Origin: Chromatiales bacterium | GTDB lineage: Bacteria > Pseudomonadota > Gammaproteobacteria > JAGRGH01 | DNA length: 64,000 nucleotides | Assembly (NCBI GenBank): GCA_020445605.1 | Contig: JAGRGH010000031.1 | Location: 124,001-188,000, forward strand | Direction: 5' to 3' | In this document: one piece after another, positions 1 through 64,000 of the stretch | How the letters are laid out: each line of letters opens with the position of its first letter | Position numbering within the stretch: the first letter of the stretch is position 1 | Notes under the pieces: model-generated | Database searches by the model: none | What the model was told of the DNA's origin: nothing | The model's input: only the letters and a program-made list of their open reading frames with translations | Program-made: the position numbers and the translations under genes

Positions 1-960
1 CGCGGCAAGCAACAGTTCGTACGGGCTCGCGCCGGAATCCTGCCCGCCATGCTCGCGCGGTTCATCGGCACGCAGCTTGTGGTTCGCCATCCAGATGTCC
101 TGCCCATAGGCCGGGCCTTTTTCGACCGCGAGCGCCTCGCCCTGCGCGAGTTCGGGCCAGTGACTGTGCGAATCCACCATTTCCACGGGTTCGGCGAGAT
201 AGCGCGACGCCCAGACCGAGATCACGTCGGCCGCATACTGCGCATCGGCCGGATGGCTGAGCAGATGATCGGCGTCGTCCAGGGTCACGAAACTCTTCGG
301 GTGACGCGCCGCCTCGTACAGACGCCGCGCGTGATCGATGTCCACCACGTCATCGGCCGGCGCGTGCAGGATCAACAGCGCGCGGTCCAGATCGGGCAAG
401 GCATCCAGCACCCGGTGCGCGCGAATATCCTCAAGAAACTGGCGCTGAATGCGAAACCGGCGACCGGCGATCTCCACCTCGGCCGCGCCGTCGCGCTCGA
501 TTGCGTGGGTGTCAAAATGCGTGGTCACGTGGGCGGGATCGCTGGGCGCGGCAATCGTCACGACCGCGCGGCATTCCGGGATGTGCGCTGCGGCCGTCAG
601 CGCGGCGGCGCCACCGAGACTGTGGCCGATCAGCACGCTCGGCGCGTGGAACCGCTCCCGCAGGGCGTCGGCCGCGGCCAGCAGATCCGATACGTTCGAG
701 GTGAAGTTCGTGTTGGCGAAATCGCCCTCGCTGGAACCGAGCCCGGTGAAGTCGAAGCGCAGCACCGCAAACCCGCGCGCGGCGAGTTCGCGTGCGATGC
801 GGGTCGCGGCACCAATGTCTTTCGAGCAGGTGAAGCAGTGCGCAAACAGCGCCACAGCACGGATGGTGCCGCGCGGCCTTTCCAGCAGTGCGGCGAGCCG
901 CTGGCCGCTGGCGTTGTCGAAGTCGAAACGTTCGCGCTGGGAGACGGATTCGTGCTGCAT
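1..960 (-). CDS. Bifunctional alpha/beta hydrolase / OsmC-like protein, 3' end outside window
   Basis: The 320 residues in the window begin MQHESVSQRERF. The first ~255 form a serine hydrolase of the prolyl-peptidase/aminopeptidase type, with nucleophile elbow GHSLGG, an oxyanion stretch LFAHCFTCS, an acidic residue region HAPADDVVD and a His in DDADHLL. After residue ~260 the chain enters an OsmC/Ohr fold; the visible part ends in GASPYELLLAA, the start of the OsmC peroxidase-like domain. Hydrolase-OsmC fusions are a known family of unclear substrate; the OsmC half normally reduces organic hydroperoxides through Cys residues that lie beyond the window. It is divergent from the acyl-CoA ligase, with about 100 bp between them for both promoters. 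Confidence 0.85.
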   Translation of the reverse strand, partial: MQHESVSQRERFDFDNASGQRLAALLERPRGTIRAVALFAHCFTCSKDIGAATRIARELAARGFAVLRFDFTGLGSSEGDFANTNFTSNVSDLLAAADALRERFHAPSVLIGHSLGGAAALTAAAHIPECRAVVTIAAPSDPAHVTTHFDTHAIERDGAAEVEIAGRRFRIQRQFLEDIRAHRVLDALPDLDRALLILHAPADDVVDIDHARRLYEAARHPKSFVTLDDADHLLSHPADAQYAADVISVWASRYLAEPVEMVDSHSHWPELAQGEALAVEKGPAYGQDIWMANHKLRADEPREHGGQDSGASPYELLLAA

Positions 961-1061
961 GGCGGTTCGCGAGGATGCGGGACGGAAGGATGCTGGCGCG
1001 GATCAGTATACTCAGGGCGCCGCGCCGTCCAGCGCGTACCACCACGGAGCATCCAGCCGCC

Positions 1062-2630
1062 ATGAGCCTGAATCTCGCCGAACTGCCGCTGCGTTCCGCC
1101 GAGCGCCATCCCGACCTGCCGGCGATCCGGCTCGGCGAACTGACGATCAGCTACTCGCAACTGGCGGCACAGATTCAGGCCTGCGCGAACGTGCTCGCGA
1201 CGCATGGCATCGGTCGCGGGGATCACGTCGGACTGATCATGCCGAACGTGCCGCAGTTTCCGGTCGGCTACTACGGCATTCTCGCCACGGGCGCGACGGT
1301 CGTGCCGATGAACGTGCTGTTCGTCGCCGACGAGGTGGCCTATCACCTGGGTGATTCGGATGCGAAGGCGCTGATCGTCTGGTCCGGATTCCTGACCGAA
1401 GCGCTGGAAGGCGCGCAACGTGCGGGAAATGTTCAGGTGTTTGTGGTGCGCGCACCGGGATTTGCCGACCCGCTGCCCGAGGGCTGCGTGGATCTGGCCG
1501 CCGCCATGGCAGCGGCGGGTCGGACAGGCTTCGACCCCTGCGCGAGCGGCCCGGACGACACGGCGGTGATCCTCTATACCTCCGGCACCACCGGCCGCCC
1601 GAAAGGCGCGGAACTCACGCATTTCAACCTGTACGACAACGCGCGTTTCGTCGCCGAACGCCTGTTCCAGCGCGAACCCGGCAGCTTGCGACTGCTCGGT
1701 CCGGGTGATGTCGGCCTTGCGGCGCTGCCGCTGTTTCATTCCTTCGGTCAGACCGTGCTGCAGAACGGCTTTCTGATGAGCGGTGCGACCATCTCGCTCC
1801 TGCCGCGCTTCAGTGCCACCGATGCGGCGAAACTCATTCGCGCACATCGCGTGACGTTCTTCGCCGGTGTGCCGACCATGTACATCGCACTGCTTGCCGA
1901 TTCGCTGGCGACCCGCGAGCAGTTCGAGAGCCTGAGCTACGCGGTCTCCGGCGGCGCGGCGCTGCCGGTCGAGGTGCTGCACGGGTTCGAACAGAAGTTC
2001 GGCGTGCCGATCCAGGAGGGCTACGGCCTGTCCGAAACCAGCCCGGTCGCGTGCTTCAACACGCTGATGCTGGAGCGCAAGCCCGGCACCGTCGGCCCGG
2101 CCATATCGCTGTGCGAGGTCCGCATCCTCAACGATGACTGGGCGCCGCTGCCGCTCGGCGAGCGCGGCGAGATCGCCATCCGCGGCACGAACATCATGAA
2201 GGGGTATTACAAACGCCCGGAGGAAACCGCCGAAGTCCTGCGCGACGGCTGGTTTCGCACCGGCGACATCGGCGTGATGGATGAGGACGGCCGCGTGAGC
2301 GTGGTCGACCGCAAAAAGGAAATGATCCTGCGCGGCGGGTTCAATATCTATCCGCGCGAGATCGAGGAAGTGCTTTACGGGCACCCCGACATCGTCGAGG
2401 CCGCCGTCATCGGCGTGCCGAGCGAAACCCATGGCGAGGAAGTCATGGCCGTGGTCGCGTTACGGTCCGGCGCAAGCATGGATCACGAGGCAATGGAGAC
2501 CTACACCCGCGAGCACCTCGCCGCCTACAAGGTGCCACGCCTGTCCGCATTTCTGGATACCCTGCCGAAAGGGCCGACCGGCAAGATCCTCAAGCGCGAG
2601 ATCAAGGCGCGGTTCGCACAAACGAACTGA
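1062..2630 (+). CDS. Long-chain fatty acid--CoA ligase / acyl-CoA synthetase
   Basis: This 522-residue adenylate-forming enzyme of the ANL superfamily activates a carboxylate to acyl-AMP and then acyl-CoA. The AMP-binding P-loop YTSGTTGRPKG is near residues 172-182, GYGLSETSP is the A5 motif, RTGDIG and DRKKEMILRGG are the A7/A8 hinge region, and the catalytic lysine is in PTGKILKRE near the C-terminus. The length suits medium/long-chain acyl-CoA ligases. The frame is open further upstream, but that extension is arginine-rich and overlaps the divergent gene; the ATG at MSLNLAEL is where family similarity begins. Chain-length preference cannot be read from sequence. Confidence 0.93.
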   Translation: MSLNLAELPLRSAERHPDLPAIRLGELTISYSQLAAQIQACANVLATHGIGRGDHVGLIMPNVPQFPVGYYGILATGATVVPMNVLFVADEVAYHLGDSDAKALIVWSGFLTEALEGAQRAGNVQVFVVRAPGFADPLPEGCVDLAAAMAAAGRTGFDPCASGPDDTAVILYTSGTTGRPKGAELTHFNLYDNARFVAERLFQREPGSLRLLGPGDVGLAALPLFHSFGQTVLQNGFLMSGATISLLPRFSATDAAKLIRAHRVTFFAGVPTMYIALLADSLATREQFESLSYAVSGGAALPVEVLHGFEQKFGVPIQEGYGLSETSPVACFNTLMLERKPGTVGPAISLCEVRILNDDWAPLPLGERGEIAIRGTNIMKGYYKRPEETAEVLRDGWFRTGDIGVMDEDGRVSVVDRKKEMILRGGFNIYPREIEEVLYGHPDIVEAAVIGVPSETHGEEVMAVVALRSGASMDHEAMETYTREHLAAYKVPRLSAFLDTLPKGPTGKILKREIKARFAQTN

Positions 2631-2644
2631 ACATCAGCGGCCTT

Positions 2645-2998
2645 TCAAAGCGAAGCGCCGTCGAACAGTTCCCACGGCAGGGACAGCGAATCCACCCCAT
2701 CCAGGCAGCCGACATTGATGCGGTAGTGCCCGGGTTTGCGGATCGTGACGTGGAAGGTGTAGATGCCGCAACGCCGGCAGAAATGGTGTTTGGCAACGCC
2801 GCTGCAGAACGTGTAGGTGCCGAGCGCCCCGGGCTCGATCTTCACCTTCAGTTCGTCGGGTGCGACGGTGAAGTTCGTCATCAGTGCGCCCTTGCGCCGG
2901 CAGATCGAACAGTTGCAGCGGATGCCGGCCTCGACCGGTGGTCCGTCGAACTCGAAGGTCACCGCGCCGCAATGACAGCTGCCGCTGTGATGTGACAT
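2645..2998 (-). CDS. GFA family protein (CENP-V/GFA zinc domain)
   Basis: A 117-residue single-domain protein of the glutathione-dependent formaldehyde-activating (GFA/CENP-V) family. It carries the family's zinc-binding cysteines: SCHCGAV at the start, CNCSICRRKGA (residues ~28-38) and FCRRCGIYTFHV (~residues 74-85). Many members have no confirmed activity with S-hydroxymethylglutathione, so a precise reaction should not be assumed. It lies 8 bp downstream of the secreted hydrolase gene on the same strand and probably shares its transcript; it converges with the acyl-CoA ligase. Confidence 0.88.
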   Translation of the reverse strand: MSHHSGSCHCGAVTFEFDGPPVEAGIRCNCSICRRKGALMTNFTVAPDELKVKIEPGALGTYTFCSGVAKHHFCRRCGIYTFHVTIRKPGHYRINVGCLDGVDSLSLPWELFDGASL

Positions 2999-3006
2999 CG
3001 TGGTCT

Positions 3007-3894
3007 CTAGCCGCCGAGCGTCGCGGCGATCCTGTCGGCGATGTCTTCGAGATACAGGTCACGGAAGAAGTGATCCGCGCCATCGATGACGACGACCTGG
3101 GCCGGATTGCTTTCGGCGAACGCCGTGGCAGCCTGGACCAGTCCAGGCTGCACCGTGTCCTGTGTGCCAACGAAAAAGGTCACCGGCGCCTTGATGCGCC
3201 GCGCGAGGTCAAAGGTCATGTGTTCCGCGGCGCGAACGTAATAGTTGTCCAGCGACTCAGCCGTGACCACGGTATCCGGACAATGCAGGAAAAACACCGA
3301 TTGAATCATCTCGCCGCCACGCCCCGCGGCGACCAGGCGCTCGGCTTCCTTGATCTGCGTCGGCTTCGGCCACCCGGCCCCGCCGACATTGTTCGCAAAG
3401 ATCTCTTCCGGGTCCCACTGCCCCGGTGCGATCAGAAACACCGCCTCCAGCGCAGCTTCGGGATGCTCCGCGGCATATCGGGCAATCTGGTTGCCCCCGC
3501 GCGAGTGCCCCAGCACCGAGAGTCGTTCCACGCCCTGTTCCCGCAGCCAGCGGGTCCACACATCCACTTCGCCGACCGCATCGGAATGCCGGTGGGTGTG
3601 CGGAACCTTGCAGTCGTACATCCCCTCGCGTCGGTCCAGATTCAGGCTTAGGGTTGGGGACAACGTGGTTACACCGCGATCCTTCAACGCGGTCTGCAGG
3701 CCACTCATGATCTCCATGCGCCCGTGCGCGATCGTGCCGTGCAGCAGCAGGACCACGGGCCCCTTGCGCCAGTCATCGCCCGTGGTTTCGAGGTTGGCCA
3801 GAAGGGTCAAGCCCTTGTATGGCAGCGCGATTTCCTCGGCATATGCACTCGGATTCGTCAGCATCAGCACAAGGACGATCAACCACTTACGCAT
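3007..3894 (-). CDS. Secreted alpha/beta hydrolase
   Basis: A 295-residue protein with a signal peptide (MRKWLIVLVLMLTNPSAYAEE, cleavage likely after the second Ala of the AYA motif) followed by an alpha/beta hydrolase fold. VVLLLHGTIAHGRME holds the oxyanion HG motif, GHSRGGNQ is the nucleophile elbow, GTQDTVQP supplies the acid and DGADHFFRDL the catalytic His. The family (a DUF3530-like or dienelactone-hydrolase-like group) has no defined substrate. It heads a two-gene unit with the GFA protein. The 474 bp upstream hold no other convincing gene. Confidence 0.85.
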   Translation of the reverse strand: MRKWLIVLVLMLTNPSAYAEEIALPYKGLTLLANLETTGDDWRKGPVVLLLHGTIAHGRMEIMSGLQTALKDRGVTTLSPTLSLNLDRREGMYDCKVPHTHRHSDAVGEVDVWTRWLREQGVERLSVLGHSRGGNQIARYAAEHPEAALEAVFLIAPGQWDPEEIFANNVGGAGWPKPTQIKEAERLVAAGRGGEMIQSVFFLHCPDTVVTAESLDNYYVRAAEHMTFDLARRIKAPVTFFVGTQDTVQPGLVQAATAFAESNPAQVVVIDGADHFFRDLYLEDIADRIAATLGG

Positions 3895-4368
3895 GATTAT
3901 TTCCTACGGATGGGGAGGAAGTTTTTTCACGAAAGCTCCTGCCGACCGGGTTCGGACCGATCGACTAGACCTCCCTGTCAGGCAAATAGCTTAGTCGAGA
4001 ATCGAAGCCCCAGAAATACGGCAACGCAGCGTTCCGGGTCGGAGCAGTCCCGGAGCCGCCGTGGCGCCGCGGCCGGCTGGGGAGTCCATCAGGTAGACGG
4101 CGGAGCGTTCGGCGGCGCCACGCCGCCTTAGTGTGCGCCACGCCGCCTTAGTGTGCAGAAAAATCCCGGTCGCGTGGTTTTCCATGCCGGTTTGCTGATC
4201 CCCCGGGCCGTCGCAGCCTCATCCACGGTGCAGGGCTGGCGAGCAACCGGGTGCCCGGTTCGAGCGAATCTGATTCGGAGATCAAGCTTCGTATGGCCGC
4301 CGGAAACCAAGGCAGGCGACGCTTCTTGCCGAACGTATGCTGAAAGCCTCTTCGCGGCAGGCACTGGC
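3895..4368. other. Non-coding stretch with a tandem repeat
   Basis: No ORF here has convincing coding character. The frames open on the minus strand (3991-4185, and the downstream part of 4128-4691) have arginine/proline-rich translations and no recognisable family. The stretch contains a perfect two-copy tandem repeat at 4115-4154 and, towards 3900, the upstream region of the secreted hydrolase. I see no terminator with a T-run. Confidence 0.5.
4115..4154. repeat. Two perfect tandem copies of a 20-bp unit
   Basis: The unit GCGCCACGCCGCCTTAGTGT occurs at 4115-4134 and again, identical, at 4135-4154; the following GC is also shared. It lies in non-coding DNA downstream of the small orphan gene. 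The identity of the copies suggests recent slippage or a polymorphic repeat. Confidence 0.9.
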
Positions 4369-4746
4369 TTAATCGGGCGCCGGCGGCGAAACCGCCGGGC
4401 GCCGTCGATCTGCATCGCCCGCAATGTGAACGGCGACACGCCGTTCATGCGGCCCGTCGAGTTCCATCCAGCACCACGGACTGCCATCGCCGATCCGGAG
4501 CTTTCCGCCCAGAATGCGCACCGACTCGCTCGTCCCGAGAAACGTCTCCGCCATGCGCGCGTGGGCGTTCTCGGGTTCGTCGGGCGGACAGTCCCGCAGA
4601 TGGATCTCGTTGTGCAGATAGGTATCCCCCGGCGGAACCAGCCGGCGCAGGAAAGACCGCACATCGTCGATCTGCCGCGCCTCGTGCGCATTGATGACGA
4701 TTAGTGACGCACCGGCCTGCGTCGGCCGGACAATCTCAATGTGCAT
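4369..4746 (-). CDS. Hypothetical protein, 125 aa
   Basis: A small soluble protein that I do not recognise. The translation MHIEIVRPTQAGASL, TYLHNEIHLRDCP, NAHARMAETFLG and SPWCWMELDG has balanced, protein-like composition, in contrast to the arginine-rich overlapping frame at 4128-4691, so this frame is chosen. It has no signal peptide and no membrane segment. The last ~15 residues (RRRPAVSPPAPD) look like low-complexity tail. It lies 53 bp beyond the stop of the methyltransferase gene on the same strand and may be the last gene of that unit. Confidence 0.6.
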   Translation of the reverse strand: MHIEIVRPTQAGASLIVINAHEARQIDDVRSFLRRLVPPGDTYLHNEIHLRDCPPDEPENAHARMAETFLGTSESVRILGGKLRIGDGSPWCWMELDGPHERRVAVHIAGDADRRRPAVSPPAPD

Positions 4747-4799
4747 GGCAACCCGTGCTGCATGAAACCCATGCGCAGTCTGCGCCGAGTGAACAACCG

Positions 4800-5582
4800 C
4801 TACACCTGGCCCCGCGCACCCCAGGCGCGGGCCGCGAGCGTGATCGAGCCGTCGGCTTCCACGGGCAGGCGCTGTTTCAGCGCATCGCGAAGTGCGTTGC
4901 GGCTGGTTTCTTCGAGGCTCGCAACATAGGTCGGCGCCGGCCCCTGACCGCCCAAGAACGGCTGCCAGTAGTCATCAAAGGTCGCGAATCGCGTGACGAT
5001 GTTCATTGGCGCGGTTTCCACGTCTGTCAGGCCGGCGCGTCTGAACAGCGCGGCAAGTTCCTCGGCATTTGCATCCGGGAACCGATGACCTTCATGCAGA
5101 TTCGCCGCATCCGGATTCAGTTCCACCACCGTGTCCCAGAACTGATTCAGGAATTCCATGGTGCCCGCGTAGTCCCAGATGTACACGGCAACGGTGCCGC
5201 CCGGGCGGGTGACGCGCCGCATCTCGGCGAGCGCCTTTTCCGGCTCCGGGATGAAGTTCAGCACCAGCCCGGAGACCGTAACATCGACTGAGTCGTCACC
5301 CAGCGGAAGGGCAAGCGCGTCGCCAACCCGGCAACTCGCACGCTCACCAAGCCGCTTCTGAGCTGTGCTGACAAAGCCCTCGGACTGGTCGATGGCGATA
5401 TGACTGGCCGGATTGCGTTGCCGGATGACCGCCTCACTCAAGGCGCCGGATCCACAGCCGACATCCAGCCAGTCGCGCCCATCACCCGGCGCGAGCCAAT
5501 CCACGAATTCTTCCGCGACGAGCCGGCTCCAGCGGCCCATGAAGTACTCGTACGGATCACCGGATTGCCAGGAATCTTTCAT
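4800..5582 (-). CDS. Class I SAM-dependent methyltransferase
   Basis: A 260-residue Rossmann-fold methyltransferase. Motif I is WLDVGCGSGAL (residues ~38-48), the acidic end of strand beta2 is IAIDQSEGF, motif II/III is VDVTVSGLVLNFIPEP and post-motif PGGTVAVYIWDY. It belongs to the UbiE/Methyltransf_11 type, so small molecules are likely substrates, but none can be named. An upstream ATG (5594) is in frame, but MKDSWQSG at 5582 is preferred because a GAGAGG ribosome-binding site lies just ahead of it. It is followed by a small orphan gene and preceded by the deacetylase gene on the same strand. Confidence 0.88.
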   Translation of the reverse strand: MKDSWQSGDPYEYFMGRWSRLVAEEFVDWLAPGDGRDWLDVGCGSGALSEAVIRQRNPASHIAIDQSEGFVSTAQKRLGERASCRVGDALALPLGDDSVDVTVSGLVLNFIPEPEKALAEMRRVTRPGGTVAVYIWDYAGTMEFLNQFWDTVVELNPDAANLHEGHRFPDANAEELAALFRRAGLTDVETAPMNIVTRFATFDDYWQPFLGGQGPAPTYVASLEETSRNALRDALKQRLPVEADGSITLAARAWGARGQV

Positions 5583-5612
5583 GTCGCCTCTCATTTTTCT
5601 GGTTGACGAATT

Positions 5613-6569
5613 CTACGACCCTGCAAGCGTGTCCACGACGTTGTTCCACGCCGCGGCGATATTGCTCAGATCATAGCCGCCACCGCCGCAGGCGAGTAAC
5701 CGACCGGTACAGATGCGATCGGCCAGCGCCGCGAGATCGCGCGCCGCTCGGCCATGCACCTCGGCCGGAAACGCCATATGCGTCAGCGGATCGTTGACGA
5801 CGCTGTCCGCCCCGCATTGCAGGATGATGAATTCCGGCTGGTGACGTTCGACGAACTGCAAGACCGTCGGCCAGACCTTCTCGAATACCGTTTGGTCCGC
5901 ATACGGGGGCATTGGCACGTTGAGCTTGAAGCCCTCGCCCGCATCGCGGCCGGTCTCCGTCACCGCGCCCGTGCCGGGATACAGATAGCGGCCGTCTTCG
6001 TGCAGATCGGCAAAGATCACTCGCGGGTCGGACTCGAACGCATAGAACACGCCGTCGCCGTGGTGCGCATCGATATCCACATACGCCACGCGTTGCAGTC
6101 CGCCCTCGCCCAGCAGCCATTCGATGACCACGCCACAGTCATTGAACACGCAGAACCCTGCCGCGGCGTCGCGCCGCGCATGGTGCAGGCCCGCAATCGG
6201 GATGAACGCCCGGCGTGTTTCGCCCGCGAGAATCGCCCGCGCCGCGGCGAGACTCGTGCCCACGACGGCGGAACCCGATTCGAAACAGCCCGGGAAGGCC
6301 GGCGTGTCGCCATGATCCAGAAAGCCGATGCCGTCGCGACACTGCATGCGCACGCGCCGGATGTACTCCGGGGTGTGAAACAGCAGCAGTTCGTCCTCAC
6401 CCGCCGCAACCGGATCACCGTGTTCCACGCGGGCGTTCAGTCCGCGGCGTTCGAACTCGGCGACAAACGCGTCGTGCCGCGCCGGCCCGAACGGGTGATC
6501 TTCGGGAAACCCATATCCGGCGATGGCGGGCCCGGTATACACACGCACGGTTGCAACCATGCGCGCCAT
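5613..6569 (-). CDS. Histone deacetylase family protein (AcuC/HdaH-like)
   Basis: A 318-residue arginase-fold zinc amidohydrolase of the histone-deacetylase/acetoin-utilisation family, which removes acetyl groups from lysine or polyamine-like substrates. It has the paired active-site His (GLHHARRD, H129/H130), zinc ligands in DIDAHHGDG (D167, H169) and the distal Asp region QCGADSVVNDPL, and the C-terminal glycine loop CGGGGYDLSN. All catalytic elements look intact. Bacterial members may act on acetyl-CoA synthetase or acetylpolyamines; an acs gene is 15 kb away, too far for an operon argument. It is 18 bp downstream of the radical SAM gene. Confidence 0.9.
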   Translation of the reverse strand: MARMVATVRVYTGPAIAGYGFPEDHPFGPARHDAFVAEFERRGLNARVEHGDPVAAGEDELLLFHTPEYIRRVRMQCRDGIGFLDHGDTPAFPGCFESGSAVVGTSLAAARAILAGETRRAFIPIAGLHHARRDAAAGFCVFNDCGVVIEWLLGEGGLQRVAYVDIDAHHGDGVFYAFESDPRVIFADLHEDGRYLYPGTGAVTETGRDAGEGFKLNVPMPPYADQTVFEKVWPTVLQFVERHQPEFIILQCGADSVVNDPLTHMAFPAEVHGRAARDLAALADRICTGRLLACGGGGYDLSNIAAAWNNVVDTLAGS

Positions 6570-6587
6570 GCTAGCGCGGAACGCGGT

Positions 6588-7694
6588 CTATGCGGATAGC
6601 CGAACCGGCTGGCGGCGCGCGCCCCAGTCGCCCGGGCGCGGTTCAAACACCCCGGCCAGCGGCGTGTGGCACTTCGGGCAGGCGCCATGGGCGTCGAGTC
6701 CCCAGTGGGTGATGCGATACCAGTCGCGGCCGATCAGCCGTTCGCCGCACGTGTGACAGTACGTCGATCCGCCGGCTTCATCGTGCACGTTGCCTGTGTA
6801 GACGTGGTGCAGGCCCGCGGCCTTCGCAATTTCGCGCGCGCGGGTCAGGGTCTGCGGAGGCGTCGGCGGGCGATCCGTCATCTTCCAGTCCGGATGAAAG
6901 GCCGTGAAGTGCAGTGGAACGTCCGGTCCGAGTTCATCGGCGATCCAGCGCGAAAGCTGTTCGAGCTCGGCGCTGCTGTCGTTTTCGCCCGGAATCAGCA
7001 GCGTCGTGATCTCGAACCAGACCTTCGTTTCATGGCGCAGGTATTGCAACGTGTCCAGCACGTTCGCCAGATGGCTGCCTGTCACGCGCCAGTAGAAGCG
7101 TTCGGTGAAGGCTTTGAGGTCGACGTTCGCGGCGTCCATGTGCGCGTAGAACTCCGCGCGCGGCGCAGGATGCATGTAACCGGCCGTGACCGCCACGGAC
7201 TGGATCCCGCGTTCGCGACAGGCGTCGGCCGTGTCCATGGCGTATTCCATGAAGATCACGGGATCGTTGTAGGTGAACGCAATGGAGCGACAGCCGAGCT
7301 GTTCTGCCGCCCGCGCGAGCTCTCCTGGACCCGCCCGATCCATGAGCCGGTCCATTTCGCGCGACTTGCTCATGTCCCAGTTCTGGCAGAACTTGCAGGC
7401 GAGGTTGCAGCCGGCCGTGCCGAAGGACAGCACCGGCGTGCCGGGCAGGAAATGGTTCAGCGGCTTCTTTTCGATCGGGTCGATGCAAAAACCGCTGGAT
7501 CGCCCGTAGCTCGTCAGCACGACCGCGCCGTTCTCATTCGCGCGCACGAAACACAGCCCGCGCTGGCCCTCATGCAGCCGGCATTCGCGCGGACACACGT
7601 CGCACTGCACCCGGCCGTCGTCGAGCCGCTGCCAGTGGCGTGTGGGCCAGTTGTCGGGAAGGGTTTCAGTTCCAGTGTTCATCGAACTGCGCAT
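6588..7694 (-). CDS. amrS: AmmeMemoRadiSam system radical SAM enzyme
   Basis: A 368-residue radical SAM protein related to pyruvate-formate-lyase activases. The 4Fe-4S motif is CX3CX2C in CNLACKFCQNW (C96, C100, C103). An N-terminal CDVCPRECRL and a C-terminal CHTCGERLIG / CPKCHTPL pair suggest additional metal-binding ends typical of this family. It is the radical SAM member of the AmmeMemoRadiSam trio; the Memo-like and AMMECR1-like partners are immediately divergent. The reaction of the system is not established. An alternative start lies at MNTGTE (7682). Confidence 0.93.
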   Translation of the reverse strand: MRSSMNTGTETLPDNWPTRHWQRLDDGRVQCDVCPRECRLHEGQRGLCFVRANENGAVVLTSYGRSSGFCIDPIEKKPLNHFLPGTPVLSFGTAGCNLACKFCQNWDMSKSREMDRLMDRAGPGELARAAEQLGCRSIAFTYNDPVIFMEYAMDTADACRERGIQSVAVTAGYMHPAPRAEFYAHMDAANVDLKAFTERFYWRVTGSHLANVLDTLQYLRHETKVWFEITTLLIPGENDSSAELEQLSRWIADELGPDVPLHFTAFHPDWKMTDRPPTPPQTLTRAREIAKAAGLHHVYTGNVHDEAGGSTYCHTCGERLIGRDWYRITHWGLDAHGACPKCHTPLAGVFEPRPGDWGARRQPVRLSA

Positions 7695-7721
7695 CGTGTC
7701 TGGGGAAATCTTCCTCTCAAA

Positions 7722-7738
7722 TTGGCACGGAATTTGTG
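7722..7738 (+). promoter_or_regulatory. Candidate sigma-54-like (or sigma-70) promoter for amrB-amrA
   Basis: The stretch TTGGCACGGAATTTGTG matches the sigma-54 consensus (TGGCACGN4TTGCW) at all key positions except that the -12 GC reads GT; GG (7724-7725) and GT (7736-7737) are separated by the required 10 bases. The same bases also allow a sigma-70 reading (TTGGCA, 17-bp spacer, AAGATT). It lies ~75 bp upstream of the amrB start in the divergent region with amrS. Confidence 0.3.
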
Positions 7739-7813
7739 GAAAACAAGATTCTGGGCTATTTTCTGCTCAGGCCGGTGGCGGCGTGGTTCGCGCCGTCAGG
7801 CCATACAACAGGA

Positions 7814-8617
7814 ATGGCAATGCCCCCAAATGCCATCACGGTTCGTCCGCCCGCCGTGGCGGGCATGTTCTATCCGGCCGGAGCCGACGTGCTGCGTCGG
7901 TCCGTCGAGCGCTTGCTCGCGCAGACCTCCCCCGCCGGCAACCCGCCCAAGGCCCTGATCGTGCCGCACGCGGGTTACGTCTATTCCGGTCCCGTGGCCG
8001 CAAGCGGCTATGCCCGCCTGCGGACGATCGTTGACCGGGTCGAGCGCGTCGTCGCCTTCGGACCCGCGCATCGCGTGCCGTTTCACGGCATCGCGGCGCC
8101 GGTTTCCGCGTGCTGGCGCACGCCGCTGGGCGACATCCCGATCGACCAGCCAGCGATCGAAGGACTGCTGGATCTGTCCGCCGTCCGCCGCCACGAGGGC
8201 GCGTTCCGTGACGAGCACAGCCTGGAGGTGCAGCTGCCGTTCCTGCAGGTGGTGCTGGAGCGGTTCCGCTTGGTGCCGCTGCTGGTCGGCGACGCCCGAC
8301 CCGAGGACGTCGCGTCGGCGCTCGAAAGACTCTGGGGCGGACCCGAGACCCTGATCGTGATCAGCTCCGACCTGTCGCACTACCACAGCTACGAAACCGC
8401 CAGCCGGATCGACGCCGAGACCAGCCGCGCAATCGTGGAAAACCGCCCCGAGGCGATCGGTTTCGACCAAGCCTGCGGGCGCATTCCCGTGCTCGGGCTC
8501 ATGGAGGCGGTCGCGCGCCACGGGCTGCATGGCGAAATCGTCGACCAGCGCAACTCCGGAGATACCGCCGGGCCACGCGATCGCGTGGTCGGCTACGGGA
8601 GCTATGCCTTCAGCTGA
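7814..8617 (+). CDS. amrB: AmmeMemoRadiSam system protein B (Memo-like)
   Basis: A 267-residue Memo-family protein, structurally related to extradiol/LigB-type dioxygenases. Characteristic segments are RPPAVAGMFYPA at the N-terminus, IVPHAGYVYSGPVAA with the metal-site-like His, VAFGPAHRVPF, DEHSLEVQLPFLQ and VISSDLSHYH. The start ATG (7814) is preceded by GGA-rich sequence; a second in-frame ATG (MPPNAIT) follows at 7820. It overlaps amrA by 14 bp, so the two are translated together. Bacterial members have no settled biochemical role. Confidence 0.93.
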   Translation: MAMPPNAITVRPPAVAGMFYPAGADVLRRSVERLLAQTSPAGNPPKALIVPHAGYVYSGPVAASGYARLRTIVDRVERVVAFGPAHRVPFHGIAAPVSACWRTPLGDIPIDQPAIEGLLDLSAVRRHEGAFRDEHSLEVQLPFLQVVLERFRLVPLLVGDARPEDVASALERLWGGPETLIVISSDLSHYHSYETASRIDAETSRAIVENRPEAIGFDQACGRIPVLGLMEAVARHGLHGEIVDQRNSGDTAGPRDRVVGYGSYAFS

Positions 8618-9179
8618 ACTCGGCCCGGCCCAGCGGCGCGCCGTCTATGCCATCGCGCTCGACAGCCTGCGCGCGGCCGTCACCGGTCGACCGCGCGTGC
8701 TGCACGCCGATGACACGCCCGCTGGCCTGGAGCGTCGCGGCGCGGCGTTCGTAACCCTGCACCGCCATGGCATGCTGCGCGGCTGCATCGGTACCGTTGA
8801 TGCCTATCGACCGCTCGCTGAGGACATCGCCGCCAACGCGGCCGCGGCCGCGCTGCGCGATCCGCGCTTCCCGGCGCTGCGCCCGGCGGAACTCGATGAT
8901 CTGGAACTCGAGGTCGCGGTGCTCTCCGAGCCAACGCCGCTGACGTTTGCAACGGAGAACGACCTTCTGGGCCAGCTGCGACCCGGGCAGGACGGTCTGG
9001 TCATCGAATGCGCCGGACGCCGTGCGACGTTTCTGCCCTCGGTCTGGGAACAGCTGCCCGAGTCGGCCGATTTCCTTGCCGCACTCAAGCGCAAGGCGGG
9101 CCTGGATGCGGGAACCGCCTGCAAGGGCCTGAGTGCCTGGGTCTACAGCGTCGAGTCGGTCGACGCGGGCGATGCCTGA
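8604..9179 (+). CDS. amrA: AmmeMemoRadiSam system protein A (AMMECR1-like)
   Basis: A 191-residue AMMECR1-domain protein, containing the signature GMLRGCIGTVD (LRGCIG is the AMMECR1 hallmark), then DPRFPALRPAELDDLELEVAVLSEP split over two helices/strands and FLPSVWEQLPE. It overlaps the 3' end of amrB by 14 bp (8604-8617), supporting the start MPSAELGP over the longer open frame from 8529. Function unknown; it co-occurs with amrB and amrS across bacteria and archaea. Confidence 0.93.
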   Translation: MPSAELGPAQRRAVYAIALDSLRAAVTGRPRVLHADDTPAGLERRGAAFVTLHRHGMLRGCIGTVDAYRPLAEDIAANAAAAALRDPRFPALRPAELDDLELEVAVLSEPTPLTFATENDLLGQLRPGQDGLVIECAGRRATFLPSVWEQLPESADFLAALKRKAGLDAGTACKGLSAWVYSVESVDAGDA

Positions 9180-9239
9180 GCGCCGAACCGGACAGACGGC
9201 TGGCAAACGCTTTTCAGCGGCCTGCTAAACTGCCGGCCC

Positions 9240-9455
9240 ATGATGAAATACATGTGGATCATCCTGCCGAAGATCGCCTTCTGGCTGATCATCATCGGCG
9301 TCGCGCTGCTGCTGGTGCCGAACCCGCGCTGGTCGCCGGCAATCGCCTACACCCTGATCGGCTCCGGCGTCGGCTTCATGCTCGCCGGTATCGTCGCCAT
9401 CGCCAGGAGGCGCAATCAGCGCCCGGCCAACGCACCGCCGCGGACTGACGACTGA
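9240..9455 (+). CDS. Small two-TM membrane protein
   Basis: A 71-residue protein with two hydrophobic helices (about residues 5-27 and 33-55) and a basic, disordered tail (RRRNQRPANAPPRTDD). No family recognised. It lies 60 bp downstream of amrA on the same strand and could be read through from that operon. The start could be either of two consecutive ATG codons. Confidence 0.65.
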   Translation: MMKYMWIILPKIAFWLIIIGVALLLVPNPRWSPAIAYTLIGSGVGFMLAGIVAIARRRNQRPANAPPRTDD

Positions 9456-9623
9456 GGCGCCACTGCCCGGACGGTTTCTCGGAATCTGCCCCGGCTGATA
9501 GCGCCCGGACGTATCCGCGCATTGCAATTGCGGCGGTGACACCCCGCATACGTGGACATTCGAACGCAGCCGCGTAGCGCCCGGTCTGTATACCTACTCA
9601 CGCTCCGACAACGAGGATTCCCG

Positions 9624-10001
9624 ATGAAAGTCGCCTATGTTTTCAATTCGAACATGGCCACCACGTTCAAGCTTGCCACGATGATCCTGCCCCAGCTCGA
9701 GCAGGGCATTCATGGCGCCGAGGTGGTCGGCATGATGTTTTTCGACGACAACCTGTTCATGCTGAGAAAAGGCGATCCGGTCGGTGAACGCCTGGCGAAA
9801 GTCGCCAAGGAACAGAATATTCTGTTGATGATCTGCGATCAGTGCGCAGTGCGCCGCGGCATGGCGGATGGTGAATTCCATCAATGCGGTACCGGGCAGG
9901 TGACCGCCAAAGACACCGTCGAAGGCGTTGTGGCCGGGTGCTTTCCGCAACTGTATCAAGCGTTGTCAGGAAACCCGCCGGACCAGGTGATCTCCCTGTG
10001 A
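9624..10001 (+). CDS. DsrE/DsrF-like sulfur-relay family protein
   Basis: A 125-residue DsrE-fold protein. It starts KVAYVFNSNMA, contains the family's hydrophobic strand and GAEVVGMMFFDDN loop, and carries a CX2C (ICDQCAVRRG, C71/C74) plus C88 (HQCGTG) and C106 (VAGCFP). DsrE-family proteins pass sulfur on conserved cysteines in sulfur oxidation, tRNA thiolation or related sulfur transfer; the CDQC spacing suggests a redox or persulfide site. An AGGA-type ribosome-binding site (ACGAGGATTCCCG) precedes the ATG. It stands alone: no dsr, sox or tus genes are nearby. Confidence 0.8.
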   Translation: MKVAYVFNSNMATTFKLATMILPQLEQGIHGAEVVGMMFFDDNLFMLRKGDPVGERLAKVAKEQNILLMICDQCAVRRGMADGEFHQCGTGQVTAKDTVEGVVAGCFPQLYQALSGNPPDQVISL

Positions 10002-10125
10002 AAGCACCACAGGCGTCGGTGGTGTCAGCCGTCGGTTGACAAGATCACCCGGCGCTCTCGGAAGAATCCACAAAAACCGTCGTTCATGCGGTCGGCCGCC
10101 CCTTGCGGCCGGCCGATCAGCCCGC

Positions 10126-11172
10126 TCAGAAATCGCTCTCGGTTGCAAACGGCCAGCCGGTGATGCCCCCACGCAGCGACAGTGCGTGAATCCCGAACTG
10201 ACCGAGCAGCGTGGCAGCCACCGCGCTGCGCTTGCCGCTTCGGCAGTACACGATGTAGGGCGTTTCGCTGTCGAGTTCCGCCACGCGCTGGCGCAGGCGT
10301 TGCAGCGGTATGAGGCGCGAATCGGGGATGCGCGACTCCTCGTGTTCCTCGTCGTAGCGCACGTCGAGCAACTGGTGACCATGACTGATCAGATCGGGCA
10401 CGACATCCGCATCGATCTCGTGCAGCACGCGGTTGGCCACGAGTTGCCGGTAATCGTCGGCCGCGAGCACCAGCAGTTCACCGTCTTCGGTCATGCGCAC
10501 GGTGGCGCTGCGCAGGCCGCCCGTCAACAGCGCGTGCTCGCCGAAGCCGTCGCCGGGACCAATCTCATTGACCTTGACCGTGCCCGGATCGTAGGCGTCG
10601 CGCTCCCAGACTTCGGCACGCCCGCGCACCAGCACGAAGAACGAGTCACCGGGATCGCCCTGGCGCACGATCTCCTCGCCCTTGCCGGCGCTGCGTGAGG
10701 ACATGCCGCGGATGATCTCTGGAACCAGTTCCGGCGCGATCTCGCGAAACGCACGGCATTTGCGCACGGACTCGACCCGCTCGGCGCAGTGGTCACATTC
10801 CGCGGCCGCCGCGCGGGCGGTCTGATCCCAGATCAGCAGATCATCGACGAGGTCCGCATTGCCGATGGCCAGGATCGCTCCCGCGCGTGCCGTGACCCGC
10901 ACGAAGTTGCCCGGCGCCACGGGTGCCAGGACCTCGCGTGCCGGCGCGCGTACCACGCGCTGCGGCAGGTCTGCGATCTCGACGACAATCTCACCGCGCG
11001 TAACGAACAGGTGCAGAACCGCGCCTGTGCCCTCGATCGTGACCGTCTCGCGATCCTGCAACTGACGCACATCCAGCGCCTGCGCCGCCTCCAGGCGCAT
11101 TGGCTCGGCGAGGACATGGAATGGAAACACGCGCTCGCGCGCCAGTTCGGCGGACAATTCTTCGGGTGTCAT
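10126..11172 (-). CDS. Cyclic-nucleotide-binding / rhodanese domain protein
   Basis: A 348-residue cytoplasmic protein. Residues ~20-115 resemble a degenerate cupin/cNMP-like beta-roll, a second, clear cyclic-nucleotide-binding domain spans ~140-250 (phosphate-cassette-like GDGFGEHALLTGGLRSATVR), and residues ~255-345 are a rhodanese with active-site Cys310 in CRSGKRS. A link segment has three cysteines (CDHC, KC). The pairing suggests ligand-gated sulfur transfer or redox regulation. The ATG at 11172 (MTPEELSAE) begins the plausible protein; the longer open frame upstream is arginine/proline-rich. It is a single gene converging with the DsrE-like gene. Confidence 0.85.
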   Translation of the reverse strand: MTPEELSAELARERVFPFHVLAEPMRLEAAQALDVRQLQDRETVTIEGTGAVLHLFVTRGEIVVEIADLPQRVVRAPAREVLAPVAPGNFVRVTARAGAILAIGNADLVDDLLIWDQTARAAAAECDHCAERVESVRKCRAFREIAPELVPEIIRGMSSRSAGKGEEIVRQGDPGDSFFVLVRGRAEVWERDAYDPGTVKVNEIGPGDGFGEHALLTGGLRSATVRMTEDGELLVLAADDYRQLVANRVLHEIDADVVPDLISHGHQLLDVRYDEEHEESRIPDSRLIPLQRLRQRVAELDSETPYIVYCRSGKRSAVAATLLGQFGIHALSLRGGITGWPFATESDF

Positions 11173-11257
11173 CTCAAAGGCCGTTGCACAGTGTTGAAAA
11201 CCGCCCGCCGCACGCGCCGGGCACCAAGTGGGACGGCGATTATACGGCGGCGATCGG

Positions 11258-12358
11258 TCATCGCCCCTGCGTTTTTTGCTTGTGCGATTCCACTTCGGAG
11301 GGTTGCGCAAGTACCGCATAGGTCTCATCCGGGCGCGCGCTGCCGTCGACCACGACCGCCAGGGTCCGCGCGATCTCATCCGCGATCGGCGGATAGTAGT
11401 GAATGCCGTCTATGTAATTGCCGTCCGCGCGCGTGATTCGGCTCGGCCGACTGAAGTCCACGATCCAGACATTCGACAATCTCCTCGCCTCGCGAACGAG
11501 TTTCGCCTTGCAAAGCTCCCAAAGCCGGCTGCTGATGGTCCCCGGCTTCGGCTGATGATGAAAATGAGCGGGTGGAATCAGGAAGATCAATCGCGTCGCG
11601 TCTGGAAACATCGCCATGCGTTCGACGACCCGATCCACATCCGGGAACGCCAGAGGACCTGGGTCTGCCGGACCAAAAAGCAGCGCGGGGCGGGTCTCGT
11701 AGATCCGCCTGCGATCGTCCTCGGGGCTGTTCGCTCGTGAATACAGGCCCTGCGTGAAGTCGTGGTAGCCGCGCGCATCGCGTGGTGAGCGCGGAAAGCC
11801 GAGGAGCGCACGAAACTGATACCAGGCATCGGCCAGGGTCCTGCCGCTGAGTCCCGGCCAGTCGTTCGAATCATCCGCATCGAAAAGCGCGTAGGGATAC
11901 TCGTCGCCACGGTTCGCTATGAAAGGCGGATGTCCCTCGAGGTGACAGGCCCCGACGTCAAAGCCCAGGATGATCGTCCGTACGTCTTGGTGGTGACGGC
12001 GAAAGTGCTCCAGCATCGCGTGCATTTCGAATGGCGATGCGGCCGGCATCGCGAGGTTCACGAATCGCCCGCCCAATCCGGCATCCAGCGCGTCGGGCTT
12101 CAGCAGCATGATTGCCGAGTTGCCCACAACCGCGCTGTCGAACGACCTGACTCGGGCCAGCGCTGCATTGAACACGCGCGCCGAGTTGGACAGTGGATGG
12201 CGCTGCCATGCGGGCGAGAACGGCACGGTCTGATAGGGATCGACGATCAGCACGAAGGCGTACGCACCGATCAGGCTCGCAACGAAAGCCAGCGCACCGC
12301 GACGCACGAAAGCGCGCCAGGCGACCTCGGACTCAGAACTGGAAGTAGATGAACTCAT
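11258..12358 (-). CDS. Membrane-anchored partner of MBOAT acyltransferase (SGNH/AlgX-like role proposed)
   Basis: A protein of ~366 residues with one N-terminal transmembrane helix (about residues 16-36, LAFVASLIGAYAFVLIVDPY) and a large extracytoplasmic domain. The segments DSAVVGNSAIMLLKPD, FVNLAMPAASPFEMHAML and the C-terminal DGIHYYPPIADEIA fit an SGNH-hydrolase-like fold, where GNS and DxxH would carry the catalytic residues. It overlaps the MBOAT 3' end, the usual arrangement for O-acetylation pairs (AlgI with AlgX/J). The ATG at 12358 is chosen; a GTG at 12373 is also possible. The exact acceptor is unknown. Confidence 0.75.
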   Translation of the reverse strand: MSSSTSSSESEVAWRAFVRRGALAFVASLIGAYAFVLIVDPYQTVPFSPAWQRHPLSNSARVFNAALARVRSFDSAVVGNSAIMLLKPDALDAGLGGRFVNLAMPAASPFEMHAMLEHFRRHHQDVRTIILGFDVGACHLEGHPPFIANRGDEYPYALFDADDSNDWPGLSGRTLADAWYQFRALLGFPRSPRDARGYHDFTQGLYSRANSPEDDRRRIYETRPALLFGPADPGPLAFPDVDRVVERMAMFPDATRLIFLIPPAHFHHQPKPGTISSRLWELCKAKLVREARRLSNVWIVDFSRPSRITRADGNYIDGIHYYPPIADEIARTLAVVVDGSARPDETYAVLAQPSEVESHKQKTQGR

Positions 12359-13739
12359 TGACCGGCGCGCCACCCACCCAGATGATCAACGCTGCACTAC
12401 CAACGCCGGTCGCCCATGCCATGCGTGGATCGGGTCGCATCCTTTCGAATACCCAGACCTGACTGGACGGACCGATCAGCGCGATACAGCCTGCCAGCAC
12501 AAACCAGATTGCAGGCGAGCCATCGGCAAATGGCTCCCAGGTACCGTTCCAGCTCCAGCCGTGCATCGCCGCCCACATGGTGCCAACCGACGAGAAGTTC
12601 TCGGCGCGAAACAATACGGCTGTTTCAACGATGAACAGATTGGTGACCACTATCGCAAGAGCCAAAGGCAGCGGCCGACCCAGCAGGCGCCACCAGCGGT
12701 GCGCTACAAGTGCGATCCCATGCGCCGCGCCCCAGACGACGAACGTCCAGCCCGCGCCATGCCAGAGGCCCGACAGCAACATCGTGAACAGTAATCCTGA
12801 GTAGAGTCTGGCGCGCCCGCGCCCACGCACCAGGGGCAAAAACAGGTAGTCGCGCAGGAACCGGCCGAGCGTCATGTGCCAGCGCTGCCAGAACTCCATG
12901 ATCGACGCGGCACGCATCGGCGCATCAAAGTTCAGCGGCAAGCGAAATCCGAACATCAACGCCATGCCGATCGCCATGTCCGAATAGCCGGAAAAATCGA
13001 AGTAGATCTGCCACCAGAACGCAATCGAAGCCAGCCACGCGTCCACAGTCCCTACGGCCTGGCCGGCAGCGGCGTCACCGAACACCGGATTGGCGATCAG
13101 CGCCAGATGATCGGCCAGGCCCACCTTCTTGAACAGGCCGATCGCGAGCAGCGCCGCACCCTGCCCCAGTCGCGACCAAAGCCCGTCGCGCAACGGATCC
13201 AGCGCGAACTGCCCAACGAGTTCTCCATGACGCACGATCGGTCCGGCGATCAGCTGCGGGAAGAACGCGATGTACGTCGCGTAGGAAAGTGCGCCGCCCT
13301 CCAATGAACGTCCACGCGCGATGTCCACGAGGTAGGAAATCTGCTGAAACGTGTAAAACGAGATCGCCAGCGGCAGCGCAATCGGCGCGACGGAGTATCC
13401 ACCGCCGGTGGCAAGACTCACGTTGCCAAGGATGAAGTCCGTGTATTTGAAATAACCGAGCGTGACGAGATTTGCGACGATGCCAAGCCACATCCACGTG
13501 CCGCGAAGGCGTGCCGTGGAGCCGCCGGCAATCGCCCGCCCGAAGACATGGTTCACGGCAATTGAACCGACCAGCAACGGCACGTGCCACGGGTTCCACC
13601 AGCCGTAGAACACCAGGGACGCGAGCGCGAGCCAGACGAGGCGCGGCGCGAACCCCACACCGCGCGCGGCCATGACCAACCAGCCCGCCAGCACGACGGG
13701 CAGAAAGATCAGCAGGAAAAGCTGGGAGTGAAACAGCAC
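12333..13739 (-). CDS. MBOAT family O-acyltransferase (AlgI/DltB-like)
   Basis: A 468-residue multi-pass membrane acyltransferase. It starts MLFHSQLFLLIFLPVV as AlgI-type proteins do (GTG start), has AGPIVRHGEL, the conserved NFDAPMRAASIMEFWQRWH segment and the catalytic-His motif LSGLWHGAGWTFVVWG. Members transfer acyl groups, often acetyl, across the inner membrane to polysaccharides or other acceptors together with a periplasmic partner; the overlapping gene downstream probably supplies it. No alginate or other polysaccharide biosynthesis genes are adjacent. Confidence 0.9.
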   Translation of the reverse strand: MLFHSQLFLLIFLPVVLAGWLVMAARGVGFAPRLVWLALASLVFYGWWNPWHVPLLVGSIAVNHVFGRAIAGGSTARLRGTWMWLGIVANLVTLGYFKYTDFILGNVSLATGGGYSVAPIALPLAISFYTFQQISYLVDIARGRSLEGGALSYATYIAFFPQLIAGPIVRHGELVGQFALDPLRDGLWSRLGQGAALLAIGLFKKVGLADHLALIANPVFGDAAAGQAVGTVDAWLASIAFWWQIYFDFSGYSDMAIGMALMFGFRLPLNFDAPMRAASIMEFWQRWHMTLGRFLRDYLFLPLVRGRGRARLYSGLLFTMLLSGLWHGAGWTFVVWGAAHGIALVAHRWWRLLGRPLPLALAIVVTNLFIVETAVLFRAENFSSVGTMWAAMHGWSWNGTWEPFADGSPAIWFVLAGCIALIGPSSQVWVFERMRPDPRMAWATGVGSAALIIWVGGAPVNEFIYFQF

Positions 13740-13819
13740 CTGCGGTGATCAGGCTTCGGCAGCGGTGCGCGGCACGCGTTGTTCGCAGCGGGTCTGCGAG
13801 GCGCGCGGAAACGGCCGGA

Positions 13820-14752
13820 TCATCGCTCCCGCTGCACGACGAAATCGGCGATCCAGCGCAGCGGATCGGCCGTTGCGTCGAAATCCAGCAAGGCGGCAAG
13901 CGCCTCGGTATGCAGCACGATGGCACGCTCGCGCGCCGCGGCGAGCCCGAGCGCGGAGGTGTAGGTCGGCTTGTTGTTGCGCTGATCCTTGCCCGCGGTC
14001 TTGCCAAGCTCGCGCGTCTCGCGCGTGACATCCAGAATGTCGTCGCGAATCTGGAACGCCAGCCCGATGCACTTGCCGTAATGATCGAGCGAGCTGCGCG
14101 CCTCGACACTGCAATTCGTCGCCGCAAGCCCGGCCATCGCGACCGCCGCGCGGATCAGCGCGCCGGTCTTGTGGATGTGCATGTTCTCGAGCGCGGCGAG
14201 GTCCAGTTCGACGCCGATCGCTTCCAGATCCAGGGCCTGGCCCCCGACCATGCCGCGCGACCCGGCCGCCAGAGCGAGCATGGACAACATCTCCAGCCGC
14301 CGCTCGGCCGGCACCGCCAGCGCCGGGTCTTCGGCAAGGATCTGGAAAGCGAGCGCCTGCAGGGCATCGCCGGCGAGGATGGCCGTGGCCTCGTCGAACT
14401 CGCGATGACACGACGGTCGCCCGCGACGCAGATCGTCGTCATCCATCGCCGGCAGGTCGTCGTGGACCAGCGAGTAGGCATGGATCAGTTCGACGGCGCA
14501 GGCGATTGCGTCTAGCCGCGCGGGCATGACGCCACAGGCCTGGCCCGCGGCATACACCAGCATCGCGCGCACCCGCTTGCCGGGGCCGAGCGTTGCGTAA
14601 CGCATCGCCTCGTGCAGATGCACGGGCGCTATGCCGGCACCGGGCAGTGCACGATCGAGCGCCGCCTCGACCCGGGACCGGCAGAACCGCCGGAACCCGG
14701 TCAGCGGATCATCCGTTGCCGGGGTCGAGGTCCTGGGGTTTGGCGGTTTCAT
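13820..14752 (-). CDS. ispA: Polyprenyl (farnesyl) diphosphate synthase
   Basis: A 310-residue all-helical trans-prenyltransferase that condenses IPP with DMAPP/GPP to farnesyl diphosphate. The first Asp-rich motif is DDLPAMDDDD (residues 98-107) and the second is FQIRDDILD; GKRVRAML and KTGALI motifs are present. It overlaps the 3' end of xseB by 44 bp, the classic xseB-ispA order, but no dxs follows: the next gene is the MBOAT protein. Product chain length is inferred from context. Confidence 0.93.
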   Translation of the reverse strand: MKPPNPRTSTPATDDPLTGFRRFCRSRVEAALDRALPGAGIAPVHLHEAMRYATLGPGKRVRAMLVYAAGQACGVMPARLDAIACAVELIHAYSLVHDDLPAMDDDDLRRGRPSCHREFDEATAILAGDALQALAFQILAEDPALAVPAERRLEMLSMLALAAGSRGMVGGQALDLEAIGVELDLAALENMHIHKTGALIRAAVAMAGLAATNCSVEARSSLDHYGKCIGLAFQIRDDILDVTRETRELGKTAGKDQRNNKPTYTSALGLAAARERAIVLHTEALAALLDFDATADPLRWIADFVVQRER

Positions 14753-14954
14753 TCTTTTCGGTCAGGATGCGCACGCGCTGTTCGGCGGCTTCCAGCGTGG
14801 TCTGGCAGACGCGCGAGAGCTCCACGCCGCGCTCGAACAGTTGCAGCGATTCCTCGAGCGTGGTTTCGCCGGATTCCAGCCGCTCGACCAGCTTTTCCAA
14901 CTCGTTCAGGGCGTTTTCGAAACTCGGTTCGGACGCCGCCTTTTTGGTACCCAA
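14709..14954 (-). CDS. xseB: Exodeoxyribonuclease VII small subunit
   Basis: An 81-residue coiled-coil protein: FENALNELEKLVERLESGETTLEESLQLFERG matches XseB throughout (SGE..LEESL..FERG). It is the small subunit of the XseA/XseB nuclease that trims single-stranded DNA; xseA is not in the window. The start is a TTG (14954) with a strong GGGGGGA ribosome-binding site directly upstream. It is co-translated with ispA and divergent from the membrane protein at 15083. Confidence 0.92.
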   Translation of the reverse strand: MGTKKAASEPSFENALNELEKLVERLESGETTLEESLQLFERGVELSRVCQTTLEAAEQRVRILTEKNETAKPQDLDPGNG

Positions 14955-15082
14955 GATTCCCCCCGATCGCCGCGTGATCTACCCGGACGAGGCTAGCCCA
15001 GTGCTGGTGCCGGCATCAAGCCGGTTGACCCCTGCGCGGGCATCTGCAACCGTGTGCCGTTCGCCCCCCTGAGCCGACGGAT

Positions 15083-15595
15083 GTGACCGCCCTGCTGCGC
15101 CTGTTTCTGGACCTTTGCCGCCTGCGCGCCGCGCCGCAGGACCTGCCGTCGGCGACCGCCCTGGCGGGCTGGACCGCGGGTCTGTACACGGCCGTCAGCG
15201 CGCTGGCCTACCGCATGCTCTACCCGATGGGTTCGCCGCTGCTTGCGGCCGTCGCCGATGCGCTCGTGCTGATCGCGTTCGTGCTGGTTGCACTGCGCGT
15301 CACCGGCAAACCCGCGCGTGCGGCACAAACGCTGAGCGCCCTGTTCGGCGCATCGATCGTGTTTGCGTTGCTGCTGCTTGCGCTGCTCGGCTGGGCACCG
15401 GCCGCCGGCGCGGACGGCACGCCGTCGCCGGTGGCCGGCCTGCTCAGCCTGGCGCTCGCGATCTGGCAGATCGTCGTGTTCGCGCACATCCTGCGCCACG
15501 CACTGGAAGTGAACTACCTGATGGCGGGCGCGATCACCTTCGGCTACGTTGTGGTGTCCGGGGCACTGATCGAGACCCTGCTGGGCAGCGCCTGA
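15083..15595 (+). CDS. Hypothetical multi-pass membrane protein (~170 aa)
   Basis: A GTG-initiated protein with four or five predicted transmembrane helices (for example residues ~55-75, ~85-105, ~118-140, ~148-167). An ATG two bases earlier runs into TGA at once, so the GTG is chosen. I do not recognise the family. It lies 5 bp upstream of mpl and is probably co-transcribed with it. Confidence 0.7.
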   Translation: MTALLRLFLDLCRLRAAPQDLPSATALAGWTAGLYTAVSALAYRMLYPMGSPLLAAVADALVLIAFVLVALRVTGKPARAAQTLSALFGASIVFALLLLALLGWAPAAGADGTPSPVAGLLSLALAIWQIVVFAHILRHALEVNYLMAGAITFGYVVVSGALIETLLGSA

Positions 15596-15600
15596 GCGCC

Positions 15601-16983
<1,383 letters not shown>

Positions 16984-16989
16984 ACGACG

Positions 16990-17601
16990 ATGAAGCCGCT
17001 CACCGACCGCATCCCGCTGTTCCCGCTCGGCACCGTGCTGTTTCCGGGCGGGTCGCTGAACCTGCGCATCTTCGAGCGCCGGTATCTGGATCTGATCCGC
17101 GAGTGCGCGCGCGACGGCACGGGGTTCGGCATCGTCGCGATTCGCGAAGGTCAGGAGGCCGGTCCGCCGGCCGTCCCCTACGCGGTCGGCACCTATGCCG
17201 AGATCGTCGACTTCGACCGGCTCGACGACGGCCTGCTCGGCATCACCGTCGCCGGACGTCAGCGGTTCCGGATTCTGGATACCGAGACGGCCGACAGCGG
17301 CCTGCACTCGGCCAGCGTCGAATGGCTTGCGCCCGTTCCGCCACACCCGCTGCCGCGCGCGTTCGCGATCGTCGCCGAGGTCCTGCGCCAGATGCTGGGC
17401 CGGGCCGACGGTCGACCGGCCCCCGTCGAGACACACTATGACGACGGCGCATGGGTGGCCGCGCGAATCACCGAGCTGCTACCACTGGAACGCGCCGAAA
17501 AACAGCACCTGCTCGAACTCGACGACGCCGGGCCGCAGATCGAGCGGCTCGCCGCCGATCTCAAGCGCCTCGCCGAACACGTGCAGAACCGCGAACAGTA
17601 A
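16990..17601 (+). CDS. LON peptidase substrate-binding domain protein
   Basis: A 203-residue stand-alone version of the N-terminal PUA-like LON domain: IPLFPLGTVLFPGGSLNLRIFERRYLDL is the signature. There is no AAA+ or Ser/Lys protease part, so it is not a protease itself. Stand-alone members are common in proteobacteria, have no fixed function and may bind protein substrates. It lies between mpl and the TMTC-like gene in one apparent transcript. Confidence 0.9.
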   Translation: MKPLTDRIPLFPLGTVLFPGGSLNLRIFERRYLDLIRECARDGTGFGIVAIREGQEAGPPAVPYAVGTYAEIVDFDRLDDGLLGITVAGRQRFRILDTETADSGLHSASVEWLAPVPPHPLPRAFAIVAEVLRQMLGRADGRPAPVETHYDDGAWVAARITELLPLERAEKQHLLELDDAGPQIERLAADLKRLAEHVQNREQ

Positions 17602-17612
17602 CCGCACGCACG

Positions 17613-19613
17613 ATGCCCCCGTCGCAGAGCGCTGGAATACGCCCTGGCTGGATCAGCGCGATCGTCGTGTGCGGCGCGCTGGTCGCGACGGCGCTGCTGT
17701 ATGCGCGCGGCCTGCCCGGCGGCTGGATCTTCGACGACATCGCGAACATCCGCGACAACCCGCGTATCGAGATCGAACAGGTCGGACCCGCCGAACTCGC
17801 GCAGGCGGCGAACTCCTCGCCCGTGGGCGGCCCGTATACGCGCGCCATCGCATTCGCGAGCTTCGCGCTGAACCATGCGTGGCTCGGCGGCGAGCCGATC
17901 CACTTCAAGCTCGTCAACATCGCGATTCATCTTGTCAATGGCCTGCTGGTGTTCTGGATGCTGCACTTGGCCGCGGGCCTGTATTTGCAGCGACGCAACA
18001 TCGCCATGGACCCGGTGCGTCTGGAACTCGCCATCGGCGCCATTGCGGCGATCTGGCTGGTCGCGCCGATCAACCTGACCTCGGTGCTGTACGCCGTGCA
18101 GCGCATGACCTCGCTCTCAGCACTGTTCACCCTGGCGGCGATCATCGTCTACCTCAATTTGCGCAGGCGCCAGTTTGCCGGGCACCGGCCACGCTGGCTG
18201 CGGGTGCTGCCATCGATGGCTGCATGGCTGGCCCTCGGCTACTACAGCAAGGAAAACGCCGCCCTGCTGCCGCTGCTGCTGTTGGTGATCGAGTGGATCC
18301 TGCTCGGTTTTCACACCGCCGAGCGGCGTGAGCGCCGACGGCTGATCGGGTTCTTCGTCGTTGCGCTGGCCGTGCCGATGGTCACCGCGCTGGCCTGGTT
18401 TCTCGCCGATCCTTCCACCCTGCTCCGGCAGTTCAACGGCCGCGGCTTCACGCTTATCGAACGACTGCTGACCGAAGCGCGGGCGCTGTGGATGTACGTC
18501 GGCATGATCGTGGTGCCGCAACCCGACACCTTCACGCTGTTCCATGACGACTTTGGCGTGTCACGCGGCCTGCGCGATCCCTGGACCACGCTGCCGGCGC
18601 TGACGGCACTGGCGCTTGCAGTCGCCGGCGTGTTCGCACTGCGCCGGCGCGCCCCCATGCTCGCGTTCGGCATCGCCTGGTTTCTCGCCGGGCATGCAAT
18701 GGAATCCACCGTGCTGCCGCTGGAACTCGTGCACGAACATCGCAATTACCTGCCAGGGATCGGCGTCATCGCACTGCTCGTCTGGCCGCTGCTGACGCAG
18801 GCGCGTGCCGGCATCCCCGCGCTGGTCGCACGCTGGCTGGTGTTCGGCTGGTTCGTGGGCTCTGTGTTCGTGACCGCGGTCCGCGCCGACGACTGGGCGA
18901 TTCCGGAGCGACTGTTCGTCAGCCAGGCCCTCGCGCACCCGGATTCACCGCGTTCGAATTTTCAGGCCGCGACGCTGCTGACCGCCGCGGTCAAGCCCGG
19001 CACCTCCCCGACCGACGACGCATTCGTGCAGCCGGCCCGGCTGTTCGCCCGCATGATCGAGACCGATCCGAACAATGCCGACGGCATGATCGGCCTGATT
19101 ATCCTGCACCTGCACGCGGCCCAGCCACTGCCACATGAGCTTTTCAATGCCACGGTCAAACGCCTGCGCGAGATGGTCTACACCCCGGAATCGCTGACCA
19201 TTTCGCAGTTTTCGTTTCTGGTCGAGTGGCAGGGTTCACCTCAGACCGCGCACCTGCCCGATGCGACCATCGTGGCCCTGTTCGACGCGGCGCTCGACAA
19301 CCGTGGCATGCGCGGTGTCGCGCGCGCCGCCTTGTTGTCATCCAAACGCGCGTATTATCAGCACGTGATCGGCGATCTGGACGCCGCCCAGGCACTCGCC
19401 GACGAGGCCTACGGCATGGTGCCGCGTTCCGACATTCTCGCGGGGCGCGTCATCGAGGTCGCGCTCGCACGCAACGATCTCAAGCGGGCACGCGAAGTAT
19501 TGAATCGCTATGAACTCGAGCAGCCGGGCATCGAGCGCCGGCTTGGGCGCGAACGGCTGCGCGAGATGATCACGGAATTCGAACACGGAACGGGGAGGAT
19601 TCAACGCCTATGA
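17613..19613 (+). CDS. TMTC-like multi-pass membrane protein with C-terminal helical repeats
   Basis: A 666-residue protein. Residues ~1-450 contain about ten transmembrane helices; the first periplasmic loop holds FDDIANIRDNP, the acidic DD plus asparagine pattern of PMT/TMTC-type glycosyltransferases. Residues ~470-660 are soluble helices of TPR-like character (repeated Ala/Leu helices, for example RAYYQHVIGDLDAAQALADEAYG). Eukaryotic TMTC proteins are O-mannosyltransferases with TPR tails that use lipid-linked mannose. The gene overlaps the downstream DPM1-like glycosyltransferase by 4 bp, consistent with a donor-maker/transferase pair. The activity is an inference. Confidence 0.75.
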   Translation: MPPSQSAGIRPGWISAIVVCGALVATALLYARGLPGGWIFDDIANIRDNPRIEIEQVGPAELAQAANSSPVGGPYTRAIAFASFALNHAWLGGEPIHFKLVNIAIHLVNGLLVFWMLHLAAGLYLQRRNIAMDPVRLELAIGAIAAIWLVAPINLTSVLYAVQRMTSLSALFTLAAIIVYLNLRRRQFAGHRPRWLRVLPSMAAWLALGYYSKENAALLPLLLLVIEWILLGFHTAERRERRRLIGFFVVALAVPMVTALAWFLADPSTLLRQFNGRGFTLIERLLTEARALWMYVGMIVVPQPDTFTLFHDDFGVSRGLRDPWTTLPALTALALAVAGVFALRRRAPMLAFGIAWFLAGHAMESTVLPLELVHEHRNYLPGIGVIALLVWPLLTQARAGIPALVARWLVFGWFVGSVFVTAVRADDWAIPERLFVSQALAHPDSPRSNFQAATLLTAAVKPGTSPTDDAFVQPARLFARMIETDPNNADGMIGLIILHLHAAQPLPHELFNATVKRLREMVYTPESLTISQFSFLVEWQGSPQTAHLPDATIVALFDAALDNRGMRGVARAALLSSKRAYYQHVIGDLDAAQALADEAYGMVPRSDILAGRVIEVALARNDLKRAREVLNRYELEQPGIERRLGRERLREMITEFEHGTGRIQRL

Positions 19614-20482
19614 ACTGGACGGATGTCAGCGTGGTCATTCCGGTGAAGAACGAGTCGCGCGCGCTGCGCGAGATCGTGCCGGAACTCATCGAGCGACTGC
19701 CGGGCGCCGAGATCATCATCTCCGACGATGGGTCTGTCGACGATCTGGACTGGCTGGGTGAATGGTCGCAGGTGACCCGCGTGCAGCGTCCGTACAGCGG
19801 TGGAAACGGTGCGGCGATCAAGACCGGTGCACGCGCCGCGACACGCCCGATCGTGGCCTTCATGGATGGCGACGGACAGCATGACCCTGCGGACCTGGTC
19901 CGCATTCTGGAGGAACGTGAGCGCAAGGGCTTCGACATGGTCGTCGGTGCACGCAATGCCGACGCCCACGCCAACGCCGGCCGGCGCTGGGCCAACGCGC
20001 TGTACAGCCGGATCGCATCCTGGGTGGTCGGGCACCGTGTGCAAGATCTGACTTCGGGGCTGCGCGCGATGCGTCTCGAGCTGTTTCGCGAGTTTCAGTA
20101 TCTGCTGCCGAACGGCTTCTCGTACCCAACGACGATCACGCTGTGTTTTTTCCGCTCCGGGCTGACGGTGGGCTATCTTCCGATCGACACCAGGCCCCGC
20201 ATCGGCCGCAGCCACATCCGGCCGCTGCGCGACGGCATGCGGTTTCTGATCATCATCTTTCGCATCAGCGCACTGTACTCGCCGCTGAAGTTCTATCTGC
20301 CAATCAGCGCGCTGAGTTTTCTCGGCGGCCTGGGCATCTATCTGCATTCGTTTCTGACCACGGCGCACATCACCAACACCAGCCTGCTGCTGTTTCTGGT
20401 TTCGGTGCTGACCTTCCTGACCGGTCTGATATCCGAACAGGTCACCAGCCTGCTGTTCCGACGTTCGAACCGCGATGGCTGA
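19610..20482 (+). CDS. GT2 family polyprenyl-phosphate glycosyltransferase (DPM1-like)
   Basis: A 290-residue family 2 glycosyltransferase: VVIPVKNE at the N-terminus, DDGS (D39-D40), DGDGQHDP (D86/D88, metal site) and RSHIRPLRDG are those of dolichyl/undecaprenyl-phosphate sugar synthases. Two C-terminal transmembrane helices (~residues 220-240 and ~255-275) anchor it. It would transfer a sugar from a nucleotide donor to a polyprenyl phosphate. Its ATG overlaps the stop of the TMTC-like gene (ATGA) after a GGGGAGG ribosome-binding site, and it overlaps the cytochrome gene by 8 bp. Confidence 0.88.
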   Translation: MNWTDVSVVIPVKNESRALREIVPELIERLPGAEIIISDDGSVDDLDWLGEWSQVTRVQRPYSGGNGAAIKTGARAATRPIVAFMDGDGQHDPADLVRILEERERKGFDMVVGARNADAHANAGRRWANALYSRIASWVVGHRVQDLTSGLRAMRLELFREFQYLLPNGFSYPTTITLCFFRSGLTVGYLPIDTRPRIGRSHIRPLRDGMRFLIIIFRISALYSPLKFYLPISALSFLGGLGIYLHSFLTTAHITNTSLLLFLVSVLTFLTGLISEQVTSLLFRRSNRDG

Positions 20483-21173
20483 GCCACTCGACACGGCGGA
20501 CCGCTTCGTCCGGGTGCAGGTCTGGCCCGCGAGTTTGCGACTGATTCACTGGATCATCGCGGCGGGTCTGGTATTCCAGATCGCCAGCGCATGGCTGGTC
20601 AATTACGCGGCAGTGGACGCACATCACTGGCGCGACTGGCATCTGATCGTCGGCCAGGTGCTGGTCGCGGCGCTGGTGCTGCGCATCGTGGTGGCGTTTC
20701 GATCCGGGCCATCCAGCTGGCGCGCGCTTTGGCCGGGCCGCGCACAGCGCGCTGCAATACCGGCCATGCTGCGGTTTTATCTGAGCCTGGGCCGCGCGCC
20801 ACTGCCGAATTGGTATGCACACAACCCGTTGTGGGCGCCGCTGTACGCGCTGACCTGGCTGATTCTCGGGCTCGCACTGATCTCGGGGCTCGGACACGAT
20901 TCGAGCCCGATTCTGGGGATGTCACTCGCGCACGTTCACGCGACGAGCGCTGCCGTTCTTGCAGTGATTACCATCGCCCACATCGCCACGGTCATTCTTC
21001 ACGACTGGCGCGGCGGTGCGGCGAGCATCTCGGGAATGCTCAGCGGCGAGCGCTACTTTCGCTCGACTTCGATCAGGCCGCCGCCGGACAAGAACGCCGG
21101 ATTCGAAGTCTCACTCGCTTCACTGCGCGCAAATCGGAATCAGCAGACCGGCGACGCCGACGACCTGCGCTAG
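20475..21173 (+). CDS. Cytochrome b561-type membrane protein
   Basis: A 232-residue protein with four transmembrane helices and the haem-ligand histidines of the cytochrome b561/Ni-Fe-hydrogenase cytochrome b family: RLIHWIIAAG, HWRDWHLIVGQ and AHVHATSAAVLAVITIAHIATVILHDW. It moves electrons between quinone and a partner at the inner membrane; no partner dehydrogenase or cytochrome c is adjacent. The start overlaps the end of the glycosyltransferase by 8 bp. Its stop overlaps that of the convergent gene by 3 bp. Confidence 0.88.
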   Translation: MAEPLDTADRFVRVQVWPASLRLIHWIIAAGLVFQIASAWLVNYAAVDAHHWRDWHLIVGQVLVAALVLRIVVAFRSGPSSWRALWPGRAQRAAIPAMLRFYLSLGRAPLPNWYAHNPLWAPLYALTWLILGLALISGLGHDSSPILGMSLAHVHATSAAVLAVITIAHIATVILHDWRGGAASISGMLSGERYFRSTSIRPPPDKNAGFEVSLASLRANRNQQTGDADDLR

Positions 21174-21745
21174 CGCAGGATCGGCATTCCGCCCTGCGCG
21201 GCGCGTTCGGCGGCGATCCACATCAGCGACGGTTCAGGCTCCTCCGGCGCGATGACGGACGGCAGCAGAACCAGACCGCGCGGAGTCGTCCAGCGCAGCA
21301 CGTCGCCCGGATCAAACGCCGGCTCGCCGAGCTGACGCCGCAGTTCGCCCTTGAGCCAGCCGTGATAGCGCGGCCGGTAGACGACCTTGATCGCCTGCAG
21401 GTAGTCGCCATCGGTGTAGATCACCGAGCTGTAGGCCGGTGTGCCATTGAATGAGGCAATTTTCGTCGCACATGCGCGTGAACCGAACGGACCCGGCGCC
21501 TGCGCGCAGTCCCATTCGAGCGCGGGCAGAAACTCCCGGATGGCCTGCTCGGTGGCCGTCGATGCAAGCGTATCCAGCCGCAGGTTCATCTCCTCACCGC
21601 CGAACAGGGTCAACATGACCACATCCGTGCGCCGACGGCCGTCGTCGGTGAACATCAGCCAGATGATCGGTCCGGCGACGATCGCCAGCAGCATCGCCTG
21701 CTTGTAGAGTTTCGGCACACGAAAACGCGCCTTCGGATCGGTCAT
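21170..21745 (-). CDS. Hypothetical membrane-anchored protein, 191 aa
   Basis: A protein with one N-terminal transmembrane helix (LYKQAMLLAIVAGPIIWLMF, about residues 14-33) and an extracytoplasmic domain of ~155 residues with two cysteines (DCAQAPGPFGSRACAT) that could form a disulfide. No family recognised. The ATG at 21745 (MTDPKARF) is chosen over the longer open frame because the extension is Cys/Pro-rich and lies in the acs terminator region. Confidence 0.65.
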   Translation of the reverse strand: MTDPKARFRVPKLYKQAMLLAIVAGPIIWLMFTDDGRRRTDVVMLTLFGGEEMNLRLDTLASTATEQAIREFLPALEWDCAQAPGPFGSRACATKIASFNGTPAYSSVIYTDGDYLQAIKVVYRPRYHGWLKGELRRQLGEPAFDPGDVLRWTTPRGLVLLPSVIAPEEPEPSLMWIAAERAAQGGMPILR

Positions 21746-21782
21746 GCAGGGATTCCTGAGGTCTGGGGGCCAGCCGAAACAG

Positions 21783-21806
21783 CGGGGCGGCCCGCAGGCC
21801 GCCCCG
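21783..21806 (-). terminator. Hairpin downstream of acs
   Basis: A perfect 10-bp stem (CGGGGCGGCC / GGCCGCCCCG) with loop CGCA lies 33 bp beyond the acs stop. T-runs on either side are short (GTTT on the plus side), so it may act as a stabilising or partly Rho-independent 3' end. Confidence 0.55.
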
Positions 21807-21838
21807 TTTACATACACGCCTGACGGGCCTGGCCGACG

Positions 21839-23785
21839 TTAGCGATTCTCGCGATTGTTGATGAGGTTGTCGACCACGCCGGGATCCGCCAGCGTGGAGG
21901 TATCGCCGAGGTTGTCGAGTTCGTTCGCGGCGATCTTGCGCAGGATGCGTCGCATGATCTTGCCGGAACGGGTCTTCGGCAAACCGGGCGCCCACTGGAT
22001 CAGGTTGACCTTTGCGATCGGCCCGATCTCGTTGCGCACCAGCTTGACGAGTTCCGCCTTGAGTTCATCGGTGCCCTGCTCGCCCGCCATCAGCGTGACA
22101 TACGCATAGATGCCCTGACCGGTCAGCTCGTGCGGATAACCGACCACCGCCGACTCCGCAACCTTCGGATGCAAGACCAGGGCGGATTCGATTTCCGCCG
22201 TACCGAGGCGGTGACCGGAGACGTTCAGCACATCGTCGACACGACCGGTGATCCAGTAGTAACCATCCGCATCGCGCCGCGCGCCGTCGCCGGTGAAATA
22301 GTATCCCTTGTACATCGCGAAGTACGTCTCGTAGAAACGCCTGTGATCCCCGTACACGGTGCGCATCATCGACGGCCACGGGTGTTTGATCGCGAGGTTG
22401 CCTTCCGCCGGACTGTCCTTGATTTCCTGACCCTGATCGTTCAGCAACACCGGCTGTACGCCAAAGAACGGCACGGTCGCCGAGCCCGGCTTCAGTGGTG
22501 TCGCGCCGGGCAGCGGGGTGAGCATGTGCGCGCCGGTTTCGGTCTGCCACCAGGTGTCGACGATCGGGCAGCGCTCGTCACCAACGACACGGTGATACCA
22601 CTCCCAGGCCTCCGGATTGATCGGCTCGCCGACCGTGCCGAGCAGTCGCAGCGACTTGCGCGAGGTCTTTTTCACCGGCTCCTCGCCGGCGCCCATCAGC
22701 GAACGGATCGCGGTCGGCGCCGTGTAGAACGTCGCGACCTTGTGCTTGTCGCAGACCTGCCAGAAGCGCGAGATGTCCGGATAGGTCGGAATACCCTCGA
22801 ACATCAGGGTGATCGCGCCATTGGCGAGCGGCCCGTAGACGATGTAGCTGTGCCCGGTCACCCAGCCGATGTCGGCCGTGCACCAGTAGACCTCGCCGTC
22901 CTTGTAGTCAAAGACCAGCTTGTGGGTCATTGCGGCCTGCAAGAGATAGCCCGCGGTGGAATGCAGCACGCCTTTCGGTTTTCCGGTCGAGCCCGAGGTA
23001 TACAGAATGAACAGCGGGTCCTCCGCGTCCATGTGCTCGGGCTCGCAGCCCGCATCGGCGGCGGCCATCGCCTCGTGATACCAGACGTCTCGATCGGCCG
23101 CCCACTCGACCGGATCGCCGCCGCGCTTGACGACGATGCAGGTGTGCACATTCGGGCATTTCGCGATGGCCTTGTCGGCGTTGGCCTTCAGCGGCACGCG
23201 CTTGCCCCCGCGCATGGACTGGTCGGCCGTGATCACCACGCGACAGTCCGAATCGATGATGCGGTCTTTCAGTGCATCCGGGGAGAACCCGCCGAACACG
23301 ATGGAATGCACGGCGCCGATGCGCGTGCAGGCGAGCATCGCCACCGCCGCCTCGGGGATCATCGGCAGGTACAGCGATACCCGATCACCCTTCTTGACGC
23401 CGCGCGCCTTCAGCACGTTCGCGAACCGGCAGACTTCCGCATGCAGTTCGCGATAGGTGATCTTGCGATCCTCGTTGGGGTTGTCCCCCTCCCAGATGAT
23501 CGCGACCTGATCGCCGCGCGATTCGAGATGGCGGTCGAGGCAGTTGTACGAGACATTCAGCTTCGCGCCCTTGAACCAGGCGATGTGCAGATCGTTCTCG
23601 TTGAAGCTCCAGTCCAGCACTTCCTTGGGCTGGCTGAAAAAACTCAGGTACTGATTGGCCTGCTCGCCCCAGAACCCGGCCGGGTCCTCGACGGACTGCC
23701 GGTACATCGTCTCGTATTGCTCGGCGCTGACATTGGCCTGCGCGGCAAAGGCCGGCGGGACCGGGTAGGTCTTTACATCGGACAT
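21839..23785 (-). CDS. acs: Acetyl-CoA synthetase
   Basis: A 648-residue AMP-forming acetate--CoA ligase, the high-affinity route from acetate to acetyl-CoA. It shows the complete family pattern: [17 protein letters not shown], the P-loop [27 protein letters not shown] for acetate/acyl pocket, [17 protein letters not shown] and the regulatory lysine in [16 protein letters not shown], the site usually acetylated by Pat-type enzymes. Length and start ([11 protein letters not shown] with GAGGAG ahead) are standard. It stands downstream of the CBS/DUF294 gene with a ~300-bp leader region carrying its own promoter. Confidence 0.97.
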
Positions 23786-24021
23786 CGGGCTACTCCTCGT
23801 TCTCGGAACCTGGTGGCGGTTGCGGCTCTTGTTGTGCCCCGTGAACGCGCTCCGGCCGCGGCCGGCCTGCGCGAATCGCACGGGTGTCCTCCTGAAAAAC
23901 GGCAGGCCCCTGGAGGCCGCCGGTTCGCGTGCCCTGCGGCGCGCGGCCCGGTCACGGGCGTCGGGCCGCGTCCCTCTGCGGGGTCGTCGGCCGGCCCCGG
24001 CCACTCACCGGGGGAATCCGG

Positions 24022-24050
24022 ATTATAGGGCGGCCGGCGCGGGTTTTCAG
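24022..24050 (-). promoter_or_regulatory. Sigma-70 promoter for acs with ~230-nt leader
   Basis: On the minus strand the hexamer CTGAAA (24050-24045) is followed by a 17-bp spacer and a perfect TATAAT (24027-24022). Transcription would start near 24015, about 230 nt upstream of the acs ATG. The 23786-24083 gap is otherwise very GC-rich and holds no convincing gene. Confidence 0.6.
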
Positions 24051-24083
24051 TCCAACCGGGCCAGGCGCGGCCCACCCCGTGCT

Positions 24084-25949
24084 TCAGGCAATTCGCCCGG
24101 TCTGATATCGGCCGGCGATCGTCTCCTGCAGAGACTTGATCAGTTTGAAGGCGTCCTTGAGGTGTTCGCGCTCGAAACTCGAAAGTGTCTCGGGGACCAG
24201 GTAGTTATCGGCCTTGCGGCCGGCGCGGATCTGCGCGGCCTGGTGCCGGATGCGCAGGGTCGCGATGAACTCCAGCGCGTCTTCCAGACTTTCGGCACCG
24301 CTGCGCGACAGGGCGTCGGTCTGCCCCGCCGCGCGGATGCGCGCGGTGGTGTTCACCGCCGTGAGGCCCGCCGCCAGCGCGTAGACCCGCGCCAGATCGG
24401 TGATCGGCGCAATGCCGCGGTGCTTGATGTCCAGCGTGTCGTCATGCTTGCCGTCATGCACGAGCACGAACTGGCGGAATATCCCGAGCGGCGGCCGGTG
24501 CGTGAGTGCATTTGCGGCCATGAACGCCAGAAAGATGCCGTTGCCGCGGGATTTCTCCGCGACATGCGCCTGCAGCGTCTCGAGCAGGCTGCGCTCGCCA
24601 TGCACGGCGCGCAGATCGAAAAAGATCGACGACAGCATCAGGGCCTTCGGCTGCGGACTGTCGATCCACTTGTTGAAGTACCTCCGCCAGGTCGCCAGCG
24701 GCTGGCGCCACTCGGGATTGGTCGCCATCGCGTCGCCCGGACAATAGATGAAGCCGGCGGCGTCCAGCCCGTCGCTGACCCGCCGGGCGAGTTCCGCGAA
24801 GTAGGCGTCGTGCTCGGGGCGAAAATCATCGGACAGGATCAGGGCATTGTCCTGGTCCGAGTGCGAGGACTGCTCGCGCCGCGCCTGCGAGCCGCCCGCG
24901 GCCCACAGAAACGGCACCGGCGCCGGACCGAGGTCCGCCTCGGCGAGTTCGATCAGGCGGATCGTCAGGGCATCGGTGACCGCCGATACGGCCTCGCCGA
25001 TGTGCGCCGCCGTGGCGCCGGAATCCGCCAGCCGCAGCTGGAGTTCCGGCAGGCGCCGGCTGGCCGCGACCAGTTCGTCGACATTGTTCGCCCGGCGCAC
25101 GGCCTGCACGAGATAGCCGCTGCGTGCACTGTGGTGTCGGGCCAGGTCGGTCGAGGTGATCATGCCAACGAGCCGACCGCCATCCATGACTGGCAGGTGG
25201 TGCAACTTGTGTTCGGTCATGCGCGTCAGCGCCTCGGCAAGCGACGCATCGCGAGCGATGGTTTGCAGCGACACGGTCATGATCTCGCCGACCGGACGTG
25301 AGGTCGGCAGACCAACCGAGACACAGCGAGCCCGCATGTCGCGATCGGTGACCAAGCCGGCCAGGCGCTCGCCTTCGACGACGAGCAGCGCGGACACGCC
25401 ATTCTCGGTCATGCGCCGCGCGGCGGCCTCAATGCTTGCTGACGGTTCTATGGTGACCGGCTCGCGCTGGACGACATCACCGACCGCGGTGTTCAGGGTC
25501 GAGACATCGACGTCCGAACCGCCACCGGCCCGCACCACGGCGGCCCTGAGCCGCGCCCGCGCCGCCACGTTGAAATGCATGGCGAACTCGCGCGAGCGCT
25601 GGCAGAGCGCACGCAGCGCGTCGCAACCCAGCGTGTAGAAGCGCGCCGCCTCGCCGACGCTGCCCACCGTGCTGCCGGCATCGATGAGCTGGCAGCGCGC
25701 GGTGTACACATCGCCGGGTTCGAGACGCTCGACAACCCGGTCGCCATCGCGAAATTCGACGTTGCCCGCGGCAAGCACATACACCGTGGCGCCGTCATCC
25801 CTGGGCGGGAAACCTGCGCCGCCCGGCAGTTCCAGCTCGCCGAGTCGCGCGGCCAGCGCCTGCCGCTCGCCGTCGTTCAACAGCGCAAACGGACGATGGG
25901 ACTCCAGAAACGTCCGGCGCGCGGCCAGTGGCTCGTTTGGATCACTCAC
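24084..25949 (-). CDS. cNMP-binding / CBS / DUF294 nucleotidyltransferase-like signalling protein
   Basis: A 621-residue cytoplasmic protein. Domain order: cyclic-nucleotide-binding-like beta-roll (~25-130), two CBS domains (~155-275, AARRMTENGVSALLVVEGERLAGLVTDRD type repeats), DUF294 putative nucleotidyltransferase (~300-440, with GGSQARREQSSHSDQDNALI, the GS..R.E...D.D pattern) and its C-terminal helical DUF294_C partner (~450-610). Similar proteins accompany acetate symporter/acs loci in many proteobacteria and resemble GlnD-type regulators. The start is GTG (25949). It is divergent from the symporter-kinase operon. Confidence 0.9.
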   Translation of the reverse strand: MSDPNEPLAARRTFLESHRPFALLNDGERQALAARLGELELPGGAGFPPRDDGATVYVLAAGNVEFRDGDRVVERLEPGDVYTARCQLIDAGSTVGSVGEAARFYTLGCDALRALCQRSREFAMHFNVAARARLRAAVVRAGGGSDVDVSTLNTAVGDVVQREPVTIEPSASIEAAARRMTENGVSALLVVEGERLAGLVTDRDMRARCVSVGLPTSRPVGEIMTVSLQTIARDASLAEALTRMTEHKLHHLPVMDGGRLVGMITSTDLARHHSARSGYLVQAVRRANNVDELVAASRRLPELQLRLADSGATAAHIGEAVSAVTDALTIRLIELAEADLGPAPVPFLWAAGGSQARREQSSHSDQDNALILSDDFRPEHDAYFAELARRVSDGLDAAGFIYCPGDAMATNPEWRQPLATWRRYFNKWIDSPQPKALMLSSIFFDLRAVHGERSLLETLQAHVAEKSRGNGIFLAFMAANALTHRPPLGIFRQFVLVHDGKHDDTLDIKHRGIAPITDLARVYALAAGLTAVNTTARIRAAGQTDALSRSGAESLEDALEFIATLRIRHQAAQIRAGRKADNYLVPETLSSFEREHLKDAFKLIKSLQETIAGRYQTGRIA

Positions 25950-26117
25950 GACATCGCTCGCGGTCAGTGATGGCAGTTGGAGCTAGTTTGACGCAAAACC
26001 GGCGACGGTTCAGCCTGCGGCCGAGACAGCCCTGATCAACCCATCCCGGATCGTCAGCGCAGCGACACTCCCTTGTGCCGGCGACCGCCTTTGATCTCAT
26101 TCAGAGTTTCACTGGCC

Positions 26118-26146
26118 TTGACGGTTTCCCGGGTACCCACTAGCCT
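26118..26146 (+). promoter_or_regulatory. Candidate promoter for the symporter-kinase operon
   Basis: TTGACG (26118-26123), a 17-bp spacer and TAGCCT (26141-26146) precede the small membrane gene by about 40 bp. The -35 is good and the -10 is weak (3 of 6), so the call is tentative. Confidence 0.4.
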
Positions 26147-26183
26147 CGATTGACGAAATCCGTCGGCAACGTGAAGGCTCGCG

Positions 26184-26381
26184 ATGCTGCGCTACGCGCG
26201 CTGGGCAAACTGGCTGGTGGCCCTGTTCTTCGGCGCCCTGATCGCGCTGAACTACCCGGTCTTGAAGATCTTCGACCACCCGGGCAGCGTCGCCGGCATC
26301 CCCCCGCTGTACCTGTATCTCTACGTCGTCTGGGCCGTGCTGATCGTCATCGTGGCCTGGCTGACCGAGCGTTCGCGCTGA
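26184..26381 (+). CDS. Small two-TM protein upstream of symporter-kinase
   Basis: A 65-residue protein with two transmembrane helices (~residues 8-27 and ~40-62), starting MLRYARWANWLVALFFG, with GAAGG as ribosome-binding site. It lies 16 bp upstream of the symporter-fused kinase. Its position and size mirror the small subunits (DUF4212, DUF997, DUF3311) encoded in front of many sodium:solute symporters, and it may be an accessory subunit of the sensor; this role is inferred. Confidence 0.7.
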   Translation: MLRYARWANWLVALFFGALIALNYPVLKIFDHPGSVAGIPPLYLYLYVVWAVLIVIVAWLTERSR

Positions 26382-26397
26382 TCCGGACATTCACGAC

Positions 26398-29148
26398 ATG
26401 CTCGAACCCGGTCTGGTCATCGTCAGTTCCGTCGCGTACCTGGGCGTGCTGTTCGCGCTCGCCTGGTGGGGCGACCGGCGCGCGGACCAGGGCCGCAGCC
26501 TCATCTCGAACCCGACGATCTACGCGCTGTCGCTCGCCGTCTACTGCACCTCGTGGACGTTCTACGGCAGCGTCGGACGCGCGGCAGCGTCCGGCGTGGG
26601 CTTTCTGCCGATCTATTTCGGACCAACGCTGGTCGTCCTGCTGTGGCCGTTCGTGCTGCGCAAGATGATCCGCATCAGCCGTGCGCACCGCATCACCTCG
26701 ATCGCGGACTTCGTCGCCACCCGCTACGGCAACAGCCAGTTGCTCGGCGGCCTGGTCACCGTGATCGCGATCATCGGCATCGCACCGTATATCGGCCTGC
26801 AACTGAAGGCTGTTTCCACCACCTCCGCACTGCTGCTGCAATATCCGGAGGTGTCGCTGGAAGGCGGCACCGCGCCGCTGTGGCGCGACTCGGCGTTCTA
26901 CATCGCCATGGCCATGGCGGCGTTCACGATCGTGTTCGGCACCCGCCACCTCGACGCCACCGAGCGTCATGAAGGCATGGTCGCGGCGATCGCGTTCGAG
27001 TCGGTCGTCAAGCTCATGGCGTTCCTTGCGGTCGGACTGTTCGTGACCTTCTGGCTCTACGACGGGCCCGGCGATCTGTTCGAGCGCGCCGCGGCGCACC
27101 CGGAGCTGAGCCGGCTGTTCGAAATCCGCGCGAGCGGCGGCTACGAGTCGTGGTTCGCGCTGACCGTGCTTGCCGCGCTGGCGTTCCTGTTCCTGCCGCG
27201 CCAGTTCCAGGTCGCCGTGGTCGAGAACGTCGACGAACGCCATGTCGACCGCGCGCTGTGGATGTTTCCGCTGTACCTGCTGGCAATCAACCTGTTCGTA
27301 CTGCCGATCGCGTTCGGCGGCGTGCTGCACTTCGGCAGCGGCTCACAGGTCGCCGACACCTTCGTGCTCAGCCTGCCGATGGCCGAACAGCGTCCGATGC
27401 TCGCGCTGCTGGCGTTCATCGGCGGGCTGTCGGCCGCGACCGGCATGGTCATCGTCGAGACCATCGCGCTGAGCACCATGGTCTCGAACGACCTGCTGAT
27501 GCCGATCCTGTTTCGCATCCGCCGGCTCGGTCTCGCGCAGCGCGCGAATCTCTCCGGCCTGCTGCTGGCCATCCGTCGCGGCGCAATCATCGCCGTGCTG
27601 CTGCTCGGTTATCTCTACTTCCGGGCCGCCGGCGAAGCGCCAACCCTGGTCTCCATCGGCCTGCTTTCTTTCGCCGCGATCGCACAGTTCGCACCCGCCA
27701 TGCTGGCGGCGATGTACTGGCGCGGCGCGACCCGGCGTGGCGCGATCGCGGGCCTGTGCACCGGCTTCGGGCTGTGGATCTTCACGCTGCTGTTGCCGGC
27801 GATCGCCAATGCCGGCGTGATCGGCAAGGACTTCATCGAGCACGGACTGTTCGGCATCGCCGCGCTGAAACCCGCGGCGCTGTTCGGGCTCGAAGGCATG
27901 GGCAGCATCACCCATGGCCTGTTCTGGTCGCTGCTCGGCAACATCGGCGCGCTGGTGTGGGTTTCGCTGTTCAGTCAGCGCAGCATCGCCGAGTCCACGC
28001 AGGCGGCGCTGTTCGTCGACATCCTGCAACGCGCCGAGGACAGCCTGCCGGCGCGCCTGTGGCGCGGCAGCGCATCGCTGCGCGACCTGCAATCGGTGCT
28101 CGGCCGGTTCATCGGTCCGACGCGCGCGAGCGAGGCGCTGGCGGCGTTCGCCAAACGCCATGGCCTGCGCACCGACGGGCGCAGCATCGACCCCTCGCTG
28201 GTCCAGTTCGCCGAGCGCCTGCTGGCCGGCGCGATCGGCGGCGCATCCGCGCGGGTGATGATCGCCTCGGTCGTCAAGGAAGAGATCCTGAGCATGGACG
28301 AGGTCATGGAGATCCTCGACGAGGCCTCGCAGGTCATCGTCTACAGTCGCCAGCTCGAGGCCAAATCGCGCGAACTAGAGGCCGCGACCGCGGAACTGCG
28401 CGCGGCCAACGAACGACTCACCGAACTCGATCGCATGAAAGACGAGTTCGTCTCGACCGTAAGCCATGAGCTGCGCACGCCGCTGACCTCGATCCGCGCG
28501 TTCTCGGAAATCCTGCGCGACAATCCGAAGCTCGACCCGATCCAGCGCCATCGCTACCTGGACATCGTCGTCGCCGAGACCGAACGCCTGACGCGGCTCA
28601 TCAACGACGTGCTCGATCTCGCCAAGCTCGAGTCCGCCGGCGCCGAGTGGCACGACGAGTGGCAGACGCCCCAGACCATTGTCGAGGCCGCGGCGGCGGC
28701 AACGAGTCAGCTGTTCGAGTCGCGCCGCGTGCAGCTCTTGGCGCGATTCGACACTGCCTTCCGCGTGCTGGTCGATCGCGACCGTCTCATGCAGGTGATC
28801 GTGAATCTGCTTTCAAACGCCGCCAAGTTCTGTCCGAAGGAAGGCGGTTGCGTGGAACTGCGCGTGCACGACAACGGCGCGTTCCTCTACATCGATGTCA
28901 CGGACAACGGCCCCGGCGTGCCGGAAGCCGAACGCGATCTGATCTTCGAGAAGTTCCGCCAGGGCGGGTCCACGCTCACCGACAAACCGACCGGAACCGG
29001 GCTCGGCCTACCGATCAGCCGGCAGATCGTCGAGCACTATGGCGGGCGCATCGAGGTGCAGGATGCACCGGCGGGCGGTGCGCGATTCCGTGTTAGTCTA
29101 CCGTTGAAGTCCCCGTCAACGACGACGGACGCAGCAACGGTCCGATAA
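26398..29148 (+). CDS. Sodium:solute symporter-fused sensor histidine kinase (CrbS/CbrA-like)
   Basis: A 916-residue protein. Residues ~1-500 are a 12-13-helix SSS-family transporter module, ~540-610 is a STAC-like linker region, ~630-680 a coiled coil (SRELEAATAELRAANERLTELDRMKDEF), then HisKA with phospho-acceptor His690 in VSHELRTPLTSI and a HATPase_c with N box LLSNAAKF and G boxes DNGPGVP and GTGLGLP. I see no PAS domain. In Vibrio and Pseudomonas the related CrbS controls acs and acetate use. The locus (acs, DUF294 protein, DUF4212-symporter) supports an acetate-linked signal here. A receiver protein gene follows. Confidence 0.93.
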   Translation: MLEPGLVIVSSVAYLGVLFALAWWGDRRADQGRSLISNPTIYALSLAVYCTSWTFYGSVGRAAASGVGFLPIYFGPTLVVLLWPFVLRKMIRISRAHRITSIADFVATRYGNSQLLGGLVTVIAIIGIAPYIGLQLKAVSTTSALLLQYPEVSLEGGTAPLWRDSAFYIAMAMAAFTIVFGTRHLDATERHEGMVAAIAFESVVKLMAFLAVGLFVTFWLYDGPGDLFERAAAHPELSRLFEIRASGGYESWFALTVLAALAFLFLPRQFQVAVVENVDERHVDRALWMFPLYLLAINLFVLPIAFGGVLHFGSGSQVADTFVLSLPMAEQRPMLALLAFIGGLSAATGMVIVETIALSTMVSNDLLMPILFRIRRLGLAQRANLSGLLLAIRRGAIIAVLLLGYLYFRAAGEAPTLVSIGLLSFAAIAQFAPAMLAAMYWRGATRRGAIAGLCTGFGLWIFTLLLPAIANAGVIGKDFIEHGLFGIAALKPAALFGLEGMGSITHGLFWSLLGNIGALVWVSLFSQRSIAESTQAALFVDILQRAEDSLPARLWRGSASLRDLQSVLGRFIGPTRASEALAAFAKRHGLRTDGRSIDPSLVQFAERLLAGAIGGASARVMIASVVKEEILSMDEVMEILDEASQVIVYSRQLEAKSRELEAATAELRAANERLTELDRMKDEFVSTVSHELRTPLTSIRAFSEILRDNPKLDPIQRHRYLDIVVAETERLTRLINDVLDLAKLESAGAEWHDEWQTPQTIVEAAAAATSQLFESRRVQLLARFDTAFRVLVDRDRLMQVIVNLLSNAAKFCPKEGGCVELRVHDNGAFLYIDVTDNGPGVPEAERDLIFEKFRQGGSTLTDKPTGTGLGLPISRQIVEHYGGRIEVQDAPAGGARFRVSLPLKSPSTTTDAATVR

Positions 29149-29164
29149 CGAGAACGAGACGCCC

Positions 29165-29557
29165 ATGTCCACCAGGGTGCTGATCGCCGACGACGAACCG
29201 AACATCCTGCTGTCGCTGGAGTTCCTGCTGCAACAGGCCGGCTTCGACGTCGCGCTTGCGCGCGACGGCGCCGAGGCACTGGAAAAGGCACAGCAACTGC
29301 ACCCGCAGCTCATCATGCTCGACGTCATGATGCCGCGCAAAAACGGCTACGAAGTCTGCCAGGCCCTGCGCGAGGATCCCGGTTTCGCCGACACGCGCAT
29401 CCTGATGCTCACGGCCAAGGGTCGCGAAACCGAAGTCGCCAAGGGACTCGCCGTGGGTGCCGATGCCTATGTGACCAAACCGTTTGGAACCAAGGCCCTG
29501 CTCGCGCAGGTGCAGGAACTGCTCGGTGGCGCTGTCGATGCAGCGGGCGACGCCTAG
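29165..29557 (+). CDS. Receiver-only response regulator
   Basis: A 130-residue CheY-like receiver with acidic pocket D9/D10, phospho-acceptor D53 (IMLDVMMPRKNG), switch Thr in LMLTAKGR and Lys in VTKPFG. No output domain: after residue ~120 only a short tail remains. It lies 16 bp after the kinase gene, so it is the obvious partner. The CrbR-type DNA-binding module of characterised relatives is absent, so signalling must pass to another protein. Confidence 0.92.
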   Translation: MSTRVLIADDEPNILLSLEFLLQQAGFDVALARDGAEALEKAQQLHPQLIMLDVMMPRKNGYEVCQALREDPGFADTRILMLTAKGRETEVAKGLAVGADAYVTKPFGTKALLAQVQELLGGAVDAAGDA

Positions 29558-31721
29558 TCCGCTCGGGCTGGTCGCACGTCAGGCGGTCTGGTTCGCGCTC
29601 GGCGCGCTGGGCGCCGGCATCGTTCTGGCAGGGCTGTGGTTTGCGATCCGCCAGACCATGACTCCGGAACAACTCGGCGCGATCCGTGAATGGCGCAGCG
29701 CGCATCGCGGCCCGGTGCTGCTCGGCGGCATCGCCCTGCTCGCCGCGGCCGGCGGGCTCTGCGTACGGTTCTATCGACGCTACCCGCTGACGCTCGCGCG
29801 CATGGCCGACGATCTGGCGCTCATGGTTCGGGCCAACCAGTATCAGCGGCTGGAGATCGACGGCGGCCGACCGATACGCGCGCTGGCCGCCAGCATCGAC
29901 GACCTTTCCGCACAGTACCGCGCGCAGCAGACGGCGACCCAGCAGCGGGTCGCGGATGCGACCGCCTCGCTGGAGCAGGAGCGCAACCGCCTCGCGGCGC
30001 TGATGTCCGAACTCGACCAGGCGGTCATCGTCTGCAACCTCGAGGGTCGCATCCTGCTCTACAACCAGCGCGCCCGCGCGCTGTTTGCTACGGAAACCGA
30101 CGCCGGCCTCGGCGGCCTGATCGGACTGGGCCGCTCGGTGTTCGGGCTGATCCCGCGCGAGACGACCATCCACGCGATGATTCGGCTGCGCGAATGCCTG
30201 GTCAATCGCGAGGCCGGCAGCGACGCACTCCCGCAGGCCATCACCATGACCGTTCCCCTCGACGACGGCCGGCTGTTCCGCACCCGCTGTGCGCCAGTCC
30301 TGCGCGGCGAACAGGCGGAACTGGCCGGGCTCGTGCTGCTGCTCGAGGACGTCAGCGCCAGCGTGCGCCAGAGCCAGCGGCGTCTGCATCTTCTGCACAG
30401 CCTCACCGAGACGAGCCGCTCGGGGCTCGGCAGCATCCGTGCAGCGGTCGAGAACCTCATCGAGTTTCCGGACATGTCCGGCGCACAGCGACAGCGTTTC
30501 ACCGAGGTGATCGGCGAGGAGGCACGTGGACTCGGCGACCGCATCGACGGCATGCTGCGCGAGTACGCCGACTCCATCCGTACCCAGTGGCCGCTCGAAG
30601 AGATGCGCGCGGCCGACCTGCTGAACCTGCTCGCACAGACACTCAAACGCGAGGGTGTCGCGGATGTACGCGTGGACGAGGCCGACCCGGAACTCTGGCT
30701 CACCGCCGACAGCTATGCCCTGAGCCTTGCTCTGTTGAGCATGATCGAAACCTCGGACCCGCCTGCCAAGGCCGCCGCCCCGCCACGTCTGCGGGCTACC
30801 GCCGAGGGCGAGTTCGTGCATCTGGACCTGCTCTGGGCCGGCGAAAAGCCACGCGCGGAACAGCTCACTCAGTGGGAATCGGCCCCGATCGCGATCGAAG
30901 GTGCCAGTCAGTCGACCACGGTGCGCGATGTCGTCGAACGCCACGGCGGCGAACTGTGGGCCGTGGCCGATGAGCCGTCCGGCGAGGCCGGCGTACGTAT
31001 ATTGCTGCGTCCGACCAGCGCGCCGCGCAGCCTGCCGCCGGAAACGGAAAGCAGCATCGAAAGCCGGCCGGAATTCTATGACTTCGATCTGTTTGGCCAC
31101 CTCGGCGAACATCGCGAACTGGAGAACCGTCCGCTCGAGTCACTGAGTTTCACGGTGTTCGATACGGAAACCACCGGGCTCGATACCGACCGCGACGAGA
31201 TCATCTCGATCGGCGCGCTGCGCATCGTCAATGGTCGCGTGCTGCAAAGCGAAGTGTTTGAACACCTGGTCGATCCCGGCCGCAGCATTCCGCGCGAGTC
31301 GCTGTCCATACACGGCATCAGCGATGAAATGGTCGCTGGCCGGCCGCGCATCGGTGAGGTTCTGCCGGCCTTTCACCGGTTCTGCGAAGACACCGTCCTC
31401 GTCGCGCACAACGCCGCGTTCGACATGAGCATGCTCGCGCGCAGCGAATCACGCGCGCGCGTGCACTTCGATCATCCGGTACTGGACACCCTGCTGCTGT
31501 CCGCGGTCGTCTACCCGCAGCCCGGGCGGCACGATCTCGAAAGCATCGCCAAGCGCTTCGAGATTCCCATCGTCGGACGCCACACCGCGCTGGGTGACGC
31601 CATCGTCACGGCGCATGTATTCGTGCATCTGTTGCGGCTGCTGCGCGATCAGGGCATCACGACCCTTGGCGAGGCGCTGCGCGCGGCGCAGCAGACCTAC
31701 CTCGCCCGGGTGCGCTATTGA
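29538..31721 (+). CDS. PAS / degenerate histidine-kinase / DnaQ-like exonuclease fusion protein
   Basis: A 727-residue protein. Two N-terminal transmembrane helices (~residues 12-35 and ~55-75), a HAMP-like/coiled segment (~80-150), a PAS domain (~150-280, SELDQAVIVCNLEGRILLYN), then a kinase-like part in which the H-box position reads LTETSRSGLGSIRAAVEN with no His and only remnants of the ATP lid remain. The C-terminus (~535-720) is a DEDDh exonuclease: Exo I FDTETTGLD (D542), Exo II HNAAFDMSML, Exo III HTALGDAIVTA. The exonuclease looks intact. The start (MQRATPSPLG) overlaps the regulator gene by 20 bp. Confidence 0.85.
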   Translation: MQRATPSPLGLVARQAVWFALGALGAGIVLAGLWFAIRQTMTPEQLGAIREWRSAHRGPVLLGGIALLAAAGGLCVRFYRRYPLTLARMADDLALMVRANQYQRLEIDGGRPIRALAASIDDLSAQYRAQQTATQQRVADATASLEQERNRLAALMSELDQAVIVCNLEGRILLYNQRARALFATETDAGLGGLIGLGRSVFGLIPRETTIHAMIRLRECLVNREAGSDALPQAITMTVPLDDGRLFRTRCAPVLRGEQAELAGLVLLLEDVSASVRQSQRRLHLLHSLTETSRSGLGSIRAAVENLIEFPDMSGAQRQRFTEVIGEEARGLGDRIDGMLREYADSIRTQWPLEEMRAADLLNLLAQTLKREGVADVRVDEADPELWLTADSYALSLALLSMIETSDPPAKAAAPPRLRATAEGEFVHLDLLWAGEKPRAEQLTQWESAPIAIEGASQSTTVRDVVERHGGELWAVADEPSGEAGVRILLRPTSAPRSLPPETESSIESRPEFYDFDLFGHLGEHRELENRPLESLSFTVFDTETTGLDTDRDEIISIGALRIVNGRVLQSEVFEHLVDPGRSIPRESLSIHGISDEMVAGRPRIGEVLPAFHRFCEDTVLVAHNAAFDMSMLARSESRARVHFDHPVLDTLLLSAVVYPQPGRHDLESIAKRFEIPIVGRHTALGDAIVTAHVFVHLLRLLRDQGITTLGEALRAAQQTYLARVRY

Positions 31722-31751
31722 GTTGACCGCATCCGCGCATCGAACCCCACC

Positions 31752-32570
31752 ATGAAACCGTCGATCCGTGGATGGTTTGCGCTGATTCTGATGTCGGGCA
31801 TGCTGAGCGCCGAAGCAGAAGACACGTCCGATCCATACGCCGGGCCAAAGCCCGTGATCGTGTGGATTCAGACCAGCCCCTGGGCGTCGGTCATCGGGGC
31901 GGACAGCCCACGCCTGGCCATCTACGAAGACGGCACGGTCATTCGCCAGGACGTGCGCAACGGCGACGAAAGCAATTTTCGCCAGTCCAGGCTGCCGCCG
32001 GAACGGCTCGGTCAGATCCTCGGGGCGATTCGTTCGCTCGGGGACTTTTCTGTTGTCCGACGGCACTACAACCTCGCGCCATCTATCTCCGACGCACCGA
32101 AAACACGTTTTTATCTGGATCTGGACGGGCAACCGCTGATCTCCACCGTGGAGGGACTCGTCGCCGGCCATGCGCCCCGACGGGCCGTGAGCCCGTTGTT
32201 CAGGGGCCCACATCCCGCCGAGCCACCCGAAGTTCTGCTCGCCCTGCATGAATACCTGCAGGGCCTGCGTTTTGATGACGAATCAGACTGGGTGCCCGAC
32301 TACATTGAGGTCATCGTCTGGCCCTACGACCATGCACCGGACACGTCCATTCGATGGCCGCCAAACTGGCCCGGGCTGGATTCCCCGCAGACGATCAGAC
32401 TGCGCGACGGGTACTCGATCTTTTTGAAGGGTGCGCAAATCGCCAATCTGGAAGCCTTTCTTGCGACCCGGAAGCCAAAGGGCGCCGTAGAAATCGCCCA
32501 CAGAAAGTTCGCAGTGTCGTGGCGGCCTGTGTTCCCACGTCAACGGACCTGGGAAATATCGCGGCACTGA
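31752..32570 (+). CDS. Secreted hypothetical protein, 272 aa
   Basis: A protein with a signal peptide (RGWFALILMSGMLSAEAE, cleavage probably after AEA) and a globular domain that I do not recognise. Features include PRLAIYEDGTVIRQD, FYLDLDGQPLIS, WVPDYIEVIVWPYDHAP and a C-terminal WRPVFPRQRTWEI. It lies 30 bp downstream of the exonuclease fusion gene and may be read through from that operon. The 229 bp between it and the symporter gene contain a strong terminator. Confidence 0.7.
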   Translation: MKPSIRGWFALILMSGMLSAEAEDTSDPYAGPKPVIVWIQTSPWASVIGADSPRLAIYEDGTVIRQDVRNGDESNFRQSRLPPERLGQILGAIRSLGDFSVVRRHYNLAPSISDAPKTRFYLDLDGQPLISTVEGLVAGHAPRRAVSPLFRGPHPAEPPEVLLALHEYLQGLRFDDESDWVPDYIEVIVWPYDHAPDTSIRWPPNWPGLDSPQTIRLRDGYSIFLKGAQIANLEAFLATRKPKGAVEIAHRKFAVSWRPVFPRQRTWEISRH

Positions 32571-32750
32571 TCACCGAACGACCGTGAGCCATGTGGAACC
32601 TTCAGGCTCTGCCCGCTCAGGCCCCGTCCGTCCAGCGCTGCCGGGCTCAAGCCATCATGACCCGCAATCGGGTTTGTGAATCCACGACAACCGAGCGAAC
32701 CCCTCATGGAGTGCCGATATCGCACGTCTGAGGGGTGGTGTATCTGAGCA

Positions 32751-32777
32751 AAAAAAGCCCCGCCGAAGCGGGGCTTT
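32751..32777 (-). terminator. Rho-independent terminator of the symporter operon
   Basis: A perfect 10-bp stem AAAGCCCCGC / GCGGGGCTTT closes on a TTCG tetraloop when read on the minus strand, and is followed by a run of six T. It lies 23 bp past the symporter stop. Read on the plus strand it could also serve the convergent secreted-protein gene. Confidence 0.92.
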
Positions 32778-32799
32778 AAAGTTGCGCCAGGAACTCTTC

Positions 32800-34572
32800 C
32801 TAGTGGGACATCGCGCCGGAGGCACCCTTCGGTACGCGGATGTCTTCCACCAGATGCTGGATGTGATCCGGCGGGGCAGCCGTGGCACGCGAGACCACGA
32901 AGGCGACCACGAAGTTGATCAGCGCGCCGACGGCGCCGAACGACTCCGGCGAAATGCCCAGGAACCAGTTGTCCGGGGTATTCGCGGCCATCTCCGTACC
33001 CTTCACGAAGAACCAGCCCTTGAACCAGAAGATGTAGACCAGGGTCGAGAGCAGGCCCGCGAGCATGCCGAGGATCGCTCCGGAGCGGTTCGCACGCTTG
33101 TCGAAGATGCCCATCATCAGTGCCGGGAATATCGACGAAGCGGCCAGACCGAATGCCAGTGCCACCACCTGTGCCGCGAACCCTGGCGGGTTGATGCCCA
33201 GATAGCCTGCGACCAGGATTGCGCCTGCCATCGCGATGCGTCCGGCCATGAGTTCCGCCTTCTCGGAGATGTCCTTGACGAACACGCCCTTCAGCAGGTC
33301 ATGGGAGATGGACGAGGATATGGCGAGCAACAGCCCGGCGGCGGTCGACAGTGCGGCCGCAAGGCCACCGGCCGCGACGAGCGCGATGACCCAGTTCGGC
33401 AACTTGGCGATTTCGGGGTTGGCGAGCACCATGATGTCGCGGTCGACCTTGGTCATCTCGTTGCCCTTCCAGCCGAAGCCGGCGGCCTTGTCGTCGATGC
33501 CCTTATCGTAGTACTGGATGCGGCCATCGCCGTTCTTGTCTTCCCAGCCCAGCAGACCGGTCTTCGCCCAGTTGTTCATCCACGCCGGCAGCTTGGCGAT
33601 CTCGACATTGCCCGCCGGCGAGCCGACCGGACCCGTCTGGATCGTGTTCATCAGGTTCAGGCGGGCCATCGCACCGACCGCCGGAGCCGTGGTGTAAAGG
33701 ATCGCAATGAACACCAGCGCCCAGCCGGCCGAAGAACGTGCGTCCTTGACGCGCGGCACGGTGAAGAACCGGATGATGACGTGCGGCAGACCCGCGGTGC
33801 CGATCATCAGCGACAGGGTCAGCAGGATCATGTTCAGCGTGGAATCCTTCTGGACCGTGTAGGCACTGAACCCGAGTTCCGTCACGACCATGTCGAGCTT
33901 GTCCAGCAGCATGGTTCCGGAGCCGTCGTTCATGGTGCTGCCCAGACCGAGCTGCGGCAGCGGATTGCCGGTCAGGTTCAGCGAGATGAAGATTGCCGGG
34001 ATCGTGTAGGCGAAGATCAGCACGATGTACTGGGCGATCTGCGTGTAGGTGATGCCCTTCATGCCGCCCAACACGGCGTAGATGAACACGATGCTCATGC
34101 CCACGTAGACGCCAATCTCGAAGTCCACCTCGAGGAAGCGCGAGAACGCCACGCCGACACCCTTCATCTGCCCGATTACGTAGGTGATCGAGGCGACGAT
34201 CAGACACAGCACGGCGACGATGCGCGCGGTCTGCGAGTAGTAGCGGTCGCCGATGAACTCGGGCACCGTGAACTTGCCGAACTTGCGCAGGTAGGGGGCC
34301 AGCAGCATGGCCAGCAGCACGTAGCCACCGGTCCAGCCCATCAGATAGACGGAGGCGTCATACCCCTTGAACGCGATCAGGCCGGCCATGGAGATGAACG
34401 ACGCGGCCGACATCCAGTCCGCCGCCGTCGCCATGCCGTTGGCGACCGGATGCACGCCCTTGCCGGCGACGTAGAACTCACCGGTCGAGGCGGCTCGCGC
34501 CCAGATTGCAATACCGATGTAGAGCGCGAAGGTCGCGCCTACAACGATATAAGTCATTGTTTGGAGATCCAT
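32800..34572 (-). CDS. Sodium:solute symporter, large VC_2705-type (probable acetate/monocarboxylate)
   Basis: A 590-residue SSS-family transporter with ~13 transmembrane helices. It begins YIVVGATFALYIGIAIWARA, with the family motif NGMATAADWMSAASFI and GLAAALSTAAGLLLA. Compared with ActP it has an enlarged extracytoplasmic loop (~residues 310-385) that includes an EF-hand-type loop DKNGDGRIQYYD (345-356). It follows the DUF4212 gene by 24 bp, the standard two-gene unit. Acetate or a related short acid is the likely substrate from context; none is proved. An alternative start is MTYIVVG. Confidence 0.92.
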   Translation of the reverse strand: MDLQTMTYIVVGATFALYIGIAIWARAASTGEFYVAGKGVHPVANGMATAADWMSAASFISMAGLIAFKGYDASVYLMGWTGGYVLLAMLLAPYLRKFGKFTVPEFIGDRYYSQTARIVAVLCLIVASITYVIGQMKGVGVAFSRFLEVDFEIGVYVGMSIVFIYAVLGGMKGITYTQIAQYIVLIFAYTIPAIFISLNLTGNPLPQLGLGSTMNDGSGTMLLDKLDMVVTELGFSAYTVQKDSTLNMILLTLSLMIGTAGLPHVIIRFFTVPRVKDARSSAGWALVFIAILYTTAPAVGAMARLNLMNTIQTGPVGSPAGNVEIAKLPAWMNNWAKTGLLGWEDKNGDGRIQYYDKGIDDKAAGFGWKGNEMTKVDRDIMVLANPEIAKLPNWVIALVAAGGLAAALSTAAGLLLAISSSISHDLLKGVFVKDISEKAELMAGRIAMAGAILVAGYLGINPPGFAAQVVALAFGLAASSIFPALMMGIFDKRANRSGAILGMLAGLLSTLVYIFWFKGWFFVKGTEMAANTPDNWFLGISPESFGAVGALINFVVAFVVSRATAAPPDHIQHLVEDIRVPKGASGAMSH

Positions 34573-34596
34573 AGTTCTTTACCTCGGTTCTGGTGA

Positions 34597-34857
34597 TCAG
34601 TCTTCGTGGACGTCAAACTCGCGATCGAGCTTGTTCATACGCGAGGCGTAGAAAAAGATCAGGATCACGAAGGTATAGATCGATCCCTGCTGCGCAAACC
34701 AGAAGCCGAGCTTGTAGCCGCCCAGGCGAATGGTGTTGAGCTGGTCGACCAGAAGGATGCCGAACACATACGAGACCAGGGCCCACACAATGAGGATCCA
34801 GGTCAGCATCCTGAGGTTGCGCCGCCAGTATTCGGCGGCTGTCTTATCGAGGGTCAT
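34597..34857 (-). CDS. DUF4212 small subunit of sodium:solute symporter
   Basis: An 86-residue two-helix membrane protein: EYWRRNLRMLTWILIVWALVSY and GGYKLGFWFAQQGSIYTFVILIFFYA are the DUF4212 signature. It starts at MTLDKTAAEYW, preceded by GGAGGAG; the longer open frame upstream is arginine/proline-rich and rejected. DUF4212 proteins are encoded just upstream of, and act with, large SSS transporters. Confidence 0.92.
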   Translation of the reverse strand: MTLDKTAAEYWRRNLRMLTWILIVWALVSYVFGILLVDQLNTIRLGGYKLGFWFAQQGSIYTFVILIFFYASRMNKLDREFDVHED

Positions 34858-35302
34858 GTTGTCTCCTCCATCATGGCTTGTGATTGCTTTTTGCCGGCAC
34901 TCGGTCCTCCGGGGACCCACACGTGCCGGAACCCCTTCCGGCCGGCCGCGCGTGCGATTGCGTGACGGCGACCACGGGTTGACACCTGTAGCCGCCGCGC
35001 CCCGGACTGGGCACACAATTCCCGCAAGTGTGGCAAATCGGGCTCACTTTGACCAGCCGTGCCACCAAGCGTGTTCAACCGCATCGCGAGCGCGAAACGG
35101 GCCTGCACCGGAGCGGAGAAATCCCGCTAAGCCGATGTTTTAAATGGAAAATATTGATCCAAGTTAAACCCGGATGGCGCGTCGCTGGCCCGGTTTCCGC
35201 TGATACACCAAAGGAAACCATTAAAAAATTTTCCACTCTTGACGCGGAACCTGGCGTGATTTTCTGCTAGATGGCGCGAAGATTCCGCTCCAGACGCGCC
35301 GC
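34858..35302. promoter_or_regulatory. 445-bp regulatory region upstream of DUF4212-symporter
   Basis: No gene is seen. It lies upstream of the DUF4212-symporter operon and downstream of recJ. Bases ~35135-35265 are strikingly AT-rich against the surroundings (runs such as TTTTAAATGGAAAATATTGA and TTAAAAAATTTT). A 7-bp inverted repeat GGTTTCC (35192-35198) / GGAAACC (35213-35219) lies inside. Candidate -10 elements exist here on the minus strand, but none has a convincing -35 partner, which would suit an activated promoter. Confidence 0.45.
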
Positions 35303-37021
35303 TCACGCAACCGGATCGAGGGCTTCAACCACGAGTTGTGGCGCCGTCACCCCGCGGAAGGTGTTGAGGTCGAGACGGTAGGCGAGATGGACCTGACGCG
35401 AGCCATCGGCCAGCTGCGCCTGATTGAAGGCGATCGCGTCGATGCGACCCCCACCGTCCGGATGCCGGAGATCGAGCTTCAGGTGCGCATCGCCGACGAC
35501 CCGAGCGCCGAGCACCTCGAAGCGGTTATCGAACACCGGCTCCTCGAAGCCCGGCCCCCAGGGTCCGCCGTCGGCCAGCGCACGCGCCAGTGCGTGCCCA
35601 ATCTCACCGGCCGCGAGCGGCCCGTCGCTGGCCAGTTCACCGCCGCTCAGGGCGTCCTCGCCTAGCCTTTCGACGGCGCCGACAAACGCATCGCGAAACT
35701 CGGCATAACGATCGGCGGCGATGGTCAGGCCGGCCGCGGCGGCGTGCCCGCCAAAGCGTTCGATCAGCCCGGGGTGGGCGGCATCCACCGCCGCCAGCAC
35801 CTCGCGCACATGCACTCCCGCCACCGAGCGCGCGGAACCCTTCAGGGCGTCCGTGCCATCCGGCGCGAACGCCACGACCGGGCGATGGACGCGGTCCTTG
35901 ATGCGTCCGGCGACGATGCCGACGACGCCGGCATGCCAGTCCGTTCCGGTCAGGCAGACGGCCGCCGGCAGCGCACCCTGCCGCTCTGCGACCAGCGCCT
36001 CGAGATCGCCGGCCGCCTGCTCGGCCATCTGCGCCTCCACAGCACGGCGCTCCAGATTCAGCTGCTCCAGGCGCAGGGCGAATTCCTGCGCCCGGCCGGC
36101 ATCGCCGGCAAGCAGACATTCCACGCCGAGCGTCATGTCATCGAGCCGACCGGCGGCGTTCAGCCGCGGCGCCGCGGCGAAGGCGAGATCGCTCGTTCGC
36201 GCCCGGACATGCGACCGCCCACCCTGCTTGAGCAACGCAGCGAGGCCCGGTCGGGCACGCCCGGCGCGGATGCGCCCGAGGCCATTGGCGACCAGGATGC
36301 GGTTGGCATGGTCCAGGGGCACGACATCGGCAATCGTGCCCAGCGCCACGAGGTCGAGCAGTTCGGCGAGATTCGGCTCGGACACCGCCGCGCCGAACCA
36401 GCCGCTCGCCCGCAGCGCCGCACGCACGCCGAGCAGCAGATAGAACAGCACCCCGACCCCGGCCAGGCTGCGAGCCGGGAAGTCGGCGTCGCAAAGCTGC
36501 GGGTTCACGATCGCGCGCGCCGCCGGCAGTTCCGGTCCCGGCAGGTGATGATCCGTGATCACCACCTCGAGCCCGGCCGCATTGGCGGCGTCCACGCCTT
36601 CCAGCGCGGCGATCCCATTGTCGACCGTGATCAGCAGCTCGGCGCCCTGCCCGCGCGCGGCGTCCACGAGTGCCGGCGTCAGACCGTAGCCGAGCCGGAA
36701 GCGGTCCGGCACCAGATAGGACACCCCGGTCGCGCCGCAGGCGCGCAGACCGAGCACCGCGACCGCGCAGCCCGTTGCGCCGTCGGCGTCGAAATCCCCG
36801 CAGACGACGATCCGCCGCCCGGCGCGGACGGCGTCCGCGACGACTTCCGCGGCCTCGGCAAGCCCCGTGAAGCGTTCGGGATGCGGGAGCCTGGCGAGCG
36901 AATAGTCCAGTGCCCCGGCATCCGGGACGCGCCGCGCCGCGTACACGCGCCGCAACACCGGATGCAGGCCTCCCGGCAACGCGTCCGGATCATGGTGCAG
37001 CGGGCGACGGACCAGACGCAT
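35303..37021 (-). CDS. recJ: Single-stranded-DNA-specific exonuclease RecJ
   Basis: A 572-residue 5'-3' single-strand exonuclease for recombination and mismatch repair. DHH-family motifs are complete: CGDFDADGATG (motif I), ITVDNG, ITDHHLPGPE (the DHH), and DHHA1 motif GGHAAAAGLTI, followed by the OB-fold C-terminus. The ATG at 37021 (MRLVRRPL) overlaps the TGA of the upstream gene (TGATG), indicating translational coupling; the longer open frame is not needed. Length matches the family. Confidence 0.95.
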   Translation of the reverse strand: MRLVRRPLHHDPDALPGGLHPVLRRVYAARRVPDAGALDYSLARLPHPERFTGLAEAAEVVADAVRAGRRIVVCGDFDADGATGCAVAVLGLRACGATGVSYLVPDRFRLGYGLTPALVDAARGQGAELLITVDNGIAALEGVDAANAAGLEVVITDHHLPGPELPAARAIVNPQLCDADFPARSLAGVGVLFYLLLGVRAALRASGWFGAAVSEPNLAELLDLVALGTIADVVPLDHANRILVANGLGRIRAGRARPGLAALLKQGGRSHVRARTSDLAFAAAPRLNAAGRLDDMTLGVECLLAGDAGRAQEFALRLEQLNLERRAVEAQMAEQAAGDLEALVAERQGALPAAVCLTGTDWHAGVVGIVAGRIKDRVHRPVVAFAPDGTDALKGSARSVAGVHVREVLAAVDAAHPGLIERFGGHAAAAGLTIAADRYAEFRDAFVGAVERLGEDALSGGELASDGPLAAGEIGHALARALADGGPWGPGFEEPVFDNRFEVLGARVVGDAHLKLDLRHPDGGGRIDAIAFNQAQLADGSRQVHLAYRLDLNTFRGVTAPQLVVEALDPVA

Positions 37022-38013
37022 CAGTTCGTCCGCAGGTAGTCCGCGAACGGCCGCGGCCGGCGCCAGCGCGCCAGGCCACGCGCGGCACGGCACCGAAACA
37101 CCCGGCCGTCGCCGGCCGACAGTTCGATGCCGTCGCGCGCGGCCCCGGCGTGTTCATCGAGCCAGTGCGGCAGTTCGGCATCGAGTTGGGCCAGCGCGTC
37201 CAGCCAGCGCTGCGCATCGAACGAAAGCAGGGCCTGTTCGACCCGCGAATCGAACCGCAGGACCTCGACCCGCGAGGGCTGCACCGCCGGCGCGGCCCGA
37301 CCGGCCAGGCCACGCAGCAGCGGATCGTCACCGACCAGTCGGATTGCGGACGCCGGGGGCCCGGCCGGCAACGCCCCCTCGCCCCACAGCCACAGGCCGT
37401 TCAGGGCCGGCCGGCGCGCGGCCAGTCGGGCGGTGTTGACCGGGTCCGAATGAAACAGCATCTGCGCCTCGGTCATGAGCCGCGTGGCAGCGACGGCATC
37501 GGGTCCGCCCGGCAGCTGCGGGCCGATGTTGCGACCGGCGACGGAAACCAGCGGGTGCGTGGTGATCGCAATCGGCCGCGCACTGCCGATCAGCCAGGTG
37601 CCGGCGCGCGGACTGTCGTGAAGCGAAAGCCCGTCGTCGGCGAGATGGGTTGCCAGCCGCGTACGCAGGGCAGCGAGTTCGGCGGCGTTCCAGACCAGCG
37701 ACTCGGGCGGAAACAGGACCAGGCGGTCGGTATCCGGACGCAGGTGCACAGGCGTGGCACAAAGCCAGTGGGGTCCGGCGTCCGCGGGCAATCCGCCATC
37801 GGACACCGAAACCGCGTACAGCGCGGCCGTCGGCCCGCGACAGCCGGCCGGCCAGTCGACTCCGGCGGCCGCGAGCAGCGCCGCGGCGGTGTCCGCCCCG
37901 CCGCCGTCACGCACGACCGCCCCGTGCAGCAGACGTTCGAGCGCGGGCAATCGTGGCACCTCGGCCCCGGTCTGCGGCAGCGTCAGTGCGCCACCTAGAA
38001 CCAGCTTGAGCAC
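37021..38013 (-). CDS. RpfE-like regulatory / phosphoglycerate-mutase-fold-like protein
   Basis: A 330-residue cytoplasmic protein that begins LVLGGALTLPQTG and includes CATPVHLRPDTDRL and LNGLWLWGEGALP, patterns of the RpfE family found next to recJ in Xanthomonas and relatives. The family has been compared with the phosphoglycerate mutase/alkaline phosphatase superfamily, but many catalytic residues are not evident, so the biochemical role is open. It is translationally coupled to recJ and follows thrC. Confidence 0.7.
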   Translation of the reverse strand: MLKLVLGGALTLPQTGAEVPRLPALERLLHGAVVRDGGGADTAAALLAAAGVDWPAGCRGPTAALYAVSVSDGGLPADAGPHWLCATPVHLRPDTDRLVLFPPESLVWNAAELAALRTRLATHLADDGLSLHDSPRAGTWLIGSARPIAITTHPLVSVAGRNIGPQLPGGPDAVAATRLMTEAQMLFHSDPVNTARLAARRPALNGLWLWGEGALPAGPPASAIRLVGDDPLLRGLAGRAAPAVQPSRVEVLRFDSRVEQALLSFDAQRWLDALAQLDAELPHWLDEHAGAARDGIELSAGDGRVFRCRAARGLARWRRPRPFADYLRTN

Positions 38014-38042
38014 GAGGTGGCTATTTCTTACAGATCAGTCGA

Positions 38043-39185
38043 TTAGGAGAGATTCTTCAGAATCGTTTCGCGCACTGCATTCAGGTCCGCGGGGATGGTC
38101 AGGACCTGCGCGGTGCTCTGCTTGATCGCCGTGTCCGGGTCCTTCAGACCGTGGCCCGTCAGTGTGCAAACGACCGTGCTGCCGGCCGGAATCTTGCCCG
38201 CTGCGGCATCGCGCAGCGCCCCCGCGACCGAGGTCGCCGAGGCCGGTTCACAGAACACGCCCTCACGCTCGGCGAGCAGTTTCTGGGCGGCGAGGATTTC
38301 CTCGTCCGTGCACTCGTCGAACCAGCCGTCGGATTCCTCGCGCACGATCCAGGCCTGATCCCAGGACTGCGGGTGGCCGATGCGGATCGCGGTCGCGACG
38401 GTCTCCGGATGATCGACCATCGCGCCGCGCATGAACGGCGCCGCGCCCGCGGCCTGATAACCGACCATGCGCGGGCGCCGATCGGTCTCCGGCTTGCAGC
38501 GGAAATGACAGTCGCCGTTGCAGAACGCACAGGCGCGCGTCACGACCGCATGCTCGCCGCGCGCGAGTTCGCTGTAGCCGATCCAGTGCGCAGTGATGTT
38601 GCCGGCGTTGCCGACCGGCAGACAGTGGAAGTCCGGCACCCGGCCCAGCGCATCGACGATCTCGAACGCGGCGGTCTTCTGCCCTTGCAGACGGTATGGA
38701 TTGATCGAGTTGACGATGGTCACGGGCGCGGTCTCGGCGACCTGCTTGACCAGTGCCATGCCGGCATCGAAGTTGCCGCGAATCTGGATCACGACCGCGC
38801 CGTGCATCATGGCCTGCGCGAGTTTGCCCTGGGCGATCTTGCCGTCCGGGATCAGCACGAAGGCCGTGATGCCCGCACGCGCCGCATAGGCCGCGGCCGC
38901 GGCCGAGGTGTTGCCGGTCGACGCGCAGATGATCGCGCGCGAGCCTTCTTCCACCGCCCGCGTCACGGCCATGGTCATGCCGCGATCCTTGAACGAGCCG
39001 GTCGGATTCAGGCCTTCGAACTTCACATGCAGCTCGATATCCAGACCCAGCGCCGCCGGGATGTTGTGCAACTGGATCAGCGGCGTGCCGCCCTCGCCCA
39101 GTTCGATTTCGCGTGTGCTGGCCGACACCGGCAGGCGTTCGTGCCAGCGCCGGATCAGGCCACCATGGGGTCGTTCGGCGGACAT
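38043..39185 (-). CDS. thrC: Threonine synthase with cysteine-rich insertion
   Basis: A 380-residue PLP enzyme that converts O-phosphohomoserine to threonine. The PLP lysine is K66 in [10 protein letters not shown], the phosphate loop is GNAGN, and [18 protein letters not shown] is typical of class II enzymes. Between GYSEL and [13 protein letters not shown] there is an insertion of about 20 residues with C219, C222, C226, H227 and C230 (CX2CX3CX3C), which might bind metal. It follows hom by 29 bp in the hom-thrC order, so both belong to one threonine operon with alaC upstream. Confidence 0.94.
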
Positions 39186-39214
39186 GCGTTGATCTCCTCG
39201 CAGGGTCGCCCGCT

Positions 39215-40528
39215 TCAGCGCGCGAGTTGTTCGACCCGCAACCGCGTCACCGGACCGGCGACACTGTGCAGGGCCTCGATTTCAGACAGCGCCGCGTTCA
39301 TCTGCCCCTCGCGCACCGGATGCGTGAGAAGGATCAGCGGCACGTAGCGGGCATCTTCGTCGGCCTCCTTCTGGATCACGGCCTCGATTGAGATGCCCGC
39401 CTCGCCGAGGATGTGCGTGATCGCGGCCAGCACGCCGGGCTGGTCCTCGGCATTGATGCGCAGGTAGTAGCCAGTCTGTGCATCCGCGATGTCGAGCAGC
39501 GGGATGTTCTCGATCGCCGAGGGCTGGAACGCCAGGTGCGGCACGCGGTTGTCGGGGTCGGTCGTCAGCGCGCGCACGACATCGACCAGGTCCGCAACCA
39601 CGGCCGAAGCGGTCGGCAGCGATCCGGCGCCGGCGCCGTAATAGAGGGTGGGTCCAACCGCATCCCCGGTGACCAGCACGGCGTTCATGACGCCGTCGAC
39701 GTTCGCAATCAGTCGCCGCTCCGGGATCAGCGTCGGATGCACGCGCAGTTCGATGCCGTGCGGACGTCGGCGCGCGATGCCCAGATGCTTGATGCGATAG
39801 CCGAGTTCGCCGGCGTAGTGCACATCCGCCGGGGTGATCTTCGTGATCCCCTCGGTGTACACGCGTTCGAGCTGCAGCGGGATGCCGAAGGCGATCGAGG
39901 CCAGGATTGTGAGCTTGTGCGCCGCATCGATGCCCTCGACGTCGAAGGTCGGATCGGCCTCCGCGTAGCCGAGCTGCTGCGCCTCGGCCAGCACGTCGTC
40001 GAACGCACGGCCCTTGTCGCGCATCTCGGTCAGGATGAAATTGCCGGTGCCGTTGATGATGCCCGCGAGCCATTCAATGCGGTTCGCGGCCAGCCCCTCG
40101 CGAATGGACTTGATGATCGGGATGCCGCCGGCGACGGCCGCCTCGAACGCCACCGTAACGCCCTTGCGCTCGGCGGCGGCAAAGATCTCGTTGCCGTGCA
40201 GTGCGATCAGCGCCTTGTTCGCGGTGACGACATGCTTGTCGTTTTCAATCGCGCGCAGCACGAGCTCGCGCGCGGGCTCATAACCGCCAATCAGCTCGAC
40301 GACGATCTCGACATCGGGATTGTCGACGACCGCGAATGCGTCGTCGGTGATCTGGATGGCATCCAGTCCTTCGAGCCGGCTCGGATCGTAGGCCTTGGCG
40401 GCCGCATGGGTGATGCGGATCTCGCGCCCCGCGCGCCGCGCGATTTCCGCGCCATTGCGATGCAGCACATTGACCGTGCCGCCGCCGACGGTGCCCAAGC
40501 CGAGCAGTCCGACATTGATCGGTTGCAA
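39215..40528 (-). CDS. hom: Homoserine dehydrogenase
   Basis: A 437-residue NAD(P)-dependent enzyme reducing aspartate semialdehyde to homoserine. The Rossmann loop is [13 protein letters not shown], the core has [24 protein letters not shown] and [15 protein letters not shown] with the catalytic lysine. A C-terminal ACT domain (~350-430, [23 protein letters not shown]) suggests threonine feedback. It is monofunctional, without an aspartokinase domain. It lies 48 bp downstream of alaC. Confidence 0.96.
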
Positions 40529-40576
40529 GACAACCCCCTGAAAAAAGCGTGTGTAATGAGTGCCGGAGCGGGCCGG

Positions 40577-41782
40577 TCAACCGCTGGCGACGTCCGCCCC
40601 GGCCGAGGCGTCGCGACGCAGCATGTCGCGAATGCCGCGCACGGCCTGGCGCGTGCGGTGCTCGTTTTCGATCAGCGCGAAGCGTACATGCCCGTCGCCA
40701 TACTCCCCGAAACCGACGCCGGGCGACACCGCGACCTTGGCCTGCGCGAGCAGGTGCTTGGAAAACTCGATCGAACCCATCGCGCGATAGGGTTCCGGGA
40801 TCGGCGCCCAGACGAACATCGTCGCCTTCGGCGGTTCGATCTCCCAGCCGGCGGCATTGAGGCCGCCGCACAGAACGTCGCGCCGGCTCTGGTACATGTC
40901 ACGGATTTCCGCGACACAGTCCTGCGGGCCTTCCAGCGCGGCAATGGCCGCCACCTGGATCGGCGTAAACATGCCGTAGTCCAGATACGACTTGATCTTC
41001 GCGAGCGCGGCGACGAGTTCGGCGTTGCCGACCATGAAGCCGACGCGCCAGCCCGGCATGTTGTAGCTCTTCGACAGCGAGAAGAACTCCACTGCGACGT
41101 CGATCGCGCCCGGCACCTGCAGGATCGACGGCGCGACATAGCCGTCGAACACCAGATCCGCATAGGCGATGTCCTGCACGATCCAGATGCCGTACTCGCG
41201 GGCGATCGCCACAACCCGCTCGAAAAACGGCAGCTCCACGCAGCGCGCGGTCGGATTCGCCGGGAAGTTCAGCACCAGCAGCTTCGGGCGCGGCCAGGAA
41301 TCGTGGATCGCGCGCTGGAGGTTCTCGATGAAGCCTTCCTCGGTCTCGAACGGCACGTGGCGGATGTCCGCCCCGGCGATGACGAAGCCGAACGGATGGA
41401 TCGGATAGGCCGGGTTCGGCACCAGCACGGCATCGCCGGGTTCGACAGTGGCGAGCGCGAGGTGCGCGAGGCCCTCCTTCGAACCGATGGTCACGATGGC
41501 CTGCGTTTCCGGGTCCAAGTCCACGTCGAAACGGGTCTTGTACCACTTGCAGATCGCCCGGCGCAGGCGCGGAATCCCCCGCGACATGGAATAGCGGTGC
41601 GTATCCTCGCGCTGGGCCACTTCGACGAGTTTCTCGACGATGTGCCGCGGCGTCGGCTGGTCCGGATTGCCCATGCCGAAGTCGATCACGTCCTCGCCGC
41701 GCGCGCGGGCCGCGCGCTTGAGTTCCGTGACGATGCTGAACACGTACGGCGGCAGCCGTTTGATGCGCGGGAAATCCTGCAT
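40577..41782 (-). CDS. alaC: Alanine aminotransferase, AlaC type
   Basis: A 401-residue fold-type I aminotransferase. It begins [19 protein letters not shown] and includes [23 protein letters not shown], and the PLP lysine in [19 protein letters not shown], which matches AlaC/YfdZ. It transfers amino groups between glutamate and pyruvate. The ATG at 41782 is preferred; an upstream in-frame start (41830) would add a proline-rich tail. Its place ahead of hom-thrC is common in gammaproteobacteria. Confidence 0.92.
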
Positions 41783-42073
41783 GGGGGCGGGCGGCGGGAG
41801 GGTGCGGGCGAAAGAGCAAACGTTATCCAAAGGCGCGCTCCGCTGTCAAAAATTCGACCGGTTTTGATGCAAATTTCCGTAACGCCCTGCCGTTCCTGTG
41901 GGTCCGGGGCCGGCCGGCACCCTCCGTTCGGCCAGCCTGGCTGCATTCGCGCTCCCGCAGGGCAGCTGTTATAAAGGGCTGCTCGATCTGATCGCGCGTC
42001 CCGCAAAATTCGTTGGCCCTCACCGTGGGCTGCATCTGGGGCCGTTCGGCCACCGCCACGGGGAGCCACCGTC

Positions 42074-43540
42074 ATGTACAAGTCCAGCGGCGCACATCGC
42101 GCCACGCCCGAATCCGGTCATCGCCGGGCCGGCACCTCGACCTACAAGGTCTATACGCCCCGTAACTGGCGGGAGATTCCGCAGGTTGCGCGTCTGTCCG
42201 AGTCGACGCGAGCAGCGGTCGATGTCGTCTCGCAGGTGCTGCCATTCCGCGTGGACGGATATGTCGTAGATCAGCTGATCGACTGGGGCCGCGCCCCGGA
42301 CGACCCGATCTTCCGTCTGACCTTTCCGCAGCGCGAGATGCTGGCGCCGAAGGAGTTCGACCGTATCGCGGGGCTGCTGCGTGGCCGCGCCGGCAAGGCG
42401 AAACTCGCCACCGCTGTTCACGAAATTCGCCAGCGGCTGAACCCCCATCCGGCCGGCCAGCTGGATCTGAACCGGCCGCTCGACCCGGGCGGCGAGGTCA
42501 TCAACGGCCTGCAGCACAAGTACCGGGAGACGGTGCTGTTCTTCCCGAAGGCCGGGCAGGTCTGCCACAGCTATTGCACGTTCTGTTTCCGGTGGGCGCA
42601 GTTCGTCGGCGAGCGTGATCTCAAGATGGCGATCGACGACACCGACCGTTTGCTCGACTACCTGCGGGGCCACAAGGAAGTCAGCGATGTACTCGTGACC
42701 GGCGGTGATCCCATGGTCATGAACACCCGCCGCATTGAAGACTACCTGGACGGACTGGCCGCCCCGGCGTTCAACCATATCCGGTCGATTCGAATCGGGA
42801 CCAAGGCTCTTTCGTTCTGGCCGCAGCGATTTGTCACGGACCCCGATGCCGATGAGCTGTTGATGTTGTTCGAGCGCCTCGCAGAGTCCGGGCGCCAGAT
42901 CGCGCTGATGGCGCACATCAACCATCCACAGGAGATGCGCACGCACATGTTCGAGGCAGCCGTGCGCCGTCTGCGTTCGGCTGGCGTTCAGATTCGAACC
43001 CAGGCGCCGGTGCTGCGCCACATCAACGACCACGCCGACACCTGGGCGCGCATGTGGCGCGAACAGGTCGCGCTCGGATTGGTCCCCTACTACCAGTTTG
43101 TGGAGCGGGACACCGGGGCGCGGCGCTATTTTGAGGTCCCGCTCGCCCGTGCGTGGACGATCTACCGTGACGCCATCAGCCAGGTCTCGGGGCTTGCCAG
43201 GACCGCTCGCGGACCGTCCATGAGCGCCGGGCCCGGCAAGGTCGAAGTCCAGGGCGTGTCGGTGCTCAACGACGAACGTGTATTCGTGCTGCGCTTCATT
43301 CAGGCACGCAATCCAGCCTGGGTTCAGCGTCCGTTTTTCGCAAGGTTTGACGCGCAAGCGAGCTGGCTCGACCAGCTTCAACCCGCGTTTGGTGATCGCG
43401 AATTCTTCTACACACGCGAGTACCGGCGAATGATTGACACGCGCCGGGAATCCGCAGCGAAGGCGATTGGGCACCGCCAGGGCCGCCACGGCAGCGTGCG
43501 TCCAAACATTGTACCCAGCAGGCGTCCAATCCAGCGCTAG
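42074..43540 (+). CDS. Lysine 2,3-aminomutase-like radical SAM protein
   Basis: A 488-residue KamA-family protein with the cluster motif CX3CX2C in VCHSYCTFCFRW (C164, C168, C171). A PLP-lysine-like GPGK follows in the C-terminal part (MSAGPGKVEVQGV). Classical lysine aminomutases read CRHCTRRRF after the second cysteine; here it is CTFCFRWAQF, so it belongs to a different subgroup and the substrate may not be lysine. It is a stand-alone gene, divergent from alaC across 291 bp, with no neighbouring pathway gene. Confidence 0.82.
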   Translation: MYKSSGAHRATPESGHRRAGTSTYKVYTPRNWREIPQVARLSESTRAAVDVVSQVLPFRVDGYVVDQLIDWGRAPDDPIFRLTFPQREMLAPKEFDRIAGLLRGRAGKAKLATAVHEIRQRLNPHPAGQLDLNRPLDPGGEVINGLQHKYRETVLFFPKAGQVCHSYCTFCFRWAQFVGERDLKMAIDDTDRLLDYLRGHKEVSDVLVTGGDPMVMNTRRIEDYLDGLAAPAFNHIRSIRIGTKALSFWPQRFVTDPDADELLMLFERLAESGRQIALMAHINHPQEMRTHMFEAAVRRLRSAGVQIRTQAPVLRHINDHADTWARMWREQVALGLVPYYQFVERDTGARRYFEVPLARAWTIYRDAISQVSGLARTARGPSMSAGPGKVEVQGVSVLNDERVFVLRFIQARNPAWVQRPFFARFDAQASWLDQLQPAFGDREFFYTREYRRMIDTRRESAAKAIGHRQGRHGSVRPNIVPSRRPIQR

Positions 43541-43566
43541 CGCACCGGGGCTCGCTCCGGCTCGAC

Positions 43567-44154
43567 TCACATCAGCATTTCCGCTGGTTCGGGATCCGCG
43601 ACGACCACGTAGCGCAGTGGCCCACCCGGTACCAGCGCGTCGAACGGATAGCAGGTCACCAGCAGCAGGCGCTCGCCCGGGGCATCGACGTCGATCGAGG
43701 TCGTGCGCGAGTCGACGATGCGCAGCTCGCGGACCCGGTAGTCCACCGCGCCGCGCGCTGATTCCAGGCTGAGCGGCATCCCGGGCGCGAGCTCACGCAG
43801 GAACCGGAAATGGGTGTCCCGATGGCCGCTGAGCACCACCGTGCGCCCATCGCCGGGCAGACCGCTGCGCGGCGCATGTCCCGGGGCGAACGCCAGCGAA
43901 TTGCCGGCATCGCCCGAGAGCACGATCAGGTCGACACCGGCCCGCGCGACCCGCAGACGCGCCACCGGCCAGTGATCGGCCCAGGGCCAGGCCTTGTGCG
44001 CTGCGCCGTCGCTGCGGGTGTCCACCCAGGCCTGTTCGAGCAGGTGCTGCGCGAGCCAGGCCTTGGCCTGTATCCATGCGCCCTGCGCGAACGTGACGAC
44101 GCCGCCCAGAACCAGCACGGTCATACCCGCGACCATCCAGCCTCGGCGGCTCAT
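43567..44154 (-). CDS. Class GN sortase (proteobacterial)
   Basis: A 195-residue transpeptidase with an N-terminal signal anchor (~residues 7-25) and a complete sortase triad: H111 in LSGHRDTHFRFL, C168 in LLLVTCYPFDAL and R181 in GGPLRYVVVA. Class GN sortases occur in Gram-negative, often marine, bacteria with one dedicated substrate. The gene overlaps the sortase-target gene by 4 bp (ATGA) and converges with the aminomutase-like gene. Confidence 0.94.
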   Translation of the reverse strand: MSRRGWMVAGMTVLVLGGVVTFAQGAWIQAKAWLAQHLLEQAWVDTRSDGAAHKAWPWADHWPVARLRVARAGVDLIVLSGDAGNSLAFAPGHAPRSGLPGDGRTVVLSGHRDTHFRFLRELAPGMPLSLESARGAVDYRVRELRIVDSRTTSIDVDAPGERLLLVTCYPFDALVPGGPLRYVVVADPEPAEMLM

Positions 44155-46154
44155 GCGCGCACCCGGCGCAGCGAGGCGAACCCGCCAAGTCCGGCGAGCG
44201 ACAGGGCAAATCCGATCAGCATCAACAGCGCGGACGGCGTGGCCCCCTGCGCGAAGCCGATCGGCGCGGTCGCCCGCACGGCCTGACCGTTGAGCGGCGC
44301 ATCCTGCGACCGCACCGGCGTGACATCCACGGCGACGAGGCTGGTGTAGGCGCTGACCAGGTGATGCTCCAGCGCCAGCGCGATGACCTCGGCGCGCACG
44401 CGCTCGTGGTCCTCGCCGCGTGATGCCGCGCGCATCCAGCCGTCGATCTTTTCGCGCGCCCAGAGCACGTCCAGCCCCGAGCCTTCGGCGGCGTTGCGCA
44501 GATCCAGATCGGCCGCCCACGGCCGCACGCCGATGCGCCCGTCCAGCCGCACGCGATCGACCGGCGCATCCAGGCGCATGATCACGGCGATCGGTTCCCC
44601 AGCGTAGAGGTCGGGAATCGGGTCGGGCGCCAGATCGGCGGCGACCGGCAGTGTCAGCGCAATGTCCGTGAGCGCCGGCCGTTCGAGCCGCGCGAACAGC
44701 TCGTCCATGCGCGAATGCAGCTCGTCCAGATTCGCGATGTAGGTGTGACTGCCGCGCCCAAACCGAGCGGCCTCGGTCATGAAATAGGCGTTCGGCGCCG
44801 AACCGATGCCAATCGTGAACAGCCGGCGATCGCCCAGGTGCTCGTGGATCAACTCGAACAGCGCGGCCTCGTTGTCGACCGCCCCATCGGTGATAAACAC
44901 CAGCTGGCGCACCCGTGCGCGGTCCGGTTTTTCGGGCATGGCGAAGACGAGTTCCAGCGCCTGGCGCATGTCCGTGCCGCCGTCGGCCTCGAAGCCCGCG
45001 ACATAGTCCTGCGCACGCGACTTGTTGCCGGCATCCGCGGCGACCGGCGCCGGGAACAGAGCGGCGGAATCGGAGGAAAAACGCACGACGTCAAAGGTGT
45101 CCGCAGGCCCGAGCCGCGCCAGCGCGCTGTCCAGCGCGGCCTTCGCGGCGCGCATGGATTCGCCGCCCATCGAGCCGGAGGTGTCGACGACGAACACGAC
45201 CTCGCGCGGCTGCACTGGGCCGCTGTCGAACCGTTCGTCCGGCGGCACGACCAGCAGCAGCCCGTAGTCGGCATCCGGCCCGGGCGCGACGAAATAGGTC
45301 GCGCGCGGCGCCTGCGCCGGCACCGGCCACCAGTCGAGCTGGAAGTCGCGATCGGAGGCGACCACGCCGTCCGCCAGATGGACCTCGACGGCGGCGGCGC
45401 TGATCTGCCGCACCTCGATCGGGTGCGAATCGCTGTGGACCTGCGCGAGGTCGAACCCCGCATCCAGAAAAACCGCGAGCTCGACCGGGTTCGAGAGCCA
45501 GCCGGACTGCGCATCCGTCTCGTCGGCAATCTGCACGCCACCCGGCAGCAGCGGCGCGGGCAGCGAAGCCTCGGGGTCGGCGGGCGGCGGCGAGTAGCGC
45601 GGCGTCACGGCCAGCGGGAACCGCAGGGAATACCGGCCATCCCGCCAGGCCAGCAGCTGCTGGAACTCGATCTCGACCTCGATCTCGCCGCGCGGCGGGA
45701 TGTTCGCGACCCGTGTCGTGAACAGGTTCGGCCGCAGGCTCTCGACCAGCGAGGCACGCTGGCCGGCATCGCGCGCGGCCTGATAGATGCGCTGGGCCTC
45801 GGCCTTCTCCTGAATCTGGCCCTCGACGATGCGATCGCCGATGATCATGCGCAGGCGGTCGACCGCGGCGTTCTCGGGCAGCGGAAACGCGTACAGGCCC
45901 TCGACCCAGACATCCGCCGGGTTGGTGAACCGCTGGCGCAGCCGGGTACGCGCGACCGGGCCGGTGACGTGTATCTCCACGTTCGAGTCCTGCTGCAAAG
46001 CCGGCAGGTACTCGCCGGCATTGTCCGTTGCGAGCAGTAGTTCCCCGCTCTTCACAGCGTTCGGCGTCAGCGCGTTCGCCCGGCCGATGAAAAGCCCCGA
46101 CACGACGGCGACCAGCGCCGCCACCTGCATCCAGCGCGACCCGTACCTGTTCAT
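44151..46154 (-). CDS. Marine proteobacterial sortase target protein (VIT + VWA)
   Basis: A 667-residue secreted protein: signal peptide (~1-28), VIT domain (~40-165, YAFPLPENAAVDRL and QAARDAGQRASLVE), VWA domain with MIDAS DTSGSMG (D324) to ~490, a C-terminal region, and a tripartite C-terminal sorting signal: hydrophobic helix (ALLMLIGFALSLAGLGG) and basic end RRVRA. At the expected LPXTG position the sequence is FAQGATP (~634-640), a marked departure. The ATG at 46154 has GGAGG ahead. It is in operon with the sortase. Confidence 0.93.
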   Translation of the reverse strand: MNRYGSRWMQVAALVAVVSGLFIGRANALTPNAVKSGELLLATDNAGEYLPALQQDSNVEIHVTGPVARTRLRQRFTNPADVWVEGLYAFPLPENAAVDRLRMIIGDRIVEGQIQEKAEAQRIYQAARDAGQRASLVESLRPNLFTTRVANIPPRGEIEVEIEFQQLLAWRDGRYSLRFPLAVTPRYSPPPADPEASLPAPLLPGGVQIADETDAQSGWLSNPVELAVFLDAGFDLAQVHSDSHPIEVRQISAAAVEVHLADGVVASDRDFQLDWWPVPAQAPRATYFVAPGPDADYGLLLVVPPDERFDSGPVQPREVVFVVDTSGSMGGESMRAAKAALDSALARLGPADTFDVVRFSSDSAALFPAPVAADAGNKSRAQDYVAGFEADGGTDMRQALELVFAMPEKPDRARVRQLVFITDGAVDNEAALFELIHEHLGDRRLFTIGIGSAPNAYFMTEAARFGRGSHTYIANLDELHSRMDELFARLERPALTDIALTLPVAADLAPDPIPDLYAGEPIAVIMRLDAPVDRVRLDGRIGVRPWAADLDLRNAAEGSGLDVLWAREKIDGWMRAASRGEDHERVRAEVIALALEHHLVSAYTSLVAVDVTPVRSQDAPLNGQAVRATAPIGFAQGATPSALLMLIGFALSLAGLGGFASLRRVRA

Positions 46155-46191
46155 TTCCTGACCTCCACGAACCATGGGTGATGGACGCAGA

Positions 46192-46241
46192 GCTTCGGCT
46201 TCACAAATGAACGCAGTACGAACGGCTTGTGAAGCCGGAGC
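46192..46241. promoter_or_regulatory. Cre-tag-like inverted repeat between sortase operon and creBC
   Basis: An inverted repeat (46192-46206 against 46227-46241, 14 of 15 bases paired; 11 perfect in CGGCTTCACAA) lies in the 129-bp divergent region. It carries TTCAC on the plus strand (46200-46204) and on the minus strand TTCAC-N6-TTCGT-N6-TTCAT from 46233 to 46207. The known CreB site is TTCAC-N6-TTCAC, so this is a likely CreB-binding region that could control both directions. Confidence 0.65.
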
Positions 46242-46283
46242 GCGGGGCGGGATCATGGCGGCTCACGAGGCCCTGCTGAGTTC

Positions 46284-46958
46284 ATGAGCCAAAGACCGCT
46301 GATCCTGCTGATCGAAGACGAGCCGGCGATCGCCGACACGCTCGTCTATGCGCTGGAGACCGAGGGCTTTGCGACGCACTGGGCCGCGACCGGCCAGGCC
46401 GGACTCGATGCCTGGCGCGAGCTCGACCCGGCGCTGATCGTGCTCGATGTCGGTCTGCCGGACATGAACGGATTCGACCTGTGCCGCAGCGTGCGCGCGC
46501 AGGCCGACGTGCCGATCGTGTTCCTGAGCGCGCGCGGTCAGGAGATCGACCGCGTGGTCGGCCTGGAGATCGGCGGTGACGACTACGTCGTCAAGCCGTT
46601 CAGTCCACGCGAACTGGTTGCGCGCGTGCGCGCGCGGCTGCGGCGCCCGCAGGCGGCCGGCAGCGGCGATGCACCGCGCTTCGAGATCGACGAGGCCGCG
46701 CAGCGCATCCGTTGCGACGGGCGCGAGCTGGATCTGTCGCGCTACGAATACCGCCTGTTTGCGATCCTGCTGCGCAGCCCGCGCCGGGTGTACTCGCGCG
46801 AACAGCTCATGCAGCTCGCCTGGGACGAACCGGAAAGCGTGTTCGACCGCACCGTGGACGCGCATGTGAAGACCCTGCGCGCGAAGATTCGCGCCGTCGC
46901 GCCGAAGGCCGACCCGATCCGCACCAGGCGCGGGCTGGGTTACGTCTACGAGCCATAG
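46284..46958 (+). CDS. creB: Two-component response regulator CreB
   Basis: A 224-residue OmpR-family regulator. The receiver has D55 (LIVLDVGLPDMNG) and K in VVKPFSPREL; the C-terminal winged helix (~130-220) has EYRLFAILLRSPRRVYSREQLMQLAWDEPESVFDRTVDAHVKTLRAKI. The sequence fits CreB, the partner of CreC, which follows after 5 bp. The related dedicated sortase regulator PdsR is the alternative; the CreC features of the neighbour favour CreB. Confidence 0.87.
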   Translation: MSQRPLILLIEDEPAIADTLVYALETEGFATHWAATGQAGLDAWRELDPALIVLDVGLPDMNGFDLCRSVRAQADVPIVFLSARGQEIDRVVGLEIGGDDYVVKPFSPRELVARVRARLRRPQAAGSGDAPRFEIDEAAQRIRCDGRELDLSRYEYRLFAILLRSPRRVYSREQLMQLAWDEPESVFDRTVDAHVKTLRAKIRAVAPKADPIRTRRGLGYVYEP

Positions 46959-46963
46959 CCGGC

Positions 46964-48400
46964 ATGAAGATCCGCACCCGCATCTTCGTCGTCTTCGTGC
47001 TGGTCACGGCCGCCGGTGTGTTCGGTCTGGTGCACTGGATGCAGAACGAACTGCGGCCGAATTACCTCCAGGCGCAGGAAGATCCGCTGGTGGATCTGGC
47101 CAACCTGCTCGCGGTCATGATCGTCGAACAGGGCCTGCTCGACCCGAAGGGACAGGCCGCTCCGGACACCGCCCTGCTCACGCGCGCGTTCGACCGGCTC
47201 GCGGTGCGCCGGCTCGCCGCGCGCATCTATGCCCTGGAAAAGACCGAAGTCGACATCCGCGTCTACGTGACCGATGCGGGCGGCCGCGTGCTGTTCGATT
47301 CCACGGGTCGCGACACCGGCGCGGACTATTCGCAGTGGCGCGACGTGCGCCTGACCCTGCGCGGCGAATACGGTGCACGTACGACCGACGGCGACCCGCT
47401 GTTCCCGGACGGCTCGACCATGTACGTCGCCGCGCCGATCACCAGCGGCGATGTGATCGTCGGCGCAGTCAGCGTGGGCAAGCCGACCCGCAGCGCGGAA
47501 AGGTTTCTGGATCAGTCCGTCGATGAACTCGCGCTCGCCGGGCTGTTCGCGGCGGCGACGGCGATCCTGGTCGCAGCGATCATCTATCTATGGGTCAGCC
47601 GCCCGCTCGCCCGGCTGCACACCTATGCCGCCGCAACCGGCGCCGGTCAGCGCACTGCCCTGCCCGCGCTGGGCAACAACGAGATCGGCCAGGTCGGCGC
47701 CGCCATCGAGTCCATGCGCAAGGCACTCGACGGCAAGGCCTATGTCGAGCATTACGTGCAGGCCCTGACCCACGAGCTGAAAAGCCCGCTGGCCGCGATT
47801 CAGGGTGCCGCCGAACTGCTCGACGAGGACATGTCCGAGGCCGACCGGCGCCGCTTTCTGGCGAACATCCGCGATCAGGTCCGCAGGCTCGGTGACATCG
47901 TCGACCGGCTTCTGGACCTCGCGGCGATCGAAAGCCGGGGCGCGCTGGAACGGGTCGAGCCGGTCGATCTGAACGCGCTGGTGGCCGGGGTCGTCGAAGA
48001 CCTGCGCCCGGTTGCGCTGGCGGGCGAAGTCGCAATCGAACTGCACGACAACCCGGGCCTGAGCACGCGCGGCGATGCGTTTCTGCTGCGTCAGGCCGTC
48101 ACGAACCTGCTGAAGAACGCGATCGAGTTTTCACCGGCCGAATCGAGCGTGCAGGTCGATCTCCAATCCGCACCGGGCGGCTCGCGGCTGCGCATCACCG
48201 ACCGCGGCCCGGGCATTCCGGCCTATGCGCGCGAGAAGGTCTTCGAACGCTTCTTCTCCCTGCCCCGCCCGGGCGGACGCAAGGGCACGGGCCTGGGCCT
48301 GACCTTCGTGCGCGAGATCGTTGCGCTGCACGCAGGCAGCGTCACGCTCGAAACGGCACCGACCGGCGGCAGCGTCGCGACCTTGGTCTTGCCCGGCTAG
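46964..48400 (+). CDS. creC: Two-component sensor kinase CreC
   Basis: A 478-residue inner-membrane kinase. TM1 (~8-28), a periplasmic sensor (~30-185) with DPLVDLANLLAVMI, LTLRGEYGART and MYVAAPITSGDVIVGAVSVGKP that match E. coli CreC closely, TM2 (~190-212), HAMP, HisKA with H270 in THELKSPLAAI, and HATPase_c (DRGPGIP, GTGLGLTFV). E. coli CreC responds to carbon metabolism state. No creD is present. The TAG stop is part of the CTAG at which the MITE-like element is inserted. Confidence 0.9.
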   Translation: MKIRTRIFVVFVLVTAAGVFGLVHWMQNELRPNYLQAQEDPLVDLANLLAVMIVEQGLLDPKGQAAPDTALLTRAFDRLAVRRLAARIYALEKTEVDIRVYVTDAGGRVLFDSTGRDTGADYSQWRDVRLTLRGEYGARTTDGDPLFPDGSTMYVAAPITSGDVIVGAVSVGKPTRSAERFLDQSVDELALAGLFAAATAILVAAIIYLWVSRPLARLHTYAAATGAGQRTALPALGNNEIGQVGAAIESMRKALDGKAYVEHYVQALTHELKSPLAAIQGAAELLDEDMSEADRRRFLANIRDQVRRLGDIVDRLLDLAAIESRGALERVEPVDLNALVAGVVEDLRPVALAGEVAIELHDNPGLSTRGDAFLLRQAVTNLLKNAIEFSPAESSVQVDLQSAPGGSRLRITDRGPGIPAYAREKVFERFFSLPRPGGRKGTGLGLTFVREIVALHAGSVTLETAPTGGSVATLVLPG

Positions 48401-48649
48401 TGTCCTGTCCCACAATTATCTATCGTTTCTGCGTGGCTGAGCAGGGCTGAATCAAGACGGCCGAGCTATGGACAGGATCGCCAACGCTGAGTCAGCCCTG
48501 CTCAGCCGCGCCCGCAGGGAGGGCCCCTACGGTTCGAGGGCTGTGTTGCGCCGCTTGCCAATGGAATGACCATTGCCTTCACGACGCGCCTTGCCCTCGA
48601 ACCGTAGGAACCCTCAGAAATGACAGATCATTGCGGGACAGGACACTAG
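48397..48649. mobile_element. MITE-like element with CTAG flanks and nested hairpins
   Basis: A 245-bp element (48401-48645) flanked by CTAG on both sides. Its ends are inverted repeats: 11 perfect bases (TGTCCTGTCCC) and 27 of 31 overall. Inside are two perfect 16-bp inverted repeats: 48435-48450 with 48492-48507, and 48526-48541 with 48593-48608. There is no transposase ORF. A CTAG target fits the CWAG preference of the IS5 subgroup, but the family is not proved. Confidence 0.8.
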
Positions 48650-48679
48650 GTCCGGCCGAGTCGCCTGAAACATGCTTCA

Positions 48680-49927
48680 ATGGCTCGCAGCGATGTCCTT
48701 TTTCTCGACGCCACGAACCAACCGCCTGCGACATCCGGACCCGATCGCGTGACCCATTCGCCACTGTCCAGCCGCGTGCGCATCGCGCAGACGGAGCTTC
48801 TGTACTTCAGCTCTCCGCTGCGCCCCGTGCTGCATGCCATCCCCGGCGGGATCCTGTTCTGGCTGACCTTCGAAACCGTCGGCGTGACCGCTTCGGGCCT
48901 GTGGTTCGCCGCCCTGATGCTGATCAACATCGGGCGTTATGTACACATCCAGGTGGTGCGCCGCACGCCGCGCGAGGCGCTCGACTGGAATCGGCTGTCA
49001 CGTCTGTTTGTAGTGGGGTCCGCCCTGGTCGGAATCGCCTACGGCGCGGGCCTCGTGTGGTTCATGCCGCAGCTCTCCGAGTTTCTGCAGCTCGCCGTGG
49101 TGTCCGTGGCCGTGACGGTCATTCCGGGCGCGATGGTTTCGTACTCCTCGAGCTGGAGCGCGTTTCTCGTCTATCTGGCGCCGAAACTCGGCCTGCCAAT
49201 GGTTCTGTGTCTGCTGCTGGGCGACGCGTTTCACCTGTACCTGTTCTTCTACGGGCTCGTTTACCTGCTGGTGCTGCTGACGTTGTTCAACTGGTACTAC
49301 AAGACGCTTGTGGAAACGATTCGCGTGCGGCTCGAAAACGCCGATCTGCTCGCCACTCTGACCGAATCCAACGAGAAGCTCACGGCGCTTTCCACGCGCG
49401 ATGGACTCACCGGACTCGCGAACCGCAGGCATCTCGATGAACTGCTTGAACATGAGCTGGTCGCCGCCACCCGCCACGGCCTGCCGCTCGCAGTGCTGAT
49501 GCTGGATATCGACTTCTTCAAAGAATACAACGACGAGTACGGCCACATCCGCGGTGATGAATGCCTGCAGGCGCTGTCCGCGATGCTGGTGTCCACCTTC
49601 AAACGCCGCACGGACATCGTCGCACGCTACGGCGGCGAGGAGTTCTGCCTGGTCGTGCCGAATACGGATGCCGAAGCTGCGCAGGACGTTGCCCGCGAAG
49701 TGCAGGCCCGCATGGCGGAACTCGACATCGAGCATCACGGCTCGCGGGTCAGCGATCAGCTGACGCTCAGCATCGGCATCGCGGCCTGGGTCCCGACGCC
49801 GGGTGACACTGCCGGCGATTTTCTGCACGCAGCCGACAGCGAGCTGTATGCCGCGAAGCGCGGCGGACGCAATCAGGTTCGCGTGCACCGGCGTGACGAT
49901 GGCGCGACGGCCGGCCCGGCGGACTGA
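48680..49927 (+). CDS. Diguanylate cyclase with membrane-sensor N-terminus
   Basis: A 415-residue protein with about six transmembrane helices (~50-215), a short coiled coil and a GGDEF domain with GGEEF (residues 318-322), so cyclase activity (2 GTP to c-di-GMP) is likely. An RRTD sits five residues upstream, the product-inhibition I-site. LTGLANRRHLDE is the domain start. The N-terminal membrane part resembles MASE-like sensors but I cannot name it. It lies just downstream of the MITE-like element. Confidence 0.92.
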   Translation: MARSDVLFLDATNQPPATSGPDRVTHSPLSSRVRIAQTELLYFSSPLRPVLHAIPGGILFWLTFETVGVTASGLWFAALMLINIGRYVHIQVVRRTPREALDWNRLSRLFVVGSALVGIAYGAGLVWFMPQLSEFLQLAVVSVAVTVIPGAMVSYSSSWSAFLVYLAPKLGLPMVLCLLLGDAFHLYLFFYGLVYLLVLLTLFNWYYKTLVETIRVRLENADLLATLTESNEKLTALSTRDGLTGLANRRHLDELLEHELVAATRHGLPLAVLMLDIDFFKEYNDEYGHIRGDECLQALSAMLVSTFKRRTDIVARYGGEEFCLVVPNTDAEAAQDVAREVQARMAELDIEHHGSRVSDQLTLSIGIAAWVPTPGDTAGDFLHAADSELYAAKRGGRNQVRVHRRDDGATAGPAD

Positions 49928-49980
49928 CCGTCAGGCACCGCGCCCGGCAAGTAAACGGCTGTCCGTAGGCGCCGCGCATG

Positions 49981-50013
49981 AAAAAGGCCGCGGCCCTCGC
50001 GGGCGGCGGCCTT
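49981..50013 (-). terminator. Terminator of the PPC-domain gene
   Basis: On the minus strand an 8-bp stem AAGGCCGC / GCGGCCTT with further internal GC pairing is followed by TTTTT. It lies about 25 bp past the stop of the gene ending at 50039. Confidence 0.8.
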
Positions 50014-50038
50014 GGTGCGGGCCGTAACGGATCGGCGA

Positions 50039-50674
50039 TCAGTCGCGGCGCCGTGCGCGCACAAAGCCGGCCACACCGAGCGCACCGGCGAGCAGCGCAA
50101 GCCCCGAAAGCCCCAACGCCGGCACGGCTCGCTCTTCATACACGATGTTTGCCGTGACATGGGATACGTGCAGCGTATATGAGGCGCCGTCCGGCACGGG
50201 GTTTCCAGTGATGGCAAAACTGTTACCAAACTCACAGTTGAACTGGCACACACCGACCGTATAGACCCCCGGGCCCAGCAGGTTGATATCGAGGTACGAC
50301 GCAAACCCGTTGCTCCCGGGATCACCGGCGTTGTCATCGTTATTCGACAGCAGGGTTCCTCCTGCATCCCAGATGCCGATTTCGCTGTCGAAGCTATTGG
50401 CGTCGATGTCCACGATCACGCGTCCACCCGCAGCCGAGGTGAACCGGTAGAAATCGTTGGTGCTGTCGCCCGTGGCCGATACCGACACGTGCGGGACCGT
50501 CGTCGAGTCCGTGATGTTCGCGTCGGCATCCAGCGTGAAATTGCCGTCGACGTTCTGGGCCGTAGCAGCGGTGTCATTCGGCTCGAACTCGGGTATTCCG
50601 GCTGCCTGAACACCAGCCACAGCCCCCATCAGCGCTGCGGCTAGCACCCCGTATTTCAACGTAGAGCCTTTCAC
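50039..50674 (-). CDS. Secreted PPC-domain protein with C-terminal sorting-like signal
   Basis: A 211-residue protein: signal peptide (~1-26, YGVLAAALMGAVAGVQA), a bacterial pre-peptidase C-terminal (PPC) beta-sandwich (~residues 30-165, PEFEPNDTAATAQNV, YRFTSAAGGRVIVDIDAN, SEIGIWDAGGTLLSNNDD) and a C-terminal helix with basic end (VPALGLSGLALLAGALGVAGFVRARRR), in the style of VPxxG/IPTL-type CTERM sorting signals. A GTG start (50674) with GGGGGGA ahead is preferred. The true ligand is unknown. Terminator downstream. Confidence 0.8.
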   Translation of the reverse strand: MKGSTLKYGVLAAALMGAVAGVQAAGIPEFEPNDTAATAQNVDGNFTLDADANITDSTTVPHVSVSATGDSTNDFYRFTSAAGGRVIVDIDANSFDSEIGIWDAGGTLLSNNDDNAGDPGSNGFASYLDINLLGPGVYTVGVCQFNCEFGNSFAITGNPVPDGASYTLHVSHVTANIVYEERAVPALGLSGLALLAGALGVAGFVRARRRD

Positions 50675-50696
50675 TGTGTTTCCCCCCGGATCGAGC

Positions 50697-50713
50697 AAAA
50701 ACCGCCTGGCGGT
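50697..50713 (-). terminator. Weak terminator-like hairpin after the second EptA gene
   Basis: On the minus strand a 5-bp stem ACCGC / GCGGT with loop CAG is followed by TTTTT. A second, longer inverted repeat CCCTGAG / CTCAGGG lies at 50736-50755. Either could end the SulP-EptA transcript. The hairpin is short, so the call is tentative. Confidence 0.35.
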
Positions 50714-50845
50714 GGCGGCACCCGCGAGAATCCTACCCTGAGTTTGCGCTCAGGGATTGTTCCAGATCATGCAACTGGAAGAACGTCCTGCGACCGAGCG
50801 GCAAGACTTTTGGGATTCTCGGCTCAAAAGCCTGCCAGTACACGC

Positions 50846-52546
50846 TTATGGTGCGCCGGTTACGGCCTGCCGCTTCTCGAGCAAATGCGCGCGCGCGGGC
50901 TCCCTGTCATTGTAACGCAGCATGTCGACCTTCGGGTCGTAGACGCCGGTGTCGAGTTCAAAGAAACCGAGGACCGTGTGGAACAGCGAGTCGTGCGTGT
51001 ACGGCGCATCCCGGGCCGCCCGCACGGCGGCAAGGTCGACACCATCCAGCGACGGACCCAGCCACAGGATCGCCGGGACGTGGGTCTGGGTCTCCGGCGC
51101 GAACTGATACGGCAGACCGTGCAGATAGACACCGTATTCGCCGAGCGACTCGCCGTGGTCGCTGAAATACAGCATGGCGGTCTCGAAACCTTCGGATTTC
51201 GATTTCAACCAGTCGATCACCTGCGCCAGGAAATGATCCGTGTACGCGATCGTGTTGTCGTAGGTATTGCCGATCTGCTCATCGGTACATTCATCGAGCT
51301 GACTGGTTTCACATTCTGGAGTGAACCGCTTGAACGCCGGCGGATAGCGCTTGTAATAGGCCGGCCCGTGACTACCCATCGAGTGCAATACAACGAGCAG
51401 GTCCCGACTGCCCTGCGCATCGACCCACTGGTCCAGTTCGTGCAACATGCCCTCGTCGCGACATTCGACATCGCAGACCGGATTGACTTCCGGCTTGCGG
51501 AAATCCTGGAACTCGACGCGGTCGGCAACGCCTTTCGAACTTGAGTTATTGTCACGCCAGAGCACGGAGACCCCCGCATTCTCCAGCACATCGAGGAGAT
51601 TCTCGCGATTTCCGGCCACCTCGGCGTCATAGTTGCGCCGTCCAAGCCCCGAGAACATGCACGGCACGGAAACCGCCGTCGAGGTGCCGCAGGCGTGCAC
51701 ATTCGTGAAACTCACGATGTCGAGCTTCCCGAGTTCAGGAGTGGTATCGCGCGCATAGCCGTTGATGCCGAAGCGGTCGGCGCGCGCCGTTTCGCCGACG
51801 ACGAGCACCAGCAGTTCGCGATCTTCGTCCACGGCCGGACGCTCGGCATCGCTTCCGACGGCGACCAGCAGCTGGTTTGGATCACGCGCATGCTTCAGCC
51901 CGCGCAGATGGCGGTACACGCTGTGCACCGGAGTGGTCGGGTTCGAGTAGTAGCGCAGCTCCTTGTGCTCACGGATAAACGACGCATAGAAATTCGACAT
52001 TGGCAGCGCGGCCACCACCGCGGTCAACAGCGCTCCAACGATCAGCAAAATTCTGCGCACCAGCCCACGTCGCCAGTTCGGCGCGCGATCCAGCGAGACC
52101 CGCCATACGAACAGCGCTGGCAGCACTGCAAGCAGCACGACGTATACGAACAGTCGCGGCGTGAGGAGATCCAGCGTTTCCTGGTAGTTGGTCTCCAGGA
52201 TGTTCTGGATCATCGAATCGCCGATGATGACGTTGTAGGTATCCATGTAATAGGCGCTGCTTGCCGCCAGAAACAGGAACAGCGTCAGCATGGGACGCAA
52301 GGCACGCCCGATCCCGGCGATCGCAAATAGAAGCACCAGCGCGCAGCCGAGCACCACCGCCATGGATGCGAGGTGCAGCCACAGCTGCGGGTCGTCGTTG
52401 AACGCCTGACGCGCATTGCGGAAGAACGCAAAGTTCGCGAACGCCGTCAGGAAAACGGCGGTGACGATAATGAGCGTCTCGGGCCGCAGTGACAGCCGCG
52501 TGCGGCGGCGCGCACGTGAGGGCGGATGACGGTCTGGTGTCAGCAT
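50846..52546 (-). CDS. Phosphoethanolamine transferase, EptA-like (downstream copy)
   Basis: A 566-residue inner-membrane phosphoethanolamine transferase that probably modifies lipid A. Five N-terminal helices (~25-185) precede a periplasmic alkaline-phosphatase-fold domain with catalytic Thr in VVGETARADRFGINGYARDTTPEL, MGSHGPAYYKRYPPAFK and SDHGESLGEYGVYLHGLPY. Cysteine pairs (ACGTSTAVSVPC, VCDVEC, CETSQLDEC) are those of EptA. It has exactly the length of the copy upstream and is clearly its duplicate. ATG at 52546 overlaps the small ORF ahead of it. Confidence 0.93.
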   Translation of the reverse strand: MLTPDRHPPSRARRRTRLSLRPETLIIVTAVFLTAFANFAFFRNARQAFNDDPQLWLHLASMAVVLGCALVLLFAIAGIGRALRPMLTLFLFLAASSAYYMDTYNVIIGDSMIQNILETNYQETLDLLTPRLFVYVVLLAVLPALFVWRVSLDRAPNWRRGLVRRILLIVGALLTAVVAALPMSNFYASFIREHKELRYYSNPTTPVHSVYRHLRGLKHARDPNQLLVAVGSDAERPAVDEDRELLVLVVGETARADRFGINGYARDTTPELGKLDIVSFTNVHACGTSTAVSVPCMFSGLGRRNYDAEVAGNRENLLDVLENAGVSVLWRDNNSSSKGVADRVEFQDFRKPEVNPVCDVECRDEGMLHELDQWVDAQGSRDLLVVLHSMGSHGPAYYKRYPPAFKRFTPECETSQLDECTDEQIGNTYDNTIAYTDHFLAQVIDWLKSKSEGFETAMLYFSDHGESLGEYGVYLHGLPYQFAPETQTHVPAILWLGPSLDGVDLAAVRAARDAPYTHDSLFHTVLGFFELDTGVYDPKVDMLRYNDREPARAHLLEKRQAVTGAP

Positions 52547-52809
52547 TCGAGAACGATCCACCTGTCGAAGGCCACACATACGGTGCCGCCGATTTCCCGG
52601 AGGATGTCCTGAATCGCGCCGCCCCTCGATCGGAACCCATGGAGCGCGCTGACGGACAATCGCGAGCGTTTCACTGCGCCGTCCGGCCCATGAAAAACCA
52701 TCAGGTCGGGACCGTACGCGCGTGGATAATGGGCGAAACCCGCACTCTGTTGGCGTTCCAGATCATGCAGCTGGCAGGTCATCATGCGGCGGATCTGGAG
52801 CACCGTCAT
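52540..52809 (-). CDS. 89-aa junction ORF between the two EptA genes
   Basis: The start ATG overlaps the stop of the upstream eptA copy (ATGA, 52809-52806) and the stop overlaps the start of the downstream copy by 7 bp, so ribosomes would pass through it. Its last residues, VCVAFDRWIVLEC, echo the SulP tail VCEACDKRIFLEC. Its first part contains the 20-base segment that also follows the other eptA copy (19 of 20 identical). It therefore looks like a chimeric product of tandem duplication. No domain recognised; it may be a relic that keeps translation coupled. Confidence 0.5.
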   Translation of the reverse strand: MTVLQIRRMMTCQLHDLERQQSAGFAHYPRAYGPDLMVFHGPDGAVKRSRLSVSALHGFRSRGGAIQDILREIGGTVCVAFDRWIVLEC

Positions 52810-54506
52810 GGTGCGCCGGCCATGGCCTGACGCATCTCGCGCAGATGCGCGCGTGTCGGTTCGTCGTCGGCATAGCGCAGCATGTCGAGCTTCGGCTCGT
52901 ATACGCTGGTGTCGAGTTCGAAGAAGCCGAGCACGGTGTGGAACAGGGAATCGTGTGAATAAGGCTCGTGGCGCGCGGCCCGTACAGCCGCGGCATCCAC
53001 GCCATCCACCGACGGGCCCAGCCACAGGATCGCCGGGACGCGGGTCTGGGCTTGGGGCGCAAACTCGAACGGCAGACCGTGCAGATACACGCCATTCTCA
53101 CCAAGCGACTCGCCGTGGTCACTGAGGTACAGCATGGCGGTTTCGAATCGATCGGACTTCGGCTTCAGCCAATCGATCACCTGCGCCAGGAAATGATCGG
53201 TGTACGCAATCGTGTTGTCGTAGGTATTCCCGATCTGTCCGTTACTGCACTCGTCCAGCTGATTGGTTTCACAAACCGGCGTGAATCGTTCGAACGCCGG
53301 CGGATAGCGCTTGTAATAGGCCGGACCGTGACTGCCCATCGAATGCAGCACGATCAGAACATCCTGGCCGCCCTGCGCATCGACCCACTGGTCCAGCTCG
53401 TGCAGCATGCCCTCGTCGCGACACTCCACGTCGCAGACCGGGTTCACGTCCGGCTCGCGAAAGCTCTGAAATTCGACTCGATCCGCGACCCCCTTCGAGT
53501 CCGAGTTGTTGTCGCGCCAGAGCACGGCGACGCCCGCATGTTTGAGCACATCGAGCAGATTCTCGCGATTCGCAGCGAGTTCGGCGTCATAGTTGCGCTG
53601 CCCGAGCCCCGAGAACATGCACGGCACGGAAACCGCCGTCGAAGTGCCACAGGCATGCACATTCGTGAAACTCACGACGTCGCGCCTTGCGAGTTCCGGC
53701 GTGGTATCGCGCGCATAGTCGTTGATGCCGAAGCGGTCAGCGCGCGCCGTTTCACCGACGACGAGCACCAGCAGTTCGCGACGTTCATCGACGGCCGGCG
53801 CGCGCACATCGCGACCTACGGCGATCAGCGGTGCGTCGGCCGCGCGCGCACGACGCGGGCCGCTCAGATACCGAAGAGCGCTCGATACCGGCGTGAGCGG
53901 GTTCGTGTAGAAACGCAGCCGGCCGTGTTCATGGACAAGCGACCGGTAAAAATCGCCCAACGGCAGCACGACGGCGACCGCGGTTGCGAGCGCCGCGGCA
54001 ATCAGCAGCATCCGCCGCCGCAGCCGATGCCGCCAGCCGGGTGCGCAATGCACGGGCGTTCGCCAGACAAACCACGCCGGCAACAAGCCCAGCACCGTCA
54101 CGTAGGCAAACAGGCGGGGCGTCAGGACATCCAGCGTTTCCTGATAGTTGGTCTCCAGGATGTTCTGGATCATCCCGTCGCCGACGAAGACGTTGTAGGT
54201 GTCCATGAAATAGGCGCTGACGGCGGCCACCAGCAGAAGCAGGGTCAGCACGGGGCGCAACGCACGCCCGATCGCCGTGATCGCAAGCAGCAGCACCAAC
54301 GCGCAGCCGAGCACCGCCGCCACGGACGCGAGGTGCAGCCACAGCTGCGGGTCGTCGCGAAACGCCCGATGGGCATTGCGGAAGAATGCGAGGTTCGTAA
54401 ACGCCGCCAGAAAGACGGCGACGATGATGATCAGCGTCTCGGACCGAAGTGACAGCTGCGCGCGTGAGTGCGCGGGCGACGACAGCCTCTCGACTAGCGC
54501 CGGCAT
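52806..54506 (-). CDS. Phosphoethanolamine transferase, EptA-like (upstream copy)
   Basis: A 566-residue paralogue with the same domain plan: five N-terminal helices and a sulfatase-fold periplasmic domain with GETARADRFGINDYARDTTPEL (catalytic Thr), GSHGPAYYKRYPPAFE and SDHGESLGENGVYLHGLPF, and the same disulfide cysteines. It would transfer phosphoethanolamine from phosphatidylethanolamine to lipid A or a related acceptor, a change linked to cationic-peptide resistance. The ATG at 54506 overlaps the 3' end of the SulP gene by 13 bp. Confidence 0.93.
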   Translation of the reverse strand: MPALVERLSSPAHSRAQLSLRSETLIIIVAVFLAAFTNLAFFRNAHRAFRDDPQLWLHLASVAAVLGCALVLLLAITAIGRALRPVLTLLLLVAAVSAYFMDTYNVFVGDGMIQNILETNYQETLDVLTPRLFAYVTVLGLLPAWFVWRTPVHCAPGWRHRLRRRMLLIAAALATAVAVVLPLGDFYRSLVHEHGRLRFYTNPLTPVSSALRYLSGPRRARAADAPLIAVGRDVRAPAVDERRELLVLVVGETARADRFGINDYARDTTPELARRDVVSFTNVHACGTSTAVSVPCMFSGLGQRNYDAELAANRENLLDVLKHAGVAVLWRDNNSDSKGVADRVEFQSFREPDVNPVCDVECRDEGMLHELDQWVDAQGGQDVLIVLHSMGSHGPAYYKRYPPAFERFTPVCETNQLDECSNGQIGNTYDNTIAYTDHFLAQVIDWLKPKSDRFETAMLYLSDHGESLGENGVYLHGLPFEFAPQAQTRVPAILWLGPSVDGVDAAAVRAARHEPYSHDSLFHTVLGFFELDTSVYEPKLDMLRYADDEPTRAHLREMRQAMAGAP

Positions 54507-56248
54507 TCGAGGAAGATCCGCTTGTCGCAGGCCTCGCAGACCTTGCGGTCGAGCTTCTGGAAGATGCCGTGTATCGCCGCGGTCTTTGACTGGAACACAT
54601 TGCGCGCACCGGTCGCGTCCATGCAGCCGCAGCTCTCGAGCGATTCCCAGAGGTCTTCCTTGACGCCGACCAGATAGAAGCCACCGTCTCGCAATCGCCG
54701 CTTGGCTTCGCCCGCGAGCACCGCCCCGCCCTGCAAGTCGACGAAGTTGATGCCGTCGGCCACCACGGCAAGGTGCTTTTGCGCGGGGTTCTCGGCCCGA
54801 AGGCGATCGAAGTAGCGCTCGACGTGACCGGCGGAACCAAAGAAGATAGAGCCATCGATCCGCACGAAACGCAGTTGCGGACATTGCGGCAGGTCGGGAT
54901 CGCTCGAGAACGCGCGGTTCGGCAGGCGCGGGTCAGGCGTGCGCGTGAAGATGCGCGGCTTGGAGACCCGCTCGAGGTACAGGACCAGCGACAGCAGAAC
55001 GCCGGCGAAGATCGCGAATTCCAGTTCGAGAAACAGCGCCGAAAGGAAGGTGACCGCGAGCACGCCGGTCTCCCGCCGCGAGGCATGCAGGATGTGGCGG
55101 ATCTCGCGAAAGTCGATCAATCCCCATGCCACCAGAAACAGCACGCCGGCCATTGCCGCCTTCGGAAGATGACTCGCCAGCGGAGCCACCAGCAGCACGA
55201 TGATCATTAGCAGCAGGCCGGCCATGACCGCGGCCAGCGGTGTGCGCGCGCCCGACTCGAAATTCAGGCCGCTGCGGTTGAACGAGCCGGTCGCGACATA
55301 GCCCGAGAAGAACGAGCCCGCGACGTTGGAAAGCCCCTGGCCGATGAACTCCTGATTGCCGTCGATGCGGTAACCGCCACGCGCAGCAAGCGCACGGCCG
55401 ATCGAGACCGCCTCGGTCAGTGCGAACAGCGTCACGGCCAGCGCGGTCGGCGCCAGATGCTTGATGGCATCGAGCGTAAAGGTCGGCGAAGACAGCGGCG
55501 GCAGGCTCGCCGGCAGGGCACCGACCGTGGCGATCGTCTGATGGCCGGGTCCGAGCACAGCCTCGAGGATCGCCGCGAGGATGCCGCCGGCCAGCATCGC
55601 GGCGATCATATACGGCACCCGCGGCACCCAGCGCTTGAACGCGATGCCGGTTGCCAGCGTCGCCGTGGCCACGGTGGCCGCGGCCCAGTTCGTCTCGCCG
55701 ACATGCTCCCAGAACACCCGCAGGATGTCGTGAAAATGCCCGCCGCTGTCCATCTCGATGCCGAAGAAATGCTTGAGCTGCTTGACCGCAATCAGGATGG
55801 CGGCCCCGGCCGTGAACCCCACCACGACCGAGTGCGAGATGAAATTCACCAGCGCGCCGAGCCGGGCGAACCCCAGCGCCAATTCCAGCACGCCCACCAT
55901 GAAGGTGAGCGTGAGCGCCAGCGCGACATATTCCGGCGAGGCCGGCACCGCCAGTACGGACAGTGACGAGAACAGCACGACCGACGCGGCGGTCGTCGGG
56001 CCCGACACCAGATGTCGCGACGAGCCGAACAGCGCGGCGACGATCGCGGGCACGATGCCCGCGTACAGGCCGTACTCCGGCGGCATGCCGGCGATGGTCG
56101 CGAACGCAACGCCCTGCGGCAGCACGACGATCGCGCCGGTCAGCGCGGCGAGCGCGTCCGCCTTGAGGTCGGCCCGGCGCACGCCGGGCAGCCACTCCAT
56201 GAAGGGCAGCATCCAGCGCAGCGCGCCGGGGGCCGTAAACCTGGACAT
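54494..56248 (-). CDS. SulP family anion transporter with STAS domain
   Basis: A 584-residue transporter: ~12-14 helices (~residues 15-425) with the SulP signature GAIVVLPQGVAFATIAGMPPEYGLYAGIVP, then a STAS domain (~440-550) and a Cys-rich tail ending VCEACDKRIFLECRR. SulP proteins carry sulfate, bicarbonate or other anions; the substrate cannot be told here. It is the first gene of a four-ORF overlapping unit with the two eptA genes, an unusual pairing. Confidence 0.93.
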   Translation of the reverse strand: MSRFTAPGALRWMLPFMEWLPGVRRADLKADALAALTGAIVVLPQGVAFATIAGMPPEYGLYAGIVPAIVAALFGSSRHLVSGPTTAASVVLFSSLSVLAVPASPEYVALALTLTFMVGVLELALGFARLGALVNFISHSVVVGFTAGAAILIAVKQLKHFFGIEMDSGGHFHDILRVFWEHVGETNWAAATVATATLATGIAFKRWVPRVPYMIAAMLAGGILAAILEAVLGPGHQTIATVGALPASLPPLSSPTFTLDAIKHLAPTALAVTLFALTEAVSIGRALAARGGYRIDGNQEFIGQGLSNVAGSFFSGYVATGSFNRSGLNFESGARTPLAAVMAGLLLMIIVLLVAPLASHLPKAAMAGVLFLVAWGLIDFREIRHILHASRRETGVLAVTFLSALFLELEFAIFAGVLLSLVLYLERVSKPRIFTRTPDPRLPNRAFSSDPDLPQCPQLRFVRIDGSIFFGSAGHVERYFDRLRAENPAQKHLAVVADGINFVDLQGGAVLAGEAKRRLRDGGFYLVGVKEDLWESLESCGCMDATGARNVFQSKTAAIHGIFQKLDRKVCEACDKRIFLECRR

Positions 56249-56550
56249 GTTCAGTTCTGGAACGGGATGATCCGCAGGGAAGAATTACAGCGAAAACGCC
56301 TGAACCGCGGACCGCCGGTGTGGACGCCGCGGCACGACACACGACACGGCAGTCGGTGTCAGGGCCGGCCCGACGATCTGGAAACGCCGCCCCGGGAGAG
56401 GCCGCCGCGCTGCAAAAGTGCAGCAATCGGGTCGAAGTGGAAACAGGCGACTGCCAATGACTCGGTCATCAGCGCCTGACATGATACTGTCACGGCCCCG
56501 GACAATTCCATGACCGGGCGCATTGCGCCGGGCCATTTCGTCTGGTTCCG
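56249..56550. other. 302-bp gap upstream of SulP, no gene seen
   Basis: It is upstream of the SulP gene and downstream of the PAP2 gene, both on the minus strand. It contains an imperfect GC palindrome at ~56512-56532 and a small hairpin CTGC-AAAAGT-GCAG near 56410, neither with a T-run. I see no convincing promoter hexamers or coding frame. Confidence 0.5.
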
Positions 56551-57345
56551 TCACCGGCGGCGCGCTGGCGTCCGGGCGACTCCTCGCGAGAAGGCGGGCC
56601 CGGGCAATCGCCGGCGCAGGGTCCACGCATCCGTGGCCCAGGCGATCATCCAGCACAGCCAGGCCGTCGTCAGGTCGTGCGAAACGAAATGCGCTCCGCG
56701 GACCCACTGTGTAAGTGCGAAAACACCGCCGATCACCAGCGGTGCCAGAAGCGCGCGCCGCGCGCGTCCCGGGCGATGTCGCCGCACGGCAAAAAACAGT
56801 GCGAAGAGCGCGAATCCCGCCGAACTGTGTCCGCCGGGAAAGCAGTGCCCAGGCGCAAGATCCACCGGGCGGGCATCGAACAGCGTGAAATGGGGCCTGT
56901 CGCCGCCGAACTCATCCACCGACCACGGACAGTCCAGGCCCGAGATGTGCTTGCCAATGTTCACGCTCAACACACTGAGCGCAACCGCAAGCACCGTATA
57001 GGCGAATGTCGACCGATAGGGCGCGAGCCGCGCGGCGCGGTGTGACGCCGCCCAGAGCAACAGCAGCCCGCCAGCCAGAATCTGCATGATCAGGCGTCCG
57101 CCATCGTGGAGAACGGTTTGCGTCCAGAAGAAATGCCGCAGGGGAAATCCCCCGCCGGGCCCATCGGCGAGCCAGTGCGCGACGACCCGGTCCAGCCCGC
57201 CGAGCTGAAGCAACGCAAAGGCCGTGACAAAAGCAATCGTCGGCCACATCCACAGCGCCCGTTCGGACAGGATGCCGGCAAAGGATTCGAGTCTGACAGC
57301 GCGCAGAGTGGCTATGGACACAACGGAACCCGGGAAGTCGACCAT
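56551..57345 (-). CDS. PAP2 family phosphatase
   Basis: A 264-residue inner-membrane phosphatase with about six helices. The three PAP2 motifs are visible: KHISGLDCPW (motif 1 region), PGGHSSAGFALFA (motif 2) and RGAHFVSHDLTTAW (motif 3, SH..D with His nucleophile). Such enzymes dephosphorylate undecaprenyl diphosphate, phosphatidate or lipid A. Next to EptA genes a lipid A or lipid-carrier role is plausible. The ATG at 57345 (MVDFPGS) is preferred over a longer frame that runs into the divergent gene. Confidence 0.87.
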   Translation of the reverse strand: MVDFPGSVVSIATLRAVRLESFAGILSERALWMWPTIAFVTAFALLQLGGLDRVVAHWLADGPGGGFPLRHFFWTQTVLHDGGRLIMQILAGGLLLLWAASHRAARLAPYRSTFAYTVLAVALSVLSVNIGKHISGLDCPWSVDEFGGDRPHFTLFDARPVDLAPGHCFPGGHSSAGFALFALFFAVRRHRPGRARRALLAPLVIGGVFALTQWVRGAHFVSHDLTTAWLCWMIAWATDAWTLRRRLPGPAFSRGVARTPARRR

Positions 57346-57405
57346 TCGATGACCGCAATTACAGCCCCCCTGGCTTAAGTCCGGGTTAAGTGTCGAGGCG
57401 GATGC

Positions 57406-58191
57406 TTGGCATCCATGGAATCGAAACTGCACTCCGTACCCGGGACCGGCTGGCGATTGCCAGCGACGCAACCGGCGAGCCATGCGGGCGGCGCATCAGG
57501 CCTACGGACCCGCCGACCATCGCCGACCACCGCGCAGCACGACTACGAACTCACCCGCCAGCGATTTGCCTCGCCAGCAGCGGCCTCGCGATATGCCACC
57601 CGGCACGGGGCGAAGGACTGGCGAAACCGGCGCGAACTCGCGCTGATCCTGCATGCGTTTTCGGACCTGCCCGCCGGCAGCCAGGTGCTCGATCTGCCCT
57701 GCGGGGCCGGACGGGCCGCGATCGCACTGGCGGGGCAAGGCTACGCGGTCGAGGCCGCGGATGCGGCCGCGGACATGGTCGAGGTCACACGCCGGATCGC
57801 GGCCGAACATGGCGTGGGCTCGATCCAGTTCAGCGTGCGCGACGTGCTGGCGACAGGGCTACCCGACGGGGTGTTCGACGCAGTGCTCTGTAACCGCCTT
57901 CTGCACCACTACCGCAGTGCCGGACTGCGCACGCAGGTGCTGCGTGAATTGCGACGGGTAAGCCGCGGGCCAATCGTGGCGTTCTATTTCCTTCGCACGC
58001 CGCTTAGCTGGCTGAGCTTCGATCTGAAAAACCGCATCAAGGGCAAACGGCCTGCCGACCGCATACCGATCACACGCGGCCAGCTCGAAGCGGAAGCGGC
58101 CGCGGCCGGACTGCGCGTGCGTTCGATCCTGCGCGTGCGTGCCCTGCTGTCCCCGCAGTGCTACGTCATCCTTGACCCGCTCGACGAATAG
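57406..58191 (+). CDS. Class I SAM-dependent methyltransferase
   Basis: A 261-residue protein: a disordered N-terminus (~1-45), then a Rossmann methyltransferase with motif I QVLDLPCGAGRAAIAL (~residues 92-107), acidic AADAAADM, and FDAVLCNRLLHHYRS. The HH after motif IV resembles UbiE/UbiG-like small-molecule methyltransferases. Substrate unknown. An alternative start is MESKLHSV (57415). It is divergent from the PAP2 gene across 60 bp and convergent with the next membrane protein. Confidence 0.85.
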   Translation: MASMESKLHSVPGTGWRLPATQPASHAGGASGLRTRRPSPTTAQHDYELTRQRFASPAAASRYATRHGAKDWRNRRELALILHAFSDLPAGSQVLDLPCGAGRAAIALAGQGYAVEAADAAADMVEVTRRIAAEHGVGSIQFSVRDVLATGLPDGVFDAVLCNRLLHHYRSAGLRTQVLRELRRVSRGPIVAFYFLRTPLSWLSFDLKNRIKGKRPADRIPITRGQLEAEAAAAGLRVRSILRVRALLSPQCYVILDPLDE

Positions 58192-58227
58192 CGGGAACCC
58201 GGTACCATCGACAGCTCGGCTTCCCGG

Positions 58228-59043
58228 TCAGCGAGTGCGGACCGCCGCGCTTCGCTGCCAGAAATGCATCAGCGCGCCGACGAGCGCAAACGCGACGAGG
58301 TGTGACAGGTAGAGCCCGACCGTCAGCGCATCGCCGGTGATCGCGTCGCGATGCAGCGCAACCACGATGAGATCCAGCACGGCGGCGGCAATCATCAGCG
58401 TCGCAATGTGGCGCAATCGGCTCCACTCGCGATCCACGGCAAACCACAGCAGACCGGCGCCGAACACCCCGAACCAGATCGTGAACACACGCACCATCAG
58501 CACGCCGGTCGGCCACGGCCAGTGCTCGACGATTGCGCGCGGGTAGAACAAAAACACGGTGCAAACGGCGAAGATCAGAGCACCGACAACGATGGCCGTA
58601 CGTCGGGTTGCGTTCGTGACGGGAGTGTTGACCCGCCAGTTCGCACCCCGACGTTCCTGCAGCCAGTAGACCGCCAGCGCCAGCAATGGCGCACCGATGT
58701 ACACCACGAGCCAGTAAACGAGTTTGATGCCGGCAGTGAACTTGTCGACATGCACGAGTGTGATGATCGCGATCACCACACCGGCCGGAACCAGCACCGG
58801 AACCAGCACCCGGGCGGGCTCCCAGACCCCGCGCCAGGTCAACAGCCCCACGACGATCGCGCCACTCAAATACAGCGCACCGAGCAGCGCCGCATTGATC
58901 GGCGGAGTGATGGTCCAGAAGAACCACTCGGCCGTGCGATCCGGAAAACCGATCAGGATGACGGCGCCCGCCAGCGCATTGACCGCCACAAACGCGAACA
59001 CGACGCGCGTAAACAGGTTCATTGGCGTGTCGAACGTGCTCAT
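58228..59043 (-). CDS. Hypothetical multi-pass membrane protein, 271 aa
   Basis: A protein with about eight transmembrane helices and few conserved-looking polar motifs. It begins MSTFDTPMNLFTRVVFAFVAVNALAG and has WTITPPINAALLGALYLSG and HWPWPTGVLMVRVFTIWFGVFGAG. I do not recognise a named family. The ATG at 59043 is chosen; the longer frame adds a Cys/Trp-rich stretch within the divergent promoter region. It is separated by 265 bp from the RND adaptor gene. Confidence 0.72.
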   Translation of the reverse strand: MSTFDTPMNLFTRVVFAFVAVNALAGAVILIGFPDRTAEWFFWTITPPINAALLGALYLSGAIVVGLLTWRGVWEPARVLVPVLVPAGVVIAIITLVHVDKFTAGIKLVYWLVVYIGAPLLALAVYWLQERRGANWRVNTPVTNATRRTAIVVGALIFAVCTVFLFYPRAIVEHWPWPTGVLMVRVFTIWFGVFGAGLLWFAVDREWSRLRHIATLMIAAAVLDLIVVALHRDAITGDALTVGLYLSHLVAFALVGALMHFWQRSAAVRTR

Positions 59044-59308
59044 TGCGCCCTCACGGGTTTCCACATGGCCATCTTCCAACGATCGCTGACAGGCCCGGCC
59101 AGAGCCGGCGTAAAGCCAGCATAGCAAGGCCATCGCGCAACGCGAACGCTGTCGCGCCGACTTGACCCAGCCCCGGGATGCAGCGCCTGTGGAGCGGGTG
59201 CCGCAGAGTTGATGTCACCACACAATGGCGCCCCGGTTGCGCCATACTTGAGCGACCCGCAGCACCGCCAATCAGCGCTGATTTCGCATATTTTCTGGGG
59301 AATTTCCG

Positions 59309-60625
59309 ATGTCCGCCAATCCCGCTCCGGGCTGGAAACGCCTGCTGATCCTTCCGCCCGTCGCCATCGGCATCGCGGCGCTGGTCTGGATGGTCTCGGG
59401 CCGACAACCACCGGCCAGGGTCGATGTCGCCGAGCAGGCGCGGGTCGTGCGCGTACTGTCCGTCGAGCCCCGCGATCTCGTTCCCCGCGCCACTGGTTAC
59501 GGGCCGGTGTCGCCGGCCCAGGTCTGGTCGGCCGTCGCACAGGTCAGCGGCCAGATCGTCGAGATGCACCGGGAACTCCGCGATGGCGAGGTCCTGCCCG
59601 CGGAAACCGTGCTGCTGAAAATCGATCCGGCCGACTATGAGCTCGCCCTCGCCCGGGCCCGGGCGGCACTGACCGAACTGGACGTTCAGGAGACCAACGC
59701 GCGCAAGTCGCTGGAGCTCGAGCAGGCCAGCCTCAAACTCGCCGAGACCGAGCGTGACCGCCAGCAACGTCTCGCCAAGCAGGGCACGACCTCGCGCAGC
59801 AGTGCTGACGAAGCAGAACGCGCGGTGCTTTCGGTGCAGAACGCCGTGCAGAACCTGCGCAATACGCTTGGCCTGATCCCCATACAGCGGCGTTCATTGC
59901 AGACGCAAGTGGCCCAAGCCGAGCTGGATCTCTCGCGCTGCGTGATCCGCGCACCGTTCAACCTGCGGGTCGCCGCGCTCGCCGTCGAACGCGACCAGTT
60001 CGTGAGCAAGGGCCAGACACTGTTTCGCGGCGATTCGGTGGAGCGTGTCGAAGTCGTCGCGCAGTTCCCCCTGGCCGAGCTGCGCACGCTGTTCGTCGGC
60101 CGCGAGCGTCCGGACTGGAGCGTGGAGCAACTGAACGAACGGCTCACACAGTTCGCCGGTTTTTCCCCGGTGCTGCGACTCGACATGGGCGGACACATCG
60201 CCCAGTGGGATGCCGAGTTCGTACGCTTCACCGACAGCGTCGACGCCACCACGCGCACGCTCGGGCTGGTGGTTGCCGTGGATGCCCCGCTGCAGAAGGT
60301 CATTCCGGGCGAACGACCGCCGCTGTCGAAGGGAATGTTCGTCGAAGTCCGGCTCAGCGGCCGGGTGCAGCCCGGCCGGCTGCTGATACCGCGTGCAGCC
60401 GTGCGTGATGGCGCGGTGCTGATCGCGAACGCCGAAGACCGTCTGGAGCGCCGATCGGTCGAGGTTCTGTTCTATCAGGAGACACTGGCCGTCGTGGGAG
60501 CGGGACTGACCGCAGGCGACCGTGTGGTGCTGACGGACCTCGTACCAGCCGTTCCGGGCATGCTGCTGCGTCCGCAACCGGATGCCGAGGCCGCCGCCGA
60601 AGTCGCGCGCGCCGCCGGAGTCTGA
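59309..60625 (+). CDS. RND efflux periplasmic adaptor (membrane fusion protein)
   Basis: A 438-residue HlyD/AcrA-type adaptor: N-terminal anchor (~residues 10-30), a lipoyl-like half (ATGYGPVSPAQVWSAVAQVSGQIVE), a coiled-coil hairpin (~110-195), the second lipoyl half (LSRCVIRAPFNLRVAAL) and beta-barrel/membrane-proximal domains. It links the inner-membrane pump to an outer-membrane channel. The permease follows directly. No outer-membrane factor gene is seen in the window. Confidence 0.92.
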   Translation: MSANPAPGWKRLLILPPVAIGIAALVWMVSGRQPPARVDVAEQARVVRVLSVEPRDLVPRATGYGPVSPAQVWSAVAQVSGQIVEMHRELRDGEVLPAETVLLKIDPADYELALARARAALTELDVQETNARKSLELEQASLKLAETERDRQQRLAKQGTTSRSSADEAERAVLSVQNAVQNLRNTLGLIPIQRRSLQTQVAQAELDLSRCVIRAPFNLRVAALAVERDQFVSKGQTLFRGDSVERVEVVAQFPLAELRTLFVGRERPDWSVEQLNERLTQFAGFSPVLRLDMGGHIAQWDAEFVRFTDSVDATTRTLGLVVAVDAPLQKVIPGERPPLSKGMFVEVRLSGRVQPGRLLIPRAAVRDGAVLIANAEDRLERRSVEVLFYQETLAVVGAGLTAGDRVVLTDLVPAVPGMLLRPQPDAEAAAEVARAAGV

Positions 60626-60629
60626 ACCC

Positions 60630-63600
60630 GTGATCCGCTGGTTCGCGCATCACCAAACCGCCTCGAACCTGCTGATGGCGGCGATCGCGATTCTCGGACT
60701 GGTGAGTGTCTCGGCCTTGCAGCGCGAGACCTTTCCGCGGCTGGAATCCGATCGCGTCGAAGTTCGGATTGTCTATCCGGGCGCGACTTCCGAAGATGTC
60801 GAGGATGCGTTGTGCAGGCGCCTCGAGGACGCCATTGAAACCGTCACCCATCTGCGCGAAATACGCTGCGAGGCGCGCGAGGCGATCGCGATCGCCACGG
60901 CACGCATGGACGAAGGCGAGGACATCGTGCGCTTCCTCGATGACATCAAGACCGAGGTCGACGCGATCGACGACTTTCCCTCCGGCATCGAACAGCCGGT
61001 CGTCGCCGAACTCGGCCGCACCGACCAGGTGATCTCGGTCGCCGTCACGGGGCTCGACGACCCCGTCGCGCTGAAGGCCTACGCGGAGGATCTCAAGGCG
61101 CGTATGCGCACGCTCGGCACCATCGCCGACATCACGGTCCGCGGCTTCTCTGATCATCAGTTGCGCGTGGAACTGTCTGCCGCCCGCCTGCGGCAGTTTG
61201 GTCTGTCAGTCAGCGACATCGGCAACGCCATTGCGCGCAACAGCGTCACTGCGCCCGTAGGACAGATCGACGGCGCTACCGAAGAGATCCTTCTGCGTTT
61301 TGACGACCAGCGCAAGACCACTCAGGCGCTGCGCGATCTGGTCGTGATTTCGGGCAGCGCGGGCGGCGCGATCCGGCTCGGCGACATCGCCACGATCGTC
61401 GACCAGTTCGAAGACGACAACACGAAGATCCTTTTCGACGGGCGACGCGCGGCGCTGCTGGATATCAGCAAGACACCGCGCCAGGACGTTCTGGACGTCT
61501 ACCAGGAGGTCAAACAGTTCATCGCGGCCGAGCGCGTGCGTGCTCCACCCGGACTGACGCTCGAACTGACCCAGGATCGCGCTTCGGTCGTGCAGGATCG
61601 CCTGGACATGCTCGTGACCAACGGCGCGCAGGGCCTGGTGCTGGTGTTCCTGGTCCTGTGGCTGTTTTTCAGCTTCCGTTACAGCTTCTGGGTGACGATG
61701 GGTCTGCCCGTGTCGTTCCTCGGCGCACTGGTCGTGCTGCCCATGCTCGGCATCACCGTCAACATGATCTCCATGGTGGGGCTGCTGATCGGAATCGGCC
61801 TGCTCATGGACGATGCCATCGTGATCGCCGAAAACGTCGCAGCACGACTGGCGCGCGGCGAAAAACCCCTGGCCGCGGCCACCAACGGCGTGGTGGAGGT
61901 GTTGCCGGGCGTGCTGTCGTCGTTTGCAACGACCGTGCTCGTGTTCGGGTCGCTGGCGTTCATCACCGGCGAGATCGGTCAGGTTCTGCGCGTGCTGCCG
62001 GTTGTTCTGATTCTTGTGCTCTCGGTGAGTCTCGCCGAGGCCTTTCTGATTCTGCCGAACCACCTCGGTCACTCCCTCGCGCATCAAAGGCCGGCGGGCG
62101 CAACCGGCTTTCGAGCGGCATTCGAACGGGCCTTCGACCGGCTGCGCGAGCGTGGCGTCGGCCGCGTGCTCGACGCGGCCATCGAGTACCGCTATCTGAC
62201 GCTCGGGATCGTGCTCATGCTCGCGGTGCTCGCCGTCGCGATGCCGGCATCTGGAAAGCTGAAATTCGTCGGATTCCCGGAGATCGAGGGCGATCTGCTC
62301 GAGGCACGCGTGCTTCTGCCACAAGGCACCCCGCTGGCTCGCACCGAAGCACTGGTCCGGCACATCGAACAGGCCGCGCGAACGGCGCAGGCGGAATTCG
62401 ACCCGCTGCAGCCCGACCGACGGCCACTCGTGCAACACATCACCGTCATCTTCGGCGAAAACCCGGACGCCTATGAGACCGGGCCGCACGTGGCGCGCGT
62501 GCTCGTTGACCTGCTGAGCACGGAGATCCGCGCAACGCGACTCGCCGATTTTGCGGCGCACTGGCGCGACGAGATCGGTTCACCGCCGGACGTGATTGCG
62601 CTCAACGTTACGGAACCGACCATCGGACCGGGCGGCCGCGCCATCGACCTGCGTCTGTCCGGTGGCGACCTCGAAACACTGAAACGCGCGGCGCTCGATC
62701 TGCAGGAGTGGATCGGCAGTTTCCGCGGCGTCGTGAACCTGTCCGATGATCTGCGGCCCGGCAAGCCGGAGATCCGTCTGCGACTGAAACCGGACGCAGG
62801 CGTGCTCGGCGTCACCGCCGCCAGCGTGAGCGAGCAGGTCCGCGCGGCGTTTCAGGGCATCACCGTCGACGAGTTTCCGAACGGCGCGGAGACCTACGAG
62901 GTCGATGTTCGTCTGTCTGCCGCGGATCGATCGAATCCGGGCGCACTTGCAGCGCTGACCATTGCCGGTCCCGGCGGCGCACGCATTCCGCTTCCGGTGG
63001 TCGTCTCGCTCGAGCCCGCGCGCGGCTGGGCACGCATCCAGCGTGTCGATGGACAACGGACCGTCAGCGTGCAGGGCGAGGTCGAGGCCGACATTGCCAA
63101 TGCCCAGGAACTGCTGAACCTTGCGAAACGCGAGGTCTTCGACTCGCTGCGTGAGCGCTATCCGGGACTCGAAATCGGCATCGAAGGCCAGAGCGCCGAA
63201 TCCGCACAGACCGGCAAATCCATGGCCCGCAACGTCCTGCTCGGCCTGCTCGGTGTCTACATGCTGCTGGCGTTGCAGTTTCGCGGGTATCTCGCACCGA
63301 TCACGGTCATGCTCGTGATACCGACGTCGCTGATCGGCGTTGTCTTCGGCCACCTGCTCATGGGGCTCGACATGACCATGCCGAGCATGGTCGGGATGGC
63401 GTCACTGTTCGGCGTCGTGGTCAACGATTCGATTTTGCTGGTCGTGTTCATACGCCAGGCGCGTATTGCGGGCGCAACGGTCGTGGATGCCGCGAAGCGG
63501 GCCGGGCGCGACCGATTCCGGCCGATCCTGCTGACGTCGATCACCACGATCGCCGGCCTGATGCCGCTGTTGCTCGAACGCAGCACCCAGGCGCAGATTC

Positions 63601-63779
63601 TGATCCCACTGGCCGTGAGCCTGGCATTCGGTCTGCTGGTCGCAACGGTGACCGCGTTGTTCCTGGTGCCGGCGCTGTATTGCATCCTCGATGATTTCAA
63701 TGCCCTGGGCGCGCTCGACGAGGAGCCGGACTCGGGCCTGGGTACGGACGAAGCTGATAAACTCCCGGCGCATGCCTGA
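60630..63779 (+). CDS. RND efflux permease (HAE-1 type)
   Basis: A 1049-residue proton-driven inner-membrane pump with 12 helices and two large periplasmic loops. TM4 has the proton-relay acids in GLLMDDAIVIAENVAARL; the second half shows MPSMVGMASLFGVVVNDSILLVVF. A GTG start (60630, VIRWFAHHQTASNLLM) is chosen because family members begin just there; an in-frame ATG at 60582 would overlap the adaptor by 44 bp. Drug or lipid substrate unknown. It overlaps the next gene by 8 bp. Confidence 0.92.
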   Translation: MIRWFAHHQTASNLLMAAIAILGLVSVSALQRETFPRLESDRVEVRIVYPGATSEDVEDALCRRLEDAIETVTHLREIRCEAREAIAIATARMDEGEDIVRFLDDIKTEVDAIDDFPSGIEQPVVAELGRTDQVISVAVTGLDDPVALKAYAEDLKARMRTLGTIADITVRGFSDHQLRVELSAARLRQFGLSVSDIGNAIARNSVTAPVGQIDGATEEILLRFDDQRKTTQALRDLVVISGSAGGAIRLGDIATIVDQFEDDNTKILFDGRRAALLDISKTPRQDVLDVYQEVKQFIAAERVRAPPGLTLELTQDRASVVQDRLDMLVTNGAQGLVLVFLVLWLFFSFRYSFWVTMGLPVSFLGALVVLPMLGITVNMISMVGLLIGIGLLMDDAIVIAENVAARLARGEKPLAAATNGVVEVLPGVLSSFATTVLVFGSLAFITGEIGQVLRVLPVVLILVLSVSLAEAFLILPNHLGHSLAHQRPAGATGFRAAFERAFDRLRERGVGRVLDAAIEYRYLTLGIVLMLAVLAVAMPASGKLKFVGFPEIEGDLLEARVLLPQGTPLARTEALVRHIEQAARTAQAEFDPLQPDRRPLVQHITVIFGENPDAYETGPHVARVLVDLLSTEIRATRLADFAAHWRDEIGSPPDVIALNVTEPTIGPGGRAIDLRLSGGDLETLKRAALDLQEWIGSFRGVVNLSDDLRPGKPEIRLRLKPDAGVLGVTAASVSEQVRAAFQGITVDEFPNGAETYEVDVRLSAADRSNPGALAALTIAGPGGARIPLPVVVSLEPARGWARIQRVDGQRTVSVQGEVEADIANAQELLNLAKREVFDSLRERYPGLEIGIEGQSAESAQTGKSMARNVLLGLLGVYMLLALQFRGYLAPITVMLVIPTSLIGVVFGHLLMGLDMTMPSMVGMASLFGVVVNDSILLVVFIRQARIAGATVVDAAKRAGRDRFRPILLTSITTIAGLMPLLLERSTQAQILIPLAVSLAFGLLVATVTALFLVPALYCILDDFNALGALDEEPDSGLGTDEADKLPAHA

Positions 63780-64000
63780 ACCGCACCTCCCGATTCCCCG
63801 CGCGCGAAACCGGTTCGCGCGCCGCGTCACAGCAGCGCTGCTGTGCGCCGGCGCCTGTGTTTCGGCAACTGGCGCGGAGCGCCGTCTGAATACCCAGACG
63901 AACACTTGGAACTGGACGCAGGTCGCGGACGGATTCAGCATCGAACTCGTGCAACTGCATGGCGACTACGTCAGCGCGGTATTCGGGTCCAAGGGATTCA
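63772..64000 (+). CDS. Secreted protein, cut off by the window end
   Basis: The first 76 residues are visible. They hold a signal peptide (basic start, FARRVTAALLCAGACVSATGA, cleavage probably after TGA) and the beginning of a mature domain (NTWNWTQVADGFSIELVQLH). The start ATG overlaps the permease stop by 8 bp, so it is in the same operon and may be linked to the efflux system. It cannot be assigned a family from this fragment. Confidence 0.7.
   Translation, partial: MPEPHLPIPRARNRFARRVTAALLCAGACVSATGAERRLNTQTNTWNWTQVADGFSIELVQLHGDYVSAVFGSKGF

Follow-up and report, generated by a model that had tools for sequence, protein, structure and literature searches.

The 129-bp region between the divergent start codons of a sortase target gene (46154, minus strand) and creB (46284, plus strand) is probably a CreB-controlled promoter of the sortase operon, which would be switched on through CreC signalling and activation by phosphorylated CreB (CreB~P). 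This reading draws on computed gene identities, tandem half-sites with their conservation and orientation, a recurrent linkage of creBC with sortase targets, the absence of creD and phylogenetic trees.

The window, i.e. the whole stretch of 64,000 nucleotides that was analysed, belongs to an assembly of 3.36 Mb in 63 contigs. The original prediction held that a sortase operon and creBC share one intergenic region, and the two units indeed diverge from positions 46155-46283 (Table 1). The sortase target contains VIT and VWA domains (Pfam) and ends in a sorting signal composed of FAQGATPS, a transmembrane helix and RRVRA. AQGAT takes the place of the family-typical PxTAT in this protein (44151-44260) as well as in the Marinobacterium halophilum target (L095 3184-3290). 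The stop codon of the target and the start codon of the sortase gene overlap, and this adjacency, together with scores above the cut-offs of both families (TIGR03784 and TIGR03788), designates a class GN sortase with its dedicated target.

By curated families and tree position the two-component pair is assigned to CreB/CreC. The regulator scores 123.9 against the PdsR model TIGR03787 (below the cut-off of 335.7), and the kinase 102 against the PdsS model TIGR03785 (below the cut-off of 612.2). Comparison of recognition helices gave a CreB-type helix in the window (DRTVDAHVKTLRAK), unlike that of PdsR (DDxTITSHIKRIRxKF), and the linked CreB proteins of relatives also carry CreB-like helices, unlike PdsR. 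The creD family PF06123 has no match anywhere in the window genome, the E. coli control being positive. After creC comes, on the same strand, a gene for a GGDEF diguanylate cyclase (48680-49927). Further on lie a gene for a secreted protein of the DVUA0089 family, which has a C-terminal sorting-like tail of its own, VPALGLSGLALLAGALGVAGFVRARRR (50039-50698), and, next to each other, a pair of similar genes resembling those of lipid A phosphoethanolamine transferases (50846-52579 and 52806-54884), the first of which was confirmed by NCBIfam.

Table 1. Features of the sortase-creBC locus (positions in the window)
Feature	Coordinates	Strand	Details
Class GN sortase gene	43567..44154	-	TIGR03784 197.9 bits (cut-off 158.25); Pfam Sortase
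Sortase target gene	44151..46154	-	667 aa; TIGR03788 684.4 bits (cut-off 551.65)
Inverted repeat	46192..46241	.	15-nt arms, 14/15 paired; overlaps the Cre-tag-like element
Cre-tag-like element TTCACA / TTCGTA / TTCATT	46206..46233	-	11-bp spacing; predicted
creB, response regulator	46284..46958	+	224 aa; NF008296 315.5 bits (cut-off 273)
creC, sensor kinase	46964..48400	+	478 aa; NF008312 542.1 bits (cut-off 356)

The half-sites TTCAC, TTCGT and TTCAT noticed originally were found at 46233, 46222 and 46211 on the minus strand, which is that of the target, with a spacing of exactly 11 bp and with 0, 2 and 1 mismatches to TTCAC, respectively. The element begins 79 nt upstream of the target start codon. 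Since the two-site consensus TTCAC-N6-TTCAC with up to two mismatches occurs in the window about as often as chance predicts (37 sites versus 33 expected), a half-site matrix was trained instead on 64 creD upstream regions, taken from loci without a sortase target. These regions yielded the motif TTCACACnCnCTTCAn with the half-site TTCACA, and they include the putative Cre tag described upstream of creD in Stenotrophomonas maltophilia (PMC4689548), TTCACACTCGCTTCAA at -80, which the matrix recovered. Scored with this matrix from other organisms, the triple element ranks first of 127,946 window positions; shuffling the 64 kb gave a score as high 5 times in 200, and shuffling the intergenic region did not do so in 2000 trials. 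The window region has the composition of a Cre-tag promoter, with tandem TTCAC-like half-sites 11 bp apart, lying upstream of the target and oriented as it is.

At the genome scale two further places score about equally by the matrix, one match lying inside a gene (L201) and the other in a region of small ORFs that resemble excisionase genes (L202). Other CreB sites in the genome were sought by pattern only; the window element was the sole exact match, which is not independent evidence because the pattern was modelled on the window site itself. A scan of the region for sigma-70-like promoters recognised none. Activator-dependent promoters can do without such a recognisable promoter.

Half-sites were kept in the homologous loci of CreBC-linked relatives and not in those linked to PdsR/PdsS (PdsRS), which upholds their original designation as Cre-tag-like. 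In the CreBC-linked loci they form tandem arrays with 11-bp spacing, placed before the target gene and on its coding strand, with four of them in one locus (L071, TTCACACATAAGGCACACATAAGGCACACACAGGGCACACA) and the series TTCACA-TTCATA-CTCAAA, likewise at 11-bp spacing, in M. halophilum. The median matrix score upstream of the target was 8.9 in CreBC-linked, -1.0 in PdsRS-linked and 0.9 in other loci (p = 2e-7), the median three-half-site score was 8.9, -1.7 and -5.0 (p = 2e-8), and the signal of CreBC-linked loci was confined to the coding strand (p = 1.6e-7 for forward over reverse); these p-values are indicative and overstate independence, because the loci are phylogenetically related. When both strands of the whole locus were searched, the best tandem match lay directly upstream of the target and on its strand in 20 of 29 CreBC-linked loci and in none of the 16 PdsRS-linked ones. 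The target-upstream site was among the top three of the locus in 25/29 versus 3/16, and among the top ten in 26/29 versus 5/16. No good tag was found directly before the target in two loci in which creD lies between (creD-target-sortase; L066 and L067), nor before the target of the sortase-less locus L099.

The orientation of the tags bears on the possibility that the CreB site serves mainly the autoregulation of creB, the sortase operon being a passive neighbour. The creB start is indeed about 50 bp away from the element, and the tag of M. halophilum abuts creB, but whatever the layout the tags face the target, even where creBC is upstream and the tag lies between creC and the target. No tandem tag towards creB was found in the window, where the best tandem score in that direction is negative. 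We consider autoregulation as the main role unlikely. The inverted repeat was considered as a second, creB-facing tag and rejected, as it has no tandem partner.

This repeat, also part of the original prediction, is present, with arms at 46192-46206 and 46227-46241 and the one plus-strand TTCAC at 46200. It might function as a hairpin or palindromic operator through another regulator or through RNA, the 11-bp array being coincidental, and it is unusual enough to invite such a reading: among 300 dinucleotide-shuffled versions of the region just one had an equally good repeat, and the window repeat is strongly hairpin-forming (-26.8 kcal/mol, z -4.8). However, the repeat was not found in the equivalent region of M. 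halophilum, the closest counterpart, and since it is not conserved a role for it is not supported, whereas CreBC-linked loci retain the 11-bp array and PdsRS-linked ones lack it. We regard this explanation as very unlikely, and keep the tandem array as the candidate CreB target.

The association of creBC with sortase targets recurs in relatives. Of 369 gammaproteobacterial genomes, 23 contain CreC and 58 the sortase target, with 12 containing both (Fisher p = 2.7e-5). The two lie side by side in 10 of these 12 genomes, one of which (G232) was counted by inference from target-sortase-creB at a contig end; they are apart in G138 and on separate contigs in G130. The 23 CreC genomes hold 10 creBC loci beside a target and 10 with creD and without a target, so that in the sampled Gammaproteobacteria a VIT/vWA target beside creBC is as common as creD alone. 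Further relatives were added by a CreC-profile scan of GTDB genomes and additional fetches; order-level searches around three genomes (G209, G339 and G189) brought few more.

Several gene orders were encountered, namely target-sortase-creB-creC (as in three Halopseudomonas-type genomes), the divergent layout (M. halophilum, as in the window), creD-target-sortase beside creBC, and creB-creC-target-sortase, in which the target occupies exactly the usual place of creD. In several lineages a related VIT/vWA protein with a PEP-CTERM-like tail and without sortase lies beside creBC, so that the same regulator stands next to differently anchored proteins. Such creBC-linked proteins with no neighbouring sortase were seen in seven loci (L064, L099-L101, L146, L157 and L168), and the tail of L157 scores above the cut-off of TIGR02595.

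In the kinase tree, a quick tree with SH-aLRT support only and three PdsS rows, all CreC sequences fall to the same side of a starred branch (95) and PdsS forms a separate clade (100); the window kinase falls inside CreC, paired with that of M. halophilum (95), and groups with CreC rather than PdsS, as its original naming implied. The target-protein tree, also a quick tree with SH-aLRT support only, pairs the window target with that of M. halophilum, nested in an otherwise PdsRS-linked or unassigned group and away from the other CreBC-linked targets. Monophyly of the CreBC-linked targets was rejected (AU p = 0.0024) and they do not form one clade; therefore, creBC became linked to such targets on more than one occasion, and at least nine changes of the linked state are forced on the CreC tree. 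That creBC and the sortase cassette are neighbours by chance, with no consequence for regulation, as the two genomes with separated genes might suggest, is highly improbable given this repeated origin, the adjacency in several gene orders and the conserved tag motif.

The original prediction also had CreBC in the place often held by PdsRS beside sortases of this type. A swap of PdsRS for CreBC would indeed be the simplest history in the window lineage, because its genome holds no PdsS above the cut-off and its target is nested among PdsRS-linked ones. A strong PdsS match is lacking in 15 of 20 further CreBC-bearing genomes that contain the target or the related protein without sortase, and the other five have a PdsS-like kinase elsewhere. 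In G142, G411, G414, G415 and G464 a sortase lies beside creBC, together with a PdsS-like kinase elsewhere that scores below the curated cut-off.

In the proposed mechanism, CreC would detect a periplasmic or envelope signal and phosphorylate CreB. We infer that CreB~P binds the three 11-bp-spaced half-sites (46233-46206) head-to-tail and, once bound, it would switch on the genes of the surface protein and of the GN sortase dedicated to it. That CreB~P activates here and does not repress is assumed by analogy with creD. The sortase operon would then fill the position of creD as the gene set that CreBC controls locally, and CreBC would stand in for PdsRS.

Carbon-state control of the sortase system, as first proposed, is not supported, since the signals of CreC differ between species: the E. 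coli CreBC system follows carbon source and oxygen (PMC3962086), that of Pseudomonas aeruginosa responds to the loss or inhibition of PBP4 and to cefoxitin (PMC2654508), and loss of creD disturbs the envelope in S. maltophilia (PMC4689548). An envelope signal would be at least as likely as carbon, because the target is a cell-surface protein. A wider reading, which we believe and doubt in about equal measure, is that VIT/vWA surface proteins, anchored by GN sortase or PEP-CTERM-like tails, are a second direct target of CreBC, one that is widespread and has been assembled repeatedly, and that CreBC is an envelope-responsive switch of surface display and not chiefly a carbon regulator.

The genes controlled by CreBC have long been elusive (PMC3962086), and what class GN sortases do in Gram-negative bacteria has been described as unknown (PMC10581121). 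The conserved tag before the sortase target is a likely and testable on-switch for this poorly understood sortase system, and the link bears on which signal starts surface display and on the purpose of CreBC outside the creD context. Each component is known, and the CreBC-sortase wiring is undescribed in the open library that was searched; no paper there mentions it, which is weak evidence of novelty as most subscription journals lay outside the search.

The known CreBC regulon includes creD in E. coli, P. aeruginosa and S. maltophilia, with BlrAB as its equivalent in Aeromonas, and uses the cre/blr tag TTCAC-N6-TTCAC; creD usually, but not universally, lies near creBC. The window locus shares with this regulon the regulator families, the tag half-site, the 11-bp spacing, the coding-strand orientation and a tag at about -80 from the start codon (-79 in the window). 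It differs in having three half-sites, two of them imperfect, rather than two, and in its local target, a sortase and surface protein, creD being missing from the genome.

Exchange of sorting signals has already been noted for this protein family, in which the vault-protein-like members use interchangeable LPXTG/Gram-negative sortase, PEP-CTERM and GlyGly-CTERM signals (PMC3237569). Consistent with that description, the window VIT/vWA target adjoins a Gram-negative sortase (TIGR03784) and its sortase-less creBC-linked relatives end in PEP-CTERM-like tails; in contrast, the earlier work covers sorting signals and no regulator, and the window signal is AQGATP, not PxTAT. With the dedicated PdsR/PdsS sortase system (TIGR03784, TIGR03785, TIGR03787 and TIGR03788) the window shares the sortase and target families, its target protein being nested among PdsRS-linked ones, but its two-component pair is CreBC and the PdsRS-linked promoters are without the tandem tag. 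The comparison points to an apparent exchange of PdsRS for CreBC on one sortase cassette, with promoter sites that match the new regulator.
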